Shown in pieces: positions 1 through 64,000 of a DNA stretch of 64,000 bases. The stretch lies in the NCBI RefSeq assembly GCF_000317575.1, contig NC_019748.1, positions 1,008,001 through 1,072,000 on the forward strand. Direction: 5' to 3'. The first letter of the stretch is position 1, and every line of letters starts with the position of its first letter. The notes below the pieces were generated by a model. That model saw only the letters and a program-made list of their open reading frames with translations, was not told the origin of the DNA and ran no database searches. The DNA comes from Stanieria cyanosphaera PCC 7437. Lineage in GTDB: Bacteria; Cyanobacteriota; Cyanobacteriia; Cyanobacteriales; Xenococcaceae. The translations under genes were made by a program, and so were the position numbers.

Positions 1-269
1 AACTTTTGGGTTTAAGAACATATTTAACCACTGGGGAAACAGAAACCCGTGCTTGGACGATTAAATCAGGCATGAAAGCACCCCAAGCAGCAGGTGTAAT
101 CCATTCAGACTTTGAACGAGGTTTTATTCGTGCTGAAACTATTTCCTATCAAGATTTAGTGCATTCAGGTTCGATGGTAACAGCTAAAGAAAAGGGATTG
201 GTTCGTTCCGAAGGTAAAGATTATGTTGTCCAAGAAGGCGATGTCATGTTATTTCGCTTTAATGTATAA
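1..269 (+). CDS. ychF: Ribosome-binding ATPase YchF, C-terminal fragment
   Basis: This is the last roughly 88 residues of a gene that begins upstream of the window; the frame is open to the first base, so the TTG at position 6 is internal and not a start. The sequence contains the YchF C-terminal (TGS) signature: [16 protein letters not shown], then [19 protein letters not shown], and the terminal [10 protein letters not shown]. YchF is an Obg-related, ribosome-associated P-loop NTPase of the cytoplasm that prefers ATP. The nucleotide-binding part is not visible here. The holin-like gene follows 26 bp downstream on the same strand, probably cotranscribed. Identification is secure from the conserved tail. 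Confidence 0.95.
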
Positions 270-295
270 GTAGTATCGCATAGGAGTTTACTTAA

Positions 296-649
296 ATGGT
301 TGCTCTGTTAATTACCTGGTTAGTTACCGCCGTAAGTCTTTTGATTATTTCCAAATTACGGATAGGAGTAGAAATTGACAGCTTTGGGAAAGCTTTGCTT
401 TCTGCGGTAGTTTTTGGGATTTTAAACGCTTTAATTCGCCCTGTGCTAGCTTTTTTTGCTTTTCCTCTGACGATTATTACCTTTGGGTTATTTGCTTTAG
501 TAATTAACGCTATCATTTTTGGTCTAGCTGCTGCTTTAGTCCCAGGATTTAGATTGCGTTGGGGTTTTTGGAGTGCATTAATTGGCTCTTTTGCTTTGGG
601 AGTAATTAACTCAATAATTTTTAGAATACTTCCTTTTACTGCCGGTTAA
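296..649 (+). CDS. Phage-holin superfamily IV / PF04020 membrane protein
   Basis: A 117-residue, almost entirely hydrophobic protein with four predicted membrane segments (about residues 3-20, 31-52, 56-80 and 88-112). The helix-Asn-Ala-Leu-Ile-Arg-Pro stretch (NALIRPVLAFF) and the later NAIIFGLAAALVPGF are characteristic of the PF04020 family, named after mycobacteriophage holins but widespread as a chromosomal membrane protein of unknown function. The 'holin' name should not be read as lysis activity: there is no endolysin or phage gene nearby. It lies 26 bp after ychF and before a strong terminator, so the two probably form one transcript. Confidence 0.85.
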   Translation: MVALLITWLVTAVSLLIISKLRIGVEIDSFGKALLSAVVFGILNALIRPVLAFFAFPLTIITFGLFALVINAIIFGLAAALVPGFRLRWGFWSALIGSFALGVINSIIFRILPFTAG

Positions 650-680
650 TACGAGTGATAATCTGACTCAAAAACTGATA

Positions 681-715
681 ATTGCTCATGATCTTCGGAT
701 TTTGAGCGATTTTTT
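681..715 (+). terminator. Rho-independent terminator after the holin-like gene
   Basis: A 13-position stem (with one mismatch and GU pairs) closes on a TTCG tetraloop: ATTGCTCATGATC / TTCG / GATTTTGAGCGAT, followed by five T. It ends the ychF-holin transcript and sits directly before the converging solute-binding protein gene. Confidence 0.8.
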
Positions 716-719
716 AGAT

Positions 720-2120
720 TTATTGCCATTGAGCAAAAATTTGTTGAATTTGTGCGATCGCACTATCGGCTGCTTGTTCTGGGGAAATATCTTCCAAGAT
801 GATTTTTTTGAGTGCTTGTCCCCAAATATTTTGTTCTAAAACTAAGCTATAAGCAGGATTTTGCACAGAATAAAATAGTCTGGTTGGTTGATCGATTAAA
901 GTTTTAACTGCGGTATAAATATGGGGATCTGCCTGATTTTGCCAAAATTTGTCTTTTCTTGCTGCGGTCATAACAGGAACATAACGACCTCCAGCACTTT
1001 TGAGATAATCTGCAATTACTTCTGGTTGAATCAAATAAGTAAGAAATTCTTTGGCTATTTTTTCCTGTTTAGCTCCTGCCAAAATCACAGCTTGTCTAAC
1101 TGATACAATGTGACGCATGGGTTCGCCATTGGGTTTACGAGGAAATTCAGCAATGCCCAGTTTATTAAAATAAGTTTCTGGATCTTGACGTACCGCACTA
1201 GCAATAGAAAGAGTAGGATTGGGAGTCATCAAGACTTGACGATTGAGTAAGTTACGATTGTTGTCAGGGTCTAACCATTGTAATGCTTGAGGAGGAATAT
1301 ATCCTTGTTGATACAGTTGTTGATACCATTGCAAACAAGTAATAATTCCTTGGCGAACTTGAGGTTGATCAATCAACAAATTTCCTTCAGAATCTAAAAT
1401 TTCGACATCGTAAGCTTCTAAAATTTGCTCAAATAAATAGTAAGTATCTGAAGCTTCGACGGAAATAGGAATCCCAAGAGCATATATTTCTGATTGTGCT
1501 TGAGTTTTGATTTGCTCAGATATAGGTTGCCAAAATTGCCAAAAATTGTCCCAATCTTGAGGAATATCCTGGGCAGTTTTCCCTACTTGTTTTAACCAAT
1601 CTTGCCAATAAAAAATATGAATAGTTGCTTGATGAAGCGGAACTGCATAGTAACTTTTTTGCTCTGCCTTTTGATTATATAAATAAGCAGCTTTTAAAGC
1701 AGTAGTAGAATATAGTTTTTCTATTGGTTTGATTACTTCAGAGACATCGGCTAGTTTTCCTTGCCAAGCGAGTAAAGGATATTCAGCACGACTAGAAAAT
1801 AAAACATCTGGAGGATTACCAGCTTCAATAGCTCTTTTTGTTTTTTGAGTAATTTCGTCAGCAGTATAAAAGGTCAGTTCTACTTGATTACCAGTTTTTT
1901 GTTGCCAATTATTAACAAGTTTTTGCAGAATTTCGTCTTCTTCAGGAATATAACCTTTATCCCACCAAATTTGTAATGTATCAGAGCTATTAGTTGATTG
2001 ATTAACTTGGGATAAATTAGAATTTGATGTATTGCTACAAGCAATAATAATACTTACAATGGCAATTAAAGGTAGATAAATGAAAATCAAACGTTTCTGC
2101 CAACGATTGAAGGGTAGCAT
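720..2120 (-). CDS. ABC transporter extracellular solute-binding protein, family 1 (sugar type), lipoprotein
   Basis: 466 residues. The N-terminus has basic residues, a hydrophobic stretch and a lipobox-like IVSIIIAC (Cys about residue 28), indicating a lipoprotein anchored on the outer face of the plasma membrane. The body fits the MalE-like family: LQIWWDKGYIPEEDEILQ, a GNPPDVLFSSRAEYP substrate-lobe motif, WQPISEQIK, and late TYLIQPEVIADYLKSAGGRYVP. Such proteins deliver oligosaccharides or polyols to a membrane permease. No permease or ATPase gene is adjacent, so the substrate cannot be inferred from context and the protein may serve a transporter encoded elsewhere. A second family member lies at 55071-56366. 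Confidence 0.85.
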   Translation of the reverse strand: MLPFNRWQKRLIFIYLPLIAIVSIIIACSNTSNSNLSQVNQSTNSSDTLQIWWDKGYIPEEDEILQKLVNNWQQKTGNQVELTFYTADEITQKTKRAIEAGNPPDVLFSSRAEYPLLAWQGKLADVSEVIKPIEKLYSTTALKAAYLYNQKAEQKSYYAVPLHQATIHIFYWQDWLKQVGKTAQDIPQDWDNFWQFWQPISEQIKTQAQSEIYALGIPISVEASDTYYLFEQILEAYDVEILDSEGNLLIDQPQVRQGIITCLQWYQQLYQQGYIPPQALQWLDPDNNRNLLNRQVLMTPNPTLSIASAVRQDPETYFNKLGIAEFPRKPNGEPMRHIVSVRQAVILAGAKQEKIAKEFLTYLIQPEVIADYLKSAGGRYVPVMTAARKDKFWQNQADPHIYTAVKTLIDQPTRLFYSVQNPAYSLVLEQNIWGQALKKIILEDISPEQAADSAIAQIQQIFAQWQ

Positions 2121-2199
2121 TTCCTAAAGCTTTAAAAGATACTTCTCAAACTTGTGAGCAATCATACTAGATTTAGTGATACTAACTAATAAATAGTTG

Positions 2200-2418
2200 T
2201 TAATACTTTACGTCTGGATCTACATTTTTGAAAAATACTTCAGCGTTAGTTAATTGATTGACGTTGGGGGATACCTCATCCCATGGCGCAGATACAACCA
2301 ACGTGTTGACGGTAGTAGAAGTTAAAACTGGTGTACGATGTGCCTGTCTTTGTAGACGCTTTGTTGCTGCCTCAATTGAGCTATAAGTAACCAATTTTAG
2401 GGGATTTTCTACTACCAT
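2200..2418 (-). pseudogene. N-terminal remnant of a PLP-dependent serine/threonine dehydratase-like gene
   Basis: A 72-codon frame whose parts match the N-terminus of the threonine/serine dehydratase family: SSIEAATKRLQ, then AHRTPVLTSTTVN, then NQLTNAEVFFK. In intact proteins these are followed by the PLP-lysine region (CENFQ...GAFKFRGA). Here the match stops after EVFFK and the frame ends eight codons later, so the catalytic domain is absent. Between TTVN and NQLTNAEVFFK there is an in-frame insertion of about 45 nt (translated TLVVSAPWDEVSPNV) with inverted ACGTTGG/CCAACGT ends. It sits 11 bp downstream of the NDH-2 gene. I infer a decayed fragment; a short expressed peptide cannot be excluded. 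Confidence 0.6.
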
Positions 2419-2429
2419 TGAGATGATTT

Positions 2430-3779
2430 TTAATTTTTCAAGAGTTCATATTGATTAGCTTCAGTTTCTACCTGTTTGCCATCGGGAGTGATTTTTTGGT
2501 CGGTAATTAAGCGCGCTCCGCGTCCTCTAGTAAAGTAATTCCAACCCCATTGCACCATAACTATTAATTTATTATCAAACTCAATCAAATAGTAAATATG
2601 GGCAAACACCCAAATCAACCAAGCTAATAGTCCCGAAAGTTTAATAAAACCGAGATTAACTACAGCCGAATTTTGCCCGATAACCGCTAGATTTCCCACA
2701 TCAAAATATCTAAACGGTGGCATAGTTTGATTTTTGAGCCGTTTGGAAATGAGTTTGGCAACGTATTCTCCTTCTTGAATAGCAACTGGTGCTACTCCTG
2801 GTAAAGGTTTTTCTCCTTGATGAGGAAAATTAGCTAAATCGCCAATTACAAAAATATTAGGATATCCTGCGATCGTTAAATCTGGTTCAACCATTACTCT
2901 ACCAACACGGTCTAATTCTGCGCCAGTTCGCTCGGCTAAAGCTTTGCCCATTCTAGAAGCTTTGACTCCAGCAGCCCATAAAATAGTATTAGAGCGAATT
3001 TGTTCACTATGGTCACCATATTTGACTGTAATGACATCTTCAGCAATTTCAGTTACTAAAGCCTTGGTTTTGACAGTAACACCTAGTTTTTCTAAAGAAG
3101 ATTGCGCTTTTGCTGATAATTCAGCAGGATAAGGCGGTAAAAGGCGATCCATTCCTTCTAATAAAAGAATACGAGTTTCACTAGTATCAATATTGCGGAA
3201 TTCATTTTTGAGAGAACCATGAGCAATTTCCGCGATCGCACCTGCTAATTCTACTCCTGTTGGGCCTCCTCCTACAATGGCAAAGGTCAAAAAAGCTTGT
3301 CGTTTTTCGGGATCGGTTTCTTTTTCTGCTGCTTCAAAAGCTAAAAAGATGCGTCGGCGAATTTCTAATGCATCTTCAACCGTTTTTAATCCAGGCGCGG
3401 TAGCTTGCCAATGTTCGTTACCAAAATAATGATGAGATACTCCTGTAGCAATAATCAGAATATCGTAATCAAGTTCGGGATGGTCTTGCAGATAAACTTT
3501 TTGTGTTTGGGGATCGAGGTCTACAACTCGGTCTAATAAAACGTGGGTATTCTTATTTTTACCCAAAACAACTCTCAGAGGAGAGGCAATATCCGCAGGG
3601 GATAAGCTACCTGTAGCTACTTGATAAAGTAGGGGTTGAAAAAGATGAAAGTTGCGTTTATCGATTAAAGTAACTTTGACGGGAGCTTTGCCTAACGCTT
3701 TGGCAGCATAAAGACCACCAAATCCGCCACCGACAATAACTACATGAGGTTGAGATTGATTAGTTTGGGCTGTATTCAT
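2430..3779 (-). CDS. ndh: Type II NADH:quinone oxidoreductase (NDH-2)
   Basis: 449 residues. The N-terminal dinucleotide-binding fold for FAD is VVIVGGGFGGLYAAKALG (about residues 13-30); the second, for NAD(P)H, is FAIVGGGPTGVELAGAIAEI (about 166-185). The conserved HLFQPLLYQVATGSLSPADI block, the ILWAAGVKAS block and the IFVIGDLANFP FAD motif are all present. A C-terminal hydrophobic stretch (about 378-400) fits peripheral membrane attachment. The enzyme oxidises NADH and reduces quinone without pumping protons, and in cyanobacteria is usually considered a redox sensor or regulator of the quinone pool. Single-gene transcript on the minus strand with a long AT-rich upstream region. Which cyanobacterial Ndb paralogue it is cannot be decided here. 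Confidence 0.9.
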   Translation of the reverse strand: MNTAQTNQSQPHVVIVGGGFGGLYAAKALGKAPVKVTLIDKRNFHLFQPLLYQVATGSLSPADIASPLRVVLGKNKNTHVLLDRVVDLDPQTQKVYLQDHPELDYDILIIATGVSHHYFGNEHWQATAPGLKTVEDALEIRRRIFLAFEAAEKETDPEKRQAFLTFAIVGGGPTGVELAGAIAEIAHGSLKNEFRNIDTSETRILLLEGMDRLLPPYPAELSAKAQSSLEKLGVTVKTKALVTEIAEDVITVKYGDHSEQIRSNTILWAAGVKASRMGKALAERTGAELDRVGRVMVEPDLTIAGYPNIFVIGDLANFPHQGEKPLPGVAPVAIQEGEYVAKLISKRLKNQTMPPFRYFDVGNLAVIGQNSAVVNLGFIKLSGLLAWLIWVFAHIYYLIEFDNKLIVMVQWGWNYFTRGRGARLITDQKITPDGKQVETEANQYELLKN

Positions 3780-4136
3780 AAAATTTATTTAGTCTGAAAT
3801 GACAATTTATATAATTTTTACTTATAAAAAATTTATTGTTTTAAAACTTAGTTTATAGATTAGATAATAATTGCTATTTTCAGGTTAGTTGTTAAAGTTC
3901 TAAAATTCATCTGTTGAAGCGGAATTAATTTTTAAGATTTAAATATTGTAAACACGATCGCATCAAACTGAAGTAGCAGTCTTTACAAGCACAAGGATCA
4001 ATTTTTAGGAAAAGGGAAAAGGAGACTAGGAGACTAGAAGAAAACCTACTGGTGTACGGGCGAACGGCGGTTCGCAAGGGGCTGTCTCTGGAGGAAACCT
4101 CCAGAGTTCATACGCCCCGCCCCTACTGGTAACTGA
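3780..4136. other. Intergenic region with AT-rich leader and compound hairpins
   Basis: About 220 bp next to ndh (3780-4000) is very AT-rich and probably carries its promoter, but no convincing promoter boxes are visible. The part from about 4020 to 4132 is GC-richer and holds a tandem GGAGACTA duplication and two perfect hairpins described separately. No coding frame is convincing. Confidence 0.6.
4052..4131. repeat. Compound palindromic (REP-like) element with two perfect hairpins
   Basis: Two perfect stem-loops lie back to back: GCGAAC-GGCG-GTTCGC (4060-4075) and CTCTGGAGG-AAA-CCTCCAGAG (4086-4106). They are flanked by GGGCG and CGCCCCGCCC tracts and by CTACTGGTG / CTACTGGTA sequences on either side. 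The GC content stands out from the surrounding DNA. It lies downstream of the DUF3769 gene (minus strand) and could act as a terminator or RNA-stabilising element, although no T-run follows; it more likely belongs to a dispersed cyanobacterial repeat family. Confidence 0.6.
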
Positions 4137-6317
4137 TCACTGACTCACTCCCTGATTTACTGGACGAATATTATTACTTTCAAATGGTCTAGCATCGCCA
4201 CGCCAGTTAAAACCATTGATACGAAAATTAATTGAACCAATTTCTAAGACAGGATTGTAGCGAAGAGTGATGTTGTGGGTACGGCGACTGTATTCTAAAA
4301 CATAGTCGGTGCTGATTTCCTCATTATCATCAAGATTCAAGGAAGTTTGGACTCCAACTCGAATTGGCCCATATATTTGCTGAGTAAGTCCTAGAGATAA
4401 AGTTTTTTCGTCAACATAACGATCAAATAAAAACGGAGAGCGATCGCTACGAAGTCCTTGAGAATAGGTCAGACTAAATCCTGTATAGTCCAAGTAGGAA
4501 CGGGAAAAATGTCCAAGTTGTCCCTCAATGCCGATGTTAGCTTGTAAAGACTGTTGATCATCTCCGTTGCTATAAAAACTACTGACTCCAGAAATTCCTG
4601 TAAGAAGTTGGAGAAAAGGAACTACAGGAGTAGGAGTGAAACGTAAACCTTGGTTTGGAGTTGGTGCTAAGGGTTTACCTTGCCACAACAGGAAACCTTT
4701 ACTAAGAGATGCTGCGGTTTGATAACGGGTAAGATTAATGCGGTTATTATCTCGATTGGATTCGAGTAAATCTTCTCGATCTGTATCTGCACTAATATTT
4801 TGAATCGATCCTTGGTAAGTAAGATTAATTCCTGTTTTTCCTAAAGGAATATTGGGTGAAGTGATAATTCCACCAAGACTACTGTAAACAGTTTGGAAAC
4901 CAAGAGAACCATTAAAAAGGCGATCGCGGAAATTGTATTGTAGGCTAAAGGTATGAGGATTAGCTAGATTACCTAATTGTTGATCAAAAGCGATTCTACT
5001 TCTTAATCTATCTTCAACATCTTCCAGATCTAAACTGGTAAGACTCAGTCTGGCTTGTAAATTGGTACGGGGAGAAAACCTCTGAGTGAATTGACTTTGT
5101 AGTCCCAAAGAGGAAGGATTGAAAACACCCCCATCATCTTCATCACTAAAATCAAAAGCGGTGGGAAAAATAGCTTTTTGTATGAAATATTGAGGCGTAA
5201 TTTCCCAATTGGTTTTTTCTGTCTCAATTAGCTGAAAACTACGTTCAAGATATAAACCCCCTCTTTCTTCTCCATCAAATCCAAAGCTAACAATTCCTGG
5301 TTGACGAGGACGACGATCTATCACAAATCGATTGGTTAATAAAGGAACAGTAAAACTATCATCAATAACGATACGAGAATTTTGAGTAGTCAAAACACTA
5401 ACTTGAGGCGCAGTTTGGGTAAAATTAGCAGTTTTAGCTCTTAATTCCAACTCTGGAGGCGAAAAAGGATCATTAGTTAAACGAAAATCAGTGGCGGTAA
5501 AATTATTGTTTTCAAACTCCATTCTGGCTGCTTCAAATCGCAGTCGATTAATTTGTCCTCCACTGGTTTGATTGTTTCTATCACCAAGAATTTGATAGTC
5601 TCTGCTACTTCCTACAGAAATACCAATCGATTCGGTTGCAGTTACGTCAGTTAAAGGTTGAGTGATCGTCAAGCGATCGCTTAAGGTAGTCTGAGGAATA
5701 ATTCTACTTTCTGGCAATCTAGCGGATAAATCGCGGTTAAGAGTAGCTTGATCTACTTGCCCTTGGGCATTAATAACTACCCCGCGATCCTGAACTAAAT
5801 AATATTCAAATTTCTCTCCTCGTAGCACTTGTTGTCCTCTTGTCAGCACAACATTTCCTTGAGCTACAGCAATTCGATCTGCTAAATTAACTTGAAGACG
5901 ATCCGCAGTTAGAACGGCTTGAGCGAAATTCATCACCACGTTACCTTCAGCCGTAACTACCTGTTGTTGATTATTATACTCCTGGCGATCGGCAATGACT
6001 TCGATAACATCAACTTGTTCTACAGGAGTGGGAGTATTGGGTTCAGTAGAATTAGAGTTATTTTCAGGAATAGTAAATTCTCTGATTTCTCCGTTGCGTT
6101 CCTGAGTTATTAAATAACTAGCAGGGGAAAACCTGCCTTTATTTTTTACCTGCAACTGAGTTATTAAAGTTCGATTAATATCTTGATTGTTAATTTTCCC
6201 CTGGTAGGTTTTTGGTGCTTTGTGGAGAATGGGTATAGGTTGAGTTTGGTTTTCAACTATTGGCTGTGCAACCGCCAAATAATTCAGGGAGATTAGCAAT
6301 GAAATCATCGGTTTCAA
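4137..6317 (-). CDS. DUF3769 / OstA-like outer-membrane protein (LPS-transport-like)
   Basis: 726 residues. A short hydrophobic N-terminus (MKPMISLLISLNYLAVAQ) resembles a signal peptide. Residues about 100-190 form a LptA/OstA-like repeat region (VIADRQEYNNQQQVVTAEGN, FAQAVLTADRLQVNL, AQGNVVLTRGQQVLRGEKF). The rest is a long series of alternating polar and hydrophobic strands rich in Arg/Asn, ending in DARPFESNN, typical of the C-terminal beta-barrel of cyanobacterial DUF3769 proteins. By analogy with LptD these proteins are thought to act in outer-membrane lipopolysaccharide assembly. Position and function are inferred from family resemblance; the gene stands alone. Confidence 0.8.
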   Translation of the reverse strand: MKPMISLLISLNYLAVAQPIVENQTQPIPILHKAPKTYQGKINNQDINRTLITQLQVKNKGRFSPASYLITQERNGEIREFTIPENNSNSTEPNTPTPVEQVDVIEVIADRQEYNNQQQVVTAEGNVVMNFAQAVLTADRLQVNLADRIAVAQGNVVLTRGQQVLRGEKFEYYLVQDRGVVINAQGQVDQATLNRDLSARLPESRIIPQTTLSDRLTITQPLTDVTATESIGISVGSSRDYQILGDRNNQTSGGQINRLRFEAARMEFENNNFTATDFRLTNDPFSPPELELRAKTANFTQTAPQVSVLTTQNSRIVIDDSFTVPLLTNRFVIDRRPRQPGIVSFGFDGEERGGLYLERSFQLIETEKTNWEITPQYFIQKAIFPTAFDFSDEDDGGVFNPSSLGLQSQFTQRFSPRTNLQARLSLTSLDLEDVEDRLRSRIAFDQQLGNLANPHTFSLQYNFRDRLFNGSLGFQTVYSSLGGIITSPNIPLGKTGINLTYQGSIQNISADTDREDLLESNRDNNRINLTRYQTAASLSKGFLLWQGKPLAPTPNQGLRFTPTPVVPFLQLLTGISGVSSFYSNGDDQQSLQANIGIEGQLGHFSRSYLDYTGFSLTYSQGLRSDRSPFLFDRYVDEKTLSLGLTQQIYGPIRVGVQTSLNLDDNEEISTDYVLEYSRRTHNITLRYNPVLEIGSINFRINGFNWRGDARPFESNNIRPVNQGVSQ

Positions 6318-6628
6318 TAACGCTGGTAGTTAGCAATTTTAATCTTTATTTCCATGAATGCAAGTAAAATTTTAAGTTTTCAACCAATAAGTCTGAATCA
6401 AAAGTAGTGTTTTCCCAAACAATACAAATTTAAACAGAGAAAAAGACACACAATTTTTGTATTCGCGAACAGGAGGTAGAGACAATTCATAAATTGTCCT
6501 TACTACTCTGAGTTAAAAGTAACAAAATTAACTTGATTTAATTTAACAAGCAGTGTCTAATATATAAATTATTTTTTAAATTCTTAAGATACTTATAAAT
6601 TGCTTTTATTTTATCGAAAATATTTACA
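6318..6628. other. Divergent AT-rich intergenic region with one hairpin repeat copy
   Basis: A 311-bp gap between two divergent genes, so both promoters should lie here. Apart from the 28-nt hairpin at 6476-6503 it is featureless AT-rich DNA; no clear -10/-35 pair is evident. Confidence 0.5.
6476..6503. repeat. 28-nt hairpin repeat, copy 1
   Basis: GTAGA followed by the perfect stem GACAATT-CATA-AATTGTC and CTTAC. It has the layout of the other copies at 10881, 29825, 35686, 37645 and 42006: GTA + (G-rich) + AATT + 4-nt loop + complement + TAC. Here the stem base is degenerate. Confidence 0.6.
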
Positions 6629-8254
6629 ATGACTCCAAGTTTACATAAATTAATTGAAAAGCTCAAAACAATTAAAAGTTATCTTAATAGCCAATTAAAG
6701 CATTATCCCGATTATGAACCGTTAATAACAAGAGCAACAGAGATAATTGAGCATTGTAATAATAAAAAAATTAGTATTAAATTAGCTAGTTATTCAATTG
6801 ATTTTTTAGAAAATTTTAACAAATTTACCCTAAAAAGATATAGTTTGGTTGAATATTTAAATTTTGAAGTTGTTAATTTAAACCAAAATATTGAACAAGT
6901 TTTTGCTCGTTGCGATTTACTATGTTTGATTTATGATTCTCAATTACCAATTTCCAGTCTAGAAAAACAATTAATTGAACAAGCAAATTCAAGACAAATT
7001 AAACAATCCTTACTTATACTTGATAACAGTTTAATTGAAGATAATTTAATAAATATAATTAATCTCGATTATTTGAAAAATTGGCTTAATAATAATTATA
7101 AGCAAGCAATTAATCATTTTTTGGTTAGACTAGATGCCAATTGTAATTTACAATCTTCTGAAGAATTAAATCAATTTTATAATTTTATTGATACATTAGT
7201 GCAAAACGAATTTGACAATTATATTGACCATACTTTTCATGGTTTAAAAGTAAATATAGCTGAGTATTTTGAGCAAGAGAAAAAAACTTATTGTCAAAAA
7301 ATTCATTCTCAAAAAGCCAATTTTTGCCAAGGAGAAAATCCTGAAAAATTTAAGCAAAAACTTAATCAAACCATTCAAAAACTCAACAAGGAACAACAGC
7401 AAATATTTAAAATTCTTAAACAAGATGTTAATCAATATAAATTAGAGCTATTGAATCCTTTTATCTATGATAGTTTAATGTATCAAGTTCAACAAGCAAT
7501 TGAAAAATCTGAAATATTAGAATGTCAAGAAAATAACAAAACTTATTTATATCTAATAATTAAAAACCAACAATATTCTCAAAGGCTTCCTACTTATATA
7601 ATTAATCTTTGTCAACAAAATTTAAGTTATTGGTTTGAGCAAGAATGGGAAAAAATTCATTATCTTAAACCTGAAAATAATTTACCACAATTTTGGCAAA
7701 AAACTCAACAAGAATTAGAATTTATCAACTCTAGTAAGATCCAAACAATTAACTTTAATTTGTCAAGTAAACCTGTTTTTGAAATAAACGATTTTATTAC
7801 TATATCAATCTTAGAAGAAACTAGTAAAACTCTGCTGGACTATCATTACACTCAAAGTACTTGGTTCCGACTTGCTGTGGCTATGATTGTTGGTTTGATA
7901 ATTTTTCTAGTTACTAGTAAATTATTTGGTTTTGTAATTGTAATTTTTCAATTGATCAATTTATTTACTGCTCAAAATGCTAAAACAATCCGGATCAAAC
8001 AACAAACCAAAGAATTAAAAAGAATAGTTGAAGGCAAATATCAATTTCTAGTTCGGCATTTATGCGATCGCGCAGGACAAATTTTGATTACAACTTTAGA
8101 TGAAACCAGTCAACAATATCAAATTGAATTAGATGCGATCGCGTCAAAAGCTGACGAACAATTGAATGAAGTAAAACAAAAGATTAACAGTTACCAAGAT
8201 ATCATCAATCAACTCAAACAAGACCAAGCTGAAATTGAAAAATTACTACTTTAA
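6629..8254 (+). CDS. Unknown membrane protein; possible dynamin-like protein lacking the GTP-binding P-loop
   Basis: 541 residues, very rich in Asn, Gln, Lys and Ile, with the most AT-rich codon use in this part of the window. I do not recognise a named family. The architecture recalls bacterial dynamin-like proteins: a helical N-terminus, a stretch RCDLLCLIYDSQLPISSLEK that resembles the part of a dynamin G domain after the DxxG motif, long helical segments, a two-span hydrophobic hairpin (about residues 412-450, FRLAVAMIVGLIIFLV then GFVIVIFQLINLF), and a C-terminal coiled coil (about 455-541). There is no GxxxxGK[ST] loop or NKxD motif, so GTPase activity is not expected. The dynamin link is inference from layout only. 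It converges with the aldolase gene. Confidence 0.55.
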   Translation: MTPSLHKLIEKLKTIKSYLNSQLKHYPDYEPLITRATEIIEHCNNKKISIKLASYSIDFLENFNKFTLKRYSLVEYLNFEVVNLNQNIEQVFARCDLLCLIYDSQLPISSLEKQLIEQANSRQIKQSLLILDNSLIEDNLINIINLDYLKNWLNNNYKQAINHFLVRLDANCNLQSSEELNQFYNFIDTLVQNEFDNYIDHTFHGLKVNIAEYFEQEKKTYCQKIHSQKANFCQGENPEKFKQKLNQTIQKLNKEQQQIFKILKQDVNQYKLELLNPFIYDSLMYQVQQAIEKSEILECQENNKTYLYLIIKNQQYSQRLPTYIINLCQQNLSYWFEQEWEKIHYLKPENNLPQFWQKTQQELEFINSSKIQTINFNLSSKPVFEINDFITISILEETSKTLLDYHYTQSTWFRLAVAMIVGLIIFLVTSKLFGFVIVIFQLINLFTAQNAKTIRIKQQTKELKRIVEGKYQFLVRHLCDRAGQILITTLDETSQQYQIELDAIASKADEQLNEVKQKINSYQDIINQLKQDQAEIEKLLL

Positions 8255-8263
8255 TTAATCAAC

Positions 8264-8295
8264 AAAAAAAATTGGGTAGCTATGACAACTACCCA
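8264..8295 (-). terminator. Terminator of the aldolase gene
   Basis: Read on the minus strand: stem TGGGTAG / CTACCCA (7 bp, 9-nt loop; arms at 8273-8279 and 8289-8295), followed by an uninterrupted run of eight T (8264-8271 as A on the plus strand). A standard Rho-independent terminator. Confidence 0.8.
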
Positions 8296-8343
8296 GCAAC
8301 GAATCAATTTTTATGAATGATTTAGTTAGTCGGTGAATTAAAA

Positions 8344-9423
8344 TTACACAGCAACAGTTTTCTTAACACCAGCAGCTAGTTCACCTTTAGCATATTTAGC
8401 TGCATAATCATCCAAAGTCATTTGTTTGATCTTGCTAGCATTTCCAGCAGTCCAGAATTGCTGATAACGGTCAGCACAAACTTGCTTCATGTACTTCATC
8501 GAAGGTTTCATGAAGTGACGAGGATCGAAGTTGGAAGGATCTTTAGCAGCAGCTTCACGAATTGCAGCAGTGATAGCTAAACGGTTGTCGGTGTCAATAT
8601 TAACTTTACGAACACCACTCTTAATACCTTTTTGAATTTCTTCAACTGGTACACCATAGGTTTCAGGAATTTTACCGCCGTACTCGTTAATCATATCCAA
8701 CCACTCTTGAGGTACGGAAGAAGAACCGTGCATAACTAAGTGAGTGTTGGGTAAACGGCTGTGAATTTCTTCAATACGGCTGATTGCTAAAATTTCACCA
8801 GTAGGTTTACGAGTAAACTTGTAAGCACCGTGGCTAGTACCAATCGCAACTGCAAGAGCATCTACTTGAGTACGTTCTACAAAATCTACAGCTTCGTCAG
8901 GATCGGTTAAAAGTTGGTCTTTGCTGAGAGTACCTTCAAAGCCGTGACCATCTTCTGCTTCCCCTTGACCAGTTTCAAGAGAACCTAAACAACCTAGTTC
9001 ACCTTCAACGCTAACACCGATAGAGTGAGCTACTTTTACTACTTCAGCAGTAACATTAACGTTGTAATCAAAGCTAGCAGGAGTCTTAGCATCTGCTTCT
9101 AAAGAACCATCCATCATTACGCTGGTAAAACCATGACGCATAGCAGAGTAACAAGTAGCAGGACTGTTACCATGATCTTGGTGCATAGCAATAGGAATAT
9201 GAGGATAGGTTTCTACTGCTGCTAAAATCAAGTGACGGAGGAAGTATTCACCTGCGTAGCTGCGTGCGCCTCGAGAAGCCTGTAAAATTACAGGACTGTC
9301 TGTTTCATCGGCAGCCTGCATAATCGACAAAATTTGTTCTAAATTGTTAACGTTAAATGCAGGAATACCATAATTGTTCTCAGCCGCGTGATCTAAGAGC
9401 AGCCTCATAGGGACGAGCGCCAT
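8344..9423 (-). CDS. fbaA: Class II fructose-bisphosphate aldolase, Calvin-cycle subtype
   Basis: 359 residues. Opens with [19 protein letters not shown] and contains the zinc-ligand and active-site blocks of class II aldolases: [12 protein letters not shown] (about residue 80), GTSHGAYKF, and VMHGSSSVP. It reversibly condenses dihydroxyacetone phosphate with glyceraldehyde-3-phosphate or erythrose-4-phosphate, in glycolysis/gluconeogenesis and the Calvin cycle; two Calvin-cycle partners, transketolase and a phosphoketolase-type enzyme, are also in this window. The start is supported by a strong ribosome site, AGGAGGACATCT directly before ATG. It has its own terminator. Confidence 0.97.
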
Positions 9424-9635
9424 AGATGTCCTCCTAATCTATTATCTTTTTTTTAGTTAGTTAGTTTTTAAGAAATTTAACTTTCTTACTTGTCAATCTT
9501 AAGATATTTTTCATACTTTGATAAAGTATTTTATCTATATCTCTAAATGTTACGGGATCAGTTATACTTATAACCCCGATAAATTCTCATTAATTCGAGC
9601 GTATTTCGATATTGAGCCGAGCAAAATTTTTTCAA

Positions 9636-10814
9636 TTAAGTTAGAGGAGGAATGGTAAATCCTTTTAAAAGATGTTGATCAGTTTTTAGTCCTTTTGCCT
9701 GTAATAACACGCCAAAACCACCTAAACCACTAGGATTGATAAGTTGATGCAGTGCATCTCGACGCTGAATAACTTCTAATGCGCTATAGTTACCATTAGC
9801 AAGATTTGATAAGCGATCGCCTAATCCCAAAGCCATTAAGAACATTCCTTGTTGAGTAAAACTAATTTTGGTTAATCCCCACTTGTTACCTTCAACTTCT
9901 AGGGCCGTAAAATCAACATGAGTAGTAAGGTCTTGATAACCAAGATTAAGATAAGGATTATTGTGTCGGCGATGTTGATAGTAGCATTGTAATGTTCCTT
10001 GCGACCTTTGGGGATGGTAGTATTTGTGGGCAGGATAGCCGTAGTCAATGGTTAATAAATAACCTTGTTGTAATTTATGAGCTATGGTTTTTAACCAATC
10101 CAAAGCAGCCAAGTTAACTTCAGTACGATAACTTTCGGGATAATCTTTACTAGGAAAATTCAACTTAACTAACTGAAAGTATTCTAATATTTTAGAAGTA
10201 GATAGTTCTCCATAAACTTCAGTAATTTGATTCTCTAAATTAGTTAAATAAACCTCTTGTAATTTACCTTGATTAATAATTACTTGATTAACAGGAAAAG
10301 CATCAATTAATTCATTAGAAAATACACAACCAACTAAAGAATTATCAGGAAGTTCTAAAAGCGATCGCCATACAATTTGATCTTTAAATTCTTGAAGTAA
10401 TTCTTGTTGTCGTTTTTTCAATGCTGGAGATTCTTCGATAATAATATATTTTAAAGTCTGAAAGAAATCTTGTTGATTATTTTGTAAATAATTGAAAATA
10501 TCAAAAGCTAAATTGCCATTGCCTGCTCCTACTTCTACTAAACAAAAATCATTAGGACAATCCATTTTGAGCCACATTTCTACAAATTGAATTGCCAGTA
10601 ACTCACCAAAATCTTTACCCAAAGAAGAAGCAGTAAAAAAATCTCCACCAGAGCCGATTTCTACAACTCCAGAACTGTAATAACCATACTGAGGATGATA
10701 TAAAACTACATCCATAAATTCAGCAAAAGTTATTTTTTGTTGAGGTGAAGCAGTAATGCGATCGCGAATTATATTTTGTAGAGCGTAAGAGTTAGATTGA
10801 ATTTGATTATTCAT
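9636..10814 (-). CDS. MidA/NDUFAF7-family class I SAM-dependent methyltransferase
   Basis: 392 residues. The N-terminal FAEFMDVVLYHPQYGYYSSG and GGDFFTASSLGKDFGELLA blocks and the SAM-binding LVEVGAGNGNLAFDIF (about residues 87-102) identify the COG1565 family. Further matches are VFSNELIDAFPVNQV and LTIDYGYPAHKYY. In mitochondria the homologue NDUFAF7 methylates an arginine of a complex I subunit; in cyanobacteria the substrate is not established. It is a cytoplasmic single gene between fba and fmt. Confidence 0.88.
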   Translation of the reverse strand: MNNQIQSNSYALQNIIRDRITASPQQKITFAEFMDVVLYHPQYGYYSSGVVEIGSGGDFFTASSLGKDFGELLAIQFVEMWLKMDCPNDFCLVEVGAGNGNLAFDIFNYLQNNQQDFFQTLKYIIIEESPALKKRQQELLQEFKDQIVWRSLLELPDNSLVGCVFSNELIDAFPVNQVIINQGKLQEVYLTNLENQITEVYGELSTSKILEYFQLVKLNFPSKDYPESYRTEVNLAALDWLKTIAHKLQQGYLLTIDYGYPAHKYYHPQRSQGTLQCYYQHRRHNNPYLNLGYQDLTTHVDFTALEVEGNKWGLTKISFTQQGMFLMALGLGDRLSNLANGNYSALEVIQRRDALHQLINPSGLGGFGVLLQAKGLKTDQHLLKGFTIPPLT

Positions 10815-11126
10815 AACAATTTAAATAAAAGTTAGTTATTTATAGCAGTACAAAGAAAGATTAGGACATTATTGTAAATCGTAGGGGCGATTGGTTAATC
10901 GCCCTTACAAAATTTATGTGTCCTAACTTCGGTAAATTATTTGGATTGGAATTGTCCACAGATAAACCCTGATAAACGTAGCTCAATTTATCGGTTGGTT
11001 GTGTTTTTTGGGCAAGTCATATTTTTATGCAGTTATAATTCATGAATTATGTCTACTTGTTTTTTGTCTTTGTTTTGAACAAAATCGCTATATAATCAAC
11101 TTTTCAATCAATCATTAATTTATAAG
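10815..11126. other. Divergent intergenic region carrying a MITE-like repeat
   Basis: Between the methyltransferase (minus) and fmt (plus). The 86-bp repeat at 10841-10926 takes up the first third. The rest is AT-rich and should hold the fmt promoter; TATAAT-like stretches occur around 11030 and 11090 but cannot be assigned. Confidence 0.5.
10841..10926 (+). repeat. MITE-like hairpin element, copy A (contains 28-nt hairpin copy 2)
   Basis: Begins TATAGCAGTACAAAGAAAGA, then TTAGGACA (10861-10868) and ends with the inverted TGTCCTAA (10919-10926). The core 10881-10908 is the palindrome GTAGGGGCGATT-GGTT-AATCGCCCTTAC, so the whole 66 bp can fold into one long hairpin. An inverted second copy lies at 37627-37713 with near identity, including the 20 bp outside the terminal repeat. 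No coding capacity. Confidence 0.8.
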
Positions 11127-12122
11127 ATGAAGATAGTATTTTTTGGTACTCCTCAATTTGCTGTACCTACTCTTGAAAAATTAATTGAACACCCAAATTT
11201 TGAGGTTATTGCGATCGTTACTCAACCTGATAAAAGAAGAGGTAGAGGTAATCAAATGATGCCTTCGGCAGTGAAAAAAGTTGCTCTAGAGCATCATATC
11301 CCAGTCTGGCAACCAAAAAGAATCAAAAAAGACCGCGAAACTCTAACTAAACTAACTCAATCTCAGGCTGATGTTTTTGTCGTCGTTGCTTATGGACAAA
11401 TTTTATCTACTGAAATGCTTCAAATGCCAAAATTAGGCTGTATTAATGTTCATGGTTCGATTTTACCCAAATATCGCGGTGCTGCGCCTATTCAATGGAG
11501 TATTTATCATGGTGACCAAGAAACAGGTATTACTACCATGTTAATGGATGAGGGTATGGATACAGGAAATATGCTCCTCAAAGCCTATACTCCAATAGAA
11601 TTATTGGATAATGCTCATCAAATAGCAGCTACTTTAGCTAGTCAAGGTGCGGATTTATTAATTGAAACTTTACTCAAACTGCCAGCTCTTCAACCAATTC
11701 CTCAAGATGATTCTCAAGCTACTTATGCTCGTTTAATTGACAAATCTGATTATGCAATAGATTGGTTTCGTACTGCTATAGAAATTCATAATCAAGTTAG
11801 AGGTTTTTTTCCTAATTGTGTAGCTACTTTAGATAATAAACCCCTCAAAATTATGGCAACAGTTCCTGTCGAAGCAGCTTATTTTACTCAACTACCAGCA
11901 GAATTTAAAACTTTGAAGCAGAGATTAACAGATTTAGCATCGCTGACAGGACATCCAGGAGAAATTGTTAGTATTATCAAAAATTTTGGGGCAGTAGTAC
12001 AAACTGGAACAGGATTATTACTACTTAAAGAAGTACAAGTTGCAGGGAAACGTCCACAGTCTGGATGGGATTTTGTCAATGGAATGCGCCTGTCAGTAGG
12101 AGATCGAATTGATAATGGTTAA
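11127..12122 (+). CDS. fmt: Methionyl-tRNA formyltransferase
   Basis: 331 residues. N-terminal formyltransferase domain: [16 protein letters not shown] at the start, the folate/catalytic block [20 protein letters not shown] (about residues 103-122, with the catalytic Asn-His) and [19 protein letters not shown]. The C-terminal tRNA-binding domain is present ([17 protein letters not shown], then [20 protein letters not shown]). Formylates initiator Met-tRNA using 10-formyl-tetrahydrofolate, in the cytoplasm. Full length for the family. It converges with the DUF6464 gene, leaving only about 10 bp between stops. Confidence 0.97.
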
Positions 12123-12132
12123 TCAAAAATTG

Positions 12133-12483
12133 CTACGTTTCATAATAGCGACAACCTTGACAAGGGCCTTCAGGATTGACTGCACAACGTAATATTTCTG
12201 ATTTGGCATTAAAACGACAATTAGCATCACCAACTACCCAACGTCCTTCAATTAAGGTTTTTTCGGTTGGTTTTCGTGATTCTTGGACATGAAGGGAAAT
12301 TTTTTGCAAAGAATAACCACCAATCTTGTAATGATAATGGTGGTGGCGTTCTAATACAGCGTAAGTTTTACCTTTTAATTCTAAATAGTTTCCTGGTTGT
12401 GGTGTCCAGTCAAGATTAATCTTTCCGAGAGATTTACGGGGATGGGTCAAAATGACTTCTGTTAGTAATGAATCTGGCTCCAT
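12133..12483 (-). CDS. DUF6464 family cyanobacterial protein
   Basis: 116 residues, no signal peptide or membrane segment. Central HHHYHYKIGGYSLQKISLHV and a C-terminal pattern with four cysteines, ANCRF...ILRCAVNPEGPCQGCRYYE, that could bind metal or a cofactor. The family is restricted to cyanobacteria and has no established function; the annotation rests on the overall sequence type. The ATG is the first in frame and is followed by EPDSLL, plausible for a soluble start. Confidence 0.7.
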   Translation of the reverse strand: MEPDSLLTEVILTHPRKSLGKINLDWTPQPGNYLELKGKTYAVLERHHHYHYKIGGYSLQKISLHVQESRKPTEKTLIEGRWVVGDANCRFNAKSEILRCAVNPEGPCQGCRYYET

Positions 12484-12596
12484 AACAAAATATCCTGTTT
12501 TGCTAACTACATTTGAAAATGTTAACGCGATCTTCTTGATCGCTGTAAGAATCGCTTTTAATAGTTCATTTTATTATTTTTGCTTATCTAATCAAA

Positions 12597-12696
12597 ATTG
12601 CGGTCTTGCTTTGAGTGAAGTGCTTCGCAGTTTGCTAACGAAGAGAATGAAGACAAACCTTTTGCTTTACACTTCAAAAACTACTAAGACCGCAAT
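12597..12696. repeat. 100-bp element with 11-bp terminal inverted repeats (ATTGCGGTCTT)
   Basis: Perfect inverted ends ATTGCGGTCTT (12597-12607) and AAGACCGCAAT (12686-12696) enclose 78 bp with no coding potential. The inside has the related strings TGCTTTGAGTGAAGTG and TTGCTTTACACTTCAAA. It sits just beyond the end of argC and upstream of the DUF6464 gene. A shorter relative with ends TTGCGGT/ACCGCAA lies at 53578-53627. Either a MITE remnant or a large hairpin terminator for argC. Confidence 0.65.
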
Positions 12697-12706
12697 CTAA
12701 AATTTT

Positions 12707-13765
12707 TTAAGGATAAAAACCCAATTGAGGTAAACCGGTCGTTTCTTCCCAACCCATCATCAAATTTAAACACTGGACGGCTTGACCAGCTTGTCCTTTA
12801 ATTAAATTATCGATCGCAGACATGACAATAACACGTGAGGTACGCGGATCTACTTCTATTCCGATGTAACAAATATTTGTTCCACAAGCCCATTTAGTTT
12901 GAGGATAAACTCCACTGGGTAAAATATTTACAAACGGTGATGAGCGATAAAAGGCAGAAAAAATTGTAATCAAGTCTTCTCGAACTAATCCAGGATCTCG
13001 TAAAGTCGCGTAAACAGTAGCTAAAATTCCTCTTGGCATGGGAATTAAATGGGGTGTAAATTGTACTCTTACTTCTTGTCTGGCTAATTCACTACAAATT
13101 TGTTCAATTTCAGGTGTATGACGATGATTAGCTACTCCGTAAGCTCCTAGAGAACTATCTGCTTCGGCTAACAACAAATTAATTTTGCCTTGACGACCAC
13201 CACCAGAAGTTCCTGATTTAGCATCGATAATTGCTGTTTCAGGTGCAATTAAACCTTGCTTAAGTAGAGGAGAAAGAGCTAGTAAACTAGCAGTAGGATA
13301 GCAACCAGGACAACCAATCAATTGAGATTGTTTGATTTTATCGCGATATAATTCTGGTAAACCATAAACTGCTTTAACTGCGATCGCTTGATCTTGTCGT
13401 TCTGTTTTATACCAAGCAGTATAAGTTTCTAGATCACTAAAACGATAATCTGCGGATAAATCTAATACTTGACAACCTTTTTCGATTAAAGTTGGTGTCA
13501 TTTGACAGGCTAAACCATTGGGTAAACCTAAAAAGACTATTTGACAACGATCTGCAATCACATCTAAATCAATAGCTTCTATATTGAGATCGACTCGATT
13601 AGTTAGATGAGGATACAGAGAAGTATATTGTTTTCCTGCACTACTATCTCCTCCTAAATAATTAATCTCAACTCCAGGATGTTCTAGCAATAATTTTACT
13701 AATTGAACTCCACCATAACCAGAAGCTCCTACAATTCCTACTGATATTTTGTCTGTATGATTCAT
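12707..13765 (-). CDS. argC: N-acetyl-gamma-glutamyl-phosphate reductase
   Basis: 352 residues. N-terminal NADP-binding motif [18 protein letters not shown] (about residues 9-26), and the catalytic cysteine block [18 protein letters not shown] (about 149-166). The closing HTPEIEQ and [11 protein letters not shown] blocks are also standard. Reduces N-acetylglutamyl-5-phosphate to the semialdehyde, the third step of arginine biosynthesis. Monocistronic as far as can be seen; no other arg gene is in the window. Confidence 0.97.
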
Positions 13766-14223
13766 AAGTGTTAACTTTTTGTTGATTATCCTACCAGGAA
13801 AATTTTTCTGCTTGACTTGGGTTTAAGAATTATTTAACTTACAAAAAACCCATGATTATTTAGTTTTTAAAATGGCAAATTTTTGATTTTTATTTTGATA
13901 ATCTTGTTACGTAATTAATAAAAAAATATTTATAAACAAAATTAATTTCTAAAAAATTGATTTTAATTTTAACAAGATTAGGAGTTATTTTTTATAAACC
14001 TAATTATAAAGATACTAGATATTTTGAGATAAAAATTATCTTTAAATATTTGTTAATTGTTCAGAGCTTTTCATTGAACAACTATCAAACTTGATAAATT
14101 TTTACCATTTTATGGAAATAAGCTAAAGTTCATTCGGCATCTTAGCTGGTCAATACTACACTGACTTACTAAATTTTCTTCATTTTAATTAAAGCGATCG
14201 CCTTAAAAAAAACTAAAATTTAA
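13766..14223. other. Long AT-rich intergenic region
   Basis: A 458-bp gap, extremely AT-rich with many poly-A/T tracts, between argC and map (both minus). I see no coding frame, no RNA gene and no strong inverted repeat; one HIP1 site near 14192. It probably holds the argC promoter. Confidence 0.5.
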
Positions 14224-15084
14224 TTAAAGCTGAGAACGAGCCGTTAAAATTTCATAGCCAGTTTTAGTGACTAACACTGTATGTTCAAACTGTGCTGACA
14301 AAGAATTATCTACAGTTACTACCGTCCAGCGATCGCGTAAAGTTTTAGTATATTTAGAACCTGCATTAAGAATTGGTTCAATCGCCAAAGTCATTCCTGC
14401 TTTTAATTTGACATTGGGCATTTGATTAGTACGAAAATTAAACACCGAGGGCAACTCATGCAGATTTCTGCCTACACCATGTCCCGTGTATTCTTCCACC
14501 ACACTGTAATGATGAGCTTTCACATAATCTTCAATTGCACCAGCAATATCTAATAAAGAATTACCTTCTTTAACTTGTTCAATTCCTTTATACAAAGCAG
14601 CCTCAGCTACTTGAATCAATTTAGCTGCTGAACGAGAAATTTTACCAACTCCAATTGTCAGACAAGAATCGCCATGAAAACCTTGATAATAAGCCCCAGT
14701 ATCTACTTTTAAAATATCTCCTGATCGAATAATTTTTTTCGGACTAGGAATACCATGTACTACTTCATGATTTAGACAAGCACAAATTGAGCCAGGAAAC
14801 CCATAATAACCCTTAAAACTCGGAGTAGCATCCATTTCCCGAATTCTTTTTTCAGCATAAGCATCTAAATCAGCCGTACTCATACCTGGTTGTACAAGCT
14901 GAGAAATTTCTTGTAAAACTGTCGCCACAATTTTGGCAGCCGAACGCATTTTTTCAATTTCTTCTGCTGATTTAATTTCAATCCTGCGACGGTTATTTTT
15001 AAGTGCAGGAAGTGCAGTAGAGTCGGCAGCAGTTTTTGGTTGAGATTGTTTTAAGGAAAACAATAAATTAGTAATGATATTCAT
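14224..15084 (-). CDS. map: Type I methionine aminopeptidase with N-terminal extension
   Basis: 286 residues. The metallopeptidase core has all five metal ligands in context: [16 protein letters not shown] (two Asp), [13 protein letters not shown] (His), TLAIEPILN (Glu) and [11 protein letters not shown] (Glu). Removes the initiator methionine from nascent proteins. The first 35 or so residues ([20 protein letters not shown]...[10 protein letters not shown]) precede the usual start of the catalytic core and form a low-complexity tail, as in some cyanobacterial MetAP isoforms; a shorter start is possible, although no internal Met is well placed before the core. Confidence 0.95.
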
Positions 15085-15459
15085 TAATTTTTGTCTAAAA
15101 AATAAATACTAATAAAATTTTTACCCCATTGTCGATCAAATACAGAGTTTGTCCTAAAAACTCATACTGTTAAGCTAGTTTAATATTTTTAGAACTTGGT
15201 TGGAACTTTTGCTTCAAGTTATACGCCGACTAAGCAAGGAAGTCTTTTTCAACTTCTTCAAATTAGGGCAAAACCATTCAACTTATTTGTCACTCTTTCA
15301 GATAAGATGAAAAATACTGACTAACTCAGAATCGACTTCGACGTTTTTGAACGAAGTTCCTTTGCTAACAATTTAAGAGAGTGTTTTATTGGGAAACGGT
15401 AACACCCGCCCCGTTTTCTGCCTATAATTCAGGATGGGTTATTTAGCGGGAAAAAATCA
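15085..15459. other. Divergent map-acpP intergenic region
   Basis: 375 bp between map (minus) and acpP (plus). The acpP side has a GC-richer hairpin (AAACGG...CCGTTT, about 15394-15416) just before a consensus -10 box. The middle contains repeated TTCGACGTTTTTGAACGAAG-like sequences but no coding frame. Confidence 0.5.
15400..15428 (+). promoter_or_regulatory. Candidate acpP promoter
   Basis: A perfect TATAAT at 15423-15428 with a weak -35 candidate (TAACAC at 15400-15405) at 17-bp spacing, about 30 bp upstream of the acpP ATG. The hairpin GAAACGG...CCGTTTTC overlaps the spacer and might act in regulation. Seen in sequence only. Confidence 0.45.
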
Positions 15460-15708
15460 ATGAATCAGGAAATTTTTGACAGAGTAAAAAAAATTGTTAT
15501 TGAACAGTTAGAAGTAGAAGAAGAACAAGTAACTCAAGATGCTAGCTTTGCCAACGATCTAGGCGCAGATTCTTTAGATACAGTAGAACTAGTAATGGCA
15601 CTAGAAGAAGAATTTGATATTGAAATCCCCGATGAAGTCGCAGAACAAATTGATACCGTAGGTAAAGCGGTAGATCATATCAGTTCTGCCACGGAAGCAA
15701 CTGCATAA
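15460..15708 (+). CDS. acpP: Acyl carrier protein
   Basis: 82 residues, strongly acidic. The phosphopantetheine attachment serine is Ser38 in [19 protein letters not shown]; the second helix and [20 protein letters not shown] complete the ACP fold. Carries growing acyl chains in type II fatty-acid synthesis. It lies 81 bp upstream of fabF, the usual cyanobacterial order, and the two are probably cotranscribed. Confidence 0.98.
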
Positions 15709-15789
15709 ACTAAATTTTTTGACCTTAGTCAAATTATATAATCAGCAATAACTGCATTCTGGGTTTAAGTCCCTTTAATTTCTAGGATA

Positions 15790-17040
15790 ATGACAAATTG
15801 GCAAATGAAACGGGTTGTGGTAACTGGCTTAGGGGCAATTACCCCCATTGGCAATAATTTACAAGCATATTGGGAAGGTTTACTTGGTGGACGCAATGGT
15901 ATCGGTCCAATTACCTTGTTTGATGCTTCTCAACATCCTTGTCGCATTGCTGGTGAAGTAAAAGATTTTGACCCTTATACCTACCTAGACAAAAAAGAAG
16001 CCAAACGGATGGATCGCTTTGCTCAATTTGCCGTCGTGGCTAGTTTACAAGCGATCGCAGATGCCCAATTTGTCATTAACGATCTCAATGCCGATCAAGT
16101 AGGAGTTTTAATTGGGACAGGAATAGGAGGCATCAAAGTTCTAGAAACTCAAAACGAAGCTTTGCTCACCAAAGGACCAAGAAAGGTTAGTCCGTTTACG
16201 ATTCCGATGATGATCGCCAATATGGCTGCGGGTTTGACCGCAATTCATACAGGGGCTAAAGGACCTAACTCTTGTACGGTAACAGCTTGTGCAGCAGGCT
16301 CTCATGCGATTGGTGATGCTTTTCGTTTGGTACAAAGAGGTTATGCTACAGCCATGATCTGTGGCGGTGCAGAGGCAGCAATTACTCCTTTCTCTGTCGC
16401 TGGTTTTTCATCGGCTAAAGCCTTATCTACTCGTAATGATGACCCTCTTCATGCTAGTCGTCCTTTTGACCGTGACCGAGATGGCTTTGTGATGGGCGAA
16501 GGTGCTGGCATTCTGCTACTTGAAGAATTAGAAAACGCTCTAGCTCGCGGTGCAAAAATTTATGCTGAAATAGTTGGTTATGGCATGACTTGTGATGCTT
16601 ATCACATGACTTCTCCTGTTCCCGATGGGCAAGGAGCAACTAAAGCCATTGAACTAGCCCTCAAAGACGCCAATTTAACTCCCGAACAGGTCAGTTATAT
16701 TAACGCTCATGGAACTAGCACTCTAGCTAATGATGTGACAGAAACCAAAGCGATTAAAAAGGCTTTAGGAGAACGTGCTGATCAGATCGCAATTAGTTCT
16801 ACTAAATCCATGACTGGTCATTTATTAGGCGGTTCAGGAGGAATTGAAGCAGTAGCCACCATTATGGCGATCGCTAATGACCAATTACCACCAACGATCA
16901 ACCTAGAAAATCCTGATCCAGAATGCGATTTAGATTATGTAGCAAATACTAGTCGCGCTCAAACAGTTGAGGTAGCTCTATCCAACTCTTTTGGATTTGG
17001 TGGTCATAATGTTACCTTAGCTTTCCAAAAATATAATTAA
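15790..17040 (+). CDS. fabF: 3-oxoacyl-[acyl-carrier-protein] synthase II
   Basis: 416 residues. The elongating ketosynthase triad is visible: Cys in [17 protein letters not shown] (about residue 168), His in [20 protein letters not shown] and His in [17 protein letters not shown]. The N-terminus [16 protein letters not shown] is typical. Condenses malonyl-ACP with acyl-ACP in fatty-acid elongation. Downstream of acpP in the same orientation. Confidence 0.97.
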
Positions 17041-17193
17041 ACTTTCAATTGAGAAATTTTTCCTGTTTAAGTTTTATTAAACTTGCTCAGCGATCCTGAT
17101 CAATGGGATGATGGAACATAGCCTTGGGGCAACCCCCAGCCATCAAGTTTCAAATAATTGCAAATATTGTCGTAGTTAACATCAAGATCGATT

Positions 17194-19200
17194 ATGGTAG
17201 TTGCCACCCAGTCACTCGAAGAACTTTGCATCAATTCTATTCGCTTTTTAGCTATAGACGCGGTTGAAAAAGCTAAATCCGGTCATCCAGGACTGCCCAT
17301 GGGGGCTGCTCCAATGGCTTTTGTTCTTTGGGACCGCTTTATGAAGCATAATCCCAAAAACCCTAAGTGGTTTAATCGCGATCGCTTTGTGCTTTCTGCC
17401 GGTCATGGTTGTATGTTGCTGTATGCTTTAATGTATCTTACAGGCAGCGATGTGGTTACTCTCGACGAAATTAAAAACTTCCGTCAGTGGGGTTCCAAAG
17501 CACCAGGACACCCAGAAAATCATATTACTGAAGGAGTTGAAGTAACTACTGGACCACTAGGACAAGGTATTGCTAATGCTGTTGGTTTAGCGATCGCTGA
17601 AGCTCATCTTGCTGCTAAATATAATAAAGAAGATTGCAAATTAGTAGATCATTACACTTACGTCATCCTCGGTGATGGCTGTAACATGGAAGGTATTTCC
17701 GGTGAAGCTTGTTCTTTAGCTGGACATTTAGGTTTAGGAAAACTGATTGCTCTCTACGATGACAACCATATTTCCATTGATGGCTCTACTGATGTTTCCT
17801 TTACCGAGGATGTCAGCAAGCGATTTGAAGCTTATGGTTGGCACGTACTCCATGTTAAAGACGGTAATAGCGATCTAGACGAAATTGCCAAAGCCATTGA
17901 AGACGCTAAAGCAGTTACCGATAAACCTTCGATGATCAAGGTTACCACCACAATTGGTTACGGTTCTCCCAATAAAGCTAATACTGCTGGCGTTCACGGT
18001 GCTGCTCTCGGTGGAGATGAAGTAAAAGCCACCCGTGAAAACTTGGGTTGGAATCATGAACCGTTTGTAGTTCCTGATGATGCTCTAGCTCACTTCCGTA
18101 AAGCAGTAGAACGCGGTGCTAGTTATGAAGCAGAATGGCAAGAAACTTTAGCTCACTACAAAACTAAATATCCCCAAGAAGCTGCTGAATTTGAGCGGAT
18201 TATTAGTAGTACTTTACCAGAAGGTTGGGATAAAGTTCTACCTAGCTACACTCCCGAAGATAAAGCTCTAGCAACTCGGAAACATTCAGAAATTACTCTC
18301 AACGCTCTTGCTCCTGTGTTACCAGAACTAATTGGTGGTTCGGCGGACTTGACACACTCTAACTTAACTTACTTAGAAGTCTCTGGTAGTTTCCAAAAAG
18401 GTGCTTACCAAAACCGCAACCTCCGCTTTGGGGTAAGAGAACACGCTATGGGGGCAATTTGTAATGGAATTGCATTACATAGTCATGGTTTAATTCCTTA
18501 CGGTGCTACCTTCTTGGTATTTACCGATTATATGCGGAATTCAATTCGTCTCTCTGCTTTATCGGAAGCCAGAGTGATTTGGGTAATGACTCATGATTCG
18601 ATTGGTTTGGGTGAAGATGGCCCTACTCACCAACCCGTTGAACACGTTGCTTCTTTACGTGCTATTCCTAACCTCACTGTTTATCGTCCTGCTGATGGTA
18701 ATGAAACTTCCGCAGCTTACAAGGTAGCAGTTGAAAATACTCACGGCCCAACTTTACTCGCTCTTTCTCGTCAGGGACTACCCAACCTAGCTGGCTCTTC
18801 AATTGAAGCTGCTGCTAAAGGTGGTTATATTCTTAGTGATAGCGATGGTACTCCAGATATTATTTTGATTGGTACTGGTAGCGAAGTTGCACTCTGTGTT
18901 CAAGCAGCCGAAAAATTAACTAGCGAAGGTAAAAAAGTTCGGGTAGTTTCTCTACCTAGCTGGGAACGCTTTGAGGCTCAAGGTGCAGAATATAAAGAAT
19001 CTGTACTACCAAAAGCAGTTAAAAAACGTTTAGCTGTTGAAGCTGGTTGTACAATGGGCTGGTGTCGCTATGTTGGTGATGAAGGTGGAGTCATTGGTGT
19101 TGATACCTTTGGCGCTTCTGCTCCAGCTAATATTGTTTTTGAAAAATATGGCTTTACCGTTGATAACGTTGTTGCTAAGGCTAAAGAAATTTTAGGTTAA
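17194..19200 (+). CDS. tkt: Transketolase
   Basis: 668 residues, the normal length. TPP-binding [20 protein letters not shown] (about residues 155-174), the catalytic-site [10 protein letters not shown] and [20 protein letters not shown], and the transketolase-specific [12 protein letters not shown]. Moves two-carbon ketol units in the Calvin cycle and pentose phosphate pathway. About 150 bp after fabF, with a small imperfect hairpin (CTTGGGG-CAA-CCCCCAG) between; own terminator follows. Confidence 0.98.
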
Positions 19201-19240
19201 ATCAATCTACTTTTTTAGCAACTAAATCCAGTTTAAGTTT

Positions 19241-19272
19241 AGCTCTCTCTTGGTCGAGAGGGCTGTTTTATT
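19241..19272 (+). terminator. Terminator of tkt
   Basis: Nine-pair stem AGCTCTCTC / GAGAGGGCT (one GU pair) with a six-base loop, then GTTTTATTT. Lies 40 bp after the tkt stop. Confidence 0.8.
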
Positions 19273-19320
19273 TACACCTTCGGTCTTGTCTCTACTAAAT
19301 AATTAATTTTGCACGACTAC

Positions 19321-20928
19321 TTAAAAACCAAAATTAGATTGATTGTTTAAATTAGAGGTTTCAGAATTAGATAAACCAAATAAAATCTTTAAAGCCATTC
19401 CTTGTGCCAAATCCATTTGTCCATAGCTAAATACCCAGGGTAAGTCGTTAGTTAATTGAGCTACAAACCAATCTTTTACATAAGGACTACCATAAATAAC
19501 TAATCCTTCAAGTTGTCCTGAGTGCAATAGTTGTTGATAAAATTCTTGAGCGACTTTAGTTAAACCTGCTGTACCACGAAAAGGATTACCGCGAATAAAT
19601 ACTTGTAGTAGAGTGCTTCTGGAATCAGATTGAGCAGAAAATAAACTATTTTGATCAATGATTTGTCTTTGATAGCCAAATTTCTGGGGAATAGCGATCG
19701 CTGGAGTTTGAAGATCGAGGAAAGAACAATTAAGAACATCATCAACTACAATAAGATTACGTAAATTTTGCTCTGATTGAGGTTTTAAGGGCAAATTACT
19801 TCCCATTTGTAGAGAATCTCGCAGAATTGAATTAACAGTTACAGTTGCTTCTGGTTGTGCAAGTTGATTGAGATTGGGGGAATTAGGTAAAAGTTTTTGT
19901 TTTGCTTGCCAAATCCTTTTTAACGCTTGATGAATCAAAGATTTGCTTAATTTACCCGATCGCACTGCCTGATAAACTGCTTCAATTGCTTCTTCAGGAT
20001 CACTAGGCATTAATAAAATATCTACACCTGCTGCTACTGCCATCACAGCTATTTCTGCTAGGGAGGCATATTTGGTTATTCCTCCCATAATTAACGCATC
20101 GGTAACAATTAACCCCTCAAATTCTAGTTTCTGTCTCAGTTTACCTCTCAGAATTTTTTCAGAAAGAGTGGCAGGATAATCACTGTCCCAAGCAGGAATT
20201 ATTAGATGAGCCGTCATGATACTATCTATTTGAGACGTAATGGCATTTTGAAAGGGTAGTAATTCAACTTGATTTAAACGCGAGTCAGAGTGAGGAATCG
20301 TAGGTAAATCAAGATGAGAGTCAGTAGCAGTATCACCGTGTCCAGGAAAGTGTTTAGCAGTAGTTAAAATCGGATAGGTTTTTGCTCCTTCAATAAAAGC
20401 GGAAGTTAAACTACTAACAACTTCAGGATGTTCACCAAAAGCACGAATATTAATTACAGGATTATCAGAATTATTATTAACATCTACGACTGGTGCAAGC
20501 AACCAATTAATACCCACTGCCAAAGCTTCTTGGGCGGTAATCTTACCCATTGCGGTGGCGTAGTTTTGAGCCAGAGATAAATCGTTAGAAGCAATTTCTC
20601 CCAATGACATTGGGGGAGGAAACCAAGTCGCACCAGCGAACCTTTGTCCTACTCCTTCCTCAATATCTGCTGCGATCAATAAAGGAATTTTTGCCCAAGC
20701 TTGTAATTGCTGCGTCTTCAAAGATAATTCGGCTGCACTACCACCTAATAAAATTACCCCACCCAGAGATAACTCCTCCAACCATTGTTTTAACTTAGGA
20801 GTAGAAACTTCCCAGACAGGATAACGAATTTGGTGATCGAACAAATAGCCAGAGGCGCGTACTACAACCATTTGTCCGATTTGTTGTTTGAGAGAAAGTT
20901 CTTGCCAATTGGGGAGCAATTGAGACAC
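19321..20928 (-). CDS. Glycoside hydrolase family 3 enzyme (NagZ-like beta-N-acetylhexosaminidase)
   Basis: 535 residues. N-terminal GH3 barrel with the hallmark AKHFPGHGDTATDSHLDLP (about residues 197-215), whose Lys-His and the following His/Asp loop are typical of NagZ, and the nucleophile Asp in FEGLIVTDALIMGGITKY. A C-terminal second domain of about 170 residues (from about 370) extends beyond single-domain NagZ and resembles the GH3 C-terminal domain. Probably removes beta-linked N-acetylglucosamine from muropeptides in recycling; substrate is inferred. The start is only 6 bp from the rbfA stop, so rbfA and this gene are likely one transcript. Confidence 0.88.
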   Translation of the reverse strand: MSQLLPNWQELSLKQQIGQMVVVRASGYLFDHQIRYPVWEVSTPKLKQWLEELSLGGVILLGGSAAELSLKTQQLQAWAKIPLLIAADIEEGVGQRFAGATWFPPPMSLGEIASNDLSLAQNYATAMGKITAQEALAVGINWLLAPVVDVNNNSDNPVINIRAFGEHPEVVSSLTSAFIEGAKTYPILTTAKHFPGHGDTATDSHLDLPTIPHSDSRLNQVELLPFQNAITSQIDSIMTAHLIIPAWDSDYPATLSEKILRGKLRQKLEFEGLIVTDALIMGGITKYASLAEIAVMAVAAGVDILLMPSDPEEAIEAVYQAVRSGKLSKSLIHQALKRIWQAKQKLLPNSPNLNQLAQPEATVTVNSILRDSLQMGSNLPLKPQSEQNLRNLIVVDDVLNCSFLDLQTPAIAIPQKFGYQRQIIDQNSLFSAQSDSRSTLLQVFIRGNPFRGTAGLTKVAQEFYQQLLHSGQLEGLVIYGSPYVKDWFVAQLTNDLPWVFSYGQMDLAQGMALKILFGLSNSETSNLNNQSNFGF

Positions 20929-20934
20929 AGTAAT

Positions 20935-21336
20935 TTAATTAATGTCCTCTTCCAGATCGTCTGTGATTGAATTGTCGTCAGAGCGATCGCTACTAATTTG
21001 ATTGATTAGGTTTAAAATGCGATCGCCTCTTTCTAAAGAATTATCTTCAAGAAAGATAACTTCAGGAGTTCGACGTAGCCGAATTCGATGACCTAATTCT
21101 TTTCTCACAAAAGCAGTAGAAGATTTTAATCCTTCCATTGTTTCTGCTTTTGCTTCTTCAGTCCCATAGATACTAACAAAAATTTTTGCGTGTTGTAGAT
21201 CGCCAGAAACATCAACATCAGTAATGCTAACCATTCCAGCACCAACGCGGTCGTCTTTAATACCATTAAGTAGCATTTGGCTAACTTCTCGTTTGATTAA
21301 AGAAGAAATGCGAGAAACGCGACGGTTATTAGCCAT
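20935..21336 (-). CDS. rbfA: 30S ribosome-binding factor A
   Basis: 133 residues. [17 protein letters not shown] at the N-terminus, [20 protein letters not shown], and [20 protein letters not shown] match RbfA from end to end. The C-terminal 20 residues are an acidic tail ([19 protein letters not shown]). Required for late 30S maturation and 16S rRNA 5' processing, and for cold adaptation. First gene of a likely two-gene unit with the GH3 enzyme. Confidence 0.95.
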
Positions 21337-21452
21337 AATTTTCGCCCCCTAAGTTTTCTAACTATGGAATTTAACTCAGTTTCTCGGTTTTACTAGCAAA
21401 AAGCAGAAACTATGCCTGAGAACAACCAAGTAAATAGCCATACTTTTCTAGT

Positions 21453-21656
21453 TTAAACTGGATTTAAGCCAAGCATTGCTCGTAGAGTAAAATAAAAGAA
21501 GGCAAAAGTACCTACTGCCAAACCCATCAGGGCAGTAGCGGTGAGAGGATTGTTGAGTAAAGGTCTAAATCGAGCAAAAAAAGCCAGAAAAATTCCCAAA
21601 ATTAAACCTAGTATAAAGCGAGGATAGCGAGCAATATTTTCAAAAAAATCTTTCAT
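21453..21656 (-). CDS. DUF751 (Ycf33-like) small membrane protein
   Basis: 67 residues with two predicted membrane helices (about 13-30 and 40-62). ENIARYPRFILGLILGIFLA and the end FTLRAMLGLNPV are characteristic of the cyanobacterial/plastid DUF751 (Ycf33) family, thylakoid-related and of unknown function. It precedes rbfA by about 115 bp on the same strand. Confidence 0.85.
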   Translation of the reverse strand: MKDFFENIARYPRFILGLILGIFLAFFARFRPLLNNPLTATALMGLAVGTFAFFYFTLRAMLGLNPV

Positions 21657-21907
21657 TGTTGTAATTAAAATTTAGGTTAGTTTAAAGTTTTATTGTATGA
21701 TAAATCTCCACTAAAAAAACTGAACTAAATAATCACTTTATAGCTTTGTTTTTATTCGGAGACAAACCATCAAATTAACATAAAATTTATCAATTAAAAA
21801 ACGAGAGCCAAAACCCTAAATTCATCTTTGTTTATTTGTGGGCATTCGTAGATAAATATAATTCAATATTCTTGTTAGAAAAAAGCTAAAAATCTCTAAT
21901 TAAAAAT

Positions 21908-22753
21908 TTATCTAATTGTTTCTGCTTTTCCTAAAGGAGAAAAACGAATTTCTATTCTTCTTCTTTTTGAATCTGCTTGACGATTAGTAGTTGCAAAATC
22001 TCCTGAAGGTAAAAGTAACTGAGCAGCAGAATAAGCCCGAAATTGCACTCCTTGTAAACGTCCTTGCTTTTGTAATTCTTGTAATTCTTTAACTACTTCT
22101 AAAGCTCGCATCAAACCTAAATCTACATTAGAACCTGGATTTAAACTATTAATTGGTTTTTCTCCATTAGCTACCGCTTCTAATTGTTGGTCTAAATTAC
22201 TAGGACTATTAACATTAATTTGTCCATCAGTATGCCCAATTATTTCTACTACATAAAGATTTCTTTGTTGACTGATTGACTCAATTCTATTGGCTAAATC
22301 TTGAACAATATAATTTTTCAAAGCTTGAGGTAATTCTGCACTACCAGAAGCAAATTGATATTCTCCAGAATCTTGAATCACTACTACAGGAGGAGCAGAC
22401 TTTAAACGCTGCACTTCTAAGGCTAATAAATCTGCTCGGCTATCACTTTGTTGTAAACGTTGTGCTAAATTTGATGAACCTCTATTTAATTGTCTAATTT
22501 CATCAAGGCTTTCGCCTAATTCATTTTCTAAGGATGCTATTTGTCGTTTTAAAACTCTAACTTGTGTTTCACTTTCACTGAGATTTAATTCCGTTTCTTC
22601 TGCTGTATATTTTAAAAACAATGATTTAAATAAAGCGAGCAATAAAAACAGACTAATAATCATAAAAGCATTAGCCATTAAATCGGTAAAAGATGGCCAA
22701 ATATTAAGATCATCAGTTGCTTCATGATTGGGACGAATTTTTTTTCTAGCCAT
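21908..22753 (-). CDS. OmpA/MotB-like membrane protein
   Basis: 281 residues. A single membrane segment (about residues 25-46) preceded by NIWPSFTDLMANAFMIISLF, the MotB/ExbD-type arrangement with a conserved Asp (D23 in FTDLM) that could carry protons. Then a coiled coil (about 50-115) and a C-terminal OmpA-like peptidoglycan-binding domain (YVVEIIGHTDGQINV ... NRQADSKRRRIEIRF). It resembles stator-type proteins that work with a MotA/TolQ partner. No such partner is adjacent, so it may pair with a protein encoded elsewhere. Confidence 0.8.
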   Translation of the reverse strand: MARKKIRPNHEATDDLNIWPSFTDLMANAFMIISLFLLLALFKSLFLKYTAEETELNLSESETQVRVLKRQIASLENELGESLDEIRQLNRGSSNLAQRLQQSDSRADLLALEVQRLKSAPPVVVIQDSGEYQFASGSAELPQALKNYIVQDLANRIESISQQRNLYVVEIIGHTDGQINVNSPSNLDQQLEAVANGEKPINSLNPGSNVDLGLMRALEVVKELQELQKQGRLQGVQFRAYSAAQLLLPSGDFATTNRQADSKRRRIEIRFSPLGKAETIR

Positions 22754-22966
22754 AGTAAGTTTTTGTTAGAAAATATTTGAAAAACCAAAAGTATTAGAGA
22801 CGTAATAGATTAAGTTTGTCAAAAAAATTAAAAACCAGAGAGGCAAAAGTGCGACAGAAGAATTTATAAACAATAATACTAGGTATCTCCTTCTCTCCTT
22901 TTTTTCTAAAGCAAATTACTGGTTACTGATAACTGTTAACTGTAAGCAAGTTTTCTTAGCCGTAAT

Positions 22967-23703
22967 CTAAATTGGTACTGCTTCAATTACACTAATATCG
23001 GCTGCGGTAGAAATGATTTGTTTGATCTCAAATCCTGCTGCTGTCAATAATTGACTAAATTCCGCTTGAGTACGTTCTTTTCCCCCAGAAGTCAGAACCA
23101 ACATATTTAAATCCATGAATTTTCCAGCCATAGGTTCGTTTCCTGATGGAATTACTCGGTCAACTATTAATAGTTTACTTTGATAATTCATAGCTTGATG
23201 GCAATTTTGCAGAATAATTAACGCTTGTTGGTCATCCCAATCATGAATGATATGCTTGAGTAGATAAGCATCTCCATTGCTTGGAACTGATTTAAAAAAA
23301 TTTCCTCCTTGAACTAACAAGCGATCGCATATGCGCCAGCGAAGCTGCTCGCATACTTTTTCTTGAACTAACAATTTGTCTGCTTGTTAACCACATAAGG
23401 TTCATCAAATAAAATTCCTTGGAGATGGGGATATTTTTGCAGGATACCCGCTAATAAACTACCTTTGCCACCACCAACATCGACAACTGTTTTAAACTCA
23501 GCAAAGTTATAAGCTGCCAAAACAGCTTGGCGATCATAAAAGGAAAAATCTGTCATCGACTGTTCAAAAATAGTCGCAGCTTGGGAATTTTGTTGCAGAT
23601 AAGCAAAAATATTTGCACCATAAACTTCTTCAAATGCTGAGTTTCCTGTTTGAACACTTTGACACTCCCCGCCGTACAGCGGACGGGGATTCTTAAGAAA
23701 CAA
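22967..23703 (-). pseudogene. Broken family-2 O-methyltransferase (acetylserotonin/hydroxyneurosporene type)
   Basis: Two overlapping frames make one gene. 23368-23703 encodes GANIFAYLQQN, FSFYDRQAV and the SAM motif VVDVGGGKGSLLAGIL, then stops at KQTNC. 22967-23374 continues in another frame with GDAYLLKHIIHDWDDQQALI, LLIVDRVIP and SGGKERTQAEF. So there is a frameshift near 23370. Next to it is a 54-bp insertion bounded by 13-bp direct repeats. The N-terminal dimerisation half of the normal enzyme (about 150 residues) is missing, replaced by an IS605-like end hairpin at 23667-23688. Non-functional by any reading. Confidence 0.85.
23308..23374. repeat. 13-bp direct repeats flanking a small palindromic insertion
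   Basis: CTTGAACTAACAA occurs at 23308-23320 and 23362-23374. The 41 bp between contain GCGATCGCATATGCG and a partly complementary CTGCTCGCATAC, a HIP1-containing palindrome. Layout is that of a short insertion with target duplication, inside the broken methyltransferase. Confidence 0.6.
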
Positions 23704-23705
23704 AA
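23656..23705. mobile_element. Probable IS200/IS605-type end hairpin (remnant)
   Basis: CCCCGCCGT-ACAG-CGGACGGGG (23667-23688) forms a stem-loop with one bulged A and is followed by ATTCTTAAGAAAC. Subterminal hairpins of this kind, with a GACACTCCCC flank, are typical of IS605-group ends in cyanobacteria. No transposase remains. It marks the 5' break of the methyltransferase pseudogene. The family assignment is from memory of such ends, not from a match. Confidence 0.4.
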
Positions 23706-23832
23706 ATCTTTAGTCGATACTATTCACAAAGATCGAGGTTTTGACCGTATCTCATGATTAATGAGAACCACTATACAATTGTCAGAAAGTAGTTAAAGTT
23801 TTTGTGCTACTACTTTGCTCAACTTTGGCAAA

Positions 23833-24690
23833 ATGTTATATCAAATCAGTCATCAAACAACTTATACTTACAGTCAAACAGTTTCTTTAAATCCTCACTT
23901 TGTCAGACTTTGTCCCCGTTGCGATCATTGGCAAAAACTTCATAATTTTTCTTTATTAATTAGTCCCCAACCTCAAGGCATATCTGAATTGATCGATTTG
24001 GATGGCAATAATGTGAGTAAGGTCTGGTTTAATACACCTACTAATCAATTAAACTTGCAAATACTAGCTCAGGTAGAAACTTGGCAAACCAATCCTTTTA
24101 ACTATTTACTTCAACCTTGGACAACAACTTTACCCCTTGATTATCCCAGTTCTCTTTATACTCAACTTAAATCTTATTTAAAACCTTATAGTTTCTTGCT
24201 AGATACGGTGATTGTGGAATTAGCAGAAGAAATTATTCAAGAAGTTAACGCCAATACTGTAGCTTTTTTATCGAAATTAAATCAGTGTATTTATGAAAAC
24301 TGCCAATATATTACAAGGGAAACAGGTGAACCTTGGCAAGCAGGCATAACTTGGCGCAGAAAACAAGGTTCTTGCCGAGATTTTGCTATTTTATTTATGG
24401 AAGTATGTCGCGCAGTAGGTTTGGCAGCAAGATTTGTTAGTGGTTATCAAGAAGGAGATCCCGAGCAACAAGAAAGAGATTTACACGCTTGGGCAGAAGT
24501 ATACTTACCTGGTGCAGGTTGGCGTGGTTACGATCCGACTCATGGTTTAGCAGTTAGCGATCGCAATATAGCTTTAGCTGCTTCTGCTATACCGAGTTAT
24601 ACTGCACCTGTTTCTGGAACTGTTAATTCTCAAAATGGAACAAAAGCTGATTCTCGATTAGCAGCACAGATTATGATTAAATCAATTTAG
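23833..24690 (+). CDS. Transglutaminase-like (cysteine protease fold) protein
   Basis: 285 residues from ATG 23833; an upstream TTG at 23815 is in frame but MLYQISHQTTYTYSQ is the usual family start. The N-terminal domain (about 1-90) is the bacterial transglutaminase N-domain with ISHQTTYTYSQTV and NPHFVRLCPR. The core carries the triad Cys in KQGSCRDFAILFMEVCRA (about residue 178), His in LHAWAEVYLPGAGWRGYDP (about 216) and Asp in the same block (about 233). Likely an amidase or protease; substrate unknown. Converges with the thioredoxin gene across a bidirectional hairpin. Confidence 0.9.
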   Translation: MLYQISHQTTYTYSQTVSLNPHFVRLCPRCDHWQKLHNFSLLISPQPQGISELIDLDGNNVSKVWFNTPTNQLNLQILAQVETWQTNPFNYLLQPWTTTLPLDYPSSLYTQLKSYLKPYSFLLDTVIVELAEEIIQEVNANTVAFLSKLNQCIYENCQYITRETGEPWQAGITWRRKQGSCRDFAILFMEVCRAVGLAARFVSGYQEGDPEQQERDLHAWAEVYLPGAGWRGYDPTHGLAVSDRNIALAASAIPSYTAPVSGTVNSQNGTKADSRLAAQIMIKSI

Positions 24691-24711
24691 CCACAACCTA
24701 ATGCAGTGAAA

Positions 24712-24736
24712 TGCGTCTCGCTAGAAGCGAGATGCA
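24712..24736. terminator. Bidirectional terminator-like hairpin
   Basis: TGCGTCTCGCT-AGA-AGCGAGATGCA, an 11-pair stem with one wobble and a 3-base loop, lying between the stops of two converging genes. T-runs on either side are weak. Confidence 0.6.
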
Positions 24737-24745
24737 ATCATTTAA

Positions 24746-25069
24746 TTAAAGATGATCGTCTAACATTTTTTGTAATTGCTGTTTACCAATAGCTCCTTCA
24801 TGGGAAGCTACTATCTCATTGTTATTAAACAATCTTAAAGCAGGAACACCTTCAACATTACATTTGGCTACAGATGTAGGACTAGGATCTATTTCTAATT
24901 TAACCACTTTCAAGCGATCGCTATAGTTATCAGCTATCCAATTAATTGAAGGAGATACCAAACGACACGGACCACACCAAGAAGCCCAAAAATAGACTAA
25001 AACTGGTTTATCAGCTTCAAATACTTCCTGCTCAAATTGTTCATCGGCAATTTCGATTACACTACTCAT
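24746..25069 (-). CDS. Thioredoxin
   Basis: 107 residues with the redox-active WCGPC in FWASWCGPCRLVSP (Cys about 31 and 34) and the cis-proline in VEGVPALRLFNN. Reduces protein disulfides in the cytoplasm. GPCRLVSPSINWIA is less typical than the m-type GPCRMIAPVV, so this is probably one of the divergent cyanobacterial thioredoxins; the subtype cannot be fixed here. Monocistronic, 127 bp downstream of vipp1. Confidence 0.93.
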   Translation of the reverse strand: MSSVIEIADEQFEQEVFEADKPVLVYFWASWCGPCRLVSPSINWIADNYSDRLKVVKLEIDPSPTSVAKCNVEGVPALRLFNNNEIVASHEGAIGKQQLQKMLDDHL

Positions 25070-25195
25070 TTCTCTTGCTCCTCAATAATTAACACAAAAT
25101 TAAATTTACCGAATAATGTCAAAATATGGAAAGAGCAGGCAACTCGTACCTGCTTAATTCCAGACAATCAGTTCTCAGTTTTACTATTGAACAAT

Positions 25196-25966
25196 TTAAC
25201 TTTGATTAAGTTCGTTGCGTAATGCTTCTAACTCAGCATCAATCACAGAATCTTTAGGAGTAGAAGAAGGGTTATCCGCAGCAGGAAGGGCAGTTTGAGA
25301 AGGAGAAGCACCAGTTAATTGAGCTTTCATGGCAGCCAATTCATCTTCAACACCGCTACCAGCTTCGAGGGCAGCAAACTGTTGTTCTAAACCCATACCG
25401 CCCAATTCAGCAGCAGACTGAGATTCAGCTTCTAATTGCATGACTTTATCTTCCATCCGCTCAAAAGCACCCATCGCACTACTGGTATCAATTCCGCCAA
25501 TAGTTTCTTGGAGTTGTTTTTGGGCTTTGGCTGCATTAGCTCTTGCCTTAAGCATATCTTTCTTAGTTTTAGCTTCAGAAATTTTGCTTTCTAAAGCAAT
25601 TAAATTACGCTTAAGGCTATCAACGTTAGTCATTTGTTGATCTAACTGATTTTTCAGAGTTACTGCTGCATCATTAAAAGACTTTTTGCGTACCAAAGCC
25701 TCACGCGCTAGATTTTCATCTCCTTTAGACAAAGCTAACTGCGCTCTTTGTTGCCATTGATTTGCTTCAGTTTGATTTTTGTTGTATTGTTGCTCAGTAC
25801 GTTTTTGAGTTGCGATCGCTCTAGCTACTGCTTGGCGAAGCTGTACTAAGTCTTCCTGCATATCGATCACAGCTTGTTCTAAAACTTTTTCTGGATCTTC
25901 TGCTTTGCTAACTAAATCGTTGAGATTGGCGCGAACAACTCGACTAAGACGGTCAAATAATCCCAT
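25196..25966 (-). CDS. vipp1: Vipp1/IM30, PspA-family membrane-remodelling protein
   Basis: 256 residues. The PspA/IM30 core is a long helical hairpin starting MGLFDRLSRVVRANLNDLV and continuing with RQAVARAIATQKRTEQQY and LVRKKSFNDAAVTLKNQL. Residues about 215-256 add the linker and C-terminal helix (SVIDAELEALRNELNQS) that separates Vipp1 from PspA. It forms ESCRT-III-like rings and supports thylakoid membrane formation and maintenance. Followed on the same strand by thioredoxin. Confidence 0.95.
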   Translation of the reverse strand: MGLFDRLSRVVRANLNDLVSKAEDPEKVLEQAVIDMQEDLVQLRQAVARAIATQKRTEQQYNKNQTEANQWQQRAQLALSKGDENLAREALVRKKSFNDAAVTLKNQLDQQMTNVDSLKRNLIALESKISEAKTKKDMLKARANAAKAQKQLQETIGGIDTSSAMGAFERMEDKVMQLEAESQSAAELGGMGLEQQFAALEAGSGVEDELAAMKAQLTGASPSQTALPAADNPSSTPKDSVIDAELEALRNELNQS

Positions 25967-26647
25967 GACTATGTTTATCCTTTAGTGATTTACAAGATTT
26001 TTGGTATCAAAAACAAGCTCAAGGATATTAGCTTGCTTTTATTACGGAAATACGGCGAAACGCCGTCCTTCGGGAAGCAAGCACCCGAACTGAGTTTGAG
26101 TGTCTTACTCTAAAAATTTCACAGTGAAGCCGTTACTGACTACCCCTTATTGTTCTAGTGTAAACTACCCACCACCAATTGATTCGCTCTACGCACTCGC
26201 AATATTGATATATTCCATAGCCTACTTAAACTTGAGCAGATAAGTCCATAAATATTATCTGAAAAGCATACTATAAGCTTGAGGAAACCCAAGTAGGCAA
26301 GTAGGGATGTTTCATTTTCGTACTCAAGATAAATGGGGAGATCACGAGATCAATACTCGTTTATGTCAACATTATTGATTGGGTTTAGAAAACACAAAAA
26401 AACTATTTGTTATTACTAACAATCAAAAGACTGCTGATTTAATTCATAAAATATATTTTTTTTTAATAAACTAGTCAAATGCAAATTTTAAGTATTATCA
26501 ATTAAATTAAATAATAGTTAATCAAAAATTACAACCTATTTCTCACTAATTATTTGAGAATATTATATATTGATTGTGTCAATCAGTTTAATTGTTATTT
26601 AAGTTTTTTAAACCTAAATTATTGGTCATAATTCGACCAATCTGGAC
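25967..26647. other. 681-bp intergenic region with repeat debris
   Basis: Next to vipp1 lies a perfect hairpin ACGGCG-AAA-CGCCGT (26052-26066) followed by CCTTCGGG. Further on, CCTACTT (26221-26227) pairs with AAGTAGG (26291-26297), the latter part of a tandem CAAGTAGG duplication. A 23-codon frame (26308-26379, MFHFRTQDKWGDHEINTRL...) ends abruptly and looks like a gene remnant I cannot identify. From 26380 on it is AT-rich and should contain the promoter of the pentapeptide gene. Confidence 0.5.
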
Positions 26648-28015
26648 ATGACAAATCAAAAATACTATGCTTTACTCAAGCGAAATGTAAGTCTTTGGAA
26701 TAGCTGGAGAGATAAATATCCAATTAACCAGCCAGATCTTAGGGGACTTAATTTTAATAACGCCAATTTAGTTAATGCTAATTTAAGTAATGTTAATCTC
26801 AGTGGCACAAATTTCATTGATGCTAATTTAAGTAATGCTAATCTTGATGGTGCAGATCTGACTAATGCTAATCTAACTAGAGCAAGTTTGACAGGAGCTA
26901 GTCTTAATGGGGCAAATTTGACAGGAGCGGTGCTAATTGCTGCTAATCCCCGAGGAGCAAGATTAGTTGGTTCTAATCTTAACTTAGCTAATTTTAGTGG
27001 TGCAGATCTGCGCGTTGCTAATTTTAACGGTGCAGATTTGACAGCAGCTAATCTGAGTCAAGCTAATCTTAGTGGTGCAGATTTTTTTGGAGCTACTTTA
27101 ATTCGGGCAGATCTAAGTTTAGCCAATTTAGAGGGTGCTATTCTTCGAGATGCAAATCTAAGTAAAGCTTATCTTTTTAAAACTCAACTGAAAAACTCAA
27201 ATTTAAAAGGCGCAGATTTGAGTGAAGCTAATCTCAACAAAGCTAATTTTCAGAGAGCTAATTTAACTGAAGCAGATTTTGTCGAAGCAAATTTAGTCCA
27301 AACCAATTTCAAGGGAGCTAATCTAAGTAGAGCTAATTTGACTGAAGCAGATTTGTTAGAAAGCAATTTTTTTCAAGCTAACTTAATCGAAGCAGATTTA
27401 AGCCGAGCAGATTTAAGTAAGGCGAATTTTAGTCATAGTAATTTAGCGAAAACAACTTTAATTGAAACAAAAGCTTGGATGACTAATTTTCAAGGTTGCA
27501 TTTTAACAGGAGCTTGTCTAGAAAATTGGCAAATTAATCTTTATACTATCTTTGATGGTGTAATTTGTGATTATGTTTATTTACAATATGGTCAGCAAAA
27601 ACGTCGACCACAAAATCCTCAGCAAAACTTTGCTTTGGGAGAATTTAAAGATTTAATTGAGCATTTTTTAGGAACAATTGACTTAGTATTTGAGTCGGGA
27701 ATTGATTGGCAAGTATTTCTTAAAGCTTTCCAAAAATTACAATTAGAGGCAAAAAAAAATAAAATTTATGTAAAATCAATTGAGGCGGTCTCTAATAATA
27801 AATTTGTGATTAAACTCAATGTTCCTCTTGCTTTAAATACTCAAACTGTCAAAAAATCTTTTTGGCACAAATATAGATTGATTTTGCTGGCTAAACAAAA
27901 AAAAATCAAAATGAAACAAGAAGAATTTAAAACTCAAAATCAAAAAAATACCGAATTATTAGAAATGATGAAAATTTTATCTCAACAAGAAAATATCTTT
28001 TTGTCGTTTTCTTGA
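26648..28015 (+). CDS. Pentapeptide-repeat protein
   Basis: 455 residues. About residues 27-290 are uninterrupted A(N/D)LxX pentapeptides (for example ANLSNANLDGADLTNANLT), predicted to form a right-handed quadrilateral beta-helix about 50 repeats long. A C-terminal domain (about 325-455; FKDLIEHFLGTIDLVFESGI ... FVIKLNVPL) is seen in other cyanobacterial members and ends in a basic coiled coil. No signal peptide: cytoplasmic. Function unknown; DNA mimicry is known only for short members such as MfpA and should not be assumed. Single gene. Confidence 0.93.
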   Translation: MTNQKYYALLKRNVSLWNSWRDKYPINQPDLRGLNFNNANLVNANLSNVNLSGTNFIDANLSNANLDGADLTNANLTRASLTGASLNGANLTGAVLIAANPRGARLVGSNLNLANFSGADLRVANFNGADLTAANLSQANLSGADFFGATLIRADLSLANLEGAILRDANLSKAYLFKTQLKNSNLKGADLSEANLNKANFQRANLTEADFVEANLVQTNFKGANLSRANLTEADLLESNFFQANLIEADLSRADLSKANFSHSNLAKTTLIETKAWMTNFQGCILTGACLENWQINLYTIFDGVICDYVYLQYGQQKRRPQNPQQNFALGEFKDLIEHFLGTIDLVFESGIDWQVFLKAFQKLQLEAKKNKIYVKSIEAVSNNKFVIKLNVPLALNTQTVKKSFWHKYRLILLAKQKKIKMKQEEFKTQNQKNTELLEMMKILSQQENIFLSFS

Positions 28016-28108
28016 GTACAATTAAAACTTAAGAGTAATTATAAAAGTGAGAAAGAAAGCTAGAATAATTAAGTAAAAACCAAATTTAAAATAAAAATTA
28101 GCATTATT

Positions 28109-28585
28109 ATGTCTAATCTTGAAGTAGATGGAAAAGAAAGAGCGATCGCAGCATTAGTTTATTTATTGCCTCTGATTTATGTCCTACCATTTGGTTTAAT
28201 CTTACTGAGGCAGTTTCCTTTTCTCAGTATTATCTATGCTCCTCTGAGTCCCTTAATTAGCATTTATTATGGTCTGCCTTTTGCTGGATTAATTGTTTTC
28301 TTTGCCTTATATTTTGCCATTGTCAGAAACGAAAAAGCGAGTTATTTTGTTCGCTTTAACACTATGCAAGCAATCTTAATGGATATTTTGTTAATTCTTT
28401 GTAGCGTCTTGATGAGTATTTTAGAAATGGGATTAGGACGCAGTAGTTTGTTAATTGAAACCTTAAATAATACAGTTTTTATTGGTACTTTGGTTGCTTG
28501 TTTTTATAGCATTGCCCAATCAGTCAGAGGACAATACGCCGAAATTCCTACTATTTCTGAAGCTGCTTCTTCCCAAATTCGTTAA
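28109..28585 (+). CDS. Tic20-family membrane protein
   Basis: 158 residues with four predicted membrane helices. KERAIAALVYLLPLIYVLPFG, then EKASYFVRFNTMQAILMDI and CFYSIAQSVRGQYAEIPTIS match the cyanobacterial Tic20 family, relatives of the plastid inner-envelope import component. The role in cyanobacteria is not established. Its end overlaps the 3' end of ackA by a few bases on the opposite strand. Confidence 0.88.
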   Translation: MSNLEVDGKERAIAALVYLLPLIYVLPFGLILLRQFPFLSIIYAPLSPLISIYYGLPFAGLIVFFALYFAIVRNEKASYFVRFNTMQAILMDILLILCSVLMSILEMGLGRSSLLIETLNNTVFIGTLVACFYSIAQSVRGQYAEIPTISEAASSQIR

Positions 28586-29793
28586 TGAATCAAACGCCAA
28601 CATTTGCAAGCGATCGCCCAATCTTCATTAGTATGAATTACTAAGACTTGAATCTTTGAGTCTGATGCAGCAATATTTTCATCCTGCGGAGAGGAGTTAT
28701 TTTTAGCTAGATCTAGTTTTAAACCTAAAAACTCAAACTGAGAAGCAACTCTTTCTCTGACAATTGCTGCATTCTCCCCAATCCCTGCTGTAAACACCAA
28801 CACATCTAAACCTCCAAGAGAAGCTATCATTGCGCCCAGATTGGTTATTAATCGATGAATAAATAAATCTAAGGCTAATTGGGCGCGCTGGTTTCCCTCA
28901 GCAATAGCATCCCGAATGATTCTAAGATCGCTTGATAATCCCGAAATTCCCTTAATTCCAGACTCTTTATTCAACATTTGGTCTAAATCATCAGCAGAAA
29001 AATTATGTTCGCGCAGCAAATAAATTAAAATAGCTGGATCGATTGAACCGCTACGAGTCCCCATCATTAATCCTTCTAAAGGAGTAAAACCCATTGTAGT
29101 ATTAATACTTACGCCATTTTTAATTGCAGCTAGAGAACAACCATTACCTAAATGACAGGTGATTAATTTGAGAGATGCTAAAGGTTGATTAATGATTTGG
29201 GCTGCTTGATGAGCGCAATACTGATGAGAAATACCATGAAAACCATAGCGACGAATTCCTTGTTCGTACCAATGATAAGGAATAGGGTAAATTACTGCTT
29301 CTAGAGGCATTTGACTGTGAAAAGCGGTATCAAAAACTGCTATTTGGGTTACATCTCCCAATAAGTTTTCTACAGCCTCTATTCCTTGCAAATGGGCAGG
29401 ATTATGATTAGGTGCAAGGGGAATTAAACGAGAAATTGTCTCTTTTACGTTTGGAGTAATTTTAGTTGCTTGAGAATATTCTGTACCACCATGAACTACT
29501 CGATGTCCAACTACGTCAAGATCGGATAATTGTTCTAAGACTTTGGTATCTCCTGAAACAAGCGTTTCTAACATTTGTGCTGTAGCAGCTTGAGTGTCTT
29601 GAGATGAAAGTCGAATTTCCTTGGTGATCTTTTGAGTTTTTACTGTTAATTTGGCATTGTCACGAGAAACAGTTAAATCAAGATTAGCCTCCCAAAGCGG
29701 GTGGAGTGGAGTTGCTGGTAGTAGATCTGATGGCAGTTGATATAAACAGCTTTTTTGGCTACTTGAACCAGCATTTAAGACTAATATTTTCAT
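28582..29793 (-). CDS. ackA: Acetate kinase
   Basis: 403 residues. MKILVLNAGSSSQKSCLY at the start, VVGHRVVHGGTEYSQ, YGFHGISHQYCAHQAAQII, TCHLGNGCSLAAI, and the late VFTAGIGENAAIVRE. Interconverts acetyl phosphate + ADP and acetate + ATP. No pta is adjacent; the phosphoketolase-type enzyme at 50903-53101 is a possible source of acetyl phosphate. Confidence 0.97.
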   Translation of the reverse strand: MKILVLNAGSSSQKSCLYQLPSDLLPATPLHPLWEANLDLTVSRDNAKLTVKTQKITKEIRLSSQDTQAATAQMLETLVSGDTKVLEQLSDLDVVGHRVVHGGTEYSQATKITPNVKETISRLIPLAPNHNPAHLQGIEAVENLLGDVTQIAVFDTAFHSQMPLEAVIYPIPYHWYEQGIRRYGFHGISHQYCAHQAAQIINQPLASLKLITCHLGNGCSLAAIKNGVSINTTMGFTPLEGLMMGTRSGSIDPAILIYLLREHNFSADDLDQMLNKESGIKGISGLSSDLRIIRDAIAEGNQRAQLALDLFIHRLITNLGAMIASLGGLDVLVFTAGIGENAAIVRERVASQFEFLGLKLDLAKNNSSPQDENIAASDSKIQVLVIHTNEDWAIACKCWRLIH

Positions 29794-29824
29794 GGATAAA
29801 AATCCTGGAAGTTTGTAACTTTGT

Positions 29825-29852
29825 GTAAGAGCAATTGGTGAATTGCCCTTAC
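29825..29852. repeat. 28-nt hairpin repeat, copy 3
   Basis: GTAAGAGCAATT-GGTG-AATTGCCCTTAC, imperfect at one base, 32 bp upstream of the ackA start. Same design as the core of the MITE-like element at 10881-10908. Confidence 0.7.
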
Positions 29853-29969
29853 AACTTTTGCCTTCACTTAACTAAAGTCTCTATTCTTGTTCTAGCTTGA
29901 TTTTTGCATTATGCAAATTTGTCTTTATGGTAATGCTCTCACAAAACAATCTTGAGCAATGACTTAATT

Positions 29970-30344
29970 TTAAAATTGCTGTTTAAACTTACGAAGACGA
30001 TTAGAATAACTTCTCATCACATGAAGGGCAAACATTGGTGTTTCCTGTACAACAAATAAAAAACGCTCTTTATCTAAACAAGCTAACTTACAATCGGTTT
30101 TGGCTACGGCATTAGAAGCTCTAGTTGCTTCAGGTTGCACTAATGCTCCCTCTCCAAATACATCTCCTGCATGGATAGTTTCTAGAACTTTACCATTAAT
30201 TACAATATCAACTTCTCCTTCAATAATGCCGTACATGACATTACCCAATTCTCCCTGCTGAAAAATAGTCTCTCCTGCTGCAAAGCGTTGAAATTCCTGA
30301 TTAGCTTGAAAAATACTGACTGTTTTGGCTGGTTCTAATAACAT
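29970..30344 (-). CDS. Cyclic nucleotide-binding (CRP-like) domain protein without a DNA-binding domain
   Basis: 124 residues from the Met at 30344 (MLLEPAKTVSIF); an in-frame ATG 16 codons upstream at 30392 adds a hydrophobic stretch that looks non-homologous. The cNMP-binding beta-roll is recognisable: FAAGETIFQQGELGNVMYGI, EGEVDIVINGK and the phosphate-cassette-like GDVFGEGALVQPEATRASNA. It ends after the C-terminal helix (RSYSNRLRKF) with no helix-turn-helix. A stand-alone sensor domain; ligand and partner unknown. Monocistronic. Confidence 0.8.
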   Translation of the reverse strand: MLLEPAKTVSIFQANQEFQRFAAGETIFQQGELGNVMYGIIEGEVDIVINGKVLETIHAGDVFGEGALVQPEATRASNAVAKTDCKLACLDKERFLFVVQETPMFALHVMRSYSNRLRKFKQQF

Positions 30345-30607
30345 ATGTTTTTGACTTAAGACAAATAAAAATAATACTTTAGCAATCTTCAATTAAGAAA
30401 AGAATAAGATGTAGCAATTTCTCAGTTGAGTTGGTTATCAAAACGAGCAAGCTAAATAAAAGTTGATAGGATTTACTTTACCTAATTAATTTGGGAAACG
30501 ATAAAACTAAATTATTTGCAGTTACTTAAGAATAAAAAACTTTTTAGAAAGCGATCGCTATAAACTTATTTTTGATAAATATTATAATTTAGAAGCAAAA
30601 ATATTCA

Positions 30608-31330
30608 TCAAATAATTTCTTTGATTATTGAAATTACCCAAGCTAAAACAATACTAATTAACACAAAAATCTCTATAATTTTGAGTGTAGAAAGAGATAA
30701 AAACCATTGTTTAACTATTGCGTGATCAAAATTAGAAGGCCAATTAGTAATATGTTTGCACCACAAAGTAGGACTATCTTGACTGCGAAATTGCCAATTG
30801 ATCATCGATAAAATTAAGGGAATGCCTCCAACTTTAACACTCATTAAAAGATGAAGCGCAATAAAAATTACTAAAATTAGCCAAGAAATTAGATGGGCAT
30901 AATACCAGATATGATTAAGTTCTCCTTGAGGTAGCCATTTTTCGTTCATCATCTTGCCAGAAAAAACAGCAAAAGTTAATGCCAAAATACTCAAGGTATT
31001 AATTGAGCGATGGACAGTGTACCACCAAATGGGTTGACCAAATCGAGTTATTTTTTTTAAAGAATCAGACTGAATTAATCTTCGTTGACCCCGATGAAAA
31101 GCATAAACAACAAAGAAAGGAAAAATCAATAATGTCCATAACCCAAAGGTTCCATGAATACCTTCAATTTCTGGAAATTTAGGTAAAGCAACTTGACCCC
31201 AACGTCCGTCATAAGTATTGTAAGTCCAAAAAGCAGTTATAATAGCAGCGATCGCAAATAAACTAGTTAGTCCGTGAAGAATACGAAGTAAAAGTGGTTG
31301 ATAAGGGTGGGAAAATTTGGTTGGCATCAT
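30608..31330 (-). CDS. Cytochrome b561-like four-helix membrane protein
   Basis: 240 residues with four main membrane helices and possible extra C-terminal one. Histidines placed within helices (ILHGLTSLFAI; IHGTFGLWTLLIFPF; VHRSINTLSILAL; IALHLLMSVKVGG) match the bis-heme pattern of the di-haem cytochrome b561/YceI-b family. Probably passes electrons across the plasma or thylakoid membrane. It lies 24 bp after dusA on the same strand, so they may share a transcript. Substrate unknown. Confidence 0.8.
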   Translation of the reverse strand: MMPTKFSHPYQPLLLRILHGLTSLFAIAAIITAFWTYNTYDGRWGQVALPKFPEIEGIHGTFGLWTLLIFPFFVVYAFHRGQRRLIQSDSLKKITRFGQPIWWYTVHRSINTLSILALTFAVFSGKMMNEKWLPQGELNHIWYYAHLISWLILVIFIALHLLMSVKVGGIPLILSMINWQFRSQDSPTLWCKHITNWPSNFDHAIVKQWFLSLSTLKIIEIFVLISIVLAWVISIIKEII

Positions 31331-31354
31331 AACTCCCTCGTCTAATTTTTAATT

Positions 31355-32347
31355 TTATGAAGGAACTTTGGCTAAAGCATTACTAATAACTATTGAATCA
31401 GCATCCATTAAATGAGCATTTTCACTAATATATCTTTTCCAAGCTTTAGTGCCAGGTTGACCAGCAAATAACTGTAACATATGACGACTAATGCCATGAA
31501 GTTTTAGCCCTTTTTTAGTCCAATAATCGATATAGGGAAGCATTGCTTCCACTACTTGATGACGAGTCGGTGGCGTAGCTGATTGTTGATAAATATCTCG
31601 ATCTACAGTGGCAAATAAATAAGGATCGTCATAAGCTGCCCTACCAATCATTACTGCATCAACATAATTTAATTGCTCTTTGATTTGTTCTAAAGTAATA
31701 ATTCCACCGTTAATTTCAATCAATAAATGAGGAAATTCCTGTTTGAGACGATGAACATCTTGATAGCGTAGAGGCGGAATATTACGATTTTCTTTAGGAC
31801 TTAAACCCTTTAACCAAGCTTTGCGGGCATGAACAATAAAATGACGACAACCAGCTTCAGCGACAATCTGAACAAATTGAGCTAAATCCTCATAGCGATC
31901 GCGTTCATCTATGCCAATTCGATGTTTTACAGTTACAGGAATACTTACAGCATCTTGCATCTTTGCTACTGCCGTTGCTACCAATTCAGGCTGTGCCATT
32001 AAACAAGCCCCAAAGTTGCCATTCTGCACCCTCGGACTAGGACAACCAACATTGAGATTTACTGCATCATAACCCCAATCTTCCCCAATTTTGGCACATT
32101 GAGCTAATTCTTGAGGATGATCGCCTCCAAGTTGTAAAACCAGGGGTTTTTCTTCAAGCGAAAAATCTAATAACTTATGGCGATCGCCATGAATAATTGC
32201 TGCTGTAGTAATCATCTCAGTATAAAGTAAGGTGCGACGGGTAATTTGACGCATTAGATAGCGAAAATGACGGTCTGTACGTTCCATCATGGGTGCTATG
32301 CTAAGGGGATTACCAATGTTTGTTTGAAGATGATTTGAGTGGCTCAT
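31355..32347 (-). CDS. dusA: tRNA-dihydrouridine synthase, DusA type
   Basis: 330 residues. FMN barrel with LSIAPMMERTDRHFRYLMRQ, VNLNVGCPSPRVQNGNFGAC (catalytic Cys at the end), RHFIVHARKAWLKGLSPKEN and the DusA-specific GISRHMLQLFAGQPGTKAWK. Reduces uridines 20/20a in the tRNA D-loop. The ATG overlaps the ATG of the divergent 140-residue gene in the palindrome CATG. Confidence 0.95.
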   Translation of the reverse strand: MSHSNHLQTNIGNPLSIAPMMERTDRHFRYLMRQITRRTLLYTEMITTAAIIHGDRHKLLDFSLEEKPLVLQLGGDHPQELAQCAKIGEDWGYDAVNLNVGCPSPRVQNGNFGACLMAQPELVATAVAKMQDAVSIPVTVKHRIGIDERDRYEDLAQFVQIVAEAGCRHFIVHARKAWLKGLSPKENRNIPPLRYQDVHRLKQEFPHLLIEINGGIITLEQIKEQLNYVDAVMIGRAAYDDPYLFATVDRDIYQQSATPPTRHQVVEAMLPYIDYWTKKGLKLHGISRHMLQLFAGQPGTKAWKRYISENAHLMDADSIVISNALAKVPS

Positions 32348-32768
32348 GCTGCAATTACCTGGATTTTGGCTGACTTTTCTGTATTATTTTGCTGTAACTA
32401 ATTTAATCGTTGCTATTACAGTTTCTCAAGGCATGGGAATCGATTGGCAAGATAAATCTATTTATCAGTTAGGAGTTTTTTTAGGGTTAATTGCAGGATT
32501 ATTAGGAGCTAAATTTAATCGCAACATTACCATTAATAAAGCTTTTAAAAATCAAAAAACTTTAGTCAAAACTCTTAATCAAAGTTTAGCTGAAATGGGT
32601 TTTCAAGCAAAATCTGAATTGGACGATTTTACTGTTTATGAAAAGTCTAAACTTGCTGCTATTTTTGCTGGTAAAGTATTTGTAAAAATAGAAAAAAATC
32701 TCAAGTGTGTTACCATCACTGGGCGAGCTAGCGTCATTGAAAAACTAAATCAAATTTTTGACAATTAA
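32346..32768 (+). CDS. Conserved cyanobacterial membrane-anchored protein, function unknown
   Basis: 140 residues. One N-terminal hydrophobic helix (about 5-27) and a second (about 40-56), then a soluble part (about 60-140; KTLNQSLAEMGFQAKSELDD, FAGKVFVKIEKNLKCVTITG). I do not recognise a named domain; the pattern of a membrane anchor with a small alpha/beta domain is common among cyanobacterial unknowns. The start codon overlaps that of dusA on the opposite strand by two bases. The hydrophobic N-terminus supports this start; the next Met is 30 codons in. Confidence 0.65.
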   Translation: MLQLPGFWLTFLYYFAVTNLIVAITVSQGMGIDWQDKSIYQLGVFLGLIAGLLGAKFNRNITINKAFKNQKTLVKTLNQSLAEMGFQAKSELDDFTVYEKSKLAAIFAGKVFVKIEKNLKCVTITGRASVIEKLNQIFDN

Positions 32769-32850
32769 AAACCGCTTCTCAATTAAATGAAATCTAGTCG
32801 GATAGTTTAATTTTTGTTGATAGTTGATGGTTAATTGTTAATTGTTTGTC

Positions 32851-32932
32851 GCTACGCGCACCTTCGGTGAGGTTAATTATTCATCCCTCATAATTAGTAA
32901 TTAGTAATTAGTAATTAGTAATTAGTAATTAC
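32851..32932. repeat. Short dispersed repeat followed by TAATTAG heptamer array
   Basis: CGCTACGCGCACCTTCGGTG (about 32851-32870) resembles cyanobacterial short dispersed repeats. At 32891-32925 there are five exact tandem TAATTAG units, with a sixth variant TAATTAC. A complementary array of five CTAATTA is at 39175-39209. Confidence 0.75.
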
Positions 32933-32954
32933 TAACTGGTTTTAAAAAGAAAAA

Positions 32955-33596
32955 TTAATTCTGAATTGCTTCTTGTTTAAGGCGATCGCTAACTCTTCTA
33001 AGAACTCCGTTAATAAAACGATAACCTTCCTCATCTGAATAGCGTTTGGCTAATTCTACTGCTTCGTTAATCGCTACTTTAACAGGAACATCAAGAAATA
33101 ACATCTCAGCTACAGCAATTCGTAAAATATCGCGGTCAATTTTGGGAAGACGATTTAATTGCCATGCTACTAAAACAGTTTCAATTTGTGTTTCAATTTG
33201 CTGACGATGTTGACAAACCGTAGAGATAATTTCAATGGCATATTCTCGAACATCCGTTTGACTAGTTAGCTGAATAAATTCTGGCAATTCTACCGCAATT
33301 CCTAAACGATTAATCGCTGTTTTGGTTAACTCCATCGCATCACTAACCATTGCTTTAGCACTATTAAGGTTACTGCTGCGGGTTTCGCTTTCTAGTAAAC
33401 GTTCATCTCCCCGTTTAATTTCTGCCGAAGCATTTTCTAAGATATCTTGAACTTCAACAATTAAAGTACGCACTGCTGCCAATACTAAACTATTGAGGTC
33501 TTCTTCTTCTAGTTTAGAAGGATTAGTACTAACTTGAGCAATACTTAATAAAGCTAATTCGCGGGAAATACTTCGGGGTTGTTTACGGACTGGCAT
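32955..33596 (-). CDS. nusB: Transcription antitermination factor NusB
   Basis: 213 residues, longer than the about 140 of E. coli as is normal in cyanobacteria. N-terminal [16 protein letters not shown] and the C-terminal core [40 protein letters not shown] and [13 protein letters not shown] are typical. The extra segment (about 25-110) is helical. Binds boxA RNA with NusE/S10 in rRNA antitermination. Downstream of the DUF502 gene on the same strand (71 bp), the usual cyanobacterial pairing. Confidence 0.95.
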
Positions 33597-33667
33597 AAAA
33601 TTATCAATCTGGGATTATTAAAGTTAATCGGCTTGTCATTCTAACTATATAACTGTTACCTACTTGC

Positions 33668-34414
33668 TTAACTTTCTTCTTCTATCGGTATTACTGCTGA
33701 TTTTTTCTCAGCCACAGAAGTATTTAAACTAAGCTTTTTATAGGGCTTAGGTAAAGCGATCGCAACATCAGTCGCTGGTTGTTCAGGACTAACAATACCA
33801 CCAGAAATGAGAACTTTAAAAGCGTCTTCAATCGAAATAGTTACATCAATTGCATCTTCTTCTGGCACAATAGCATACCAACCAGAAGTAGGATTGGGAG
33901 TGGTGGGAATAAAAACACTAAGCATTTTTTGGTGCAAATGAGATTGCAATTGACTGCTGACTTTTCCTGTCACAAATCCAATTGTCCAAACTCCCCGTCG
34001 AGGATATTCTACTAAGACGACACGGCGAAACCTAGTTTTGGAGTCTCTCAACAAAGTTTCTAAAATCTGCTTCAGAGTTTTATATACCGATCCTGCTAAC
34101 GGAATAGCTTGTAGAAATTGTTCACCAAAATCTAATAGCCACCTGCCTACAATATTTCTTGCCATCAAACCGATAATCAAGATACATAGCAATGGCACGG
34201 CTAAACCAACTACTAAATTAAGAAAGTTAGTTAGTAACGGATCTAATCCGTCAAAGGGATTGAGTTGCTTGGGAACACGAGTCAGAAAATCGATTACCCA
34301 TTTAGCAATAGTAATTGTCAACCAAATGGTAGTAGCTAGAGGAATCACTACCAACAGACCGGCAATTAAGTCGTTTTTTAAATCTTGCTTAAAGCGTTGC
34401 AGCACAAAAGGCAA
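33668..34414 (-). CDS. DUF502 membrane protein
   Basis: 248 residues. Two membrane helices (about 15-40 and 67-90), then FLQAIPLAGSVYKTLKQILETL, RVVLVEYPRRGVWTIGFVTG and VFIPTTPNPTSGWYAIVPEE, the full DUF502 signature. Family function unknown; plant relatives (LCV) are in organelle or endomembranes. The C-terminus (about 215-248) is a low-complexity extension. Probably cotranscribed with nusB. Confidence 0.9.
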   Translation of the reverse strand: MPFVLQRFKQDLKNDLIAGLLVVIPLATTIWLTITIAKWVIDFLTRVPKQLNPFDGLDPLLTNFLNLVVGLAVPLLCILIIGLMARNIVGRWLLDFGEQFLQAIPLAGSVYKTLKQILETLLRDSKTRFRRVVLVEYPRRGVWTIGFVTGKVSSQLQSHLHQKMLSVFIPTTPNPTSGWYAIVPEEDAIDVTISIEDAFKVLISGGIVSPEQPATDVAIALPKPYKKLSLNTSVAEKKSAVIPIEEES

Positions 34415-34820
34415 ACTCTCCTAATAACTGAATCTAAAATTAGTCCTACTTTACTATTAGTTGTAGAACTTGCAAAGAATTGTTGCAACCCTTGACATTT
34501 GTTAATAAGTATCAATTGCTGTTTGAACAAGCAAAAAGCTAATTCTGATTCAAAAATAATGTTTGTAGCACATTTTACCTTAACGCCAATCAATTAAGGG
34601 GTTATTTGCTCTTTAATTGCAGTATTTGTCAACCGTACCCTGCCTTAAAACAACAGACGGTGCTTTCAAGGACTCGAATTTACTTCCAGTTACAGCCCCT
34701 CCGCTTGCGTTCACTTCGTCAATTGGTTGAATATTTTGTAGAGCAAAAATTTTTCTTCTATAGCATAATTTGGTCAAAATAATCCTATTAAGAGAATAAT
34801 TACAACAGGAGATACGAACC
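34415..34820. other. Intergenic region without recognised genes
   Basis: 406 bp between the DUF502 gene (minus) and the small gene at 34821 (plus). AT-rich on both sides. A slightly GC-richer patch at 34630-34720 contains CTCGAATTTAC, which recalls a tRNA T-loop on the other strand, but no cloverleaf can be built. An open frame here on the minus strand has no coding character. Confidence 0.5.
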
Positions 34821-34988
34821 ATGACAGACTTACCATTAGAAAAACAATTAACTCACTTTTGTTTTTGTGATGCTATTGATGACATCGAAGACATTGAAAT
34901 TCTTAAAATTGAACTAGGCAAATTACATTTACTTTATCTAAGACAACAAGTTCTATTCGCTCAAATGGCTAAAAACTGTTTGTTATAA
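34821..34988 (+). CDS. Small protein, 55 residues, unknown (weakly NblA-like pattern)
   Basis: Starts ATGACAGAC after CAGGAGATACGAACC, a good ribosome site. Translation begins MTDLPLEKQLTHFCFCDAID and continues DIEDIEILKIELGKLHLLYL, ending FAQMAKNCLL. It is predicted to be two helices with an acidic middle. The spacing LxLExQ ... two long helices is loosely like NblA, the 55-60 residue phycobilisome-degradation adaptor, but the NblA core residues are not clearly there. I call it a real small gene from ribosome site, codon pattern and length; the NblA link is speculation. Confidence 0.6.
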   Translation: MTDLPLEKQLTHFCFCDAIDDIEDIEILKIELGKLHLLYLRQQVLFAQMAKNCLL

Positions 34989-35039
34989 ATCATTACATGA
35001 GCAGTAAATAAATATGTCCAGAATTAAACAGGACTTGCT

Positions 35040-35288
35040 AACTATTTCCCATCTTGATTTACCCCGTATGCCAAAATCCAATTAAGCGACGGGGATTTTA
35101 GTTTTACGGATATCTTCACACCCTCATACGGTTCTCTGCCTAATGGTAGAAGTTCTTGAAGCAATAAAATTGATATATAAATAACAGGCAAAGATAAATC
35201 GTTCATCTCTTCTGTAAAGAGACGGAAGTAGGGACTAAACCCGAAGGAACGCGCCTCATTCAATGCCACACAACAAGAAGGAGGCGAA
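35040..35288 (-). mobile_element. Possible IS200/IS605-type right-end remnant
   Basis: On the minus strand the segment ends with GAACCGTATGAGGGTGTGAA, then TATCCGTAAAACTAAAATCC, and a stem CCCCGT (35062-35067) / ACGGGG (35089-35094). Such a closing hairpin after a GTAAAAC-like tract resembles the ends of TnpB-type elements. An 85-codon open frame here does not look like a functional protein. No transposase domain remains. Confidence 0.3.
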
Positions 35289-35444
35289 ATGAAACGCAAT
35301 AATCTTAATACTCAATCAAATACACATTCTCACTTGGTTTCTGCACAAGCTCGTCGTTTAATGCAGCAAAATCGTCAGAAACAACACAATCGAATTCAAT
35401 CAATGGGTCAAAGAACTGCCTCAGAATTAGGAATCGAATTGTAA
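35289..35444 (+). CDS. Small basic protein, 51 residues, unknown
   Basis: ATG follows AGGAGGCGAA, close to a perfect ribosome site. Product starts MKRNNLNTQSNTHSHLVSAQ and ends GQRTASELGIEL; rich in Gln, Asn and Arg with ARRLMQQNRQKQHNRIQ in the middle, probably one basic helix. No known family recognised. It is followed 33 bp later by a second small basic gene in the same orientation. Confidence 0.6.
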   Translation: MKRNNLNTQSNTHSHLVSAQARRLMQQNRQKQHNRIQSMGQRTASELGIEL

Positions 35445-35477
35445 CTGTAAGTACAAAAATATTTAAGGATTAGTTCC

Positions 35478-35615
35478 ATGAAAAATAATCAACATCGTCA
35501 AATTCATCGTGCTAATATGCTCAAAAGCTTAGAGCATCGTTTACAAGTTGCTGTTGCTAACAAAGATGAACGTTTAATTCGGATTTTGGAAAGAGAACGA
35601 CAATACTATAGATAA
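35478..35615 (+). CDS. Small basic protein, 45 residues, unknown
   Basis: Encodes MKNNQHRQIHRANMLKSLEH then RLQVAVANKDERLIRILERE and ends RQYYR. A strongly helical, charged peptide. The Shine-Dalgarno is AAGGAT about 10 bp upstream. Likely cotranscribed with the preceding small gene; both carry an N-terminal Asn/Gln-rich start and a His-Arg middle, which suggests relatedness. Function unknown. Confidence 0.6.
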   Translation: MKNNQHRQIHRANMLKSLEHRLQVAVANKDERLIRILERERQYYR

Positions 35616-35969
35616 AGCTTAGTCTAGCTGTACCAAGCAGTTGTTCTATAGCACTACGTTTTTGAGTTAGGAAACAATATTGTTTGTAGGGAGGATTCAT
35701 GAATCCTCCTTACAGTTTTTTGTGGTAAATATGTAGTATGCGTTTGCCCTGGTATATCAGACGTAATATTTTGATAACTAGCTAAAACAAGATATAATTA
35801 TAGCTTTGGCATTTTTTAAAGTTTAATTTTAGACTATTATTGTTCAAGTTATTGCATAATGGAAAACGTGACTATCGGTAGGGTTGAATAACCATAATTT
35901 TGACTACGAAACACTACGGATAGCGTAACAAAGGTTTTTTACCTAGTTTATTAATATAGTTGAATTATT
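35616..35969. other. Intergenic region with one hairpin repeat copy
   Basis: 354 bp. Holds hairpin copy 4 at 35686-35713, flanked by TATAGCACTACGTTTTTGAG, a string that also flanks the MITE copy at 37606. The remainder is AT-rich and should contain the promoter of the 71-residue gene and dgt. Confidence 0.5.
35686..35713. repeat. 28-nt hairpin repeat, copy 4
   Basis: GTAGGGAGGATTCATGAATC followed by CTCCTTAC: a palindrome of 14+14 with one mismatch. Same frame (GTA...TAC, 28 nt) as the other copies, with GGATT in place of GCAATT. Confidence 0.7.
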
Positions 35970-36185
35970 ATGAATACCTCTTCTGTAAAATCTCGGGAAA
36001 CTACCGAAGATTTACTCCTTCATGAATTAAAAGAACATCAAGCACCTATGAGTCTGCAAGAATTAGAAGCTAAACTAAGTACAGAGCTAAATCTGTCTCA
36101 TCGTATTTTTAAAGAAGCAGCTTGGAAGTTAGTCGAAGAAGGAAAAGCTCAATTTACTGCCAGTTGGGATTTAGAAATTTGTTAA
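35970..36185 (+). CDS. Small protein, winged-helix-like, unknown
   Basis: 71 residues. TEDLLLHELKEHQAPMSLQE and then LSHRIFKEAAWKLVEEGKAQ followed by FTASWDLEI resembles a compact winged-helix (helix-helix-helix-beta hairpin), a fold often used for DNA or protein binding, but I cannot name a family. It ends 10 bp before the dgt start, so the two are almost certainly cotranscribed. Confidence 0.7.
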   Translation: MNTSSVKSRETTEDLLLHELKEHQAPMSLQELEAKLSTELNLSHRIFKEAAWKLVEEGKAQFTASWDLEIC

Positions 36186-36195
36186 GTCTACTTAT

Positions 36196-37527
36196 ATGTT
36201 GAGACGGGAAGAAAGACAGTATCATCCTTTTAAGCATAGAAGTGACAAACCAGGAGATCAAAGACAATCTTTTCAAATCGATCGCGACCGCATTATTTAT
36301 TCTTCTGCTTTTCGTCGTTTAGCTCAAGTTACTCAGGTAGTTACTGCTCAAGAAGGACACGTTTTTCACAACCGTCTTACTCATTCACTCAAAGTAGCAC
36401 AAGTAGCCAGAAGATTATCGGAAAAATTAATTGATGAACAACCATTGATTGCTGAAGAATTAGGAGCAGTCAATCCTGATGTGGTTGAAGCAGCAGCTTT
36501 GGCACATGATCTTGGTCATCCGCCTTTTGGTCACACTGCTGAAGAAGAATTAGATGATTGTGCGACTAAGTGTGGTTTAATTGATGGTTTTGAAGGAAAT
36601 GCTCAATCGTTTCGGATTTTGACAAGGTTGGCAATTCATCGTACTGATTATTATGGTCTTAATTTAACCAGAGCAACTTTAAATGCGGTATTAAAATATC
36701 CTTGGCTACGTTCGACTAACCAACAATCGAAACAATGGCGTAAATATTCAGTTTATCATCAAGACCGAGCAGCTTTTAACTTTGTTAGACCGACAGAAGA
36801 ACAACAGCAAACCATTGAAGCTAGCATTATGGATTTTGCTGATGATATCACTTATAGTGTTCATGATTTAGAAGACTTTTATTTAGCTGGATTAATTCCT
36901 TTAGAATTGTTAGCGACAGAAAAAGATGAATTAGCTAGATTTGTTGAAGAATGGTTGCGAGAATTACCTGATAATCAATGTGCTAAAGCAGTACAAGAAA
37001 ATCCTGCTCGGTTTCAAAATTTTCTCAATGCTACTTATAATTTGAGAGGACAATATCGACCAGGTTCTTTTGAACAAAAAGCTCAAATAAAACGAATTAG
37101 TTCACAATTAATTCAAGGTTATCTTCAATCAGTTGAACTAAGTCTTGAATATAGCGATCGCGGTTATTTAAAATACGATTGTGCCAAAGAAGAAGAGTTA
37201 AAGTTTTTACAACGAATTGTTTGGTCTTATGTTATTTCTAACCCGCGTTTAGCTACTCAAAGATATGGACAAAAAAAAATTATTAAAACCTTATTTGAAA
37301 TTTATCTTGAAGCTATTGAGCGCAAAGATTTAAGTTTTATTCCTGCCAGATTTGTTAAAGAATATTTAGATTTACATGAGAAAACCAACGACTTAGAAGA
37401 TATTGAGCAAGAAAAACTACGTATGGCGGTAGATATTGTGGCAAGTCTTAGTGAAGCAGAAGCTGTACTCAAATATCGTCGTCTTACTGGCATTAACCAA
37501 GGTTCTTTTTTGGATTATTGGGAATAA
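36196..37527 (+). CDS. dgt: Deoxyguanosinetriphosphate triphosphohydrolase (dGTPase-like HD protein)
   Basis: 443 residues. The HD metal centre is complete: RLTHSLKVAQVARRL (His), AALAHDLGHPPFGHTAEEEL (His-Asp), and the later SIMDFADDITYSVHDLEDF (Asp). N-terminal FRRLAQVTQV and NRLTHSLKV are the dGTPase-type signature. Hydrolyses dNTPs to deoxynucleoside and triphosphate, adjusting dNTP pools; related enzymes limit phage replication, but nothing here points to that role. Start chosen at the ATG 10 bp after the small upstream gene. Confidence 0.93.
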   Translation: MLRREERQYHPFKHRSDKPGDQRQSFQIDRDRIIYSSAFRRLAQVTQVVTAQEGHVFHNRLTHSLKVAQVARRLSEKLIDEQPLIAEELGAVNPDVVEAAALAHDLGHPPFGHTAEEELDDCATKCGLIDGFEGNAQSFRILTRLAIHRTDYYGLNLTRATLNAVLKYPWLRSTNQQSKQWRKYSVYHQDRAAFNFVRPTEEQQQTIEASIMDFADDITYSVHDLEDFYLAGLIPLELLATEKDELARFVEEWLRELPDNQCAKAVQENPARFQNFLNATYNLRGQYRPGSFEQKAQIKRISSQLIQGYLQSVELSLEYSDRGYLKYDCAKEEELKFLQRIVWSYVISNPRLATQRYGQKKIIKTLFEIYLEAIERKDLSFIPARFVKEYLDLHEKTNDLEDIEQEKLRMAVDIVASLSEAEAVLKYRRLTGINQGSFLDYWE

Positions 37528-37832
37528 TCTTAAATCCACTTAAATAGTTATTAATCAAGTTGACAAGGGGACACGGAGAAGGAGAGATATGGAGATTTTT
37601 TATTACTATAACACTACGTATTTAGGTTAGGACACGCAAATCTTGTCAGGGCGAGAGCGCCAATCGCCCCTACGATTTACAATAATGTCCTAATCTTTCT
37701 TTGTACTGCTATACTAATGCAACGGATTTTATCTAAAATTTTTATTTAAGTACCTAAGCAAAATTGATTATGCTTTGTTGCTTATTTCCTATTTACCCCA
37801 GTTTTTCTCAACTATGTAAATTATCTACACGA
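37528..37832. other. Intergenic region carrying MITE copy B
   Basis: 305 bp between dgt (plus) and a small gene (minus). The repeat at 37606-37713 fills a third of it. No further structure or coding frame is visible. Confidence 0.5.
37606..37713 (-). repeat. MITE-like hairpin element, copy B (contains 28-nt hairpin copy 5)
   Basis: Inverted relative to copy A at 10841. TTAGGACA at 37627-37634 and TGTCCTAA at 37686-37693 are the terminal repeats; the following TCTTTCTTTGTACTGCTATA (37694-37713) is the exact reverse complement of the copy A flank. Core hairpin 37645-37673 (GTCAGGGCGA...TCGCCCCTAC). Confidence 0.8.
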
Positions 37833-38165
37833 CTACTTAAAAGAAACTTGATTTTCTAACCAATTAGTAACTAATACTGGTAAATTTTTTTTAACCCAAC
37901 GTAAAGCAACAATTCTAAGAATTGGTTTTGACATATTGGCAATAGCTTTCATAAATCTATTTAACGGTTGATTATGAAATTTTTTATTAACTAAATTAAG
38001 CGAGCCGACATCATAAAGACAATCAATAATTAATTTTAAAGTTACTTCTTCTCGTTCTACTAATTGTTCGAGCAAAAGAAGTACATCACGCATCCTTTCT
38101 TGTTTTTTTAGTTCTTCTGGCGAAATTTTTTGGATATTAACTTGTTTGTCAGGATAAGTCAGCAT
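37833..38165 (-). CDS. Conserved small protein, function unknown
   Basis: 110 residues, mostly helical and basic: KKQERMRDVLLLLEQLVERE, then IIDCLYDVGSLNLVNKKFHN, and RIVALRWVKKNLPVLVTNWL. No signal peptide or clear membrane span. I do not recognise a named family, but the even hydrophobic pattern and its isolation by AT-rich DNA look like a real gene. No operon partner. Confidence 0.6.
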   Translation of the reverse strand: MLTYPDKQVNIQKISPEELKKQERMRDVLLLLEQLVEREEVTLKLIIDCLYDVGSLNLVNKKFHNQPLNRFMKAIANMSKPILRIVALRWVKKNLPVLVTNWLENQVSFK

Positions 38166-38416
38166 GAATGGTTAGCCAAATTTGATTGATGATGCCCAAG
38201 GAAAAGCTTGATTAATTAAATCAAAAAATTGCAAGCTAAACCTCTATGATCGAAATATTTTCTTGTGGTTATTACTTAGTAATGATTAATCAATAGCTAA
38301 GTTTTGTCAAAGACAAATAAACCATAATAAACTATAACCTTTTCATACTGATTTTTCAGCTTAATCTAGCTAAAAATAGTAAGATTTTTTTAACCCAGAA
38401 TCTAACTTGAGATAGT

Positions 38417-39022
38417 TTACAAACCTTTGATCCAATCTTCCAAAACAGTTAAGGGTAGCTCAAAATTGTTTTCTACAGTATTAACCAAGTTGTTCACAGT
38501 TCTTACTGTATTTCCTAAAGATTTACTGTCTATATAAACTTGTGTAGTTGGATAGTTTTGCAACAATTCTAATAATGAGATTTGATTGTCATCTTGAGCA
38601 GAGGCAATTAACGTAGCTCTTAAAGCTTCTTTACTAGACCGATGTGATTTAGTATGAAATAATTGGCTAGTTTCTCCTAAAACTAATTCTCCTGGTGCGG
38701 TGTTAAACAAATTTGCCATCAAGATTTGATTGGTAGGCAAGGGTTGAGTCAACACAGAACGAACAACTTCAGGATTTTGCTTACTATAATCAAACAAAAA
38801 TTGAACTGATGGAGACATTTCTCCAGTTAAGGCAAATTGTTCTAGTTCCTCAATCGAAACTGATTGAGAAAGAATACCGTGAGTAAAAATAACTTCTTCA
38901 GCAGCTAAGACTGGATGGCTAGCACTCAAAATTATCATCACTACACTAGTTTTAAGTAATAATTGCCATAATTTTGGCATCATCAACTTCAATAAGAATT
39001 TTTTTATTGTTTGTTTATTCAT
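38417..39022 (-). CDS. DUF1400 exported protein
   Basis: 201 residues. A signal peptide (about 1-41) with LLKTSVVMIILSASHPVLAA and a probable cleavage after Ala-Ala. The mature part has FTHGILSQSVSIEELEQFAL and the block LTQPLPTNQILMANLFNT..GELVL, the DUF1400 signature. In many cyanobacterial proteins DUF1400 precedes an alpha/beta-hydrolase domain; here it stands alone and the hydrolase is missing. Periplasmic, unknown function. Confidence 0.8.
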   Translation of the reverse strand: MNKQTIKKFLLKLMMPKLWQLLLKTSVVMIILSASHPVLAAEEVIFTHGILSQSVSIEELEQFALTGEMSPSVQFLFDYSKQNPEVVRSVLTQPLPTNQILMANLFNTAPGELVLGETSQLFHTKSHRSSKEALRATLIASAQDDNQISLLELLQNYPTTQVYIDSKSLGNTVRTVNNLVNTVENNFELPLTVLEDWIKGL

Positions 39023-39570
39023 AATATAAATTTTAACGTTTAAAACATATGATATTTATTTCAATACGGTATAGCCTCGATAATGATGCGTTTTGTTGAA
39101 ATATTTCTCAAATGATGAAGTAGGGTAAATATATAGCCTTTCTCGCTCTTGGTGAGGTACACCATTACCAGTTACTAATTACTAATTACTAATTACTAAT
39201 TACTAATTATCAATCCACTATCAACGCTCTACCTGGAAAATGAACTGTATCTCATTAATCTGAGAACCGCTATATAAATAATTCTGCCTACCTACTAAAT
39301 AATACGATCGCTAGTTATAATTAAATTCATGGCAAAGTCGCGATCGCTTTGATGTTTAAGTTCTTAAGATAGTAGATTGAGGTAATTTAATATCCCCATC
39401 TTATTTTTCTGGTGCTAAAACGGACATTTCGCAAGTAGGTTAGCAAATTAAATAATATTAATGATTATTTTAGTCTAACCCATAGCTTTGAGTATTTACT
39501 ACTAAAAAAATACGAGTTTTAATTTTAGTTTTCAAAGTTTTGGCAAGCTAAAAATTGAAAATATATAAAC
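39023..39570. other. 548-bp intergenic region with heptamer array
   Basis: Between the DUF1400 gene and the cobN 3' end, both on the minus strand. Contains the CTAATTA array (39175-39209) and neighbouring stretches (TCTCGCTCTTGGTGAGGTAC at about 39143) that resemble the sequence before the other array at 32850. Otherwise AT-rich with two HIP1-like sites; no gene seen. Confidence 0.5.
39175..39209. repeat. Heptamer tandem array (CTAATTA x5)
   Basis: Five exact CTAATTA units, the reverse complement of the TAATTAG array at 32891-32925. Typical of short tandemly repeated repetitive (STRR) sequences of cyanobacteria. Confidence 0.85.
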
Positions 39571-42500
39571 TTAGCTGAGGTTTTCAATTATTCCCTCAGT
39601 ATGATTCACAATATTTTTCAACTCTTCTAACATTTCTTGCTTAACTTCTTGCCACATTCCCCTTTGATTAGCTTCTAATAATCTTTCTGCCAAATCTCTT
39701 AATGCCCAAGGGTTTTTATCCTGAATAAACTGTTGTACTTGTTGATCTAAAATGTAAGCTTGAGCTATTCCTTCATACATATAATCGGAAACGCATTTAG
39801 TTGTCGCATCATAAGCAAATAAATAATCTACTGTAGCAGCCATTTCAAAAGCACCTTTATAACCATGACGCATGACTCCTGCAATCCATTTCGGATTAAT
39901 GACACGGGAACGATAAACTTTAGCAATTTCTTCTGATAATTGTTTGACTTTGGGGTTATTCGGCAGAGAATTGTCCCCAAAATAAACGGTGGGATTTTTG
40001 CCTGTGACAGAACGAACTGCTGCGGTTAAACCTCCTTGGAATTGATAATAATCATCGGAGTCTAATAAATCGTGTTCGCGGTTGTCTTGATTGTGAAGGA
40101 CTATTTGTAATTGTTTTAATCTATTATTAAAGGATTCTGGTGCAGAATGTCCATTGCCTTGAGCATCGTAAGCGTAACTACTCCAATTAATATAAGCACG
40201 AGCTAAATCTTCATCGCTTTGCCAATTTTGTGACTCAATTAAACCTTGTAAACCTGCACCATAAGCACCTGGTTTAGAACCAAAAATTCTATAACTCGCT
40301 CTGGTGGAAGCTGATTGTTGATCTAATCCTTGTTGTTGCCAAAACTTCGTTTCTGTTTTGACTTGAGCAGATAAAGGATTAATTTCTGGAGATTCTTCTA
40401 GAGACGCGATCGCTTTTGTGATATTATTAAGTAAGTTGAGTATATTGGGAAAAGAGTCGCGAAAAAAGCCTGATACTCTCACCGTCACATCAACCCTCGG
40501 TCTTCCTAATACTCCAGGAGAAAGTATTTCAAAATCTACTACCCGACGGGAAAAGTTATCCCAAATTGGACGCACTCCCATGAGTGCCATTACTTGGGCG
40601 ACATCATCACCACCTGTCCGCATGGTAGAAGTTCCCCAGATTGAAACAGCTAAGGATTTAGGATATTCACCATTTTCCTGGGTATAACGTTCAATTACGG
40701 CTTCTGCTGCTTTACTTCCTACTGTCCAGGCAGTTTCTGTAGGAATAGCACGAATATCTACTGAATAAAAGTTTCTGCCAGTGGGTAGTACTTCTGGTCT
40801 ACCTCTGGTAGGTGCGCCAGATGCGCCACTAGGAATATATTTGCCATTTAAGGCATTGAGGAGATTAGTTATTTCTTGTTTAGTTTGCTGAAGTGAAGGA
40901 AGAAGTTGCGTTTCGATCCATTGTAATTGTCGATGAGTATGGGGAAAAGAGCCACTGATGAACGCTGATAAACGCTGATAATTAATCTGTGTTAATCTGT
41001 GTGTATCTGTGGACATTGATTGTGATGAACATTCATTATCAATTTGTGCATCTATGCATCTATCCTTAGATAGACTTTGCCCAATTAACTCTTCTACTAA
41101 TTCCGCAGCGATTAATTCTAAAATTTCGACAACATCTGGAAGATTCTGCGGTGATTTGAATTGAATATTGGGTAATATTTCTCTGATAGCAGCAAATTTA
41201 TCTTTAATATCTTCCCACCTCCTCTTCTCTTCTTCCTCTCTCCAATTCAGTGGCTCAAAATCCAAACCCAAATCAAGAGCGATCGCACTAGTTAAACCAA
41301 GACGATTAAGGTTAGGAAAACGAGCAATCGCTAGAATTAAGTCTCTTAATTGTCTTCCTTGAGGACATTGCCCAAAAATGTGTAAACCATCCCGAATTTG
41401 GGCTTCTTTGAGTTCGCAAAGATAACCATCGGCAATAGTAAGGAATTGAGAGATGCTTTGAGTATCTACATCTTTAATTCCCAAATCTCGATCCAAGTTT
41501 TCTTGTTGAATTAATTGAGAAATGCGATCGCTAATAGTTGGTAGTCTGGCAGGATCTAAAGTTTGTGCTTCGTAATATTCATCAATCAGAGTTTCCAGTT
41601 TAGCAAGTCCATCATACAATTCCGCACGGGTTAGAGGTGGTGTAAGATGATCGATGATTACTGCGTGAGATCTTCTTTTTGCTTGAGAACCTTCTCCTGG
41701 ATCATTAACAATAAAAGGATAGAGATTAGGAATAGTTTGTAAGACGACTTCAGGATAACAAGTGGAAGATAAAGCTAAACTTTTGCCTGGTAACCATTCC
41801 AAATTACCGTGTTTACCAACATGAACGATCGCTTGTACCCGAAACTTCTCTCTCAACCAATAATAATAAGCCAGATATTCGTGAGTCGGTTCTAAATCTG
41901 GGGCATGATAATTTAAACTCGGATCGCGGTCGTATCCTCTTGATGGTTGTATACCTACAAATATATTACCTAATTGAATGCCAGGAATTGGTAATTGATC
42001 GTTTTGTAGGGGCAATTCATGAATCGCTTCTACATTATCCCATCGGGCAACAATTTCCTGTTGAACTTTTTCTGGTAAGGTTTGAAAATACTGTTGGTAT
42101 TCTTCGATTGATAAAGATTGATAAACAGTACGAATGTCTCGACTTTCTAAATCGTTAGTAATACCTGTAGTTAGACGTTTAATTAATTCATCTCCAGAAG
42201 CAGGCAAATCTTCAACCCAATAACCTGCTTTAGCACAAGCTTTTAAAATTTCAATACAACTAGCAGGAGTATCTAACCCCACTCCGTTAGCAATTCTGCC
42301 ATCTTTGTTAGGATAATTAGCCAAGATTAAAGCTATTTTTCTTTCCGAAACAGAAGTTTGTTTTAACTTTACCCAATTAGCAGTTAAATCTGCCACAAAA
42401 TTAACGCGATCGCAGTCAGGTTGGTAAATCACCACATCTGTTTCTAATTTTTCTTGCCAATTTTTAACCGATTTAAAAGAAATAGCTGTAGTAATAATGC

Positions 42501-43449
42501 GCCCATCTACTTCTGGCAAAGCAACATTCATTGCTACATCTCTAGGTGTTAAACCTTGCCAACTTGTTTCCCATTGTTGTTTAGTGCTTCCGCTTAAAAT
42601 TACTTGTAAAATTGGCATATTTAATTGTTGCCAAAATTGAATTTGAGATTCATCATTAATTTGCGCCAAAGCAAAACTAGTAGTATTAAGCAAAATTTGC
42701 ATTGGTTGTTTTTGAAAAATATTTAATAATTCTGCTTGGACTTCTGCTTCTCTCAAAGAAGAAATAAAAATCGGTACGGGTTCTAAATTTCTTGCGATTA
42801 AAGCTTGACAAAGAGCGTCAATTACTAAAGTATTTCCAGCCAAATAATGAGAACGATAAAAAAGTATTCCTACTTGATAATTATGTTTTGATTGAGTTAG
42901 GTAAGGATACAATCCAAGTCGAGGAATTACTTGAGGTTGAGGAGGTTGATAGTTAGTATTTAAACAAATATCGCTAATAAAACAAAAAGCATTAAAATAA
43001 TTTTCAATGCCACCTTCGGTGAAATAACGCCATAATTGATTAACCACAGCTAAAGGAATTGTCGAATGACTAACTAAATCAGGATCAGGGCGATCGTCCC
43101 CTGGAAGTACCCATAAAGCAGCATCAGTAGCTTCTGTAATTTCTTTTACTGCTTCTAAACCATAAGACCAATAAGTACGTCCACCTAATAAACGTAGAAT
43201 AACAATTCTAGCTTGAGATAATACTGTTTCTACGTAGGTGTCTATACTTAATTGTTGCTGTAAGTTTAAAAGATTATTTACTCTTATTTCAGGGAAATTA
43301 CTGGGAAAATAAGTCAAAGATTTAGCTAAAGTTTGAATATCTGTATCAGCAGAGGTTAGAAAAACAATTGGTGCAGGAGTTTGGTCAATAATAATTACCC
43401 CTTCTGTATTAGGATTCCAACCTCCAGGAGTTGCATTTAATCTGTGCAT
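39571..43449 (-). CDS. cobN: Cobaltochelatase large subunit CobN
   Basis: 1292 residues. Core CobN/Mg-chelatase-H domain with LGNIFVGIQPSRGYDRDPSL, THEYLAYYYWLREKFRVQAI, VHVGKHGNLEWLPGKSLALS, PETAWTVGSKAAEAVIERYT-type and DVAQVMALMGVRPIWDNFSR blocks. Inserts cobalt into hydrogenobyrinate a,c-diamide in aerobic-type cobalamin synthesis; cyanobacteria without CobS/CobT are thought to use ChlI/ChlD as the ATPase partners. No cob gene is adjacent. Two insertions in the coding sequence match dispersed repeats: the 28-nt hairpin (residues about 472-481, AIHELPLQN) and a 61-bp element (residues about 812-832, TDTHRLTQINYQRLSAFISG). Both keep the frame open. Confidence 0.95.
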   Translation of the reverse strand: MHRLNATPGGWNPNTEGVIIIDQTPAPIVFLTSADTDIQTLAKSLTYFPSNFPEIRVNNLLNLQQQLSIDTYVETVLSQARIVILRLLGGRTYWSYGLEAVKEITEATDAALWVLPGDDRPDPDLVSHSTIPLAVVNQLWRYFTEGGIENYFNAFCFISDICLNTNYQPPQPQVIPRLGLYPYLTQSKHNYQVGILFYRSHYLAGNTLVIDALCQALIARNLEPVPIFISSLREAEVQAELLNIFQKQPMQILLNTTSFALAQINDESQIQFWQQLNMPILQVILSGSTKQQWETSWQGLTPRDVAMNVALPEVDGRIITTAISFKSVKNWQEKLETDVVIYQPDCDRVNFVADLTANWVKLKQTSVSERKIALILANYPNKDGRIANGVGLDTPASCIEILKACAKAGYWVEDLPASGDELIKRLTTGITNDLESRDIRTVYQSLSIEEYQQYFQTLPEKVQQEIVARWDNVEAIHELPLQNDQLPIPGIQLGNIFVGIQPSRGYDRDPSLNYHAPDLEPTHEYLAYYYWLREKFRVQAIVHVGKHGNLEWLPGKSLALSSTCYPEVVLQTIPNLYPFIVNDPGEGSQAKRRSHAVIIDHLTPPLTRAELYDGLAKLETLIDEYYEAQTLDPARLPTISDRISQLIQQENLDRDLGIKDVDTQSISQFLTIADGYLCELKEAQIRDGLHIFGQCPQGRQLRDLILAIARFPNLNRLGLTSAIALDLGLDFEPLNWREEEEKRRWEDIKDKFAAIREILPNIQFKSPQNLPDVVEILELIAAELVEELIGQSLSKDRCIDAQIDNECSSQSMSTDTHRLTQINYQRLSAFISGSFPHTHRQLQWIETQLLPSLQQTKQEITNLLNALNGKYIPSGASGAPTRGRPEVLPTGRNFYSVDIRAIPTETAWTVGSKAAEAVIERYTQENGEYPKSLAVSIWGTSTMRTGGDDVAQVMALMGVRPIWDNFSRRVVDFEILSPGVLGRPRVDVTVRVSGFFRDSFPNILNLLNNITKAIASLEESPEINPLSAQVKTETKFWQQQGLDQQSASTRASYRIFGSKPGAYGAGLQGLIESQNWQSDEDLARAYINWSSYAYDAQGNGHSAPESFNNRLKQLQIVLHNQDNREHDLLDSDDYYQFQGGLTAAVRSVTGKNPTVYFGDNSLPNNPKVKQLSEEIAKVYRSRVINPKWIAGVMRHGYKGAFEMAATVDYLFAYDATTKCVSDYMYEGIAQAYILDQQVQQFIQDKNPWALRDLAERLLEANQRGMWQEVKQEMLEELKNIVNHTEGIIENLS
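40952..41012. repeat. 61-bp dispersed repeat inside cobN
   Basis: Ends CCACTGAT and ATCTGTGG are near-perfect inverted repeats. Inside are direct repeats AACGCTGATA x2 and TTAATCTGTG x2. This ACACAGATTAACACAGAT-type repeat is familiar from intergenic DNA of many bacteria. Here it is translated as part of CobN, outside its conserved blocks. Confidence 0.8.
42006..42033. repeat. 28-nt hairpin repeat, copy 6, inside cobN
   Basis: GTAGGGGCAATTCATGAATC followed by GCTTCTAC, a palindrome with three mismatches. On the cobN strand it is translated as VEAIHELPL just before the conserved LPIPGIQLGNIFVGIQ. Confidence 0.7.
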
Positions 43450-43556
43450 AATTAATCGGCTAATCTTGAGAAATAATTACAGTTTAGATTAAGGGCTACA
43501 AAATAAGAGATGCTAAGAATAGACAGCGTAGAGTTGTTTGCTGCCTAACTGCGATT

Positions 43557-45830
43557 ATGTCTATTTTTCAACCTTTTATCATCAAGAGAAAGATATCCAG
43601 TACAAGTTTTGAGCAACTTTATTCTCTCTGGGAAAAAACAGCTAAAATGGCAGGCGAAGAAGCAACTTTTTTCACCGAAGAGATGTTTTTGTCTTTCATA
43701 ATTACCAACAAAATCAATCCGAAAATAGATAACAAACTAGAAAAATTTTGTTTGTTAATAACGCCACAATTAAACGCATTATTATTAGGAAGATTGGACA
43801 GAATTACCGACTCTTATCAAATCAATATTACTTTCGAGCCAAAAGCAATCGCTGATTATTTTAATAGGTTAACCGAACAATATCAAGTTACTCCCGATTG
43901 TTTTAAACATTTACAAGAGCGCGTACTCTTAAAATTAAATAATTTTTGCAAACCCATGAATGAATTTACTTGTCAAGTTATCAACATCTTAACTGCAAAT
44001 CCAAATTATGAAGAATATCCCAGTTTTTTTAACAATCTTCCTGTTGAACAAATTATTCACGATCAAGTAGAACAAGAACGAATTCTCAATCAAGTAAAAA
44101 TCCAAATCAGTCAACATACAGATTTGCCAGAGATTATACAGATGACAATCGAGCAGGTTTGTAGTTTATTGTGCTTAGATCGTTTAGTTATTTATCAATT
44201 AGATGTGCCAATTGATTCAATTGAGTCTAATGATCGTAACACTAAATTAATCGATACTGTTACTTATGAAGCTAAAGCTTCTGAGGATATTAATTCGATT
44301 TTATATTTTCAAGATGAAATTTGTTTTCAAGAGGCTATCCAATTTAAACATAAATATCGCAATGGATTTAGTTTAGTTGTTAATGATACACGAACCGAGA
44401 CAAAATTTAATCCTTGTCTACAAGAATTGATGAGAAGATTAAATGTTAAAGCTAAATTAGTTACACCGATTAACGTTCAAGATCAACTTTGGGGATTTTT
44501 AATTGCTCATCAATGTTTAAATTCAAGACAATGGCAAAGTAGAGAGAGCAGGTTTCTGAAACAAATTGCTGAATATTTAGCTATTGCAATTTATCAAAAT
44601 CAATCTTATCAACAATTACAAGCACAAAAACAACTATTAGAAGAACAAGTTAATACCAAAGCTAAACAGCTACAAGACGCATTACTTGCTGCCCAAGTGG
44701 CTAGTCAATCTAAACATGAATTTATTGGTAGTATTAGTCATGAATTACGAACACCTCTAACGTGCATTATTGGCTTGTCTGGTACTTTATTGCACTGGTC
44801 ATTAGCTAATGGAAAAATTCCTCTCCCTGTAGAAAAACAACAACAATATCTTAAAACCATTCAAGATAGTGGAAAACAACTTTTATCATTAATTAATAAT
44901 ATTTTAGAAGTTTCGGAACTAGAAGCTGGAAAATATTTATTAAATATCAGTCGGTTTTCTTTACAGGAATTAGCTAAAAACGTTTTACAATTTGTTCAAG
45001 AAGATGCTCAAAATAAACAAATTAGTTTAAGTTTAGAATTTAAAGTAAAGTTAGAAGAAGATTTATTTTATGCAGACCGAGAAAGATTAAGCGAGATTCT
45101 GTTAAATTTATTGAGTAACGGAATTAAATTTACCCCTGCAGGCGGAAAAGTTACGCTTAGAATTTGGAAAGAACAACAAAAAACTATTTTTGAAGTTGAA
45201 GATAATGGTATTGGAATTTCTCAACAACAATTACCTTTGTTATTTGAAAAGTTTCAGCAACTAGAAAGTTTTCTGCAACGTACTCATGGAGGCGTAGGAT
45301 TAGGTTTAGCTTTAACCAAACAATTAGTAGAATTGCACGGTGGTAATATTTCAGTAGAATCTGTTTTAGGGGAAGGTTCTATTTTTACTGTTTATTTGCC
45401 TAATCAAACTTCAGAAAAATTACCCGTACATGAAAATGTATTATATAGCGGTGAGCGCGAAATTGTTGAAACAAAAACTATTATTTTGATCGCTCAACAA
45501 GAAGAAAATGCTACTTTACTGTGTCAATTAATTACTGCTGCTGGTTACCAAATTGTTTGGTTAATTAATGTTGAAACAGCTATTGAACAAATTGCAGTTT
45601 TAAATCCTAATTTATTAATTATTGAGCAAAGTTTTTCTCGGGAAGAAATTAAACAATTAAAAGATAATTTACCTGAAATAAACGGAGGCTGTTCTTTAAA
45701 ATTGGTTTCGTTATATTCTCAATTAAACGAACAAAAACAACATTTTTCTGCACAAGGGATAGATGATTATTTATCCTTAGCAATGTCTCCCAGTGAACTA
45801 CTACAAAAAATTGATGCTTTAATTAAATGA
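43557..45830 (+). CDS. Sensor histidine kinase with GAF domain and degenerate receiver
   Basis: 757 residues. Order: N-terminal domain of unknown type (about 1-170), GAF (about 185-355), HisKA with the phospho-acceptor His in FIGSISHELRTPLTCIIG (about 391), HATPase with N box LSEILLNLLSNGIKFTPAGG, DNGIGIS and GGVGLGLALTKQL (about 505-620), and a receiver-like domain (about 640-757). In the receiver the phospho-acceptor Asp is replaced: NLLIIEQSF has Glu at that position, and the acidic pair after the first strand is IAQQEE. It may therefore be non-phosphorylatable or mimic the phosphorylated state. No transmembrane segment; soluble or recruited. The stop overlaps the nanE start (ATGA). Confidence 0.9.
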   Translation: MSIFQPFIIKRKISSTSFEQLYSLWEKTAKMAGEEATFFTEEMFLSFIITNKINPKIDNKLEKFCLLITPQLNALLLGRLDRITDSYQINITFEPKAIADYFNRLTEQYQVTPDCFKHLQERVLLKLNNFCKPMNEFTCQVINILTANPNYEEYPSFFNNLPVEQIIHDQVEQERILNQVKIQISQHTDLPEIIQMTIEQVCSLLCLDRLVIYQLDVPIDSIESNDRNTKLIDTVTYEAKASEDINSILYFQDEICFQEAIQFKHKYRNGFSLVVNDTRTETKFNPCLQELMRRLNVKAKLVTPINVQDQLWGFLIAHQCLNSRQWQSRESRFLKQIAEYLAIAIYQNQSYQQLQAQKQLLEEQVNTKAKQLQDALLAAQVASQSKHEFIGSISHELRTPLTCIIGLSGTLLHWSLANGKIPLPVEKQQQYLKTIQDSGKQLLSLINNILEVSELEAGKYLLNISRFSLQELAKNVLQFVQEDAQNKQISLSLEFKVKLEEDLFYADRERLSEILLNLLSNGIKFTPAGGKVTLRIWKEQQKTIFEVEDNGIGISQQQLPLLFEKFQQLESFLQRTHGGVGLGLALTKQLVELHGGNISVESVLGEGSIFTVYLPNQTSEKLPVHENVLYSGEREIVETKTIILIAQQEENATLLCQLITAAGYQIVWLINVETAIEQIAVLNPNLLIIEQSFSREEIKQLKDNLPEINGGCSLKLVSLYSQLNEQKQHFSAQGIDDYLSLAMSPSELLQKIDALIK

Positions 45831-46507
45831 ATCAATTATTAAATCAGTTAAAATCAAAATTAATTGTTTCTTGTCAAGCACCAGTCAATTCACCTCTTCA
45901 TCATCCCGAGCTTATTGCTGCGATCGCAACTGCTTGTGTTAATCAAGGTGCTGCAGGAGTTAGAATCGATACTCCTAGTCATGTTCAAGCTGTGAGAAAA
46001 CAATTACCAGCAATTCCGATTATTGGTTTATGGAAACAACAGAATTTAGGTAGCGAAGTTTATATTACACCTCGTTATCAAGATGCTTACGCGATCGCTC
46101 AAGCTGGTGCAGATATTATTGCGATAGATGCTACCACAAGAGAACGTCCGGGAGGAGAAACCGTTACAGAAATTATTGAACGCATTCACGCCGAACTAGG
46201 AAAATTAGTCATGGCAGATGTAGATAGTTTTGAAAATGCCCAAAGTGCTGTAGCAGCAGGGGCAAATGTAGTAGGAACAACTCTTTATGGTTACACCCAA
46301 GCAACTAAACACCTTATTCCCCCTGGTTATGATTTACTAGCAGAAATGGTAGAAAAACTAACTGTACCTGTGATTTGTGAAGGAGGAATTGCTTCACCAA
46401 CAATGGCAAAACAAGCCTTAGAATTAGGTGCAGATGCTGTAGTTGTAGGTACTGCCATTACAGGCATTGACTTACTTACTCAATCCTTTCAATCCATATT
46501 TGAGTAA
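45827..46507 (+). CDS. nanE: N-acylglucosamine-6-phosphate/N-acetylmannosamine-6-phosphate epimerase
   Basis: 226 residues. TIM-barrel with IVSCQAPVNSPLHHPELIAA, GAAGVRIDTPSHVQAV, GADIIAIDATTRERPGG and VICEGGIASPTMAKQAL. Interconverts N-acetylmannosamine-6-P and N-acetylglucosamine-6-P. The ATG overlaps the kinase stop by four bases, so they are translated together; there is no other sialic-acid gene in the window, and the pairing with a sensor kinase is unusual. Confidence 0.93.
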   Translation: MNQLLNQLKSKLIVSCQAPVNSPLHHPELIAAIATACVNQGAAGVRIDTPSHVQAVRKQLPAIPIIGLWKQQNLGSEVYITPRYQDAYAIAQAGADIIAIDATTRERPGGETVTEIIERIHAELGKLVMADVDSFENAQSAVAAGANVVGTTLYGYTQATKHLIPPGYDLLAEMVEKLTVPVICEGGIASPTMAKQALELGADAVVVGTAITGIDLLTQSFQSIFE

Positions 46508-46551
46508 CATTTGAGAGCTATATTTTAGTGAATAATTAACAATTTACTTAC

Positions 46552-48531
46552 GTGAACTTGGATTGGTTTTTAATTTGTGGCTTAGGAAACTTAGGACAAC
46601 ATTGTGTAGTAGCCTTAGCTGAATTTGGCGTTAAAATCGCTGCTATTGAGCAAAAAGAAGTTATTCACTGGGAAATTACGAAGATTCCAGATTTAATAAA
46701 TAATCTAATTATTGGTGATTGTCGTCAGAACAATATTTTAGAACAAGCCCAAGTTAAACAATGTCGTGCAGCGTTAATTGTTACTAGTAACGAACAAGTC
46801 AATCTTGAAACTGCTTTAGCTATTAGACAATTAAATCCTTATACCCGTTTAGTAGTTCGTTCCAGTCAAACCAATCTTAATTATCTTTTAAGTCAGCAAC
46901 TCGGTAATTTTATTGCTTTTGAACCCACAGAATTACCCGCTTCTGCCTTTACTTTAGCTGCTTTAGGTAGTAACATTTTAGGTTTTATCGATCTAGATGG
47001 TTATAGAATTAGAGTATGTCAGCGTCAGATTACCGAAAGCGATCGCTGGTGTTATCAAAGACATCTCTACGAGTTAAATAGTAATCAAAGAAAAGTTATT
47101 CATTACCGTCCTAATTCCTTACTGACACAATCATCTTCTTTACATTGGTTACCTGATGCAATGCTTGATTATGGCGACACTTTAATTTATTTAGAAGTTG
47201 TTGAAAAATTTTCTCCTCATTTCTTAGGTAAAGTTGCCAAAAAAAAGCAATTTACTGGTAATTTGCAGTTATTTCATCCCCAGCAATTATTCCAACAAAT
47301 TATCAGTTTTGTTCTAAGTTTATCGATTAGAAAAGTTGCTTTTGCTTATAGTGCCGTAGTATTTTTATTATTGTTAATTGGAACAAGCGTATTTCATTGG
47401 TATTACCCCAAAATTAATTTTGGTTCAGCTTTTTTTGCCACTGCGACCTTACTATTAGGTGGTTATGGTGATTTATTCGGTGAAATAACTGATAATACTG
47501 AGATTCCTTGGTCAATTAAACTGTTTAGTCTGGGTTTAACCATAGCAGGAACAGTATTTGTCGGTGTTCTTTATGCTGTATTGACAGAAGCATTATTATC
47601 TTCTCGTTTTGAATTTGCTAAACCGCGTTTTCCTCTGCCTCAAAACAATCATGTCGTCATTATCGGATTAGGTAGAGTAGGACAACAAGTAATTAATTTA
47701 TTACAACAATTTCAACAAACTGTAATTGGCATTATTTTTAAACCTCAGATTCAATCACAATATTCAATTCCGATCCTCTATGGCAATATTCAAGAAACTT
47801 TATCACAAGCTAATTTAACTCAAGCTAAAAGTGTGGTGATTGTCACCGATGATGAAGTACTTAATTTAGAAGTTGCTTTAATGATACGAACAATTAATCC
47901 TTTGCTTCATCTAGTGATCCGTACTTCAGGCAATCGTTCTGGTCAACATTTAACTAAATTATTACCAAACATTCAAGCAATTGGAGTCAATACGGTTGCT
48001 GCGGAAGTATTTGCAGGTGCTGCTTTTGGTGAAAATATTTTGAGTGTTTTCCGTCTCAATCAACAGACAATTTTAGTAACAGAATATCAAATTGAAATTA
48101 ACGATACTCTCAATGGTTTATTGTTAGGAGAACTTGCCTATGGTTATGATGTTATCCCAATTTTTTATCAAAAACCTGTTCATTCTTCGATGTTTTTACC
48201 CTCAGAAGAATTAAAATTGGTCACTGGCGATCGCCTGATCATTTTAGCAACAATTGAAGGATTACGTCGGATCGAACAAGGTCAAATTGATCTGACAAGT
48301 AAATGTTGGCAAATTAAAATTATTCAAGCATTAACTCCCGATGCGATTTTTGAAGGAGCAAATTTGATTTCTAGAATTACTGGTTGTAGTCTTGTTTTAG
48401 CACGACAAACTATGAATAATTTACCTCAAATTTTACCTTTATTTCTTTATCAACCACAAGCGCAAAAATTGGTAAGAGAATTACAAAAAACTTTAGTGAC
48501 ATCAATCATCTTTGCTGCTGATGAAAATTAA
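46552..48531 (+). CDS. Two-TM potassium channel with RCK/TrkA-N domains on both sides of the pore
   Basis: 659 residues, GTG start. N-terminal Rossmann RCK domain FLICGLGNLGQHCVVALAEF (about 6-130). Then a hydrophobic segment (about 262-284), the pore with selectivity filter FFATATLLLGGYGDLFG (about 293-309), and a second helix (about 322-345). A second RCK domain follows (VVIIGLGRVGQQVINLLQQF, about 367-490) with a C-terminal TrkA-C-like part (EELKLVTGDRLIILATIE). GGYGD departs from the usual TVGYGD by having Gly-Gly before Tyr. 45 bp after nanE, same strand. Presumably NAD- or nucleotide-gated K+ flux across the plasma membrane. Confidence 0.88.
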   Translation: MNLDWFLICGLGNLGQHCVVALAEFGVKIAAIEQKEVIHWEITKIPDLINNLIIGDCRQNNILEQAQVKQCRAALIVTSNEQVNLETALAIRQLNPYTRLVVRSSQTNLNYLLSQQLGNFIAFEPTELPASAFTLAALGSNILGFIDLDGYRIRVCQRQITESDRWCYQRHLYELNSNQRKVIHYRPNSLLTQSSSLHWLPDAMLDYGDTLIYLEVVEKFSPHFLGKVAKKKQFTGNLQLFHPQQLFQQIISFVLSLSIRKVAFAYSAVVFLLLLIGTSVFHWYYPKINFGSAFFATATLLLGGYGDLFGEITDNTEIPWSIKLFSLGLTIAGTVFVGVLYAVLTEALLSSRFEFAKPRFPLPQNNHVVIIGLGRVGQQVINLLQQFQQTVIGIIFKPQIQSQYSIPILYGNIQETLSQANLTQAKSVVIVTDDEVLNLEVALMIRTINPLLHLVIRTSGNRSGQHLTKLLPNIQAIGVNTVAAEVFAGAAFGENILSVFRLNQQTILVTEYQIEINDTLNGLLLGELAYGYDVIPIFYQKPVHSSMFLPSEELKLVTGDRLIILATIEGLRRIEQGQIDLTSKCWQIKIIQALTPDAIFEGANLISRITGCSLVLARQTMNNLPQILPLFLYQPQAQKLVRELQKTLVTSIIFAADEN

Positions 48532-48610
48532 TATGATAAAATTTTTAACAAGTAAAGGAAATACAAAATACTTAAAATATTTAGACAACAAGATTTATTT
48601 CGGATTCATC

Positions 48611-49111
48611 TTAATTACGATTAACAATTACAATTTGCCATTGACCAGATTGACTAGTTTGAAAAGCTACTTTACTGCCATCACCGCTAATAGTTGGATG
48701 ACTAACCGAACCGCGAACATTAGCACTTAATAATTCTGTGGTTTGAGTTTGACGATTATAAACAAAAATATCAGTTTTACCCCGTTCATTGGAAACATAA
48801 GCTAAATATTGTCCGTCAGCACTGAGGGAAGGTTGGTCTTGAGAAGAATTTCGACGATTGAGGTTGGGCAATGAAACCAATTGACGCTGTTGTAAATCAT
48901 ACAAAAAAATGTCTCGATTGCTATTACGGTCTGAAGCAAAAGCGAGATAGCGACCATCACTACTATAAGTAGGGTGTTCTTCAGCAGAGTTACTATTAAT
49001 TCCTCCTGTCAAAATTTCAGGGGTAGTCAATAAAGCTCGGCTACAACTACTCATCAAAGCAGCACTAAGGAAACATAACCAGATTAAATTAAACTTTCCT
49101 AAAGCCTTCAT
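48611..49111 (-). CDS. TolB-like beta-propeller (PD40) lipoprotein
   Basis: 166 residues. Signal peptide with lipobox LSAALMSSC (Cys about residue 23). Three PD40/WD40-like blades are clear: HPTYSSDGRYLAFASDRNSN, QPSLSADGQYLAYVSNERGK, and HPTISGDGSKVAFQTSQSGQ. Too few for a complete propeller (normally six), so it may oligomerise or be shortened. Envelope location; function unknown. Convergent with the channel gene. Confidence 0.88.
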   Translation of the reverse strand: MKALGKFNLIWLCFLSAALMSSCSRALLTTPEILTGGINSNSAEEHPTYSSDGRYLAFASDRNSNRDIFLYDLQQRQLVSLPNLNRRNSSQDQPSLSADGQYLAYVSNERGKTDIFVYNRQTQTTELLSANVRGSVSHPTISGDGSKVAFQTSQSGQWQIVIVNRN

Positions 49112-49176
49112 TTATTTTATCTTAATGGTAGTTTCTTGTTTTTCAGCAAATTTACCAAGAAAATGTAAAATTATAC

Positions 49177-49302
49177 ATGATTCAGGAGTCATCGGTATAC
49201 CGCCGTTTAACGGACGAGGCGTACAAGTTCCGCCTACAAGCTGCGGAGTTTACTGCGATTAGTCAAACAAATTCAATTCCTGAGTTTAAGCAACTATTGT
49301 GA
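49177..49302 (+). CDS. Short ORF (41 residues) abutting the sugar transferase, doubtful
   Basis: MIQESSVYRRLTDEAYKFRL then QAAEFTAISQTNSIPEFKQLL; the stop touches the next ATG (TGAATG). Its middle is GC-richer than its surroundings, and 49200-49219 (CCGCCGTTTAACGGACGAGG) shares its outline with the hairpin at 23667-23688, so part of it derives from a repeat. No ribosome site. Could be a translated repeat remnant or a small upstream ORF. Confidence 0.35.
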   Translation: MIQESSVYRRLTDEAYKFRLQAAEFTAISQTNSIPEFKQLL

Positions 49303-50763
49303 ATGGACGGTACACTGTCATTAAACGACAGTTCCTATGTTCATTGCTTTCCGCAGTCAGTATCTCGATCTCAATATCTAATGAATAGTCCTGCTTCTCG
49401 TTCTACTATTGCTTGGTTGCTTTTTACTAGCGATATCATCGGCTTACTGTTCTGTTTTAATTTAGCTTTTTTGTTGCGCTTAGAAGAAATTATCGATTGG
49501 CGATCGCCAATTTTATATGGATTAATTTTAGTTTATTTACTAGGGCTTTATTTAGCAGATACCTATCGACTAGAAATTAAACTTTCTGGTCTGTGGACTT
49601 CAGAAAGAGTTTTATTTGGAATATTGGCTACAGTTACTGTCATTACTTCCTGTATTTATCTTACTGGCTTATGGGGAAGTGAACCAATTGTTGGAAGAGG
49701 TATTTTATTCATTAGCGTTGGTTTTTTTACAATTTGGGCGATCGCCTGGAGATTATTAACAGGAAAATGGGTAAAAATTACTGAAGCAAAAAGTCGTTTT
49801 TTAGTTTTAGGTAGTGGCGAACAAGCTTTACGTTTTGGTTTAGAATATCAAAGTTTTCATGCCAAAACTGATTTTGTTTTTTTAACAAAAAATAATTTAG
49901 AAATTAACCAAAAACTTGAAACAGAGCAAAATTTAATTATTGATAATTTTGATAATTTTAGTACTTGGAGTAAGCAATCTTGGTCAGGAGTTTTAATCGA
50001 CGATACAGTAGATAATCTTTCTAATGAAATGATTAGAGAGTTAATGGAGATGCGATTAAAAGGTGTATATGTTTACAGCTTGGCAAATTTTTGCGAACAA
50101 TATTGGCAAAAAATTCCACCTTCCTATATTCAAGATGATTGGTTTGCTTTCACTTCAGGCTTTAGTATTTTACATAATCGCATTAATATTAAACTTAAAA
50201 AAGTAATTGATAAAGTAGCAGCAGGATTGTTGTTAATCCTAACCTTCCCACTATTTGTACTCGTAGCAATTGCCATTAAACTAGATAGTCCTGGTGCCAT
50301 TCTTTATTCCCAAGTCCGAACAGGATTAAACGGTAAAAAGTTTAAAGTTTATAAGTTTCGTTCGATGTGTCAAAATGCGGAAAAACAAGGAATTCAATGG
50401 GCAAAAAAAAGAGATCCTAGAATCACGAGAGTAGGTTTTTTTCTCCGTCTTAGCAGAATTGATGAACTACCACAAATTTGGAATGTTCTTAAAGGAGATA
50501 TGAGTTTAGTAGGCCCGCGTCCAGAAAGACCAGAATTTGATTTACAGTTAAGAGAAGAAATTCCTTACTATGATGTTCGTTATTTAGTTAAACCAGGAAT
50601 TACAGGATGGGCGCAAGTTTGTTATCCTTACGGTTCTTCAGTAGAAGACGCTTATCAAAAAGTTGCTTACGACCTATACTATATTAAAAATTATTCCTTG
50701 CTTTTAGACCTCAAAATTGCTTTTAAAACCTTGCGTGTGATGATTTTAGGCAAAGGAAGGTAA
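49303..50763 (+). CDS. Undecaprenyl-phosphate sugar phosphotransferase (bacterial sugar transferase family)
   Basis: 486 residues. N-terminal membrane part with four helices (about 28-145), a Rossmann-like middle (about 160-270), a further membrane helix (about 300-325), and the sugar-transferase catalytic domain (about 298-486) with [44 protein letters not shown] and [20 protein letters not shown]. Starts polysaccharide synthesis by loading a sugar-1-P onto undecaprenyl phosphate. No other polysaccharide gene is adjacent. An alternative start is the Met 27 codons in (49381). Confidence 0.93.
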
Positions 50764-50902
50764 CTTGAAAAAGTAGTGATTTAATTTAATTGAATAAGTA
50801 ATCCTCAATAGAACCTATAACAATACACAATCGCAGTCTTACCTCACAAAACTGTAAGATTTACTTAATACTTGCAGTGATGTAAACGAGGTATAAATTT
50901 TT

Positions 50903-53101
50903 ATGACCGTTGCCACCAACATTCCAGCATTTTGTCAAGGTATTCAGTATTTTCAAGAAAAATTGTCGGGTTTTGCTGAATACGGGCAAGAACCAGCTAT
51001 CAAAGAGGGAGAAATTGCGATCGCCTCTACTCAAGACAAAGCAGCGGTTTATCAAACCATGTTAGCAGCCGATGCGCTACGTTATCTAACTCTACAAATT
51101 ACTGCTAGTAAAGAATCAGGACATCCAGGCGGGTTTGCAAGTATTGCCGATACTATTGCTGCTTTAGTGATGCTAGGCTACAAAAACATTATTACTGAAG
51201 TAGGACATCACGCCCCAGGGTTTTATAGTAATGTCTTTTTAGATACTTCCTTAGAAGCAATAAGTATTAATACCGTGCAGGATTTACGCGATCGCTTTCG
51301 AGAAATGCACGGACTTTTAGGACACTTATCAGGACAAATTCCAGGACTATTAAATCCCGCAGGACCTTTAGGACAAGGACAACACTTTGCGATGGCAGGG
51401 GCAAAACTTCATCCTGGTGTGCTATTCCCTGTTACCATTGGCGATGGGGGTTTGGGCGAACCCTATATCATGAGTAGTTTTGGTCATTTTAATACTGCCT
51501 ATCCTGAAGTTACCAATTTCTTACCGATTCTAGTTTGGAATGGTTATTCTCAAGAACACCACAGTATGGTGTCTACCAAAACCAATGAAGAGATGATTGC
51601 TTATTGGCATGGTAATGGTTTTGCAGAAGTAATTTTAGTTAATGCTAAAGATTATGATGATAGCAATCAACCAGGAGAATATGTAGATAGCACCAAGTTC
51701 TCTTTTGACAGTAGAATGGCATTTACTCAAGCAATCTTAGAAGCAACGGATCAAGCTGCTAAATCTGCATTGAGTGGAAAACTAACCGTTTTAATTATTA
51801 AGCAATTAAAAGGTGCAGGTGTACATAAACGAGGCGCACAATCCCATAATTTATATCCAGGAGATAGTGTAGAAAAAGATTATATTGTTAACGCATTACA
51901 AGAGAGGGCATTAACTCCTGAAGCTTGGCAACTAGTTAGAACTAATTATCTTCGTTCTAATGGTGGTGCAGCAGTAGATACAGTAGTTACAGAAAAAGAA
52001 TTACCTTTACCAGACTTAGGCAACTTACCCTTAGAAGAATATCCTGTCGAAGGAGATAAAAAAGTTGCTACGACAGCAATGGGTGCGATCGTAGGTTATG
52101 TTGGTAAACAAGACCCTAATTTTGTCGTGACAAATGCTGATGGAAATGCAGCATCAGGCATCAATAATATTAATGTTGCTCTCAAAATTATTCATCCTAC
52201 CACCGATGATCTTTACTTTCAGCAACCCCAAGGACAAGTTTACGAACCTCTTAGTGAAGATGCTTGTGCTGGTTTAGCAGTTGGGTTAGCTTTGTTTGGG
52301 GCGCGTACTCTTTGGTGTTCTTATGAATCTTTTGCCATCAATGGTTTACCTATTTGGCAAACTGTCACCCAAGCCATGGCAGAATTACGTCGTACTACAC
52401 CTTCTACTATTACCTTGTTTACCGCAGGGGCATTAGAACAAGGACGCAACGGTTGGACTCACCAACGTCCCGAAATTGAAAACTACTTCGCTGCCATGAT
52501 GCGCAATGGTAATGTTTTTCCTCTCTTTCCTTGTGATGCCAATAGTATCCAGGTTTGTTACGAATGGGCATTGAGTACTAGAAATAAAGGTATTACTATT
52601 ACTGCTAGTAAATCTCCTCTCCCAATTCGGACTACTTTTGCTCAAACTCACGAAGGATTAGAAAAAGGTGCAGTAGTATTGCAAGAGATATCTGGAGATA
52701 AAACGGTGACTTTTGCTGTCATCGGTGATATGACCTTAATTCCCGTTTTTGAAGCAGCAGAACAACTCAAATCTCAAGGAATTGGTTGTAAAATTGTTTC
52801 TGTAATTAATCCTCGTCGTTTATACCGTTCTTCCGATGTTGCTTGGGAAACTTGTAGCGAAAAAGACGGCGGTTTCTTAACTGATGCAGAGTTTGACAAC
52901 CTATTTAGTGGTGATGCCTTAATTGGAATTACTGGTGGTACAAGTGCCATGTTAGAAACCATTATGTTGCGTAGTAATTCTAGGCGAGATGTATTTGCTT
53001 GGAAGCGTGGCGAAACTACTGCTAGTGCTGGTCAAATTATGGCGTTTAATGGTTTAACCGCCGATAATTTTGTCAAGCGTGCCAGACAATTGATTGGCTA
53101 A
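50903..53101 (+). CDS. Phosphoketolase/transketolase-family TPP enzyme
   Basis: 732 residues. TPP pyrophosphate motif GDGGLGEPYIMSSFGHFNTA ... TNFLPILVWNG (GDG-N spacing), SGHPGGFASIADTIAALVML, LGHLSGQIPGLLNPAGPLGQ, and the strongly conserved second half (LSEDACAGLAVGLALFGART; TLFTAGALEQGRNGWTHQRP). The latter is typical of a cyanobacterial class annotated as phosphoketolase; it is shorter than classic Xfp (about 800). Would cleave xylulose-5-P or fructose-6-P to acetyl-P; distinguishing this from a transketolase-like reaction is not possible by eye. Own terminator downstream. Confidence 0.78.
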   Translation: MTVATNIPAFCQGIQYFQEKLSGFAEYGQEPAIKEGEIAIASTQDKAAVYQTMLAADALRYLTLQITASKESGHPGGFASIADTIAALVMLGYKNIITEVGHHAPGFYSNVFLDTSLEAISINTVQDLRDRFREMHGLLGHLSGQIPGLLNPAGPLGQGQHFAMAGAKLHPGVLFPVTIGDGGLGEPYIMSSFGHFNTAYPEVTNFLPILVWNGYSQEHHSMVSTKTNEEMIAYWHGNGFAEVILVNAKDYDDSNQPGEYVDSTKFSFDSRMAFTQAILEATDQAAKSALSGKLTVLIIKQLKGAGVHKRGAQSHNLYPGDSVEKDYIVNALQERALTPEAWQLVRTNYLRSNGGAAVDTVVTEKELPLPDLGNLPLEEYPVEGDKKVATTAMGAIVGYVGKQDPNFVVTNADGNAASGINNINVALKIIHPTTDDLYFQQPQGQVYEPLSEDACAGLAVGLALFGARTLWCSYESFAINGLPIWQTVTQAMAELRRTTPSTITLFTAGALEQGRNGWTHQRPEIENYFAAMMRNGNVFPLFPCDANSIQVCYEWALSTRNKGITITASKSPLPIRTTFAQTHEGLEKGAVVLQEISGDKTVTFAVIGDMTLIPVFEAAEQLKSQGIGCKIVSVINPRRLYRSSDVAWETCSEKDGGFLTDAEFDNLFSGDALIGITGGTSAMLETIMLRSNSRRDVFAWKRGETTASAGQIMAFNGLTADNFVKRARQLIG

Positions 53102-53116
53102 AATTTAATTCTTTTT

Positions 53117-53175
53117 CCCCCTTTTCTGATTCTTGTAAAAGAGCGGAGTGACAAATAAGGAAATAGGGGGTTTTT
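53117..53175 (+). terminator. Terminator of the phosphoketolase gene
   Basis: CCCCCTTTTC (53117-53126) pairs with GGAAATAGGGGG (53159-53170) with small internal mismatches, followed by TTTTT (53171-53175). Confidence 0.65.
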
Positions 53176-53577
53176 CAGAAAAAGTCGACCTATTCTTAGT
53201 AATTTTAGTTGCTTTAACTAGAATAATTAGAAAGAATTAAAATACTTAATTAACTACCAAATAAACTAATATCAATTATCAAATAAACACGTTAATTTTC
53301 TCGGACTTTGAAGCATTCATGCCGAGAACGAAATGATAATTTTTGTTCAGAATTTTTAAATATCAATAATTTTCAGTAAGCTTTCGGATGTTGATTTCTA
53401 AACAAATATCTAATAATTGCAGAAGAAGGCACAAATTGATTAGCAACTACTAGGTATTTTTTTTCCTTCATAGCTTTGTTCAAAATATTCAATGAGGCTA
53501 AAGATTTTCAAAATCTTGTTTTGAAGCAACACCTAAATTAGCTTGCTATAAATCTATTTTGTGCTAAAAAAAATAAA

Positions 53578-53627
53578 TTGCGGTTCTATAGCAATTATTT
53601 CGGCAAAAAAAATGCTTTTGACCGCAA
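53578..53627. repeat. 50-bp element with TTGCGGT/ACCGCAA ends
   Basis: TTGCGGT at 53578-53584 and ACCGCAA at 53621-53627 are perfect inverted repeats enclosing AT-rich DNA. Ends match those of the 100-bp element at 12597-12696. It overlaps an in-frame upstream extension of the HDO gene that starts at a TTG; the element suggests that extension is not coding. It could also be an operator. Confidence 0.55.
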
Positions 53628-53634
53628 ATATTTA

Positions 53635-54564
53635 ATGAATTGTTTTGTGATTCTTATGGTTAATCAGGATAACATAAGTTCTGCGAAAAAACAAGCAGAA
53701 AAGCTTACCTTTACTATTCCAGGTAGCGATCGCTTAATTCAATCCGATCAGACTAAGATTGAATGGGCGCAGATTGCTCCAGGCAAAGTAGTAGTAGCAA
53801 CGGTCGACCGTGCTTGGTTGTATCAACCTCATTCTATAGAAGATCGTTTTGCCCAACCGATGGAAGGTGCGGGTAGCATTGCTACAACTAGGAAATTATT
53901 GGATACAGCGATCGCTGCTGCCAAATACGCTATACAGTCTAACGTTAGACCTCCTGCGCTAACTTGTACACGCTGGGTATGGCGATTAGCAGGTGCTTAT
54001 CATTTAACTGCCCCTACTCCCAGACTTTTGAAAGATGCTGCTATTGGTTTTGCTGGCAATGGTCGTAGTCTTTTAAAAAAATGGGCTTTAGAAAAAGCTC
54101 AAGAAGAAAAAGGTCACGACAGACTTGCTTTACTCGACATCCAGTCTTTGGGATACGATGCCGAAGCAGTGGTAAAGGCTCTTGTTCCTCCTGCTGCGGT
54201 AGCTTTGATTGATTACTTTACTCGTAGTGTGCAAGATGACGATCCCATCGATTGTGTAGGGTACACCTATACAATGGAACGCCTATCTTTAGGCATTGGA
54301 AAAGATTACATCCAAAATGTAGAAGCATTACTACCACCAAAGGTTAATGCTACTCGATGTCTGTGCGTACATAGTTCTGTTGGTGCTGATGCAGATCATG
54401 TAGATGAAAATGTATCACTTATATCTCAACTTACTCCCTCGGAGCGGACGCGTATAGCGAGAGCTTGTTACGAAACAGCATTAATGTGTTTTAGTCCACC
54501 ACCTGAAGGTTATATCTCGGATGAGGAACTTGATCAGATCGTGCAACCATTCAAGAAAAGCTAG
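53635..54564 (+). CDS. Heme-oxygenase-like di-iron oxidase (HDO/PqqC-TenA fold) candidate
   Basis: 309 residues from ATG 53635; ATG 53656 (MVNQDNISSAKK) is an alternative and a TTG at 53578 lies in a repeat. The first 90 residues hold a small domain (LTFTIPGSDRLIQS, PGKVVVATVDRAWLYQ). The helical bundle follows with candidate metal ligands spaced as in HDO enzymes: Glu/His in LEKAQEEKGHDRLALLD, Glu in GYTYTMERLSLGIG, and His, Asp, His in VHSSVGADADHVDENV. HDO enzymes use O2 and two irons to oxidise amino or fatty acids (UndA, SznF, BesC). The substrate is unknown. It is followed by a 48-residue peptide gene and a terminator. The family call is by ligand pattern and is moderately sure. Confidence 0.7.
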   Translation: MNCFVILMVNQDNISSAKKQAEKLTFTIPGSDRLIQSDQTKIEWAQIAPGKVVVATVDRAWLYQPHSIEDRFAQPMEGAGSIATTRKLLDTAIAAAKYAIQSNVRPPALTCTRWVWRLAGAYHLTAPTPRLLKDAAIGFAGNGRSLLKKWALEKAQEEKGHDRLALLDIQSLGYDAEAVVKALVPPAAVALIDYFTRSVQDDDPIDCVGYTYTMERLSLGIGKDYIQNVEALLPPKVNATRCLCVHSSVGADADHVDENVSLISQLTPSERTRIARACYETALMCFSPPPEGYISDEELDQIVQPFKKS

Positions 54565-54661
54565 TCTTTACCTGCTCTTATCAAAATTTGAAAACTAAGA
54601 ACAAACTATTTTTAGTACTAATTCACTGATTATCTCAAACACAAACTAAGGAGAATTAATT

Positions 54662-54808
54662 ATGAACACTGCAATAGCTACTCAAATCAAACCAATTGAA
54701 AATAGCTTAGAAGTTTTGAATCAGTTTGGAATTGAGCTTGATTTAGATGGTATTTTAATCACAGAATTTGAACAAGGATTAGCAAACGACCTGGATAATC
54801 CTTTCTAA
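54662..54808 (+). CDS. 48-residue acidic peptide, possible RiPP-type precursor or enzyme substrate
   Basis: ATG follows AAGGAGAATTAATT, a strong ribosome site. Translation begins MNTAIATQIKPIENSLEVLN and continues QFGIELDLDGILITEFEQGL, ending ANDLDNPF. Net acidic, helical in the middle, no Cys and no signal peptide or membrane segment. It is 97 bp after the HDO gene, same strand, and before a strong terminator, so HDO and peptide form a two-gene operon. Small peptides next to heme-oxygenase-fold enzymes occur in PQQ synthesis (PqqA next to PqqC), which makes a precursor role conceivable. No homologue is recognised; function is inference. Confidence 0.65.
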   Translation: MNTAIATQIKPIENSLEVLNQFGIELDLDGILITEFEQGLANDLDNPF

Positions 54809-54840
54809 TCAATTTCGATTATTTCGTTGGTTAAATAAGT

Positions 54841-54875
54841 AGCTAGGTTTGATCAATATTTTGAGTTGCCTAGCT
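54841..54875 (+). promoter_or_regulatory. Stem-loop 3' of the peptide gene
   Basis: AGCTAGG (54841-54847) pairs perfectly with CCTAGCT (54869-54875), 21-base loop. It lies 32 bp after the peptide stop and before the main terminator; could stabilise the 3' end or regulate readthrough. Confidence 0.45.
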
Positions 54876-54884
54876 TCTAAGTGT

Positions 54885-54916
54885 AATTTGGACTTCACCA
54901 AGCCAAATTTTTTTTT
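54885..54916 (+). terminator. Terminator of the HDO-peptide operon
   Basis: AATTTGG (54885-54891) and CCAAATT (54903-54909) form a perfect 7-bp stem running into nine T (54908-54916). Strong Rho-independent terminator. Confidence 0.85.
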
Positions 54917-55070
54917 GCTTGAATTGTTAATAAATGTAATATTTAATTACAAAAGTTGTAAATTTTTGTGACTAGCCGTCAATTGAATAGATTAAGAAAA
55001 CTCCAAAAGTTGATAAGGTAAATTTATTAGGAAACACCCTTAAAATAACAAACTAAGTCAAAAAAATACC

Positions 55071-56366
55071 TTGTTTAAAAATAGTGATTTTAAAATAAAA
55101 AAAACACTAAAATTTCTTAGCTACTTCTTGATTCTTGGTTGCTCAGTTCTTGTTTTAAGTTTAATTATTTTACCTGCTTTAACACAACAAGCAACCACAG
55201 TTACAGTTTTAATTCAGGCTTTAGAAGCAGCACAATGGCAACCTTTAGTTACAGAATTTAATCAAACTCATCCTCAAATTAAACTACAAATTATTGAAGG
55301 TCCAAATGCTACTAATCAGGTAGAAGATTTATATACATCTTCGTTTTTATTAGGACAATCTCCTTATGATTTAGTTTATATGGATATTGTTTGGGTACCC
55401 AAATTTGCTGCTGCTGGTTGGTTATTACCTTTATCAGACCGACTTACTACTACAGAATTAAAAGAATTTTTAGCAGGCGATGTCAACGGTGGTACGTTTC
55501 AAGGGCAATTATATCGAATGCCCTTTCGTTCCGATGCAGGAATGCTTTATTACCGCCAAGACTTATTGAGTGCCAATAACTATCAACCACCCAGAACCTT
55601 TGAAGAATTAATGGCAATTTCCCAAGATTTACAAGAAAAAGGAGTAAGTCAATGGGGTTATTTGTGGCAAGGAAAACAATACGAGGGTTTATCCGCCATG
55701 TTTGTCGAAATTTTACAAGGTTTTGGCGGTTTTTGGATTGAACCAGATACTCTTGAAGTAGGATTAGACCAACCAGAAGCAATTCGAGGAGTAGAATTTT
55801 TACGTAGTACTGTAGCGAAAAATATTTCTCCTGCGGGAGTGACTACCTACGCAGAAGAGGAAACTCGTCGTTTATTCCAAGAAGGAAAAGCAATCTTTTT
55901 ACGTAACTGGCCTTATGTGGTTGGTTTAGCTTCAGCAGAAGATTCTCCCATTCAAGGTAAATTTGCTATTAAACCAATGGTTCATGCACCAGGTTATCCT
56001 AGTGGTGCTTGTCAAGGAGGATGGGGACTAGGTATTGCTGCAAATACTCAACATCCAGATGCAGCGTTGGAAGTAATTAAGTTTTTTGCTAGTGAGGATT
56101 CTCAACGTGAATTTGTTTTAGCTACGGGTTATGTTCCTAGTCGTAGATCTTTATTTAATGACCCTAAAATTGTTGCTAAATATCCCCATTATCCTGAATT
56201 GTTAAAAGTGGTGGAAAGTTCTGCTCTGCGTCCTCCTATTGCTCAATACGCTCAAGCTTCTGATATTTTACAACGCTATCTCAGTGCAGCTTTAACTAAT
56301 AAAATGAATCCTACTGAAGCTATGCAGGCAGCAGCTAAAGAAACACGAAGATTATTAATTAACTAG
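55071..56366 (+). CDS. ABC transporter extracellular solute-binding protein (sugar/polyol type)
   Basis: 431 residues, TTG start as drawn; the N-terminus (residues about 12-36, LKFLSYFLILGCSVLVLSLI) is a membrane segment or uncleaved signal with a Cys. The mature part has family motifs: VTVLIQALEAAQWQPLVTEF, SPYDLVYMDIVWVPKFAAAG, RMPFRSDAGMLYYRQDLL, ARRLFQEGKAIFLRNWPYVV-like and CQGGWGLGIAANTQHPDAAL. This resembles polyol/glucosylglycerol binding proteins of the ggtB kind. No permease gene adjacent. No good ribosome site at the TTG; the start is uncertain. Confidence 0.83.
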   Translation: MFKNSDFKIKKTLKFLSYFLILGCSVLVLSLIILPALTQQATTVTVLIQALEAAQWQPLVTEFNQTHPQIKLQIIEGPNATNQVEDLYTSSFLLGQSPYDLVYMDIVWVPKFAAAGWLLPLSDRLTTTELKEFLAGDVNGGTFQGQLYRMPFRSDAGMLYYRQDLLSANNYQPPRTFEELMAISQDLQEKGVSQWGYLWQGKQYEGLSAMFVEILQGFGGFWIEPDTLEVGLDQPEAIRGVEFLRSTVAKNISPAGVTTYAEEETRRLFQEGKAIFLRNWPYVVGLASAEDSPIQGKFAIKPMVHAPGYPSGACQGGWGLGIAANTQHPDAALEVIKFFASEDSQREFVLATGYVPSRRSLFNDPKIVAKYPHYPELLKVVESSALRPPIAQYAQASDILQRYLSAALTNKMNPTEAMQAAAKETRRLLIN

Positions 56367-56428
56367 CTAAAAAGCTTAATTAACATACAAAAATAAAAGT
56401 AAGTTAAACAGTTCATTCTCTATAAATT

Positions 56429-56983
56429 ATGAATACATCTGTTTTTGAGCAATTTTTTGATCACTGTGTAGGTAACTGGCAATCAGAAAGAACTTATCAT
56501 TATCTAGGTCATCAGGAAATAGAGCGATCGCGTACTGAATTTGAAATCAAACCTCTGACAAAGGCTCAAAAAGAACAAGTTTTAGCCGATAATGAGTATC
56601 AACAAGTTAATGATTTAGATAGTTTTCCTGGTTTTAATCTAGGTTTCTACACTATTTCGGACAAAGGGGAAGAGGTAAGTCAAAATCTTAATTTGATGTT
56701 TGTGCCAAAAACTGAAAATGGTTTGTGGTTAGAAGGAGATTATTTACGCGATCGCGCTTACGAAGAAGCTAGACCCATTATTTCTCACTTTCAGTTTAAT
56801 AGCCAAACCAAAGAACTATTGATGACGACTAATTACACTAAAGTAGTTTCCGTTGATTCGATCACACTAACCAATCCTGATTTACGGATTCGGAAAATTC
56901 TTAACTATCAACGTCCCCCTGCTGGAAAACCTTTAGAAAAAGTATTACTAGTTGGATTTGGAGTTGAACAGAAAGTAATCTGA
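56429..56983 (+). CDS. Phycobiliprotein chromophore lyase, CpcS/CpeS type
   Basis: 184 residues. The lipocalin-like CpcS/CpeS signature is clear: FFDHCVGNWQSERTYHYLGH, then EIERSRTEFEIKPLT, and SHFQFNSQTKELLMTTNYTK. Lyases of this type attach phycobilins to Cys-82-equivalent sites. It differs from the second CpeS-type gene at 60283, so the two probably serve different subunits or bilins. It lies about 590 bp upstream of cpeC, same strand, and may be separately transcribed. Confidence 0.88.
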   Translation: MNTSVFEQFFDHCVGNWQSERTYHYLGHQEIERSRTEFEIKPLTKAQKEQVLADNEYQQVNDLDSFPGFNLGFYTISDKGEEVSQNLNLMFVPKTENGLWLEGDYLRDRAYEEARPIISHFQFNSQTKELLMTTNYTKVVSVDSITLTNPDLRIRKILNYQRPPAGKPLEKVLLVGFGVEQKVI

Positions 56984-57575
56984 ATTTTAAGCTGATTTTT
57001 TTTAAAATTTGTTAAGTTTTAAATGATGTCAATCAATTACGAAAACGTTATCTTTACAAAACTTAATGAAGTTCTTGTTAAGTTTTACAAAACTTGATGA
57101 TATGGACTTCGACATCATTGTATAAATAAACTTGTCAAGGTGTTACAAAAAGTAAGGGGCTGACCTCGCTTTTTATGGGCAAGGCTTGTACACCCCATCA
57201 ACTCAACTACTTTTGTTAATTTCTTTGACAAATATTCTCTCTAAGAAACTGCACTTAAATTAAAGGTGCAACTAAAAAACAGAGTTTAATTCCTCCAAGA
57301 GGAATCTTTGACTCTATGTAATCACTAGCAAAAAGTTTTGCAGTTGAGATCAAAAAGTAGGCGTAGTGAAGTGAAATATCTTCAAGGTTTTTGACATCAT
57401 TGCGTTTTGCTTTAATCTTCAAATCAAGCAATCAAGTTTGCTAGAAAAGGTAAATTATTGTAACAAGATTAAGCAGAAGAGCGATCGTCTTTAGACCGTT
57501 ATCTCTTCCAATGCTTGCTTAATTGTACTCAAACCTATTCAGAAAAATTTTATTCCTGAAAGGAGACTTTATTTA
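56984..57575 (+). promoter_or_regulatory. Long leader/promoter region of the cpeC operon
   Basis: 592 bp without a gene. Contains direct repeats TTTACAAAACTTAATGA (57053-57069) and TTTACAAAACTTGATGA (57084-57100) at 31-bp spacing, TTGTTAAGTTTTA at 57009 and 57075, and GACATCATTG at 57111 and 57393 with the inverted ATGATGTC at 57023. These are candidate protein-binding sites. A stem-loop follows at 57281-57315. The ribosome site before cpeC is AAAGGAGACTTT. Which promoter elements are used is unknown. Confidence 0.55.
57281..57315 (+). promoter_or_regulatory. Stem-loop in the cpeC leader
   Basis: AGAGT (57281-57285) ... ATTCCTC (57289-57295) - CAA - GAGGAAT (57299-57305) ... ACTCT (57311-57315): an inner perfect 7-bp stem and an outer 5-bp stem. 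In Fremyella, an inverted repeat in the cpeC leader mediates green/red-light (Cgi) repression with IF3; this hairpin, about 260 nt before the ATG, is a plausible counterpart. Confidence 0.55.
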
Positions 57576-58451
57576 ATGGCTTTTGGACCAGCATCGGAAT
57601 TAGGTGTAGCTTTATTTGAAGACACCGCTCCTTTAGAATATATGCCAGGTCTTTCAGAAGAAGAACGAGAAAGTATTATCAAAGCCGTCTATCGGCAGAT
57701 TTTAGGTAATGCTTATGTGATGGAAAGTGAACAAGCTACTGTTCCAGAATCCCAATTTAAACTTGGTAATCTCAGTGTCAGAGAGTTCATTCGCGCAGTA
57801 GCTAAATCTGACCTTTATCGTTCTCGTTTCTTTGAAACCTGTCCTCGTTATCGTTTTATCGAGCTTAACTTTAAACATTTCCTTGGTCGCAGTCCTGAAG
57901 GCTTAGAGGAAATGAGAAAGCACAGCACCATTTTAGATACCCAAGGCTTCAACGCAGAGATTGATTCTTATCTCGATAGCGATGAATATCAAAATGCCTA
58001 CGGAGAAAATGTTGTTCCTTATTATCGAGGCTATAAAACTCAACCTGGTCAATCTATGGTTGAGTTTACTCATATGTTTGCGCTATTAAGGGGTGCTTCT
58101 TCAAGTGACTTCAAAGGAAGCTTATCTGGTAAGAGTCCAGTTCTCAACAAGTACGCAATTCAAAGCACACCTTTAGCCGTAATTCCTCCTTCTGGTGGCG
58201 TTGCTGGCGATGGTTGGTCTTTCCAAGATACCGGTCTTGGTGCGCGTACTCGTCAGGGAGTTGGTGCTGGTGCAAATGGTAAAGTTTACCGCATCGAAGT
58301 AACTGGATATAGTTCACCTGGAGCAGTGAATCGAGTTTCCAAGTTCCGTCGCAGTAACAAAGTTTATTTAGTTCCTTACGATAAACTTTCTGAAGAATAT
58401 CAACGTATTCATCAGCAAGGTGGCAAAATTGCCAGCATTACTCCTATTTAG
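57576..58451 (+). CDS. cpeC: Phycoerythrin-associated rod linker CpeC
   Basis: 291 residues. N-terminal FGPASELGVALFEDTAP and the Pfam00427 linker domain (about 20-160: IIKAVYRQILGNAYVMESEQ, RFIELNFKHFLGRSPEGLEE, NAEIDSYLDSDEYQNAYGEN) are typical of CpeC. A C-terminal CpcD domain follows (about 235-291: KVYRIEVTGYSSPGAVNRVS, YQRIHQQGGKIASITPI). It joins phycoerythrin hexamers in the phycobilisome rod. First gene of the operon; ATG after AAAGGAGACTTTATTTA. Confidence 0.93.
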   Translation: MAFGPASELGVALFEDTAPLEYMPGLSEEERESIIKAVYRQILGNAYVMESEQATVPESQFKLGNLSVREFIRAVAKSDLYRSRFFETCPRYRFIELNFKHFLGRSPEGLEEMRKHSTILDTQGFNAEIDSYLDSDEYQNAYGENVVPYYRGYKTQPGQSMVEFTHMFALLRGASSSDFKGSLSGKSPVLNKYAIQSTPLAVIPPSGGVAGDGWSFQDTGLGARTRQGVGAGANGKVYRIEVTGYSSPGAVNRVSKFRRSNKVYLVPYDKLSEEYQRIHQQGGKIASITPI

Positions 58452-58696
58452 TGAGATAAAAAAACTTAATTAGTTTTAAATATCTTGCTAATTAAAAAAT
58501 TGGTCAATAGCAGCACCATGACTTTTGTTAGTTATTGGACAAGATTTGAAGCTCAAAAAGGACAATCACCGCAATTATTTTTGGTGGGGAAACAGTCCAT
58601 TAACCAGTTATTGGGACTAGCAAACAATCAAGTTTGTGTCTAAGCTGACAAAAGTGAATTTAGCTTACTTATTTATAGCCAATTTTTTCTAAGAAG

Positions 58697-58722
58697 CAGG
58701 GAACTTATGTTTATTTTCCCTG
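58697..58722 (+). terminator. Intercistronic stem-loop after cpeC
   Basis: CAGGGAA (58697-58703) and TTCCCTG (58716-58722), followed by TTCTCTCT. May attenuate transcription, giving more cpeC than downstream mRNA, or protect the cpeC 3' end. Confidence 0.4.
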
Positions 58723-58741
58723 TTCTCTCTATCAAAAATAA

Positions 58742-58884
58742 TCCACCTTCTTCTGGCAATTTGATAGTCCTCGTTCCATTGGTAATACGGAATATATAGC
58801 TCAAGGAGTTCGTATGACTCCTCAAATTCAACTTATTCATCGTGCGGGGGGCAAAATTAATTGTCAGTATTACAGAAATTAGTT
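58742..58884 (+). pseudogene. Decayed CpcD-domain tail of a rod linker
   Basis: The frame reads ...SIGNTEYIAQGVRMTPQIQL then IHRAGGKI, which parallels the end of linker CpcD domains (YQRIHQQGGKIASITPI in cpeC and [17 protein letters not shown] in the next gene). After GGKI the frame shifts: the following bases in another frame spell VSITEI, the usual linker end. No start codon for a full linker. So a linker gene once lay here and has decayed. Confidence 0.6.
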
Positions 58885-58952
58885 AATTAGACGCACTCAA
58901 ACCAATAGTTATTAATTGTTGAAAATTTGTCTACAATTCAGGAGAAACAAAA

Positions 58953-59714
58953 ATGTCACTATGGATTACCGATGTTAAACCAGTTGAACTGCGGAATAAT
59001 TTTAGTAATGAAGATTTAGAAGTAATTATTCGGGCAGTTTATAAACAAGTGTTGGGAAATCAACATTTATTAGAAGGCGAGCGTCTTGTAAGTGCTGAAT
59101 CTTTATTACGTGATGGTGATATCACCGTGCGTGGTTTTGTCAGAATGGTAGGGCAGTCTGAATTATATCGCTCCTTATTTTTTGAGAAAGTTTCTCAGTA
59201 TCGTTTTATTGAGTTAAACTGTAAGCATTTTTTGGGACGCGCACCTTTAAATCAAGCTGAAATTTCTCAACACGTTCAAATTTATAATGAACATGGTTAC
59301 GAAGCAGAAATAGATTCTTATATTGATAGTGATGAGTATCTAAACAGTTTTGGCGAAAACATCGTTCCCTGTCCACGCACAGAAAGCAATCAAAAAACCC
59401 TACAAAATGTTGGTTTTAATCGAACCTTTGCTCTTTATCGTGGTTTTGCTAGTAGCGATCGCGACAAAAAAGCTCAATTAATCACCGATTTAGCTACTAA
59501 TCGTGCTACCCCGATCGTTTTCCCCAGCAAAGGAAAAGGTGGTACTCCAGGTAATACTAACAAACGCTTTCGGATTAAAGCAACTAAGGCGAGTATTGGC
59601 TCTCTCAACCGAGTTAGTAATATGACTTATGATGTCGGTTATCAACAACTCAATCAAAAAATTAAAAATATTCAACGCATTGGTGGCAAAATCCTCAGTA
59701 TTACTGAAATATAA
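58953..59714 (+). CDS. cpeD: Phycobilisome rod linker, CpeD-like
   Basis: 253 residues. Linker domain (about 18-155: [80 protein letters not shown]) and a C-terminal CpcD domain (about 200-253: [37 protein letters not shown]). Second intact linker in the operon, at the place of cpeD in the Fremyella cpeCDESTR operon; the [13 protein letters not shown] segment is also common in phycocyanin linkers, so CpcC-like use is possible. Ribosome site AGGAGAAAC. Confidence 0.82.
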
Positions 59715-59810
59715 AGGTAATTTTGAGTTCAAACTGAAATAATTTTTAAAGGCAAGTTAGGATACTCCTATTTTTGCCTTTTTACTACTAAATATTTAGG
59801 AGATACTTTT

Positions 59811-60083
59811 ATGGCAATGACAATTGACAGAAACAGTTTTCAGAGCGATTATAGCAGTCGGACAGTAGCAATCGAAGTGACAAACCTCTGTCGCCAAGAT
59901 ATTATGAAGAACAGTAACTATGTTATCAGAGTTCCTCTGTCTCAGATGTCTTCTTCTATACAAAGCATTACCAGAATGGGAGGTAAGGTTAACCAGGTTA
60001 CTTTTGATTCTATTTCTGCAACTGGTAAATCAGTTAAAACGACAACCGAAAAATCGGTTCAATCGGCAGTTAAAAATAAATAA
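59811..60083 (+). CDS. Small CpcD-domain linker in the cpeE position
   Basis: 90 residues: RTVAIEVTNLCRQDIMKNSN and YVIRVPLSQMSSSIQSITRM followed by GGKVNQVTF form a CpcD-like domain; the last 25 residues are a basic Ser/Thr/Lys tail. There is no N-terminal linker domain. In Fremyella this position holds full-length cpeE (about 250 residues); here only a rod-cap-sized protein remains or was recruited. It likely caps or terminates rods. Ribosome site TAGGAGATAC. Confidence 0.75.
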   Translation: MAMTIDRNSFQSDYSSRTVAIEVTNLCRQDIMKNSNYVIRVPLSQMSSSIQSITRMGGKVNQVTFDSISATGKSVKTTTEKSVQSAVKNK

Positions 60084-60282
60084 AATTGTGCTTGCCAGCA
60101 TTGCTAATGATAATTTCTTAAACCAGTCACTTAATCTTGTTCAATTGTACTTCATCAGCGTGTTTTTAATCGTAAAAAGTATTAAAAGCAGCCAAGCAAA
60201 AAATTGGAGGATTAATTGCTCAGCAGTGCTGGTATTGCCATGAAATTCAATTAAATACCTAAAATAATTGATTATTTTAATG

Positions 60283-60819
60283 ATGGATATTACTAGATTT
60301 GTAGAACTTTCTTTTGGACGATGGCGATCGCAACGAAGCGCACACCATCTTGCTTTTAGTTACTTTGAACAGGTAATTTCTACGATTGATATCGAACCTT
60401 TAGAATTAGATGATCCTCAAGTAATTAATCTTTGTGAATCGTACAAAATTGCTCCTCAATTAGCTAGTGTTCCTTTTAAAATGAGTTGGGAAGGAGAATC
60501 AGATTGGGATGACAATGAAGTAGTTAAAGGTTCAACAATTTTAGTACCAATACCAGATCTTCAAGAACCAACCAAAGGTAAATTATTAAGAGAACAAGGA
60601 TACGCTGAAACTATTCCTGCTATTGGTCATTATCAGTTTAGTAACGATGGAACTTTTGTTTTAATGACTGACTATGAAAGAGCAACAGCAGAAGAAAAAA
60701 TTTGGTTTGTCACACCAAATTTACGTTGTCGCGTTTCTTTAATTAAAACTAGTGATGGGAATGGAGCGACTACGGCTTCTTTTGCGTCAGAAATTCGTTC
60801 GTTAACAACAAATTCTTAA
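60283..60819 (+). CDS. cpeS: Phycobiliprotein lyase CpeS
   Basis: 178 residues from ATG 60283 (MDITRFVELSFGRWRSQRSA), the usual CpeS beginning; an in-frame TTG at 60268 and ATG at 60280 are alternatives. Lipocalin-like lyase with WRSQRSAHHLAFSYFEQVIS, WEGESDWDDNEVVKGSTILV and GHYQFSNDGTFVLMTDYERA. Attaches phycoerythrobilin to Cys-82-type positions of phycoerythrin. Between the mini-linker and cpeT, as in cpeCDESTR. Confidence 0.92.
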   Translation: MDITRFVELSFGRWRSQRSAHHLAFSYFEQVISTIDIEPLELDDPQVINLCESYKIAPQLASVPFKMSWEGESDWDDNEVVKGSTILVPIPDLQEPTKGKLLREQGYAETIPAIGHYQFSNDGTFVLMTDYERATAEEKIWFVTPNLRCRVSLIKTSDGNGATTASFASEIRSLTTNS

Positions 60820-60903
60820 AAATTTTTTCTTTTTTTAAAATAATTTATTTCATAAAAATAACCTTTAATATTTTTTCATAAATTCTAATTATTTACTCAA
60901 AAA

Positions 60904-61530
60904 ATGTTGCCCACAATTGATAATTCCCAAACCCAAGAAACCAATTTATTAATAGATTTAGCAAAATTAATGGCTGGTGATTTTAGTAATCATAAACAAG
61001 CTCTTGCTGATTCTAAAACCTATGCTCATATTCGGATTTTTTTCCGTCCTTTACCTTATGAATTTTTCTCAGGAATTGGTTTTTATTCCGAACAAACTTA
61101 TGATTACGACCTTTGGAGTCCTTATCGTCAAGGAGTACACCGTTTAATAGACTGTGGTGATGAGATTTATATTGAAAATTATAGTTTGCAAGACGCTTAT
61201 TTATATGCTGGAGCGGGACATAATCGCGATATTTTATTAACTATAAATCCTAATTGTTTAGAACGACGTTATCACTGTTCAATGATTTTTAAAAAAGATG
61301 GTGATTTATTTCGTGGTAGCGTAGAGCCTGGTAATAGATGTCTAATCAATCGTAATGGAACTGAAACTTATTTAGTGAGTGAAGTTGAGCTAACCGAAGC
61401 TACTTGGATCAGTTGGGATCGAGGCATGGATCTCGTTACTCATCAACAAATTTGGGGGTCAGCAGCAGGACCTTTGAAATTTGAAAAACGAGCAAGTTTT
61501 GCTCATGAATTACCTCTATTAAAAAGATAA
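60904..61530 (+). CDS. cpeT: Phycobiliprotein lyase CpeT
   Basis: 208 residues. LIDLAKLMAGDFSNHKQALA, HIRIFFRPLPYEFFSGIGFY, SEQTYDYDLWSPYRQGVHRL and CSMIFKKDGDLFRGSVEPGN identify the CpcT/CpeT lyase family, which attaches bilin to Cys-153/165-type positions of the beta subunit. Downstream of cpeS and 28 bp before cpeR. Confidence 0.93.
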   Translation: MLPTIDNSQTQETNLLIDLAKLMAGDFSNHKQALADSKTYAHIRIFFRPLPYEFFSGIGFYSEQTYDYDLWSPYRQGVHRLIDCGDEIYIENYSLQDAYLYAGAGHNRDILLTINPNCLERRYHCSMIFKKDGDLFRGSVEPGNRCLINRNGTETYLVSEVELTEATWISWDRGMDLVTHQQIWGSAAGPLKFEKRASFAHELPLLKR

Positions 61531-61558
61531 ATATAGTTGTATCAAAACGGAGAAATCG

Positions 61559-61894
61559 ATGATTATATCGGAGCTAAAAGAGAGCATGCTGCCACCTGTA
61601 GCTCAAAAGAAAATGCAAGCCTGGATTAGAAGTAGACATCTGATTTGTTCCGGTCATTTTTTTATATTTGAAACTTTAGAATATTCCACAGTAGAACGAT
61701 TTGAAGAATGTGTTAAAAGTTTAGGTGGAACATTAATTTCTGTTGAACCAACTAAAAAAGTTTGGATTGGTAATCATCGTCAAGTAATTCTTTATCAAGC
61801 AAAGGCAAGTTTGCATACACCACACCATGCTCTTAACCAATATTGGATTAAATATGGTGGTTTTTATACCAGATTTGACGAACGCCCTTGTTAG
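61559..61894 (+). CDS. cpeR: CpeR, activator of phycoerythrin genes
   Basis: 111 residues. MLPPVAQKKMQAWIRSRHLI, then CSGHFFIFETLEYSTVERFE, GGTLISVEPTKKVWIGNHRQ and YWIKYGGFYTRFDE match CpeR. In Fremyella CpeR is needed for green-light activation of cpeBA and pebAB. The ATG follows CGGAGAAATCG. Alternative start at MLPPVAQ, 9 codons in, is close to the usual family start. Last gene of the operon. Confidence 0.9.
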   Translation: MIISELKESMLPPVAQKKMQAWIRSRHLICSGHFFIFETLEYSTVERFEECVKSLGGTLISVEPTKKVWIGNHRQVILYQAKASLHTPHHALNQYWIKYGGFYTRFDERPC

Positions 61895-61989
61895 GAAATA
61901 TTCGGATGAGTTTTTGAAGTAAGTAAATTGATCGCGCTCACGCTGAACAACAATCAAATACCTACAATTTCTCAAAGAACAAAATACTT

Positions 61990-62823
61990 TTATAAACCAA
62001 AACCGTTACCTTTATCTCCACTTATATTAGTAGCGATATTTCTCAAGATTTTTCTTACCTTGTTCTGCCAATTTTGTTGAGAACTCCAAATAATGGGAGT
62101 TCCGGCTTTGATTAAAGAAGGTGCAGGACTCCAATAATAAATTGAAATTAGTTTACGACTTTGTTCTGGAGGACAGGACAATCGTTTGGGTACACCGTGG
62201 AGTGTTTCTGAAGTGGTTGGGAAAATTACGGTTCGGTTGAAATCAGGAGTATAACCAACTCGGTTTTCTTTGTCTGTCTCAGACCAAAGTTCGATATCGC
62301 CTCCCCAGGAAGGTTTCCAGTCGCGATTTAAATAGATCAGAAGATTGATCCGACGTATTAATGGTAAGGTAGGATGTTTAGTATAGTCTGCGTGTATATC
62401 AAGCCAGCCATCTCGATACATTTGATGTAAGCCAGCACCGAAAAATAAAGGATCGGGGATTAAGTCTTGTATTCCTGTAATTTTTTTGAGTTCATCAATA
62501 AATTCAGATGAATTAAGCCAGAGACAAAAGAATTGGGTAAATGGTGATAAACCAACAATTCCACGAGAAGTAGTTTTTAATTCGTAATTGCTATTCCAAA
62601 CAATCCAATCTCTATCTTGAGTTTTAGGAAATTCTGCAACAATGCGGTCTAGTATAGTAGGTTCAAAAAGGTCGTCAATAGCTAAGTGAGGATAAGGCTG
62701 ACCAGAATTATAGGTTTTTTGTAACGATTCTGAATCTTGACGAAGTTTGGCAATCGAGTTGGTAAATGAGTTTAGCTCAATTAGATTTTGATTAAGATTG
62801 ACTTGATTTTGATGAATATTCAT
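61990..62823 (-). CDS. 2-oxoglutarate/Fe(II)-dependent oxygenase (prolyl-hydroxylase-like)
   Basis: 277 residues. Double-stranded beta-helix with iron triad: His and Asp in GWLDIHADYTKHP (about residues 144-146), His in SETLHGVPKRL (about 210), and the 2OG-binding Arg in QSRKLISIYYWSP. The N-terminus PHLAIDDLFEPTILDRIVAE is the 'P4Hc' entry. Preceded by LIYLNRDWKPSWGGDIELWS. Hydroxylates a protein or small molecule; substrate unknown. Converges with cpeR. Confidence 0.88.
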   Translation of the reverse strand: MNIHQNQVNLNQNLIELNSFTNSIAKLRQDSESLQKTYNSGQPYPHLAIDDLFEPTILDRIVAEFPKTQDRDWIVWNSNYELKTTSRGIVGLSPFTQFFCLWLNSSEFIDELKKITGIQDLIPDPLFFGAGLHQMYRDGWLDIHADYTKHPTLPLIRRINLLIYLNRDWKPSWGGDIELWSETDKENRVGYTPDFNRTVIFPTTSETLHGVPKRLSCPPEQSRKLISIYYWSPAPSLIKAGTPIIWSSQQNWQNKVRKILRNIATNISGDKGNGFGL

Positions 62824-62880
62824 TTAAAAACTAAATTACTATTAAAATAAAATAATTTTGAACTTGCTATCTTTAACTAA

Positions 62881-64000
62881 TTAAGTTACTTGATTTGAAC
62901 CATCTTTGACAACAGGTTTAATTTGACTAATAAAGTTTAAAATTTGTCTACGAGATTGAATCACACACCAAGCCATTATCGCCCAGGTTTGGAAATTTAA
63001 CCATAATGAGAAATCTCTAGCTCCAATCGCGATCGCTGATAAAATTAAGCTAAACATTACCATGCGCAACATTCGCCTTGGAACTTGGCTGGGCCAATTA
63101 TTGGCATTACCTCCTGCATAACGATAAACAATATAAAGTATGGTTTGAGAAAGTATCTGACTACAGATGAGGCTAGAACCAATTAGATTAGTTGGGGCGA
63201 TCGCTAGAAAACCGTAGTATCGACAAGACTGAAGTAATAAATAGAACCAAGTCCTTGTATGTTTATTGAGGTAGTTGAAAATCCAAAAACAAAATCTGGT
63301 TGTCAGTAACAAAAAAATCCAAAAAATTAAATGTATCCAAATCGGATTTAATGACTGTAATTGAGGGAATATTAGTTCATAATTAACTGGTGTGGTTATT
63401 CCTTCCGCTTTAGTTAAAAAGACATCTCCTAAAACCGCAAACATTAAAGCCCAAAGCCAAGGATGCCATGTCTGCATCATTTTTTTGTATTGATGATATT
63501 GATTAGATAGTTTGGGTTTGGCTTCATATTTTTCGGCAACAAAATCGTTTTCATAGTAACCAATTTCATAAACACACCAAAATGAAATTAAAAACAAAGA
63601 AATACTAGTACCATGTAAAAGGGTATTACTAGCTTGCCAAGAAAAAGCTAACCATAATAATGGTAAATCTTCCCAAATGATTACTTTAGCAAGGTATTGT
63701 TCTCCAAACCGTTTGACTTTTTCTACGTACAAAAATGGTAGATAAACATTTTGTAGCGGTGGAATATATTCAGCTAAAGGCCAAATTACTAAACAAGGTT
63801 TTGCTACTTCTCGCAACAAAGGCAGATCATCTTCAGAGTCGGTAATGGCGATCGCAGATGCCAGTTGTTCTTGAGATAGTACTTTTTTTAACATCAGCAA
63901 TTTGCCTTCGGTTCTATCTTTGAACCCTTGCCAAAATCTACAACCAACAAGGCGATCGTATTTGATTGGGATCTGATTGAGAATAGGATTGACAATAAAA
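62881..64000 (-). CDS. HAD-like phosphatase fused to a multi-span membrane domain (5' end outside window)
   Basis: The frame is open to the last base, so the apparent TTG start at 63900 is internal. The visible N-terminal part reads YDRLVGCRFWQGFKDRTEGK, LLMLKKVLSQEQLASAIAIT then DSEDDLPLL, the HAD motif III/IV (Lys, then D-S-x-x-D). From about 63680 downward the protein has about eight hydrophobic spans (for example LPLLWLAFSW; WIHLIFWIFLLLTTRF; MLRMVMFSLILSAIAIGA). A soluble HAD phosphatase domain on a membrane domain recalls HAD-prenyltransferase fusions; I cannot confirm prenyltransferase motifs (no clear DxxxD pair). Partial. Confidence 0.6.
   Translation of the reverse strand, partial: FIVNPILNQIPIKYDRLVGCRFWQGFKDRTEGKLLMLKKVLSQEQLASAIAITDSEDDLPLLREVAKPCLVIWPLAEYIPPLQNVYLPFLYVEKVKRFGEQYLAKVIIWEDLPLLWLAFSWQASNTLLHGTSISLFLISFWCVYEIGYYENDFVAEKYEAKPKLSNQYHQYKKMMQTWHPWLWALMFAVLGDVFLTKAEGITTPVNYELIFPQLQSLNPIWIHLIFWIFLLLTTRFCFWIFNYLNKHTRTWFYLLLQSCRYYGFLAIAPTNLIGSSLICSQILSQTILYIVYRYAGGNANNWPSQVPRRMLRMVMFSLILSAIAIGARDFSLWLNFQTWAIMAWCVIQSRRQILNFISQIKPVVKDGSNQVT

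Follow-up and report, generated by a model that had tools for sequence, protein, structure and literature searches.

A predicted heme-oxygenase-like di-metal oxidase (HDO) and a 48-amino-acid peptide are encoded by adjacent genes in the window analyzed here (the whole 64,000-nt stretch of Stanieria cyanosphaera PCC 7437), and homologues of the two genes stand side by side, almost exclusively, in the related loci that we examined. We cautiously favor, as narrowly probable when taken whole, the explanation that the peptide is the substrate of the HDO, that its last residue is oxidized, and that in Nostocales the modified peptide acts as a signal linked to proteins of the STAND type. The product would likely be a kind of modified peptide that has yet to be described. 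A search of the open-access literature by titles and abstract openings, partly among best matches and with subscription papers mostly outside its scope, returned no description of the HDO–peptide pairing; HDOs that act on peptides and peptides linked to AP-ATPases each have precedent, and it is their pairing here that appears new. Such a minimal enzyme–peptide pair would open a new route to peptides modified at the C-terminus and would allow the choice of reaction by HDOs to be studied in a simple setting, and its linkage to NB-ARC/WD40-type genes offers a testable handle on what these multi-copy cyanobacterial proteins sense.

Predicted fold and candidate metal ligands of the oxidase

The oxidase ORF spans positions 53635..54564 on the + strand and encodes 309 amino acids, or 302 from an alternative start at 53656, as in the database cluster P0001. 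A sequence-only reading of the window had claimed this ORF and typed it as an HDO from the letters; the ORF proved real, and the typing is now supported by both a predicted fold and candidate ligands. In the fold check that had been proposed with that reading, structure prediction gave a model (pLDDT 90.2) that resembles HDO structures by structure comparison, so that the protein is predicted to be an HDO by fold, a heme-oxygenase-like helical fold being common also to heme oxygenases and TenA. The accompanying HMM check was less clear-cut: PF14518 did match the window oxidase (E 1.2e-5), but with 25.6 bits it fell short of the curated cut-off of 28.9. According to database annotation, most relatives of the window oxidase (among the 120 listed of 661) carry PF14518. 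A Nostoc oxidase (locus L007) gave no match to any Pfam family at E 0.1.

Candidate ligands were placed by alignment to 3dde, a Shewanella protein (Sden_3740) with no assigned function. Counted from position 53635, these are E158 and H161 in an E-x2-H motif (54106..54117, + strand), E215 (54277..54279, +), and H246, D252, and H255 (54370..54399, +). Across 209 sequences, the two glutamates (E143 and E200 of the 294-aa frame) were invariant, H161 (H146 of that frame) was found in 207, and the last three positions were retained in 207, 208 (as Asp or Glu), and 207 sequences, respectively. Overall, the complete set of three histidines and three carboxylates was intact in 206 of the 209. Compared with H-x3-D-x2-H in 3dde, the third motif, H-x5-[DE]-x2-H, has two additional residues. 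The pattern His-x5-Asp-x-Asp-His, read earlier from the letters, is present in the window oxidase; across the 209 sequences, its first aspartate is Asp or Glu in 208, whereas the second aspartate is not conserved. In two loci (L003, positions 318-1226, and L025), HDO genes occur as tandem pairs whose upstream copy lacks some ligand residues, with EYEYNH and EREDDK replacing EHEH[DE]H; these copies are possibly pseudo-enzyme partners.

The peptide gene and its flanking signals

The peptide gene (54662..54808, +) begins 97 nt after the oxidase ORF, and homologues of it lie downstream of other HDOs. It is preceded by a ribosome-binding site, AAGGAG at 54648-54653, with an 8-nt spacer to the ATG (54648..54661, +), as the sequence-only reading had pointed out. 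Within the peptide, we distinguish a conserved acidic/hydrophobic segment around IELDLDGILITEFEQG (54734..54784, +), which alignments single out and which may serve in docking, and a tail ending in Phe48 (54785..54805, +), which the count of last residues presented below marks as the putative reactive end. Downstream of the gene, the stem-loop noted earlier is significant (54835..54882, +; −16.7 kcal/mol, z −4.05, matched by 0 of 200 shuffles). The "strong terminator" said to follow it fared less well: a possible terminator with an AT-rich stem, an 11-nt loop, and a T run can be read by eye at 54886..54916 (+), as ATTTGG-(11 nt)-CCAAAT-T run, but its predicted fold is weak (z −1.61) and a terminator scan with a loop limit of 8 found none there. 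Promoter-like sites were at chance level (7 found against 6.8 expected). In the window's genome, the searches recovered a single gene of each kind, one for such a peptide and one for such an oxidase. Farther downstream on the same strand, positions 55071-56366 read, by eye, like a gene for an ABC sugar-binding protein.

With 48 codons only, the small ORF might have arisen by chance, or it might be an untranslated RNA element. Given the ribosome-binding site, the failure of any Rfam family to match the small ORF region, 219 protein-level homologues, and a dN/dS of 0.16 in 20 relatives, we find this scarcely credible.

Oxidase and peptide genes are paired across genomes

Database searches returned 661 HDO homologues (E ≤ 1e-10) and 219 peptide homologues (E ≤ 0.01), of which 120 each were listed. 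We then assembled 99 HDO loci, 86 analyzed first and 13 from closer relatives of the window, and scanned each of their six reading frames with two models of the peptide (E ≤ 1e-3). A homologous peptide was encoded directly downstream on the same strand in 89 of the 99 loci, including one (L028) in which it is cut by the contig end and still matches at 9e-11. Weaker matches (E 0.003 to 0.25) occupied the same place in eight more (L095-L099, L101, L102, and L178); of the remaining two, L029 has no peptide besides a possible fusion, and L100 ends inside the HDO. All 99 distinct peptide ORFs, the window's included, were located no more than 1.5 kb downstream of the HDO and on its strand, and no peptide ORF was found elsewhere on the HDO-locus stretches. 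Absence of the peptide from the loci of homologues had been set beforehand as a refutation test, and the peptide adjoins nearly every HDO homologue examined.

The larger of the two models was built from database peptides, some of them from these same loci; for the second, seven loci were chosen by eye. This second model still matched members outside its training set (e.g., L103, L179, and L180), as well as four peptides that belong to other classes (L077, L094, L109, and L131), which indicates that the peptide classes are related. As a control not confined to HDO stretches, we searched 208 genomes of the Fischerella/Nostoc family for the peptide genome-wide: for 60 of 62 matches, an HDO match stood immediately upstream, with a median of 122 nt between the two matches, the HDO partner being a fragment in two of these 60 (G399 and G418). 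The two matches that were not beside an HDO were on contig C384 of G479 and, as a 24-residue match, in G472. The alignment used for this search did not include the 98-aa class and matched 53 of the 208 genomes; the HDO search had a larger yield (68 of 217). In all of these counts, loci that come from a single assembly or genus lack independence.

The oxidase itself is unevenly distributed. It was detected in 68 of 217 genomes of the Fischerella/Nostoc family and in 15 of 26 genomes of the family of a relative of the window (G394), whereas in an even draw of the class a single-sequence query found it in only 4 of 388 genomes, the window's own among them. With the window peptide as single query, only its own copy matched in these 388 genomes; since the oxidase was this rare and the one other clear peptide (L009/L027) was divergent, the survey had to be widened by means of alignments and to other groups.

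Two or three peptide genes were found in six loci, in one case (L025) beside two HDO copies. A precursor-type gene next to an enzyme gene, conserved as a pair, is one of the criteria by which RiPP systems are recognized, and this arrangement is observed here, with the enzyme as the putative modifier of the peptide. Two different HDO–peptide units also lie tail to tail on opposite strands within about 2.3 kb in L172 (about 5986-8267), with a WD40 gene beyond them, and the module occurs on Nostoc plasmids (L014/L127 and L015/L068), one of which was typed as conjugative (pNe_3).

Most peptides share a C-terminal block and a hydrophobic last residue

Peptide lengths range from about 41 to 149 aa, and the N-termini are very different, some of them signal-like. 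The conserved part is a C-terminal block of about 30 residues: most peptides have, by eye, an acidic/hydrophobic block like IELDLDGILITEFEQG of the window followed by about 8-12 residues, while in a 98-aa class the place of the block is taken by a stretch resembling EEIDLDKEW. In a group of 20 loci (SDIPMA[DG]), dN/dS was 0.16 in the last 30 codons compared to 0.63 (ungapped and approximate) in the preceding 30, and the last 30 codons are thus under purifying selection in this group. Set against the leader and core of RiPP precursors, the peptides have a conserved segment followed by a short variable tail, but conservation is lowest at the extreme N-terminus. When peptides were mixed into an HDO alignment, they were misaligned.

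Beyond the acidic segment, the most constant feature of the peptides is a hydrophobic last residue. Among 189 distinct tails (one of which, L094, is cut by the contig end), 97% ended in F, L, I, M, Y, V, or W, as compared to 11% and 6%, then 40% and 50%, at the preceding positions and 30% of all residues in HDO proteins. The tails otherwise differ by class, and include ..ANDLDNPF (window), ..PSDTEFGAM, ..PSDIPMADF, ..LISKCCL (in a class with a long signal-like N-terminus), ..LAYAPIGI, and ..FFNIPSSF. The earlier statement that the peptide has no Cys or signal holds for the window peptide but not, by eye, for relatives with signal-like N-termini or ..CCL/..CCPI ends. The latter belong to a class of 139-149 aa with a signal-like N-terminus and two Cys plus one or two residues at the end (..CCL and ..CCPI), with members in L067, L068, L070, L071, L075, L083, L084, L101, L102, and L178. 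A natural fusion (L011/P0241) was considered as proof that the tail sits at the active site and set aside: its modeled tail has a pLDDT under 50, a protein search returned only the fusion itself, and its peptide likeness is modest.

The strict adjacency and co-divergence of the two genes, together with conservation that centers on the C-terminal block, would also be expected if the peptide were an accessory or regulatory subunit, with the conserved segment binding the enzyme, the hydrophobic C-terminus filling a pocket or gating the active site, and the oxidase acting on some other small molecule; modification of the peptide is, after all, so far a proposal. We judge this unlikely, because two or three peptide genes in a locus, and lengths and N-termini as different as these (some of the latter signal-like), would be unusual for a subunit, and further peptide-type tailoring genes follow the pair in one locus (L111).

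Comparison with known systems

To our knowledge, HDOs acting on peptides are limited to very few cases, namely MboA and VarO. In the parts of a review considered here (PMC13108848), the substrate itself ligates Fe1 in substrate-bound AetD, UndA, HrmI, PolF, and MboA; HrmI and CADD are described there as able to activate O2 without a substrate ligand, so that substrate ligation is common rather than obligatory. MboA, the mangotoxin acetylenase, has an HDO fold and is reported, in an excerpt of PMC13185094, to bind the C-terminal carboxylate of a tripeptide to Fe1 and to oxidize its C-terminal residue, as proposed here for the window peptide. From what these sources present, MboA differs in that its tripeptide is ligase-made instead of gene-encoded and in having a dedicated reductase, MboB. 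Its sequence match to the HDO was weak and not significant (E 0.48). The HDO VarO is required for a dehydrogenation in the thiovarsolin pathway, a ribosomal peptide (RiPP) pathway (PMC6511847, in part). It differs in acting together with YcaO-TfuA, in a system whose precursor carries repeats, and the portion of that paper considered leaves unsettled whether it acts on the precursor itself. APR/GPR-type repeats as in thiovarsolin-type precursors were not seen by eye in the peptides here.

It is the ligation of iron by the substrate in MboA and other solved HDOs that led us to propose a C-terminal oxidation. The peptide would dock on the HDO by its acidic segment and enter the active site, where its free C-terminal carboxylate would be placed on one iron of a di-iron site held by the candidate ligands, and its last, hydrophobic residue would be oxidized by O2. 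The reaction may be a desaturation, a hydroxylation, or an oxidative decarboxylation, of which we favor the first two. Such an active site would call for this feature of the peptides: a last residue that is hydrophobic and has its carboxylate free, placed at a near-fixed distance in any one class. Where the sequence-only reading had offered "substrate or carrier", we infer that the peptide is a substrate, changed at its C-terminal end.

That reading had taken PqqA/PqqC and CADD as models. CADD consumes residues of its own, and PqqC works on the excised product of PqqA, in which a Glu and a Tyr are crosslinked. CADD/PabS and PqqC share the predicted fold of the window oxidase, and the peptide could by this likeness be a scaffold or sacrificial donor from which the HDO excises a part to yield a small cofactor or metabolite. 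This seems quite improbable to us: a fixed small product would need a shared reactive residue, and beyond the hydrophobic last residue none was seen that is common to all classes; moreover, the window peptide has no Tyr, and the CADD family model TIGR04305 scored 19.7 bits against the window oxidase, with a curated cut-off of 200. PqqA/PqqC and CADD were rejected as best analogues on the latter two grounds. The HDO assignment and the pairing of the earlier interpretation are retained and its analogies replaced, with MboA and VarO appearing to be the better analogues.

Convergent NB-ARC/WD40-type genes and other neighbors

Among the 80 loci with a readable downstream gene (out of 86), the next gene was a convergent WD40-type gene in 60 when judged by WD40 pattern and in 61 when judged by sequence cluster; most of the Nostocales loci examined are arranged in this way. 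This cluster has 83 members, of which 80 are downstream and convergent, one is downstream on the HDO strand, and two, a 541-aa piece in L028 and a 90-aa piece in L079, are upstream. One WD40-type protein examined carries an NB-ARC domain in its N-terminal part (Pfam, E 5e-12). Among the 13 loci of the window's relatives, the WD40-type gene came next in five by WD40 pattern and in one more (L173) on the strength of its N-terminus only; in L172 it was the second gene, and in six it held neither place. The window's own copy has no convergent NB-ARC/WD40-type neighbor.

A precedent for such a linkage is found in FxSxx-COOH peptides, which are processed and coupled to AP-ATPases, and for which a role as toxin or signal has been suggested (Kaur et al., PMC7159879, in the part considered). 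As presented there, they resemble our loci in having a small, fast-diverging precursor whose C-terminal peptide is better conserved, a modification enzyme (a proposed one in our loci), and an AP-ATPase gene linked to them; they differ in using a radical-SAM enzyme and a metallopeptidase where the present loci have an HDO, and their AP-ATPase carries TPRs instead of WD40 repeats. By eye, the FxSxx C-terminal motif is absent from the tail of the window peptide (..ANDLDNPF) and from the other peptides inspected.

This parallel, and the prevalence and orientation of the STAND-type gene, would also suit a conflict module in defense or self/non-self recognition, with the peptide as toxin or alarm and the STAND protein as sensor or executor. 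We regard this as possible but doubtful: STAND-type genes are multi-copy (3 to 22 matches per genome in eight genomes) and thus not a dedicated partner, the gene is absent beside the window copy and several relatives, and the HDO had no match in the PADLOC defense library. The matches that three WD40-type proteins had in the defense library seem to stem from repeats or from weak P-loop similarity and carry no weight. A conflict module would be compatible with, and not exclusive of, peptide oxidation by the HDO, in which the modified peptide of Nostocales would probably be a signal or effector tied to the convergent NB-ARC/WD40-type STAND sensor. A bolder form of the latter, which we put forward only tentatively and consider fairly unlikely, is a one-enzyme class of ribosomal peptides in which a stand-alone di-iron HDO would rewrite the C-terminal residue, and the product would, in multicellular cyanobacteria, be the ligand of the adjacent NLR-like NB-ARC/WD40 receptor, as an O2-dependent alarm or kin signal.

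Genes upstream of the HDO vary between loci. An AraC-type regulator (16 of 86 loci) and a 188-aa protein without a Pfam match (18 of 86) were found there, e.g., as a gene pair at L007 2900-4410, L014 4008-5414, and L015 4251-5662, with 1.5-2.6 kb and few annotated genes between them and the HDO; given these frequencies, both were left out of the core. Tailoring-type genes follow the HDO–peptide pair in single loci, with a PhyH gene in L066 and a class III aminotransferase gene in L103. Finally, in L111 (1448-5718, − strand), the pair is followed by genes for an Asp/Asn hydroxylase, a Trp-halogenase-family enzyme, and a pro-kumamolisin (S53-type) peptidase, which gives this locus the look of an enlarged cluster for a peptide natural product.
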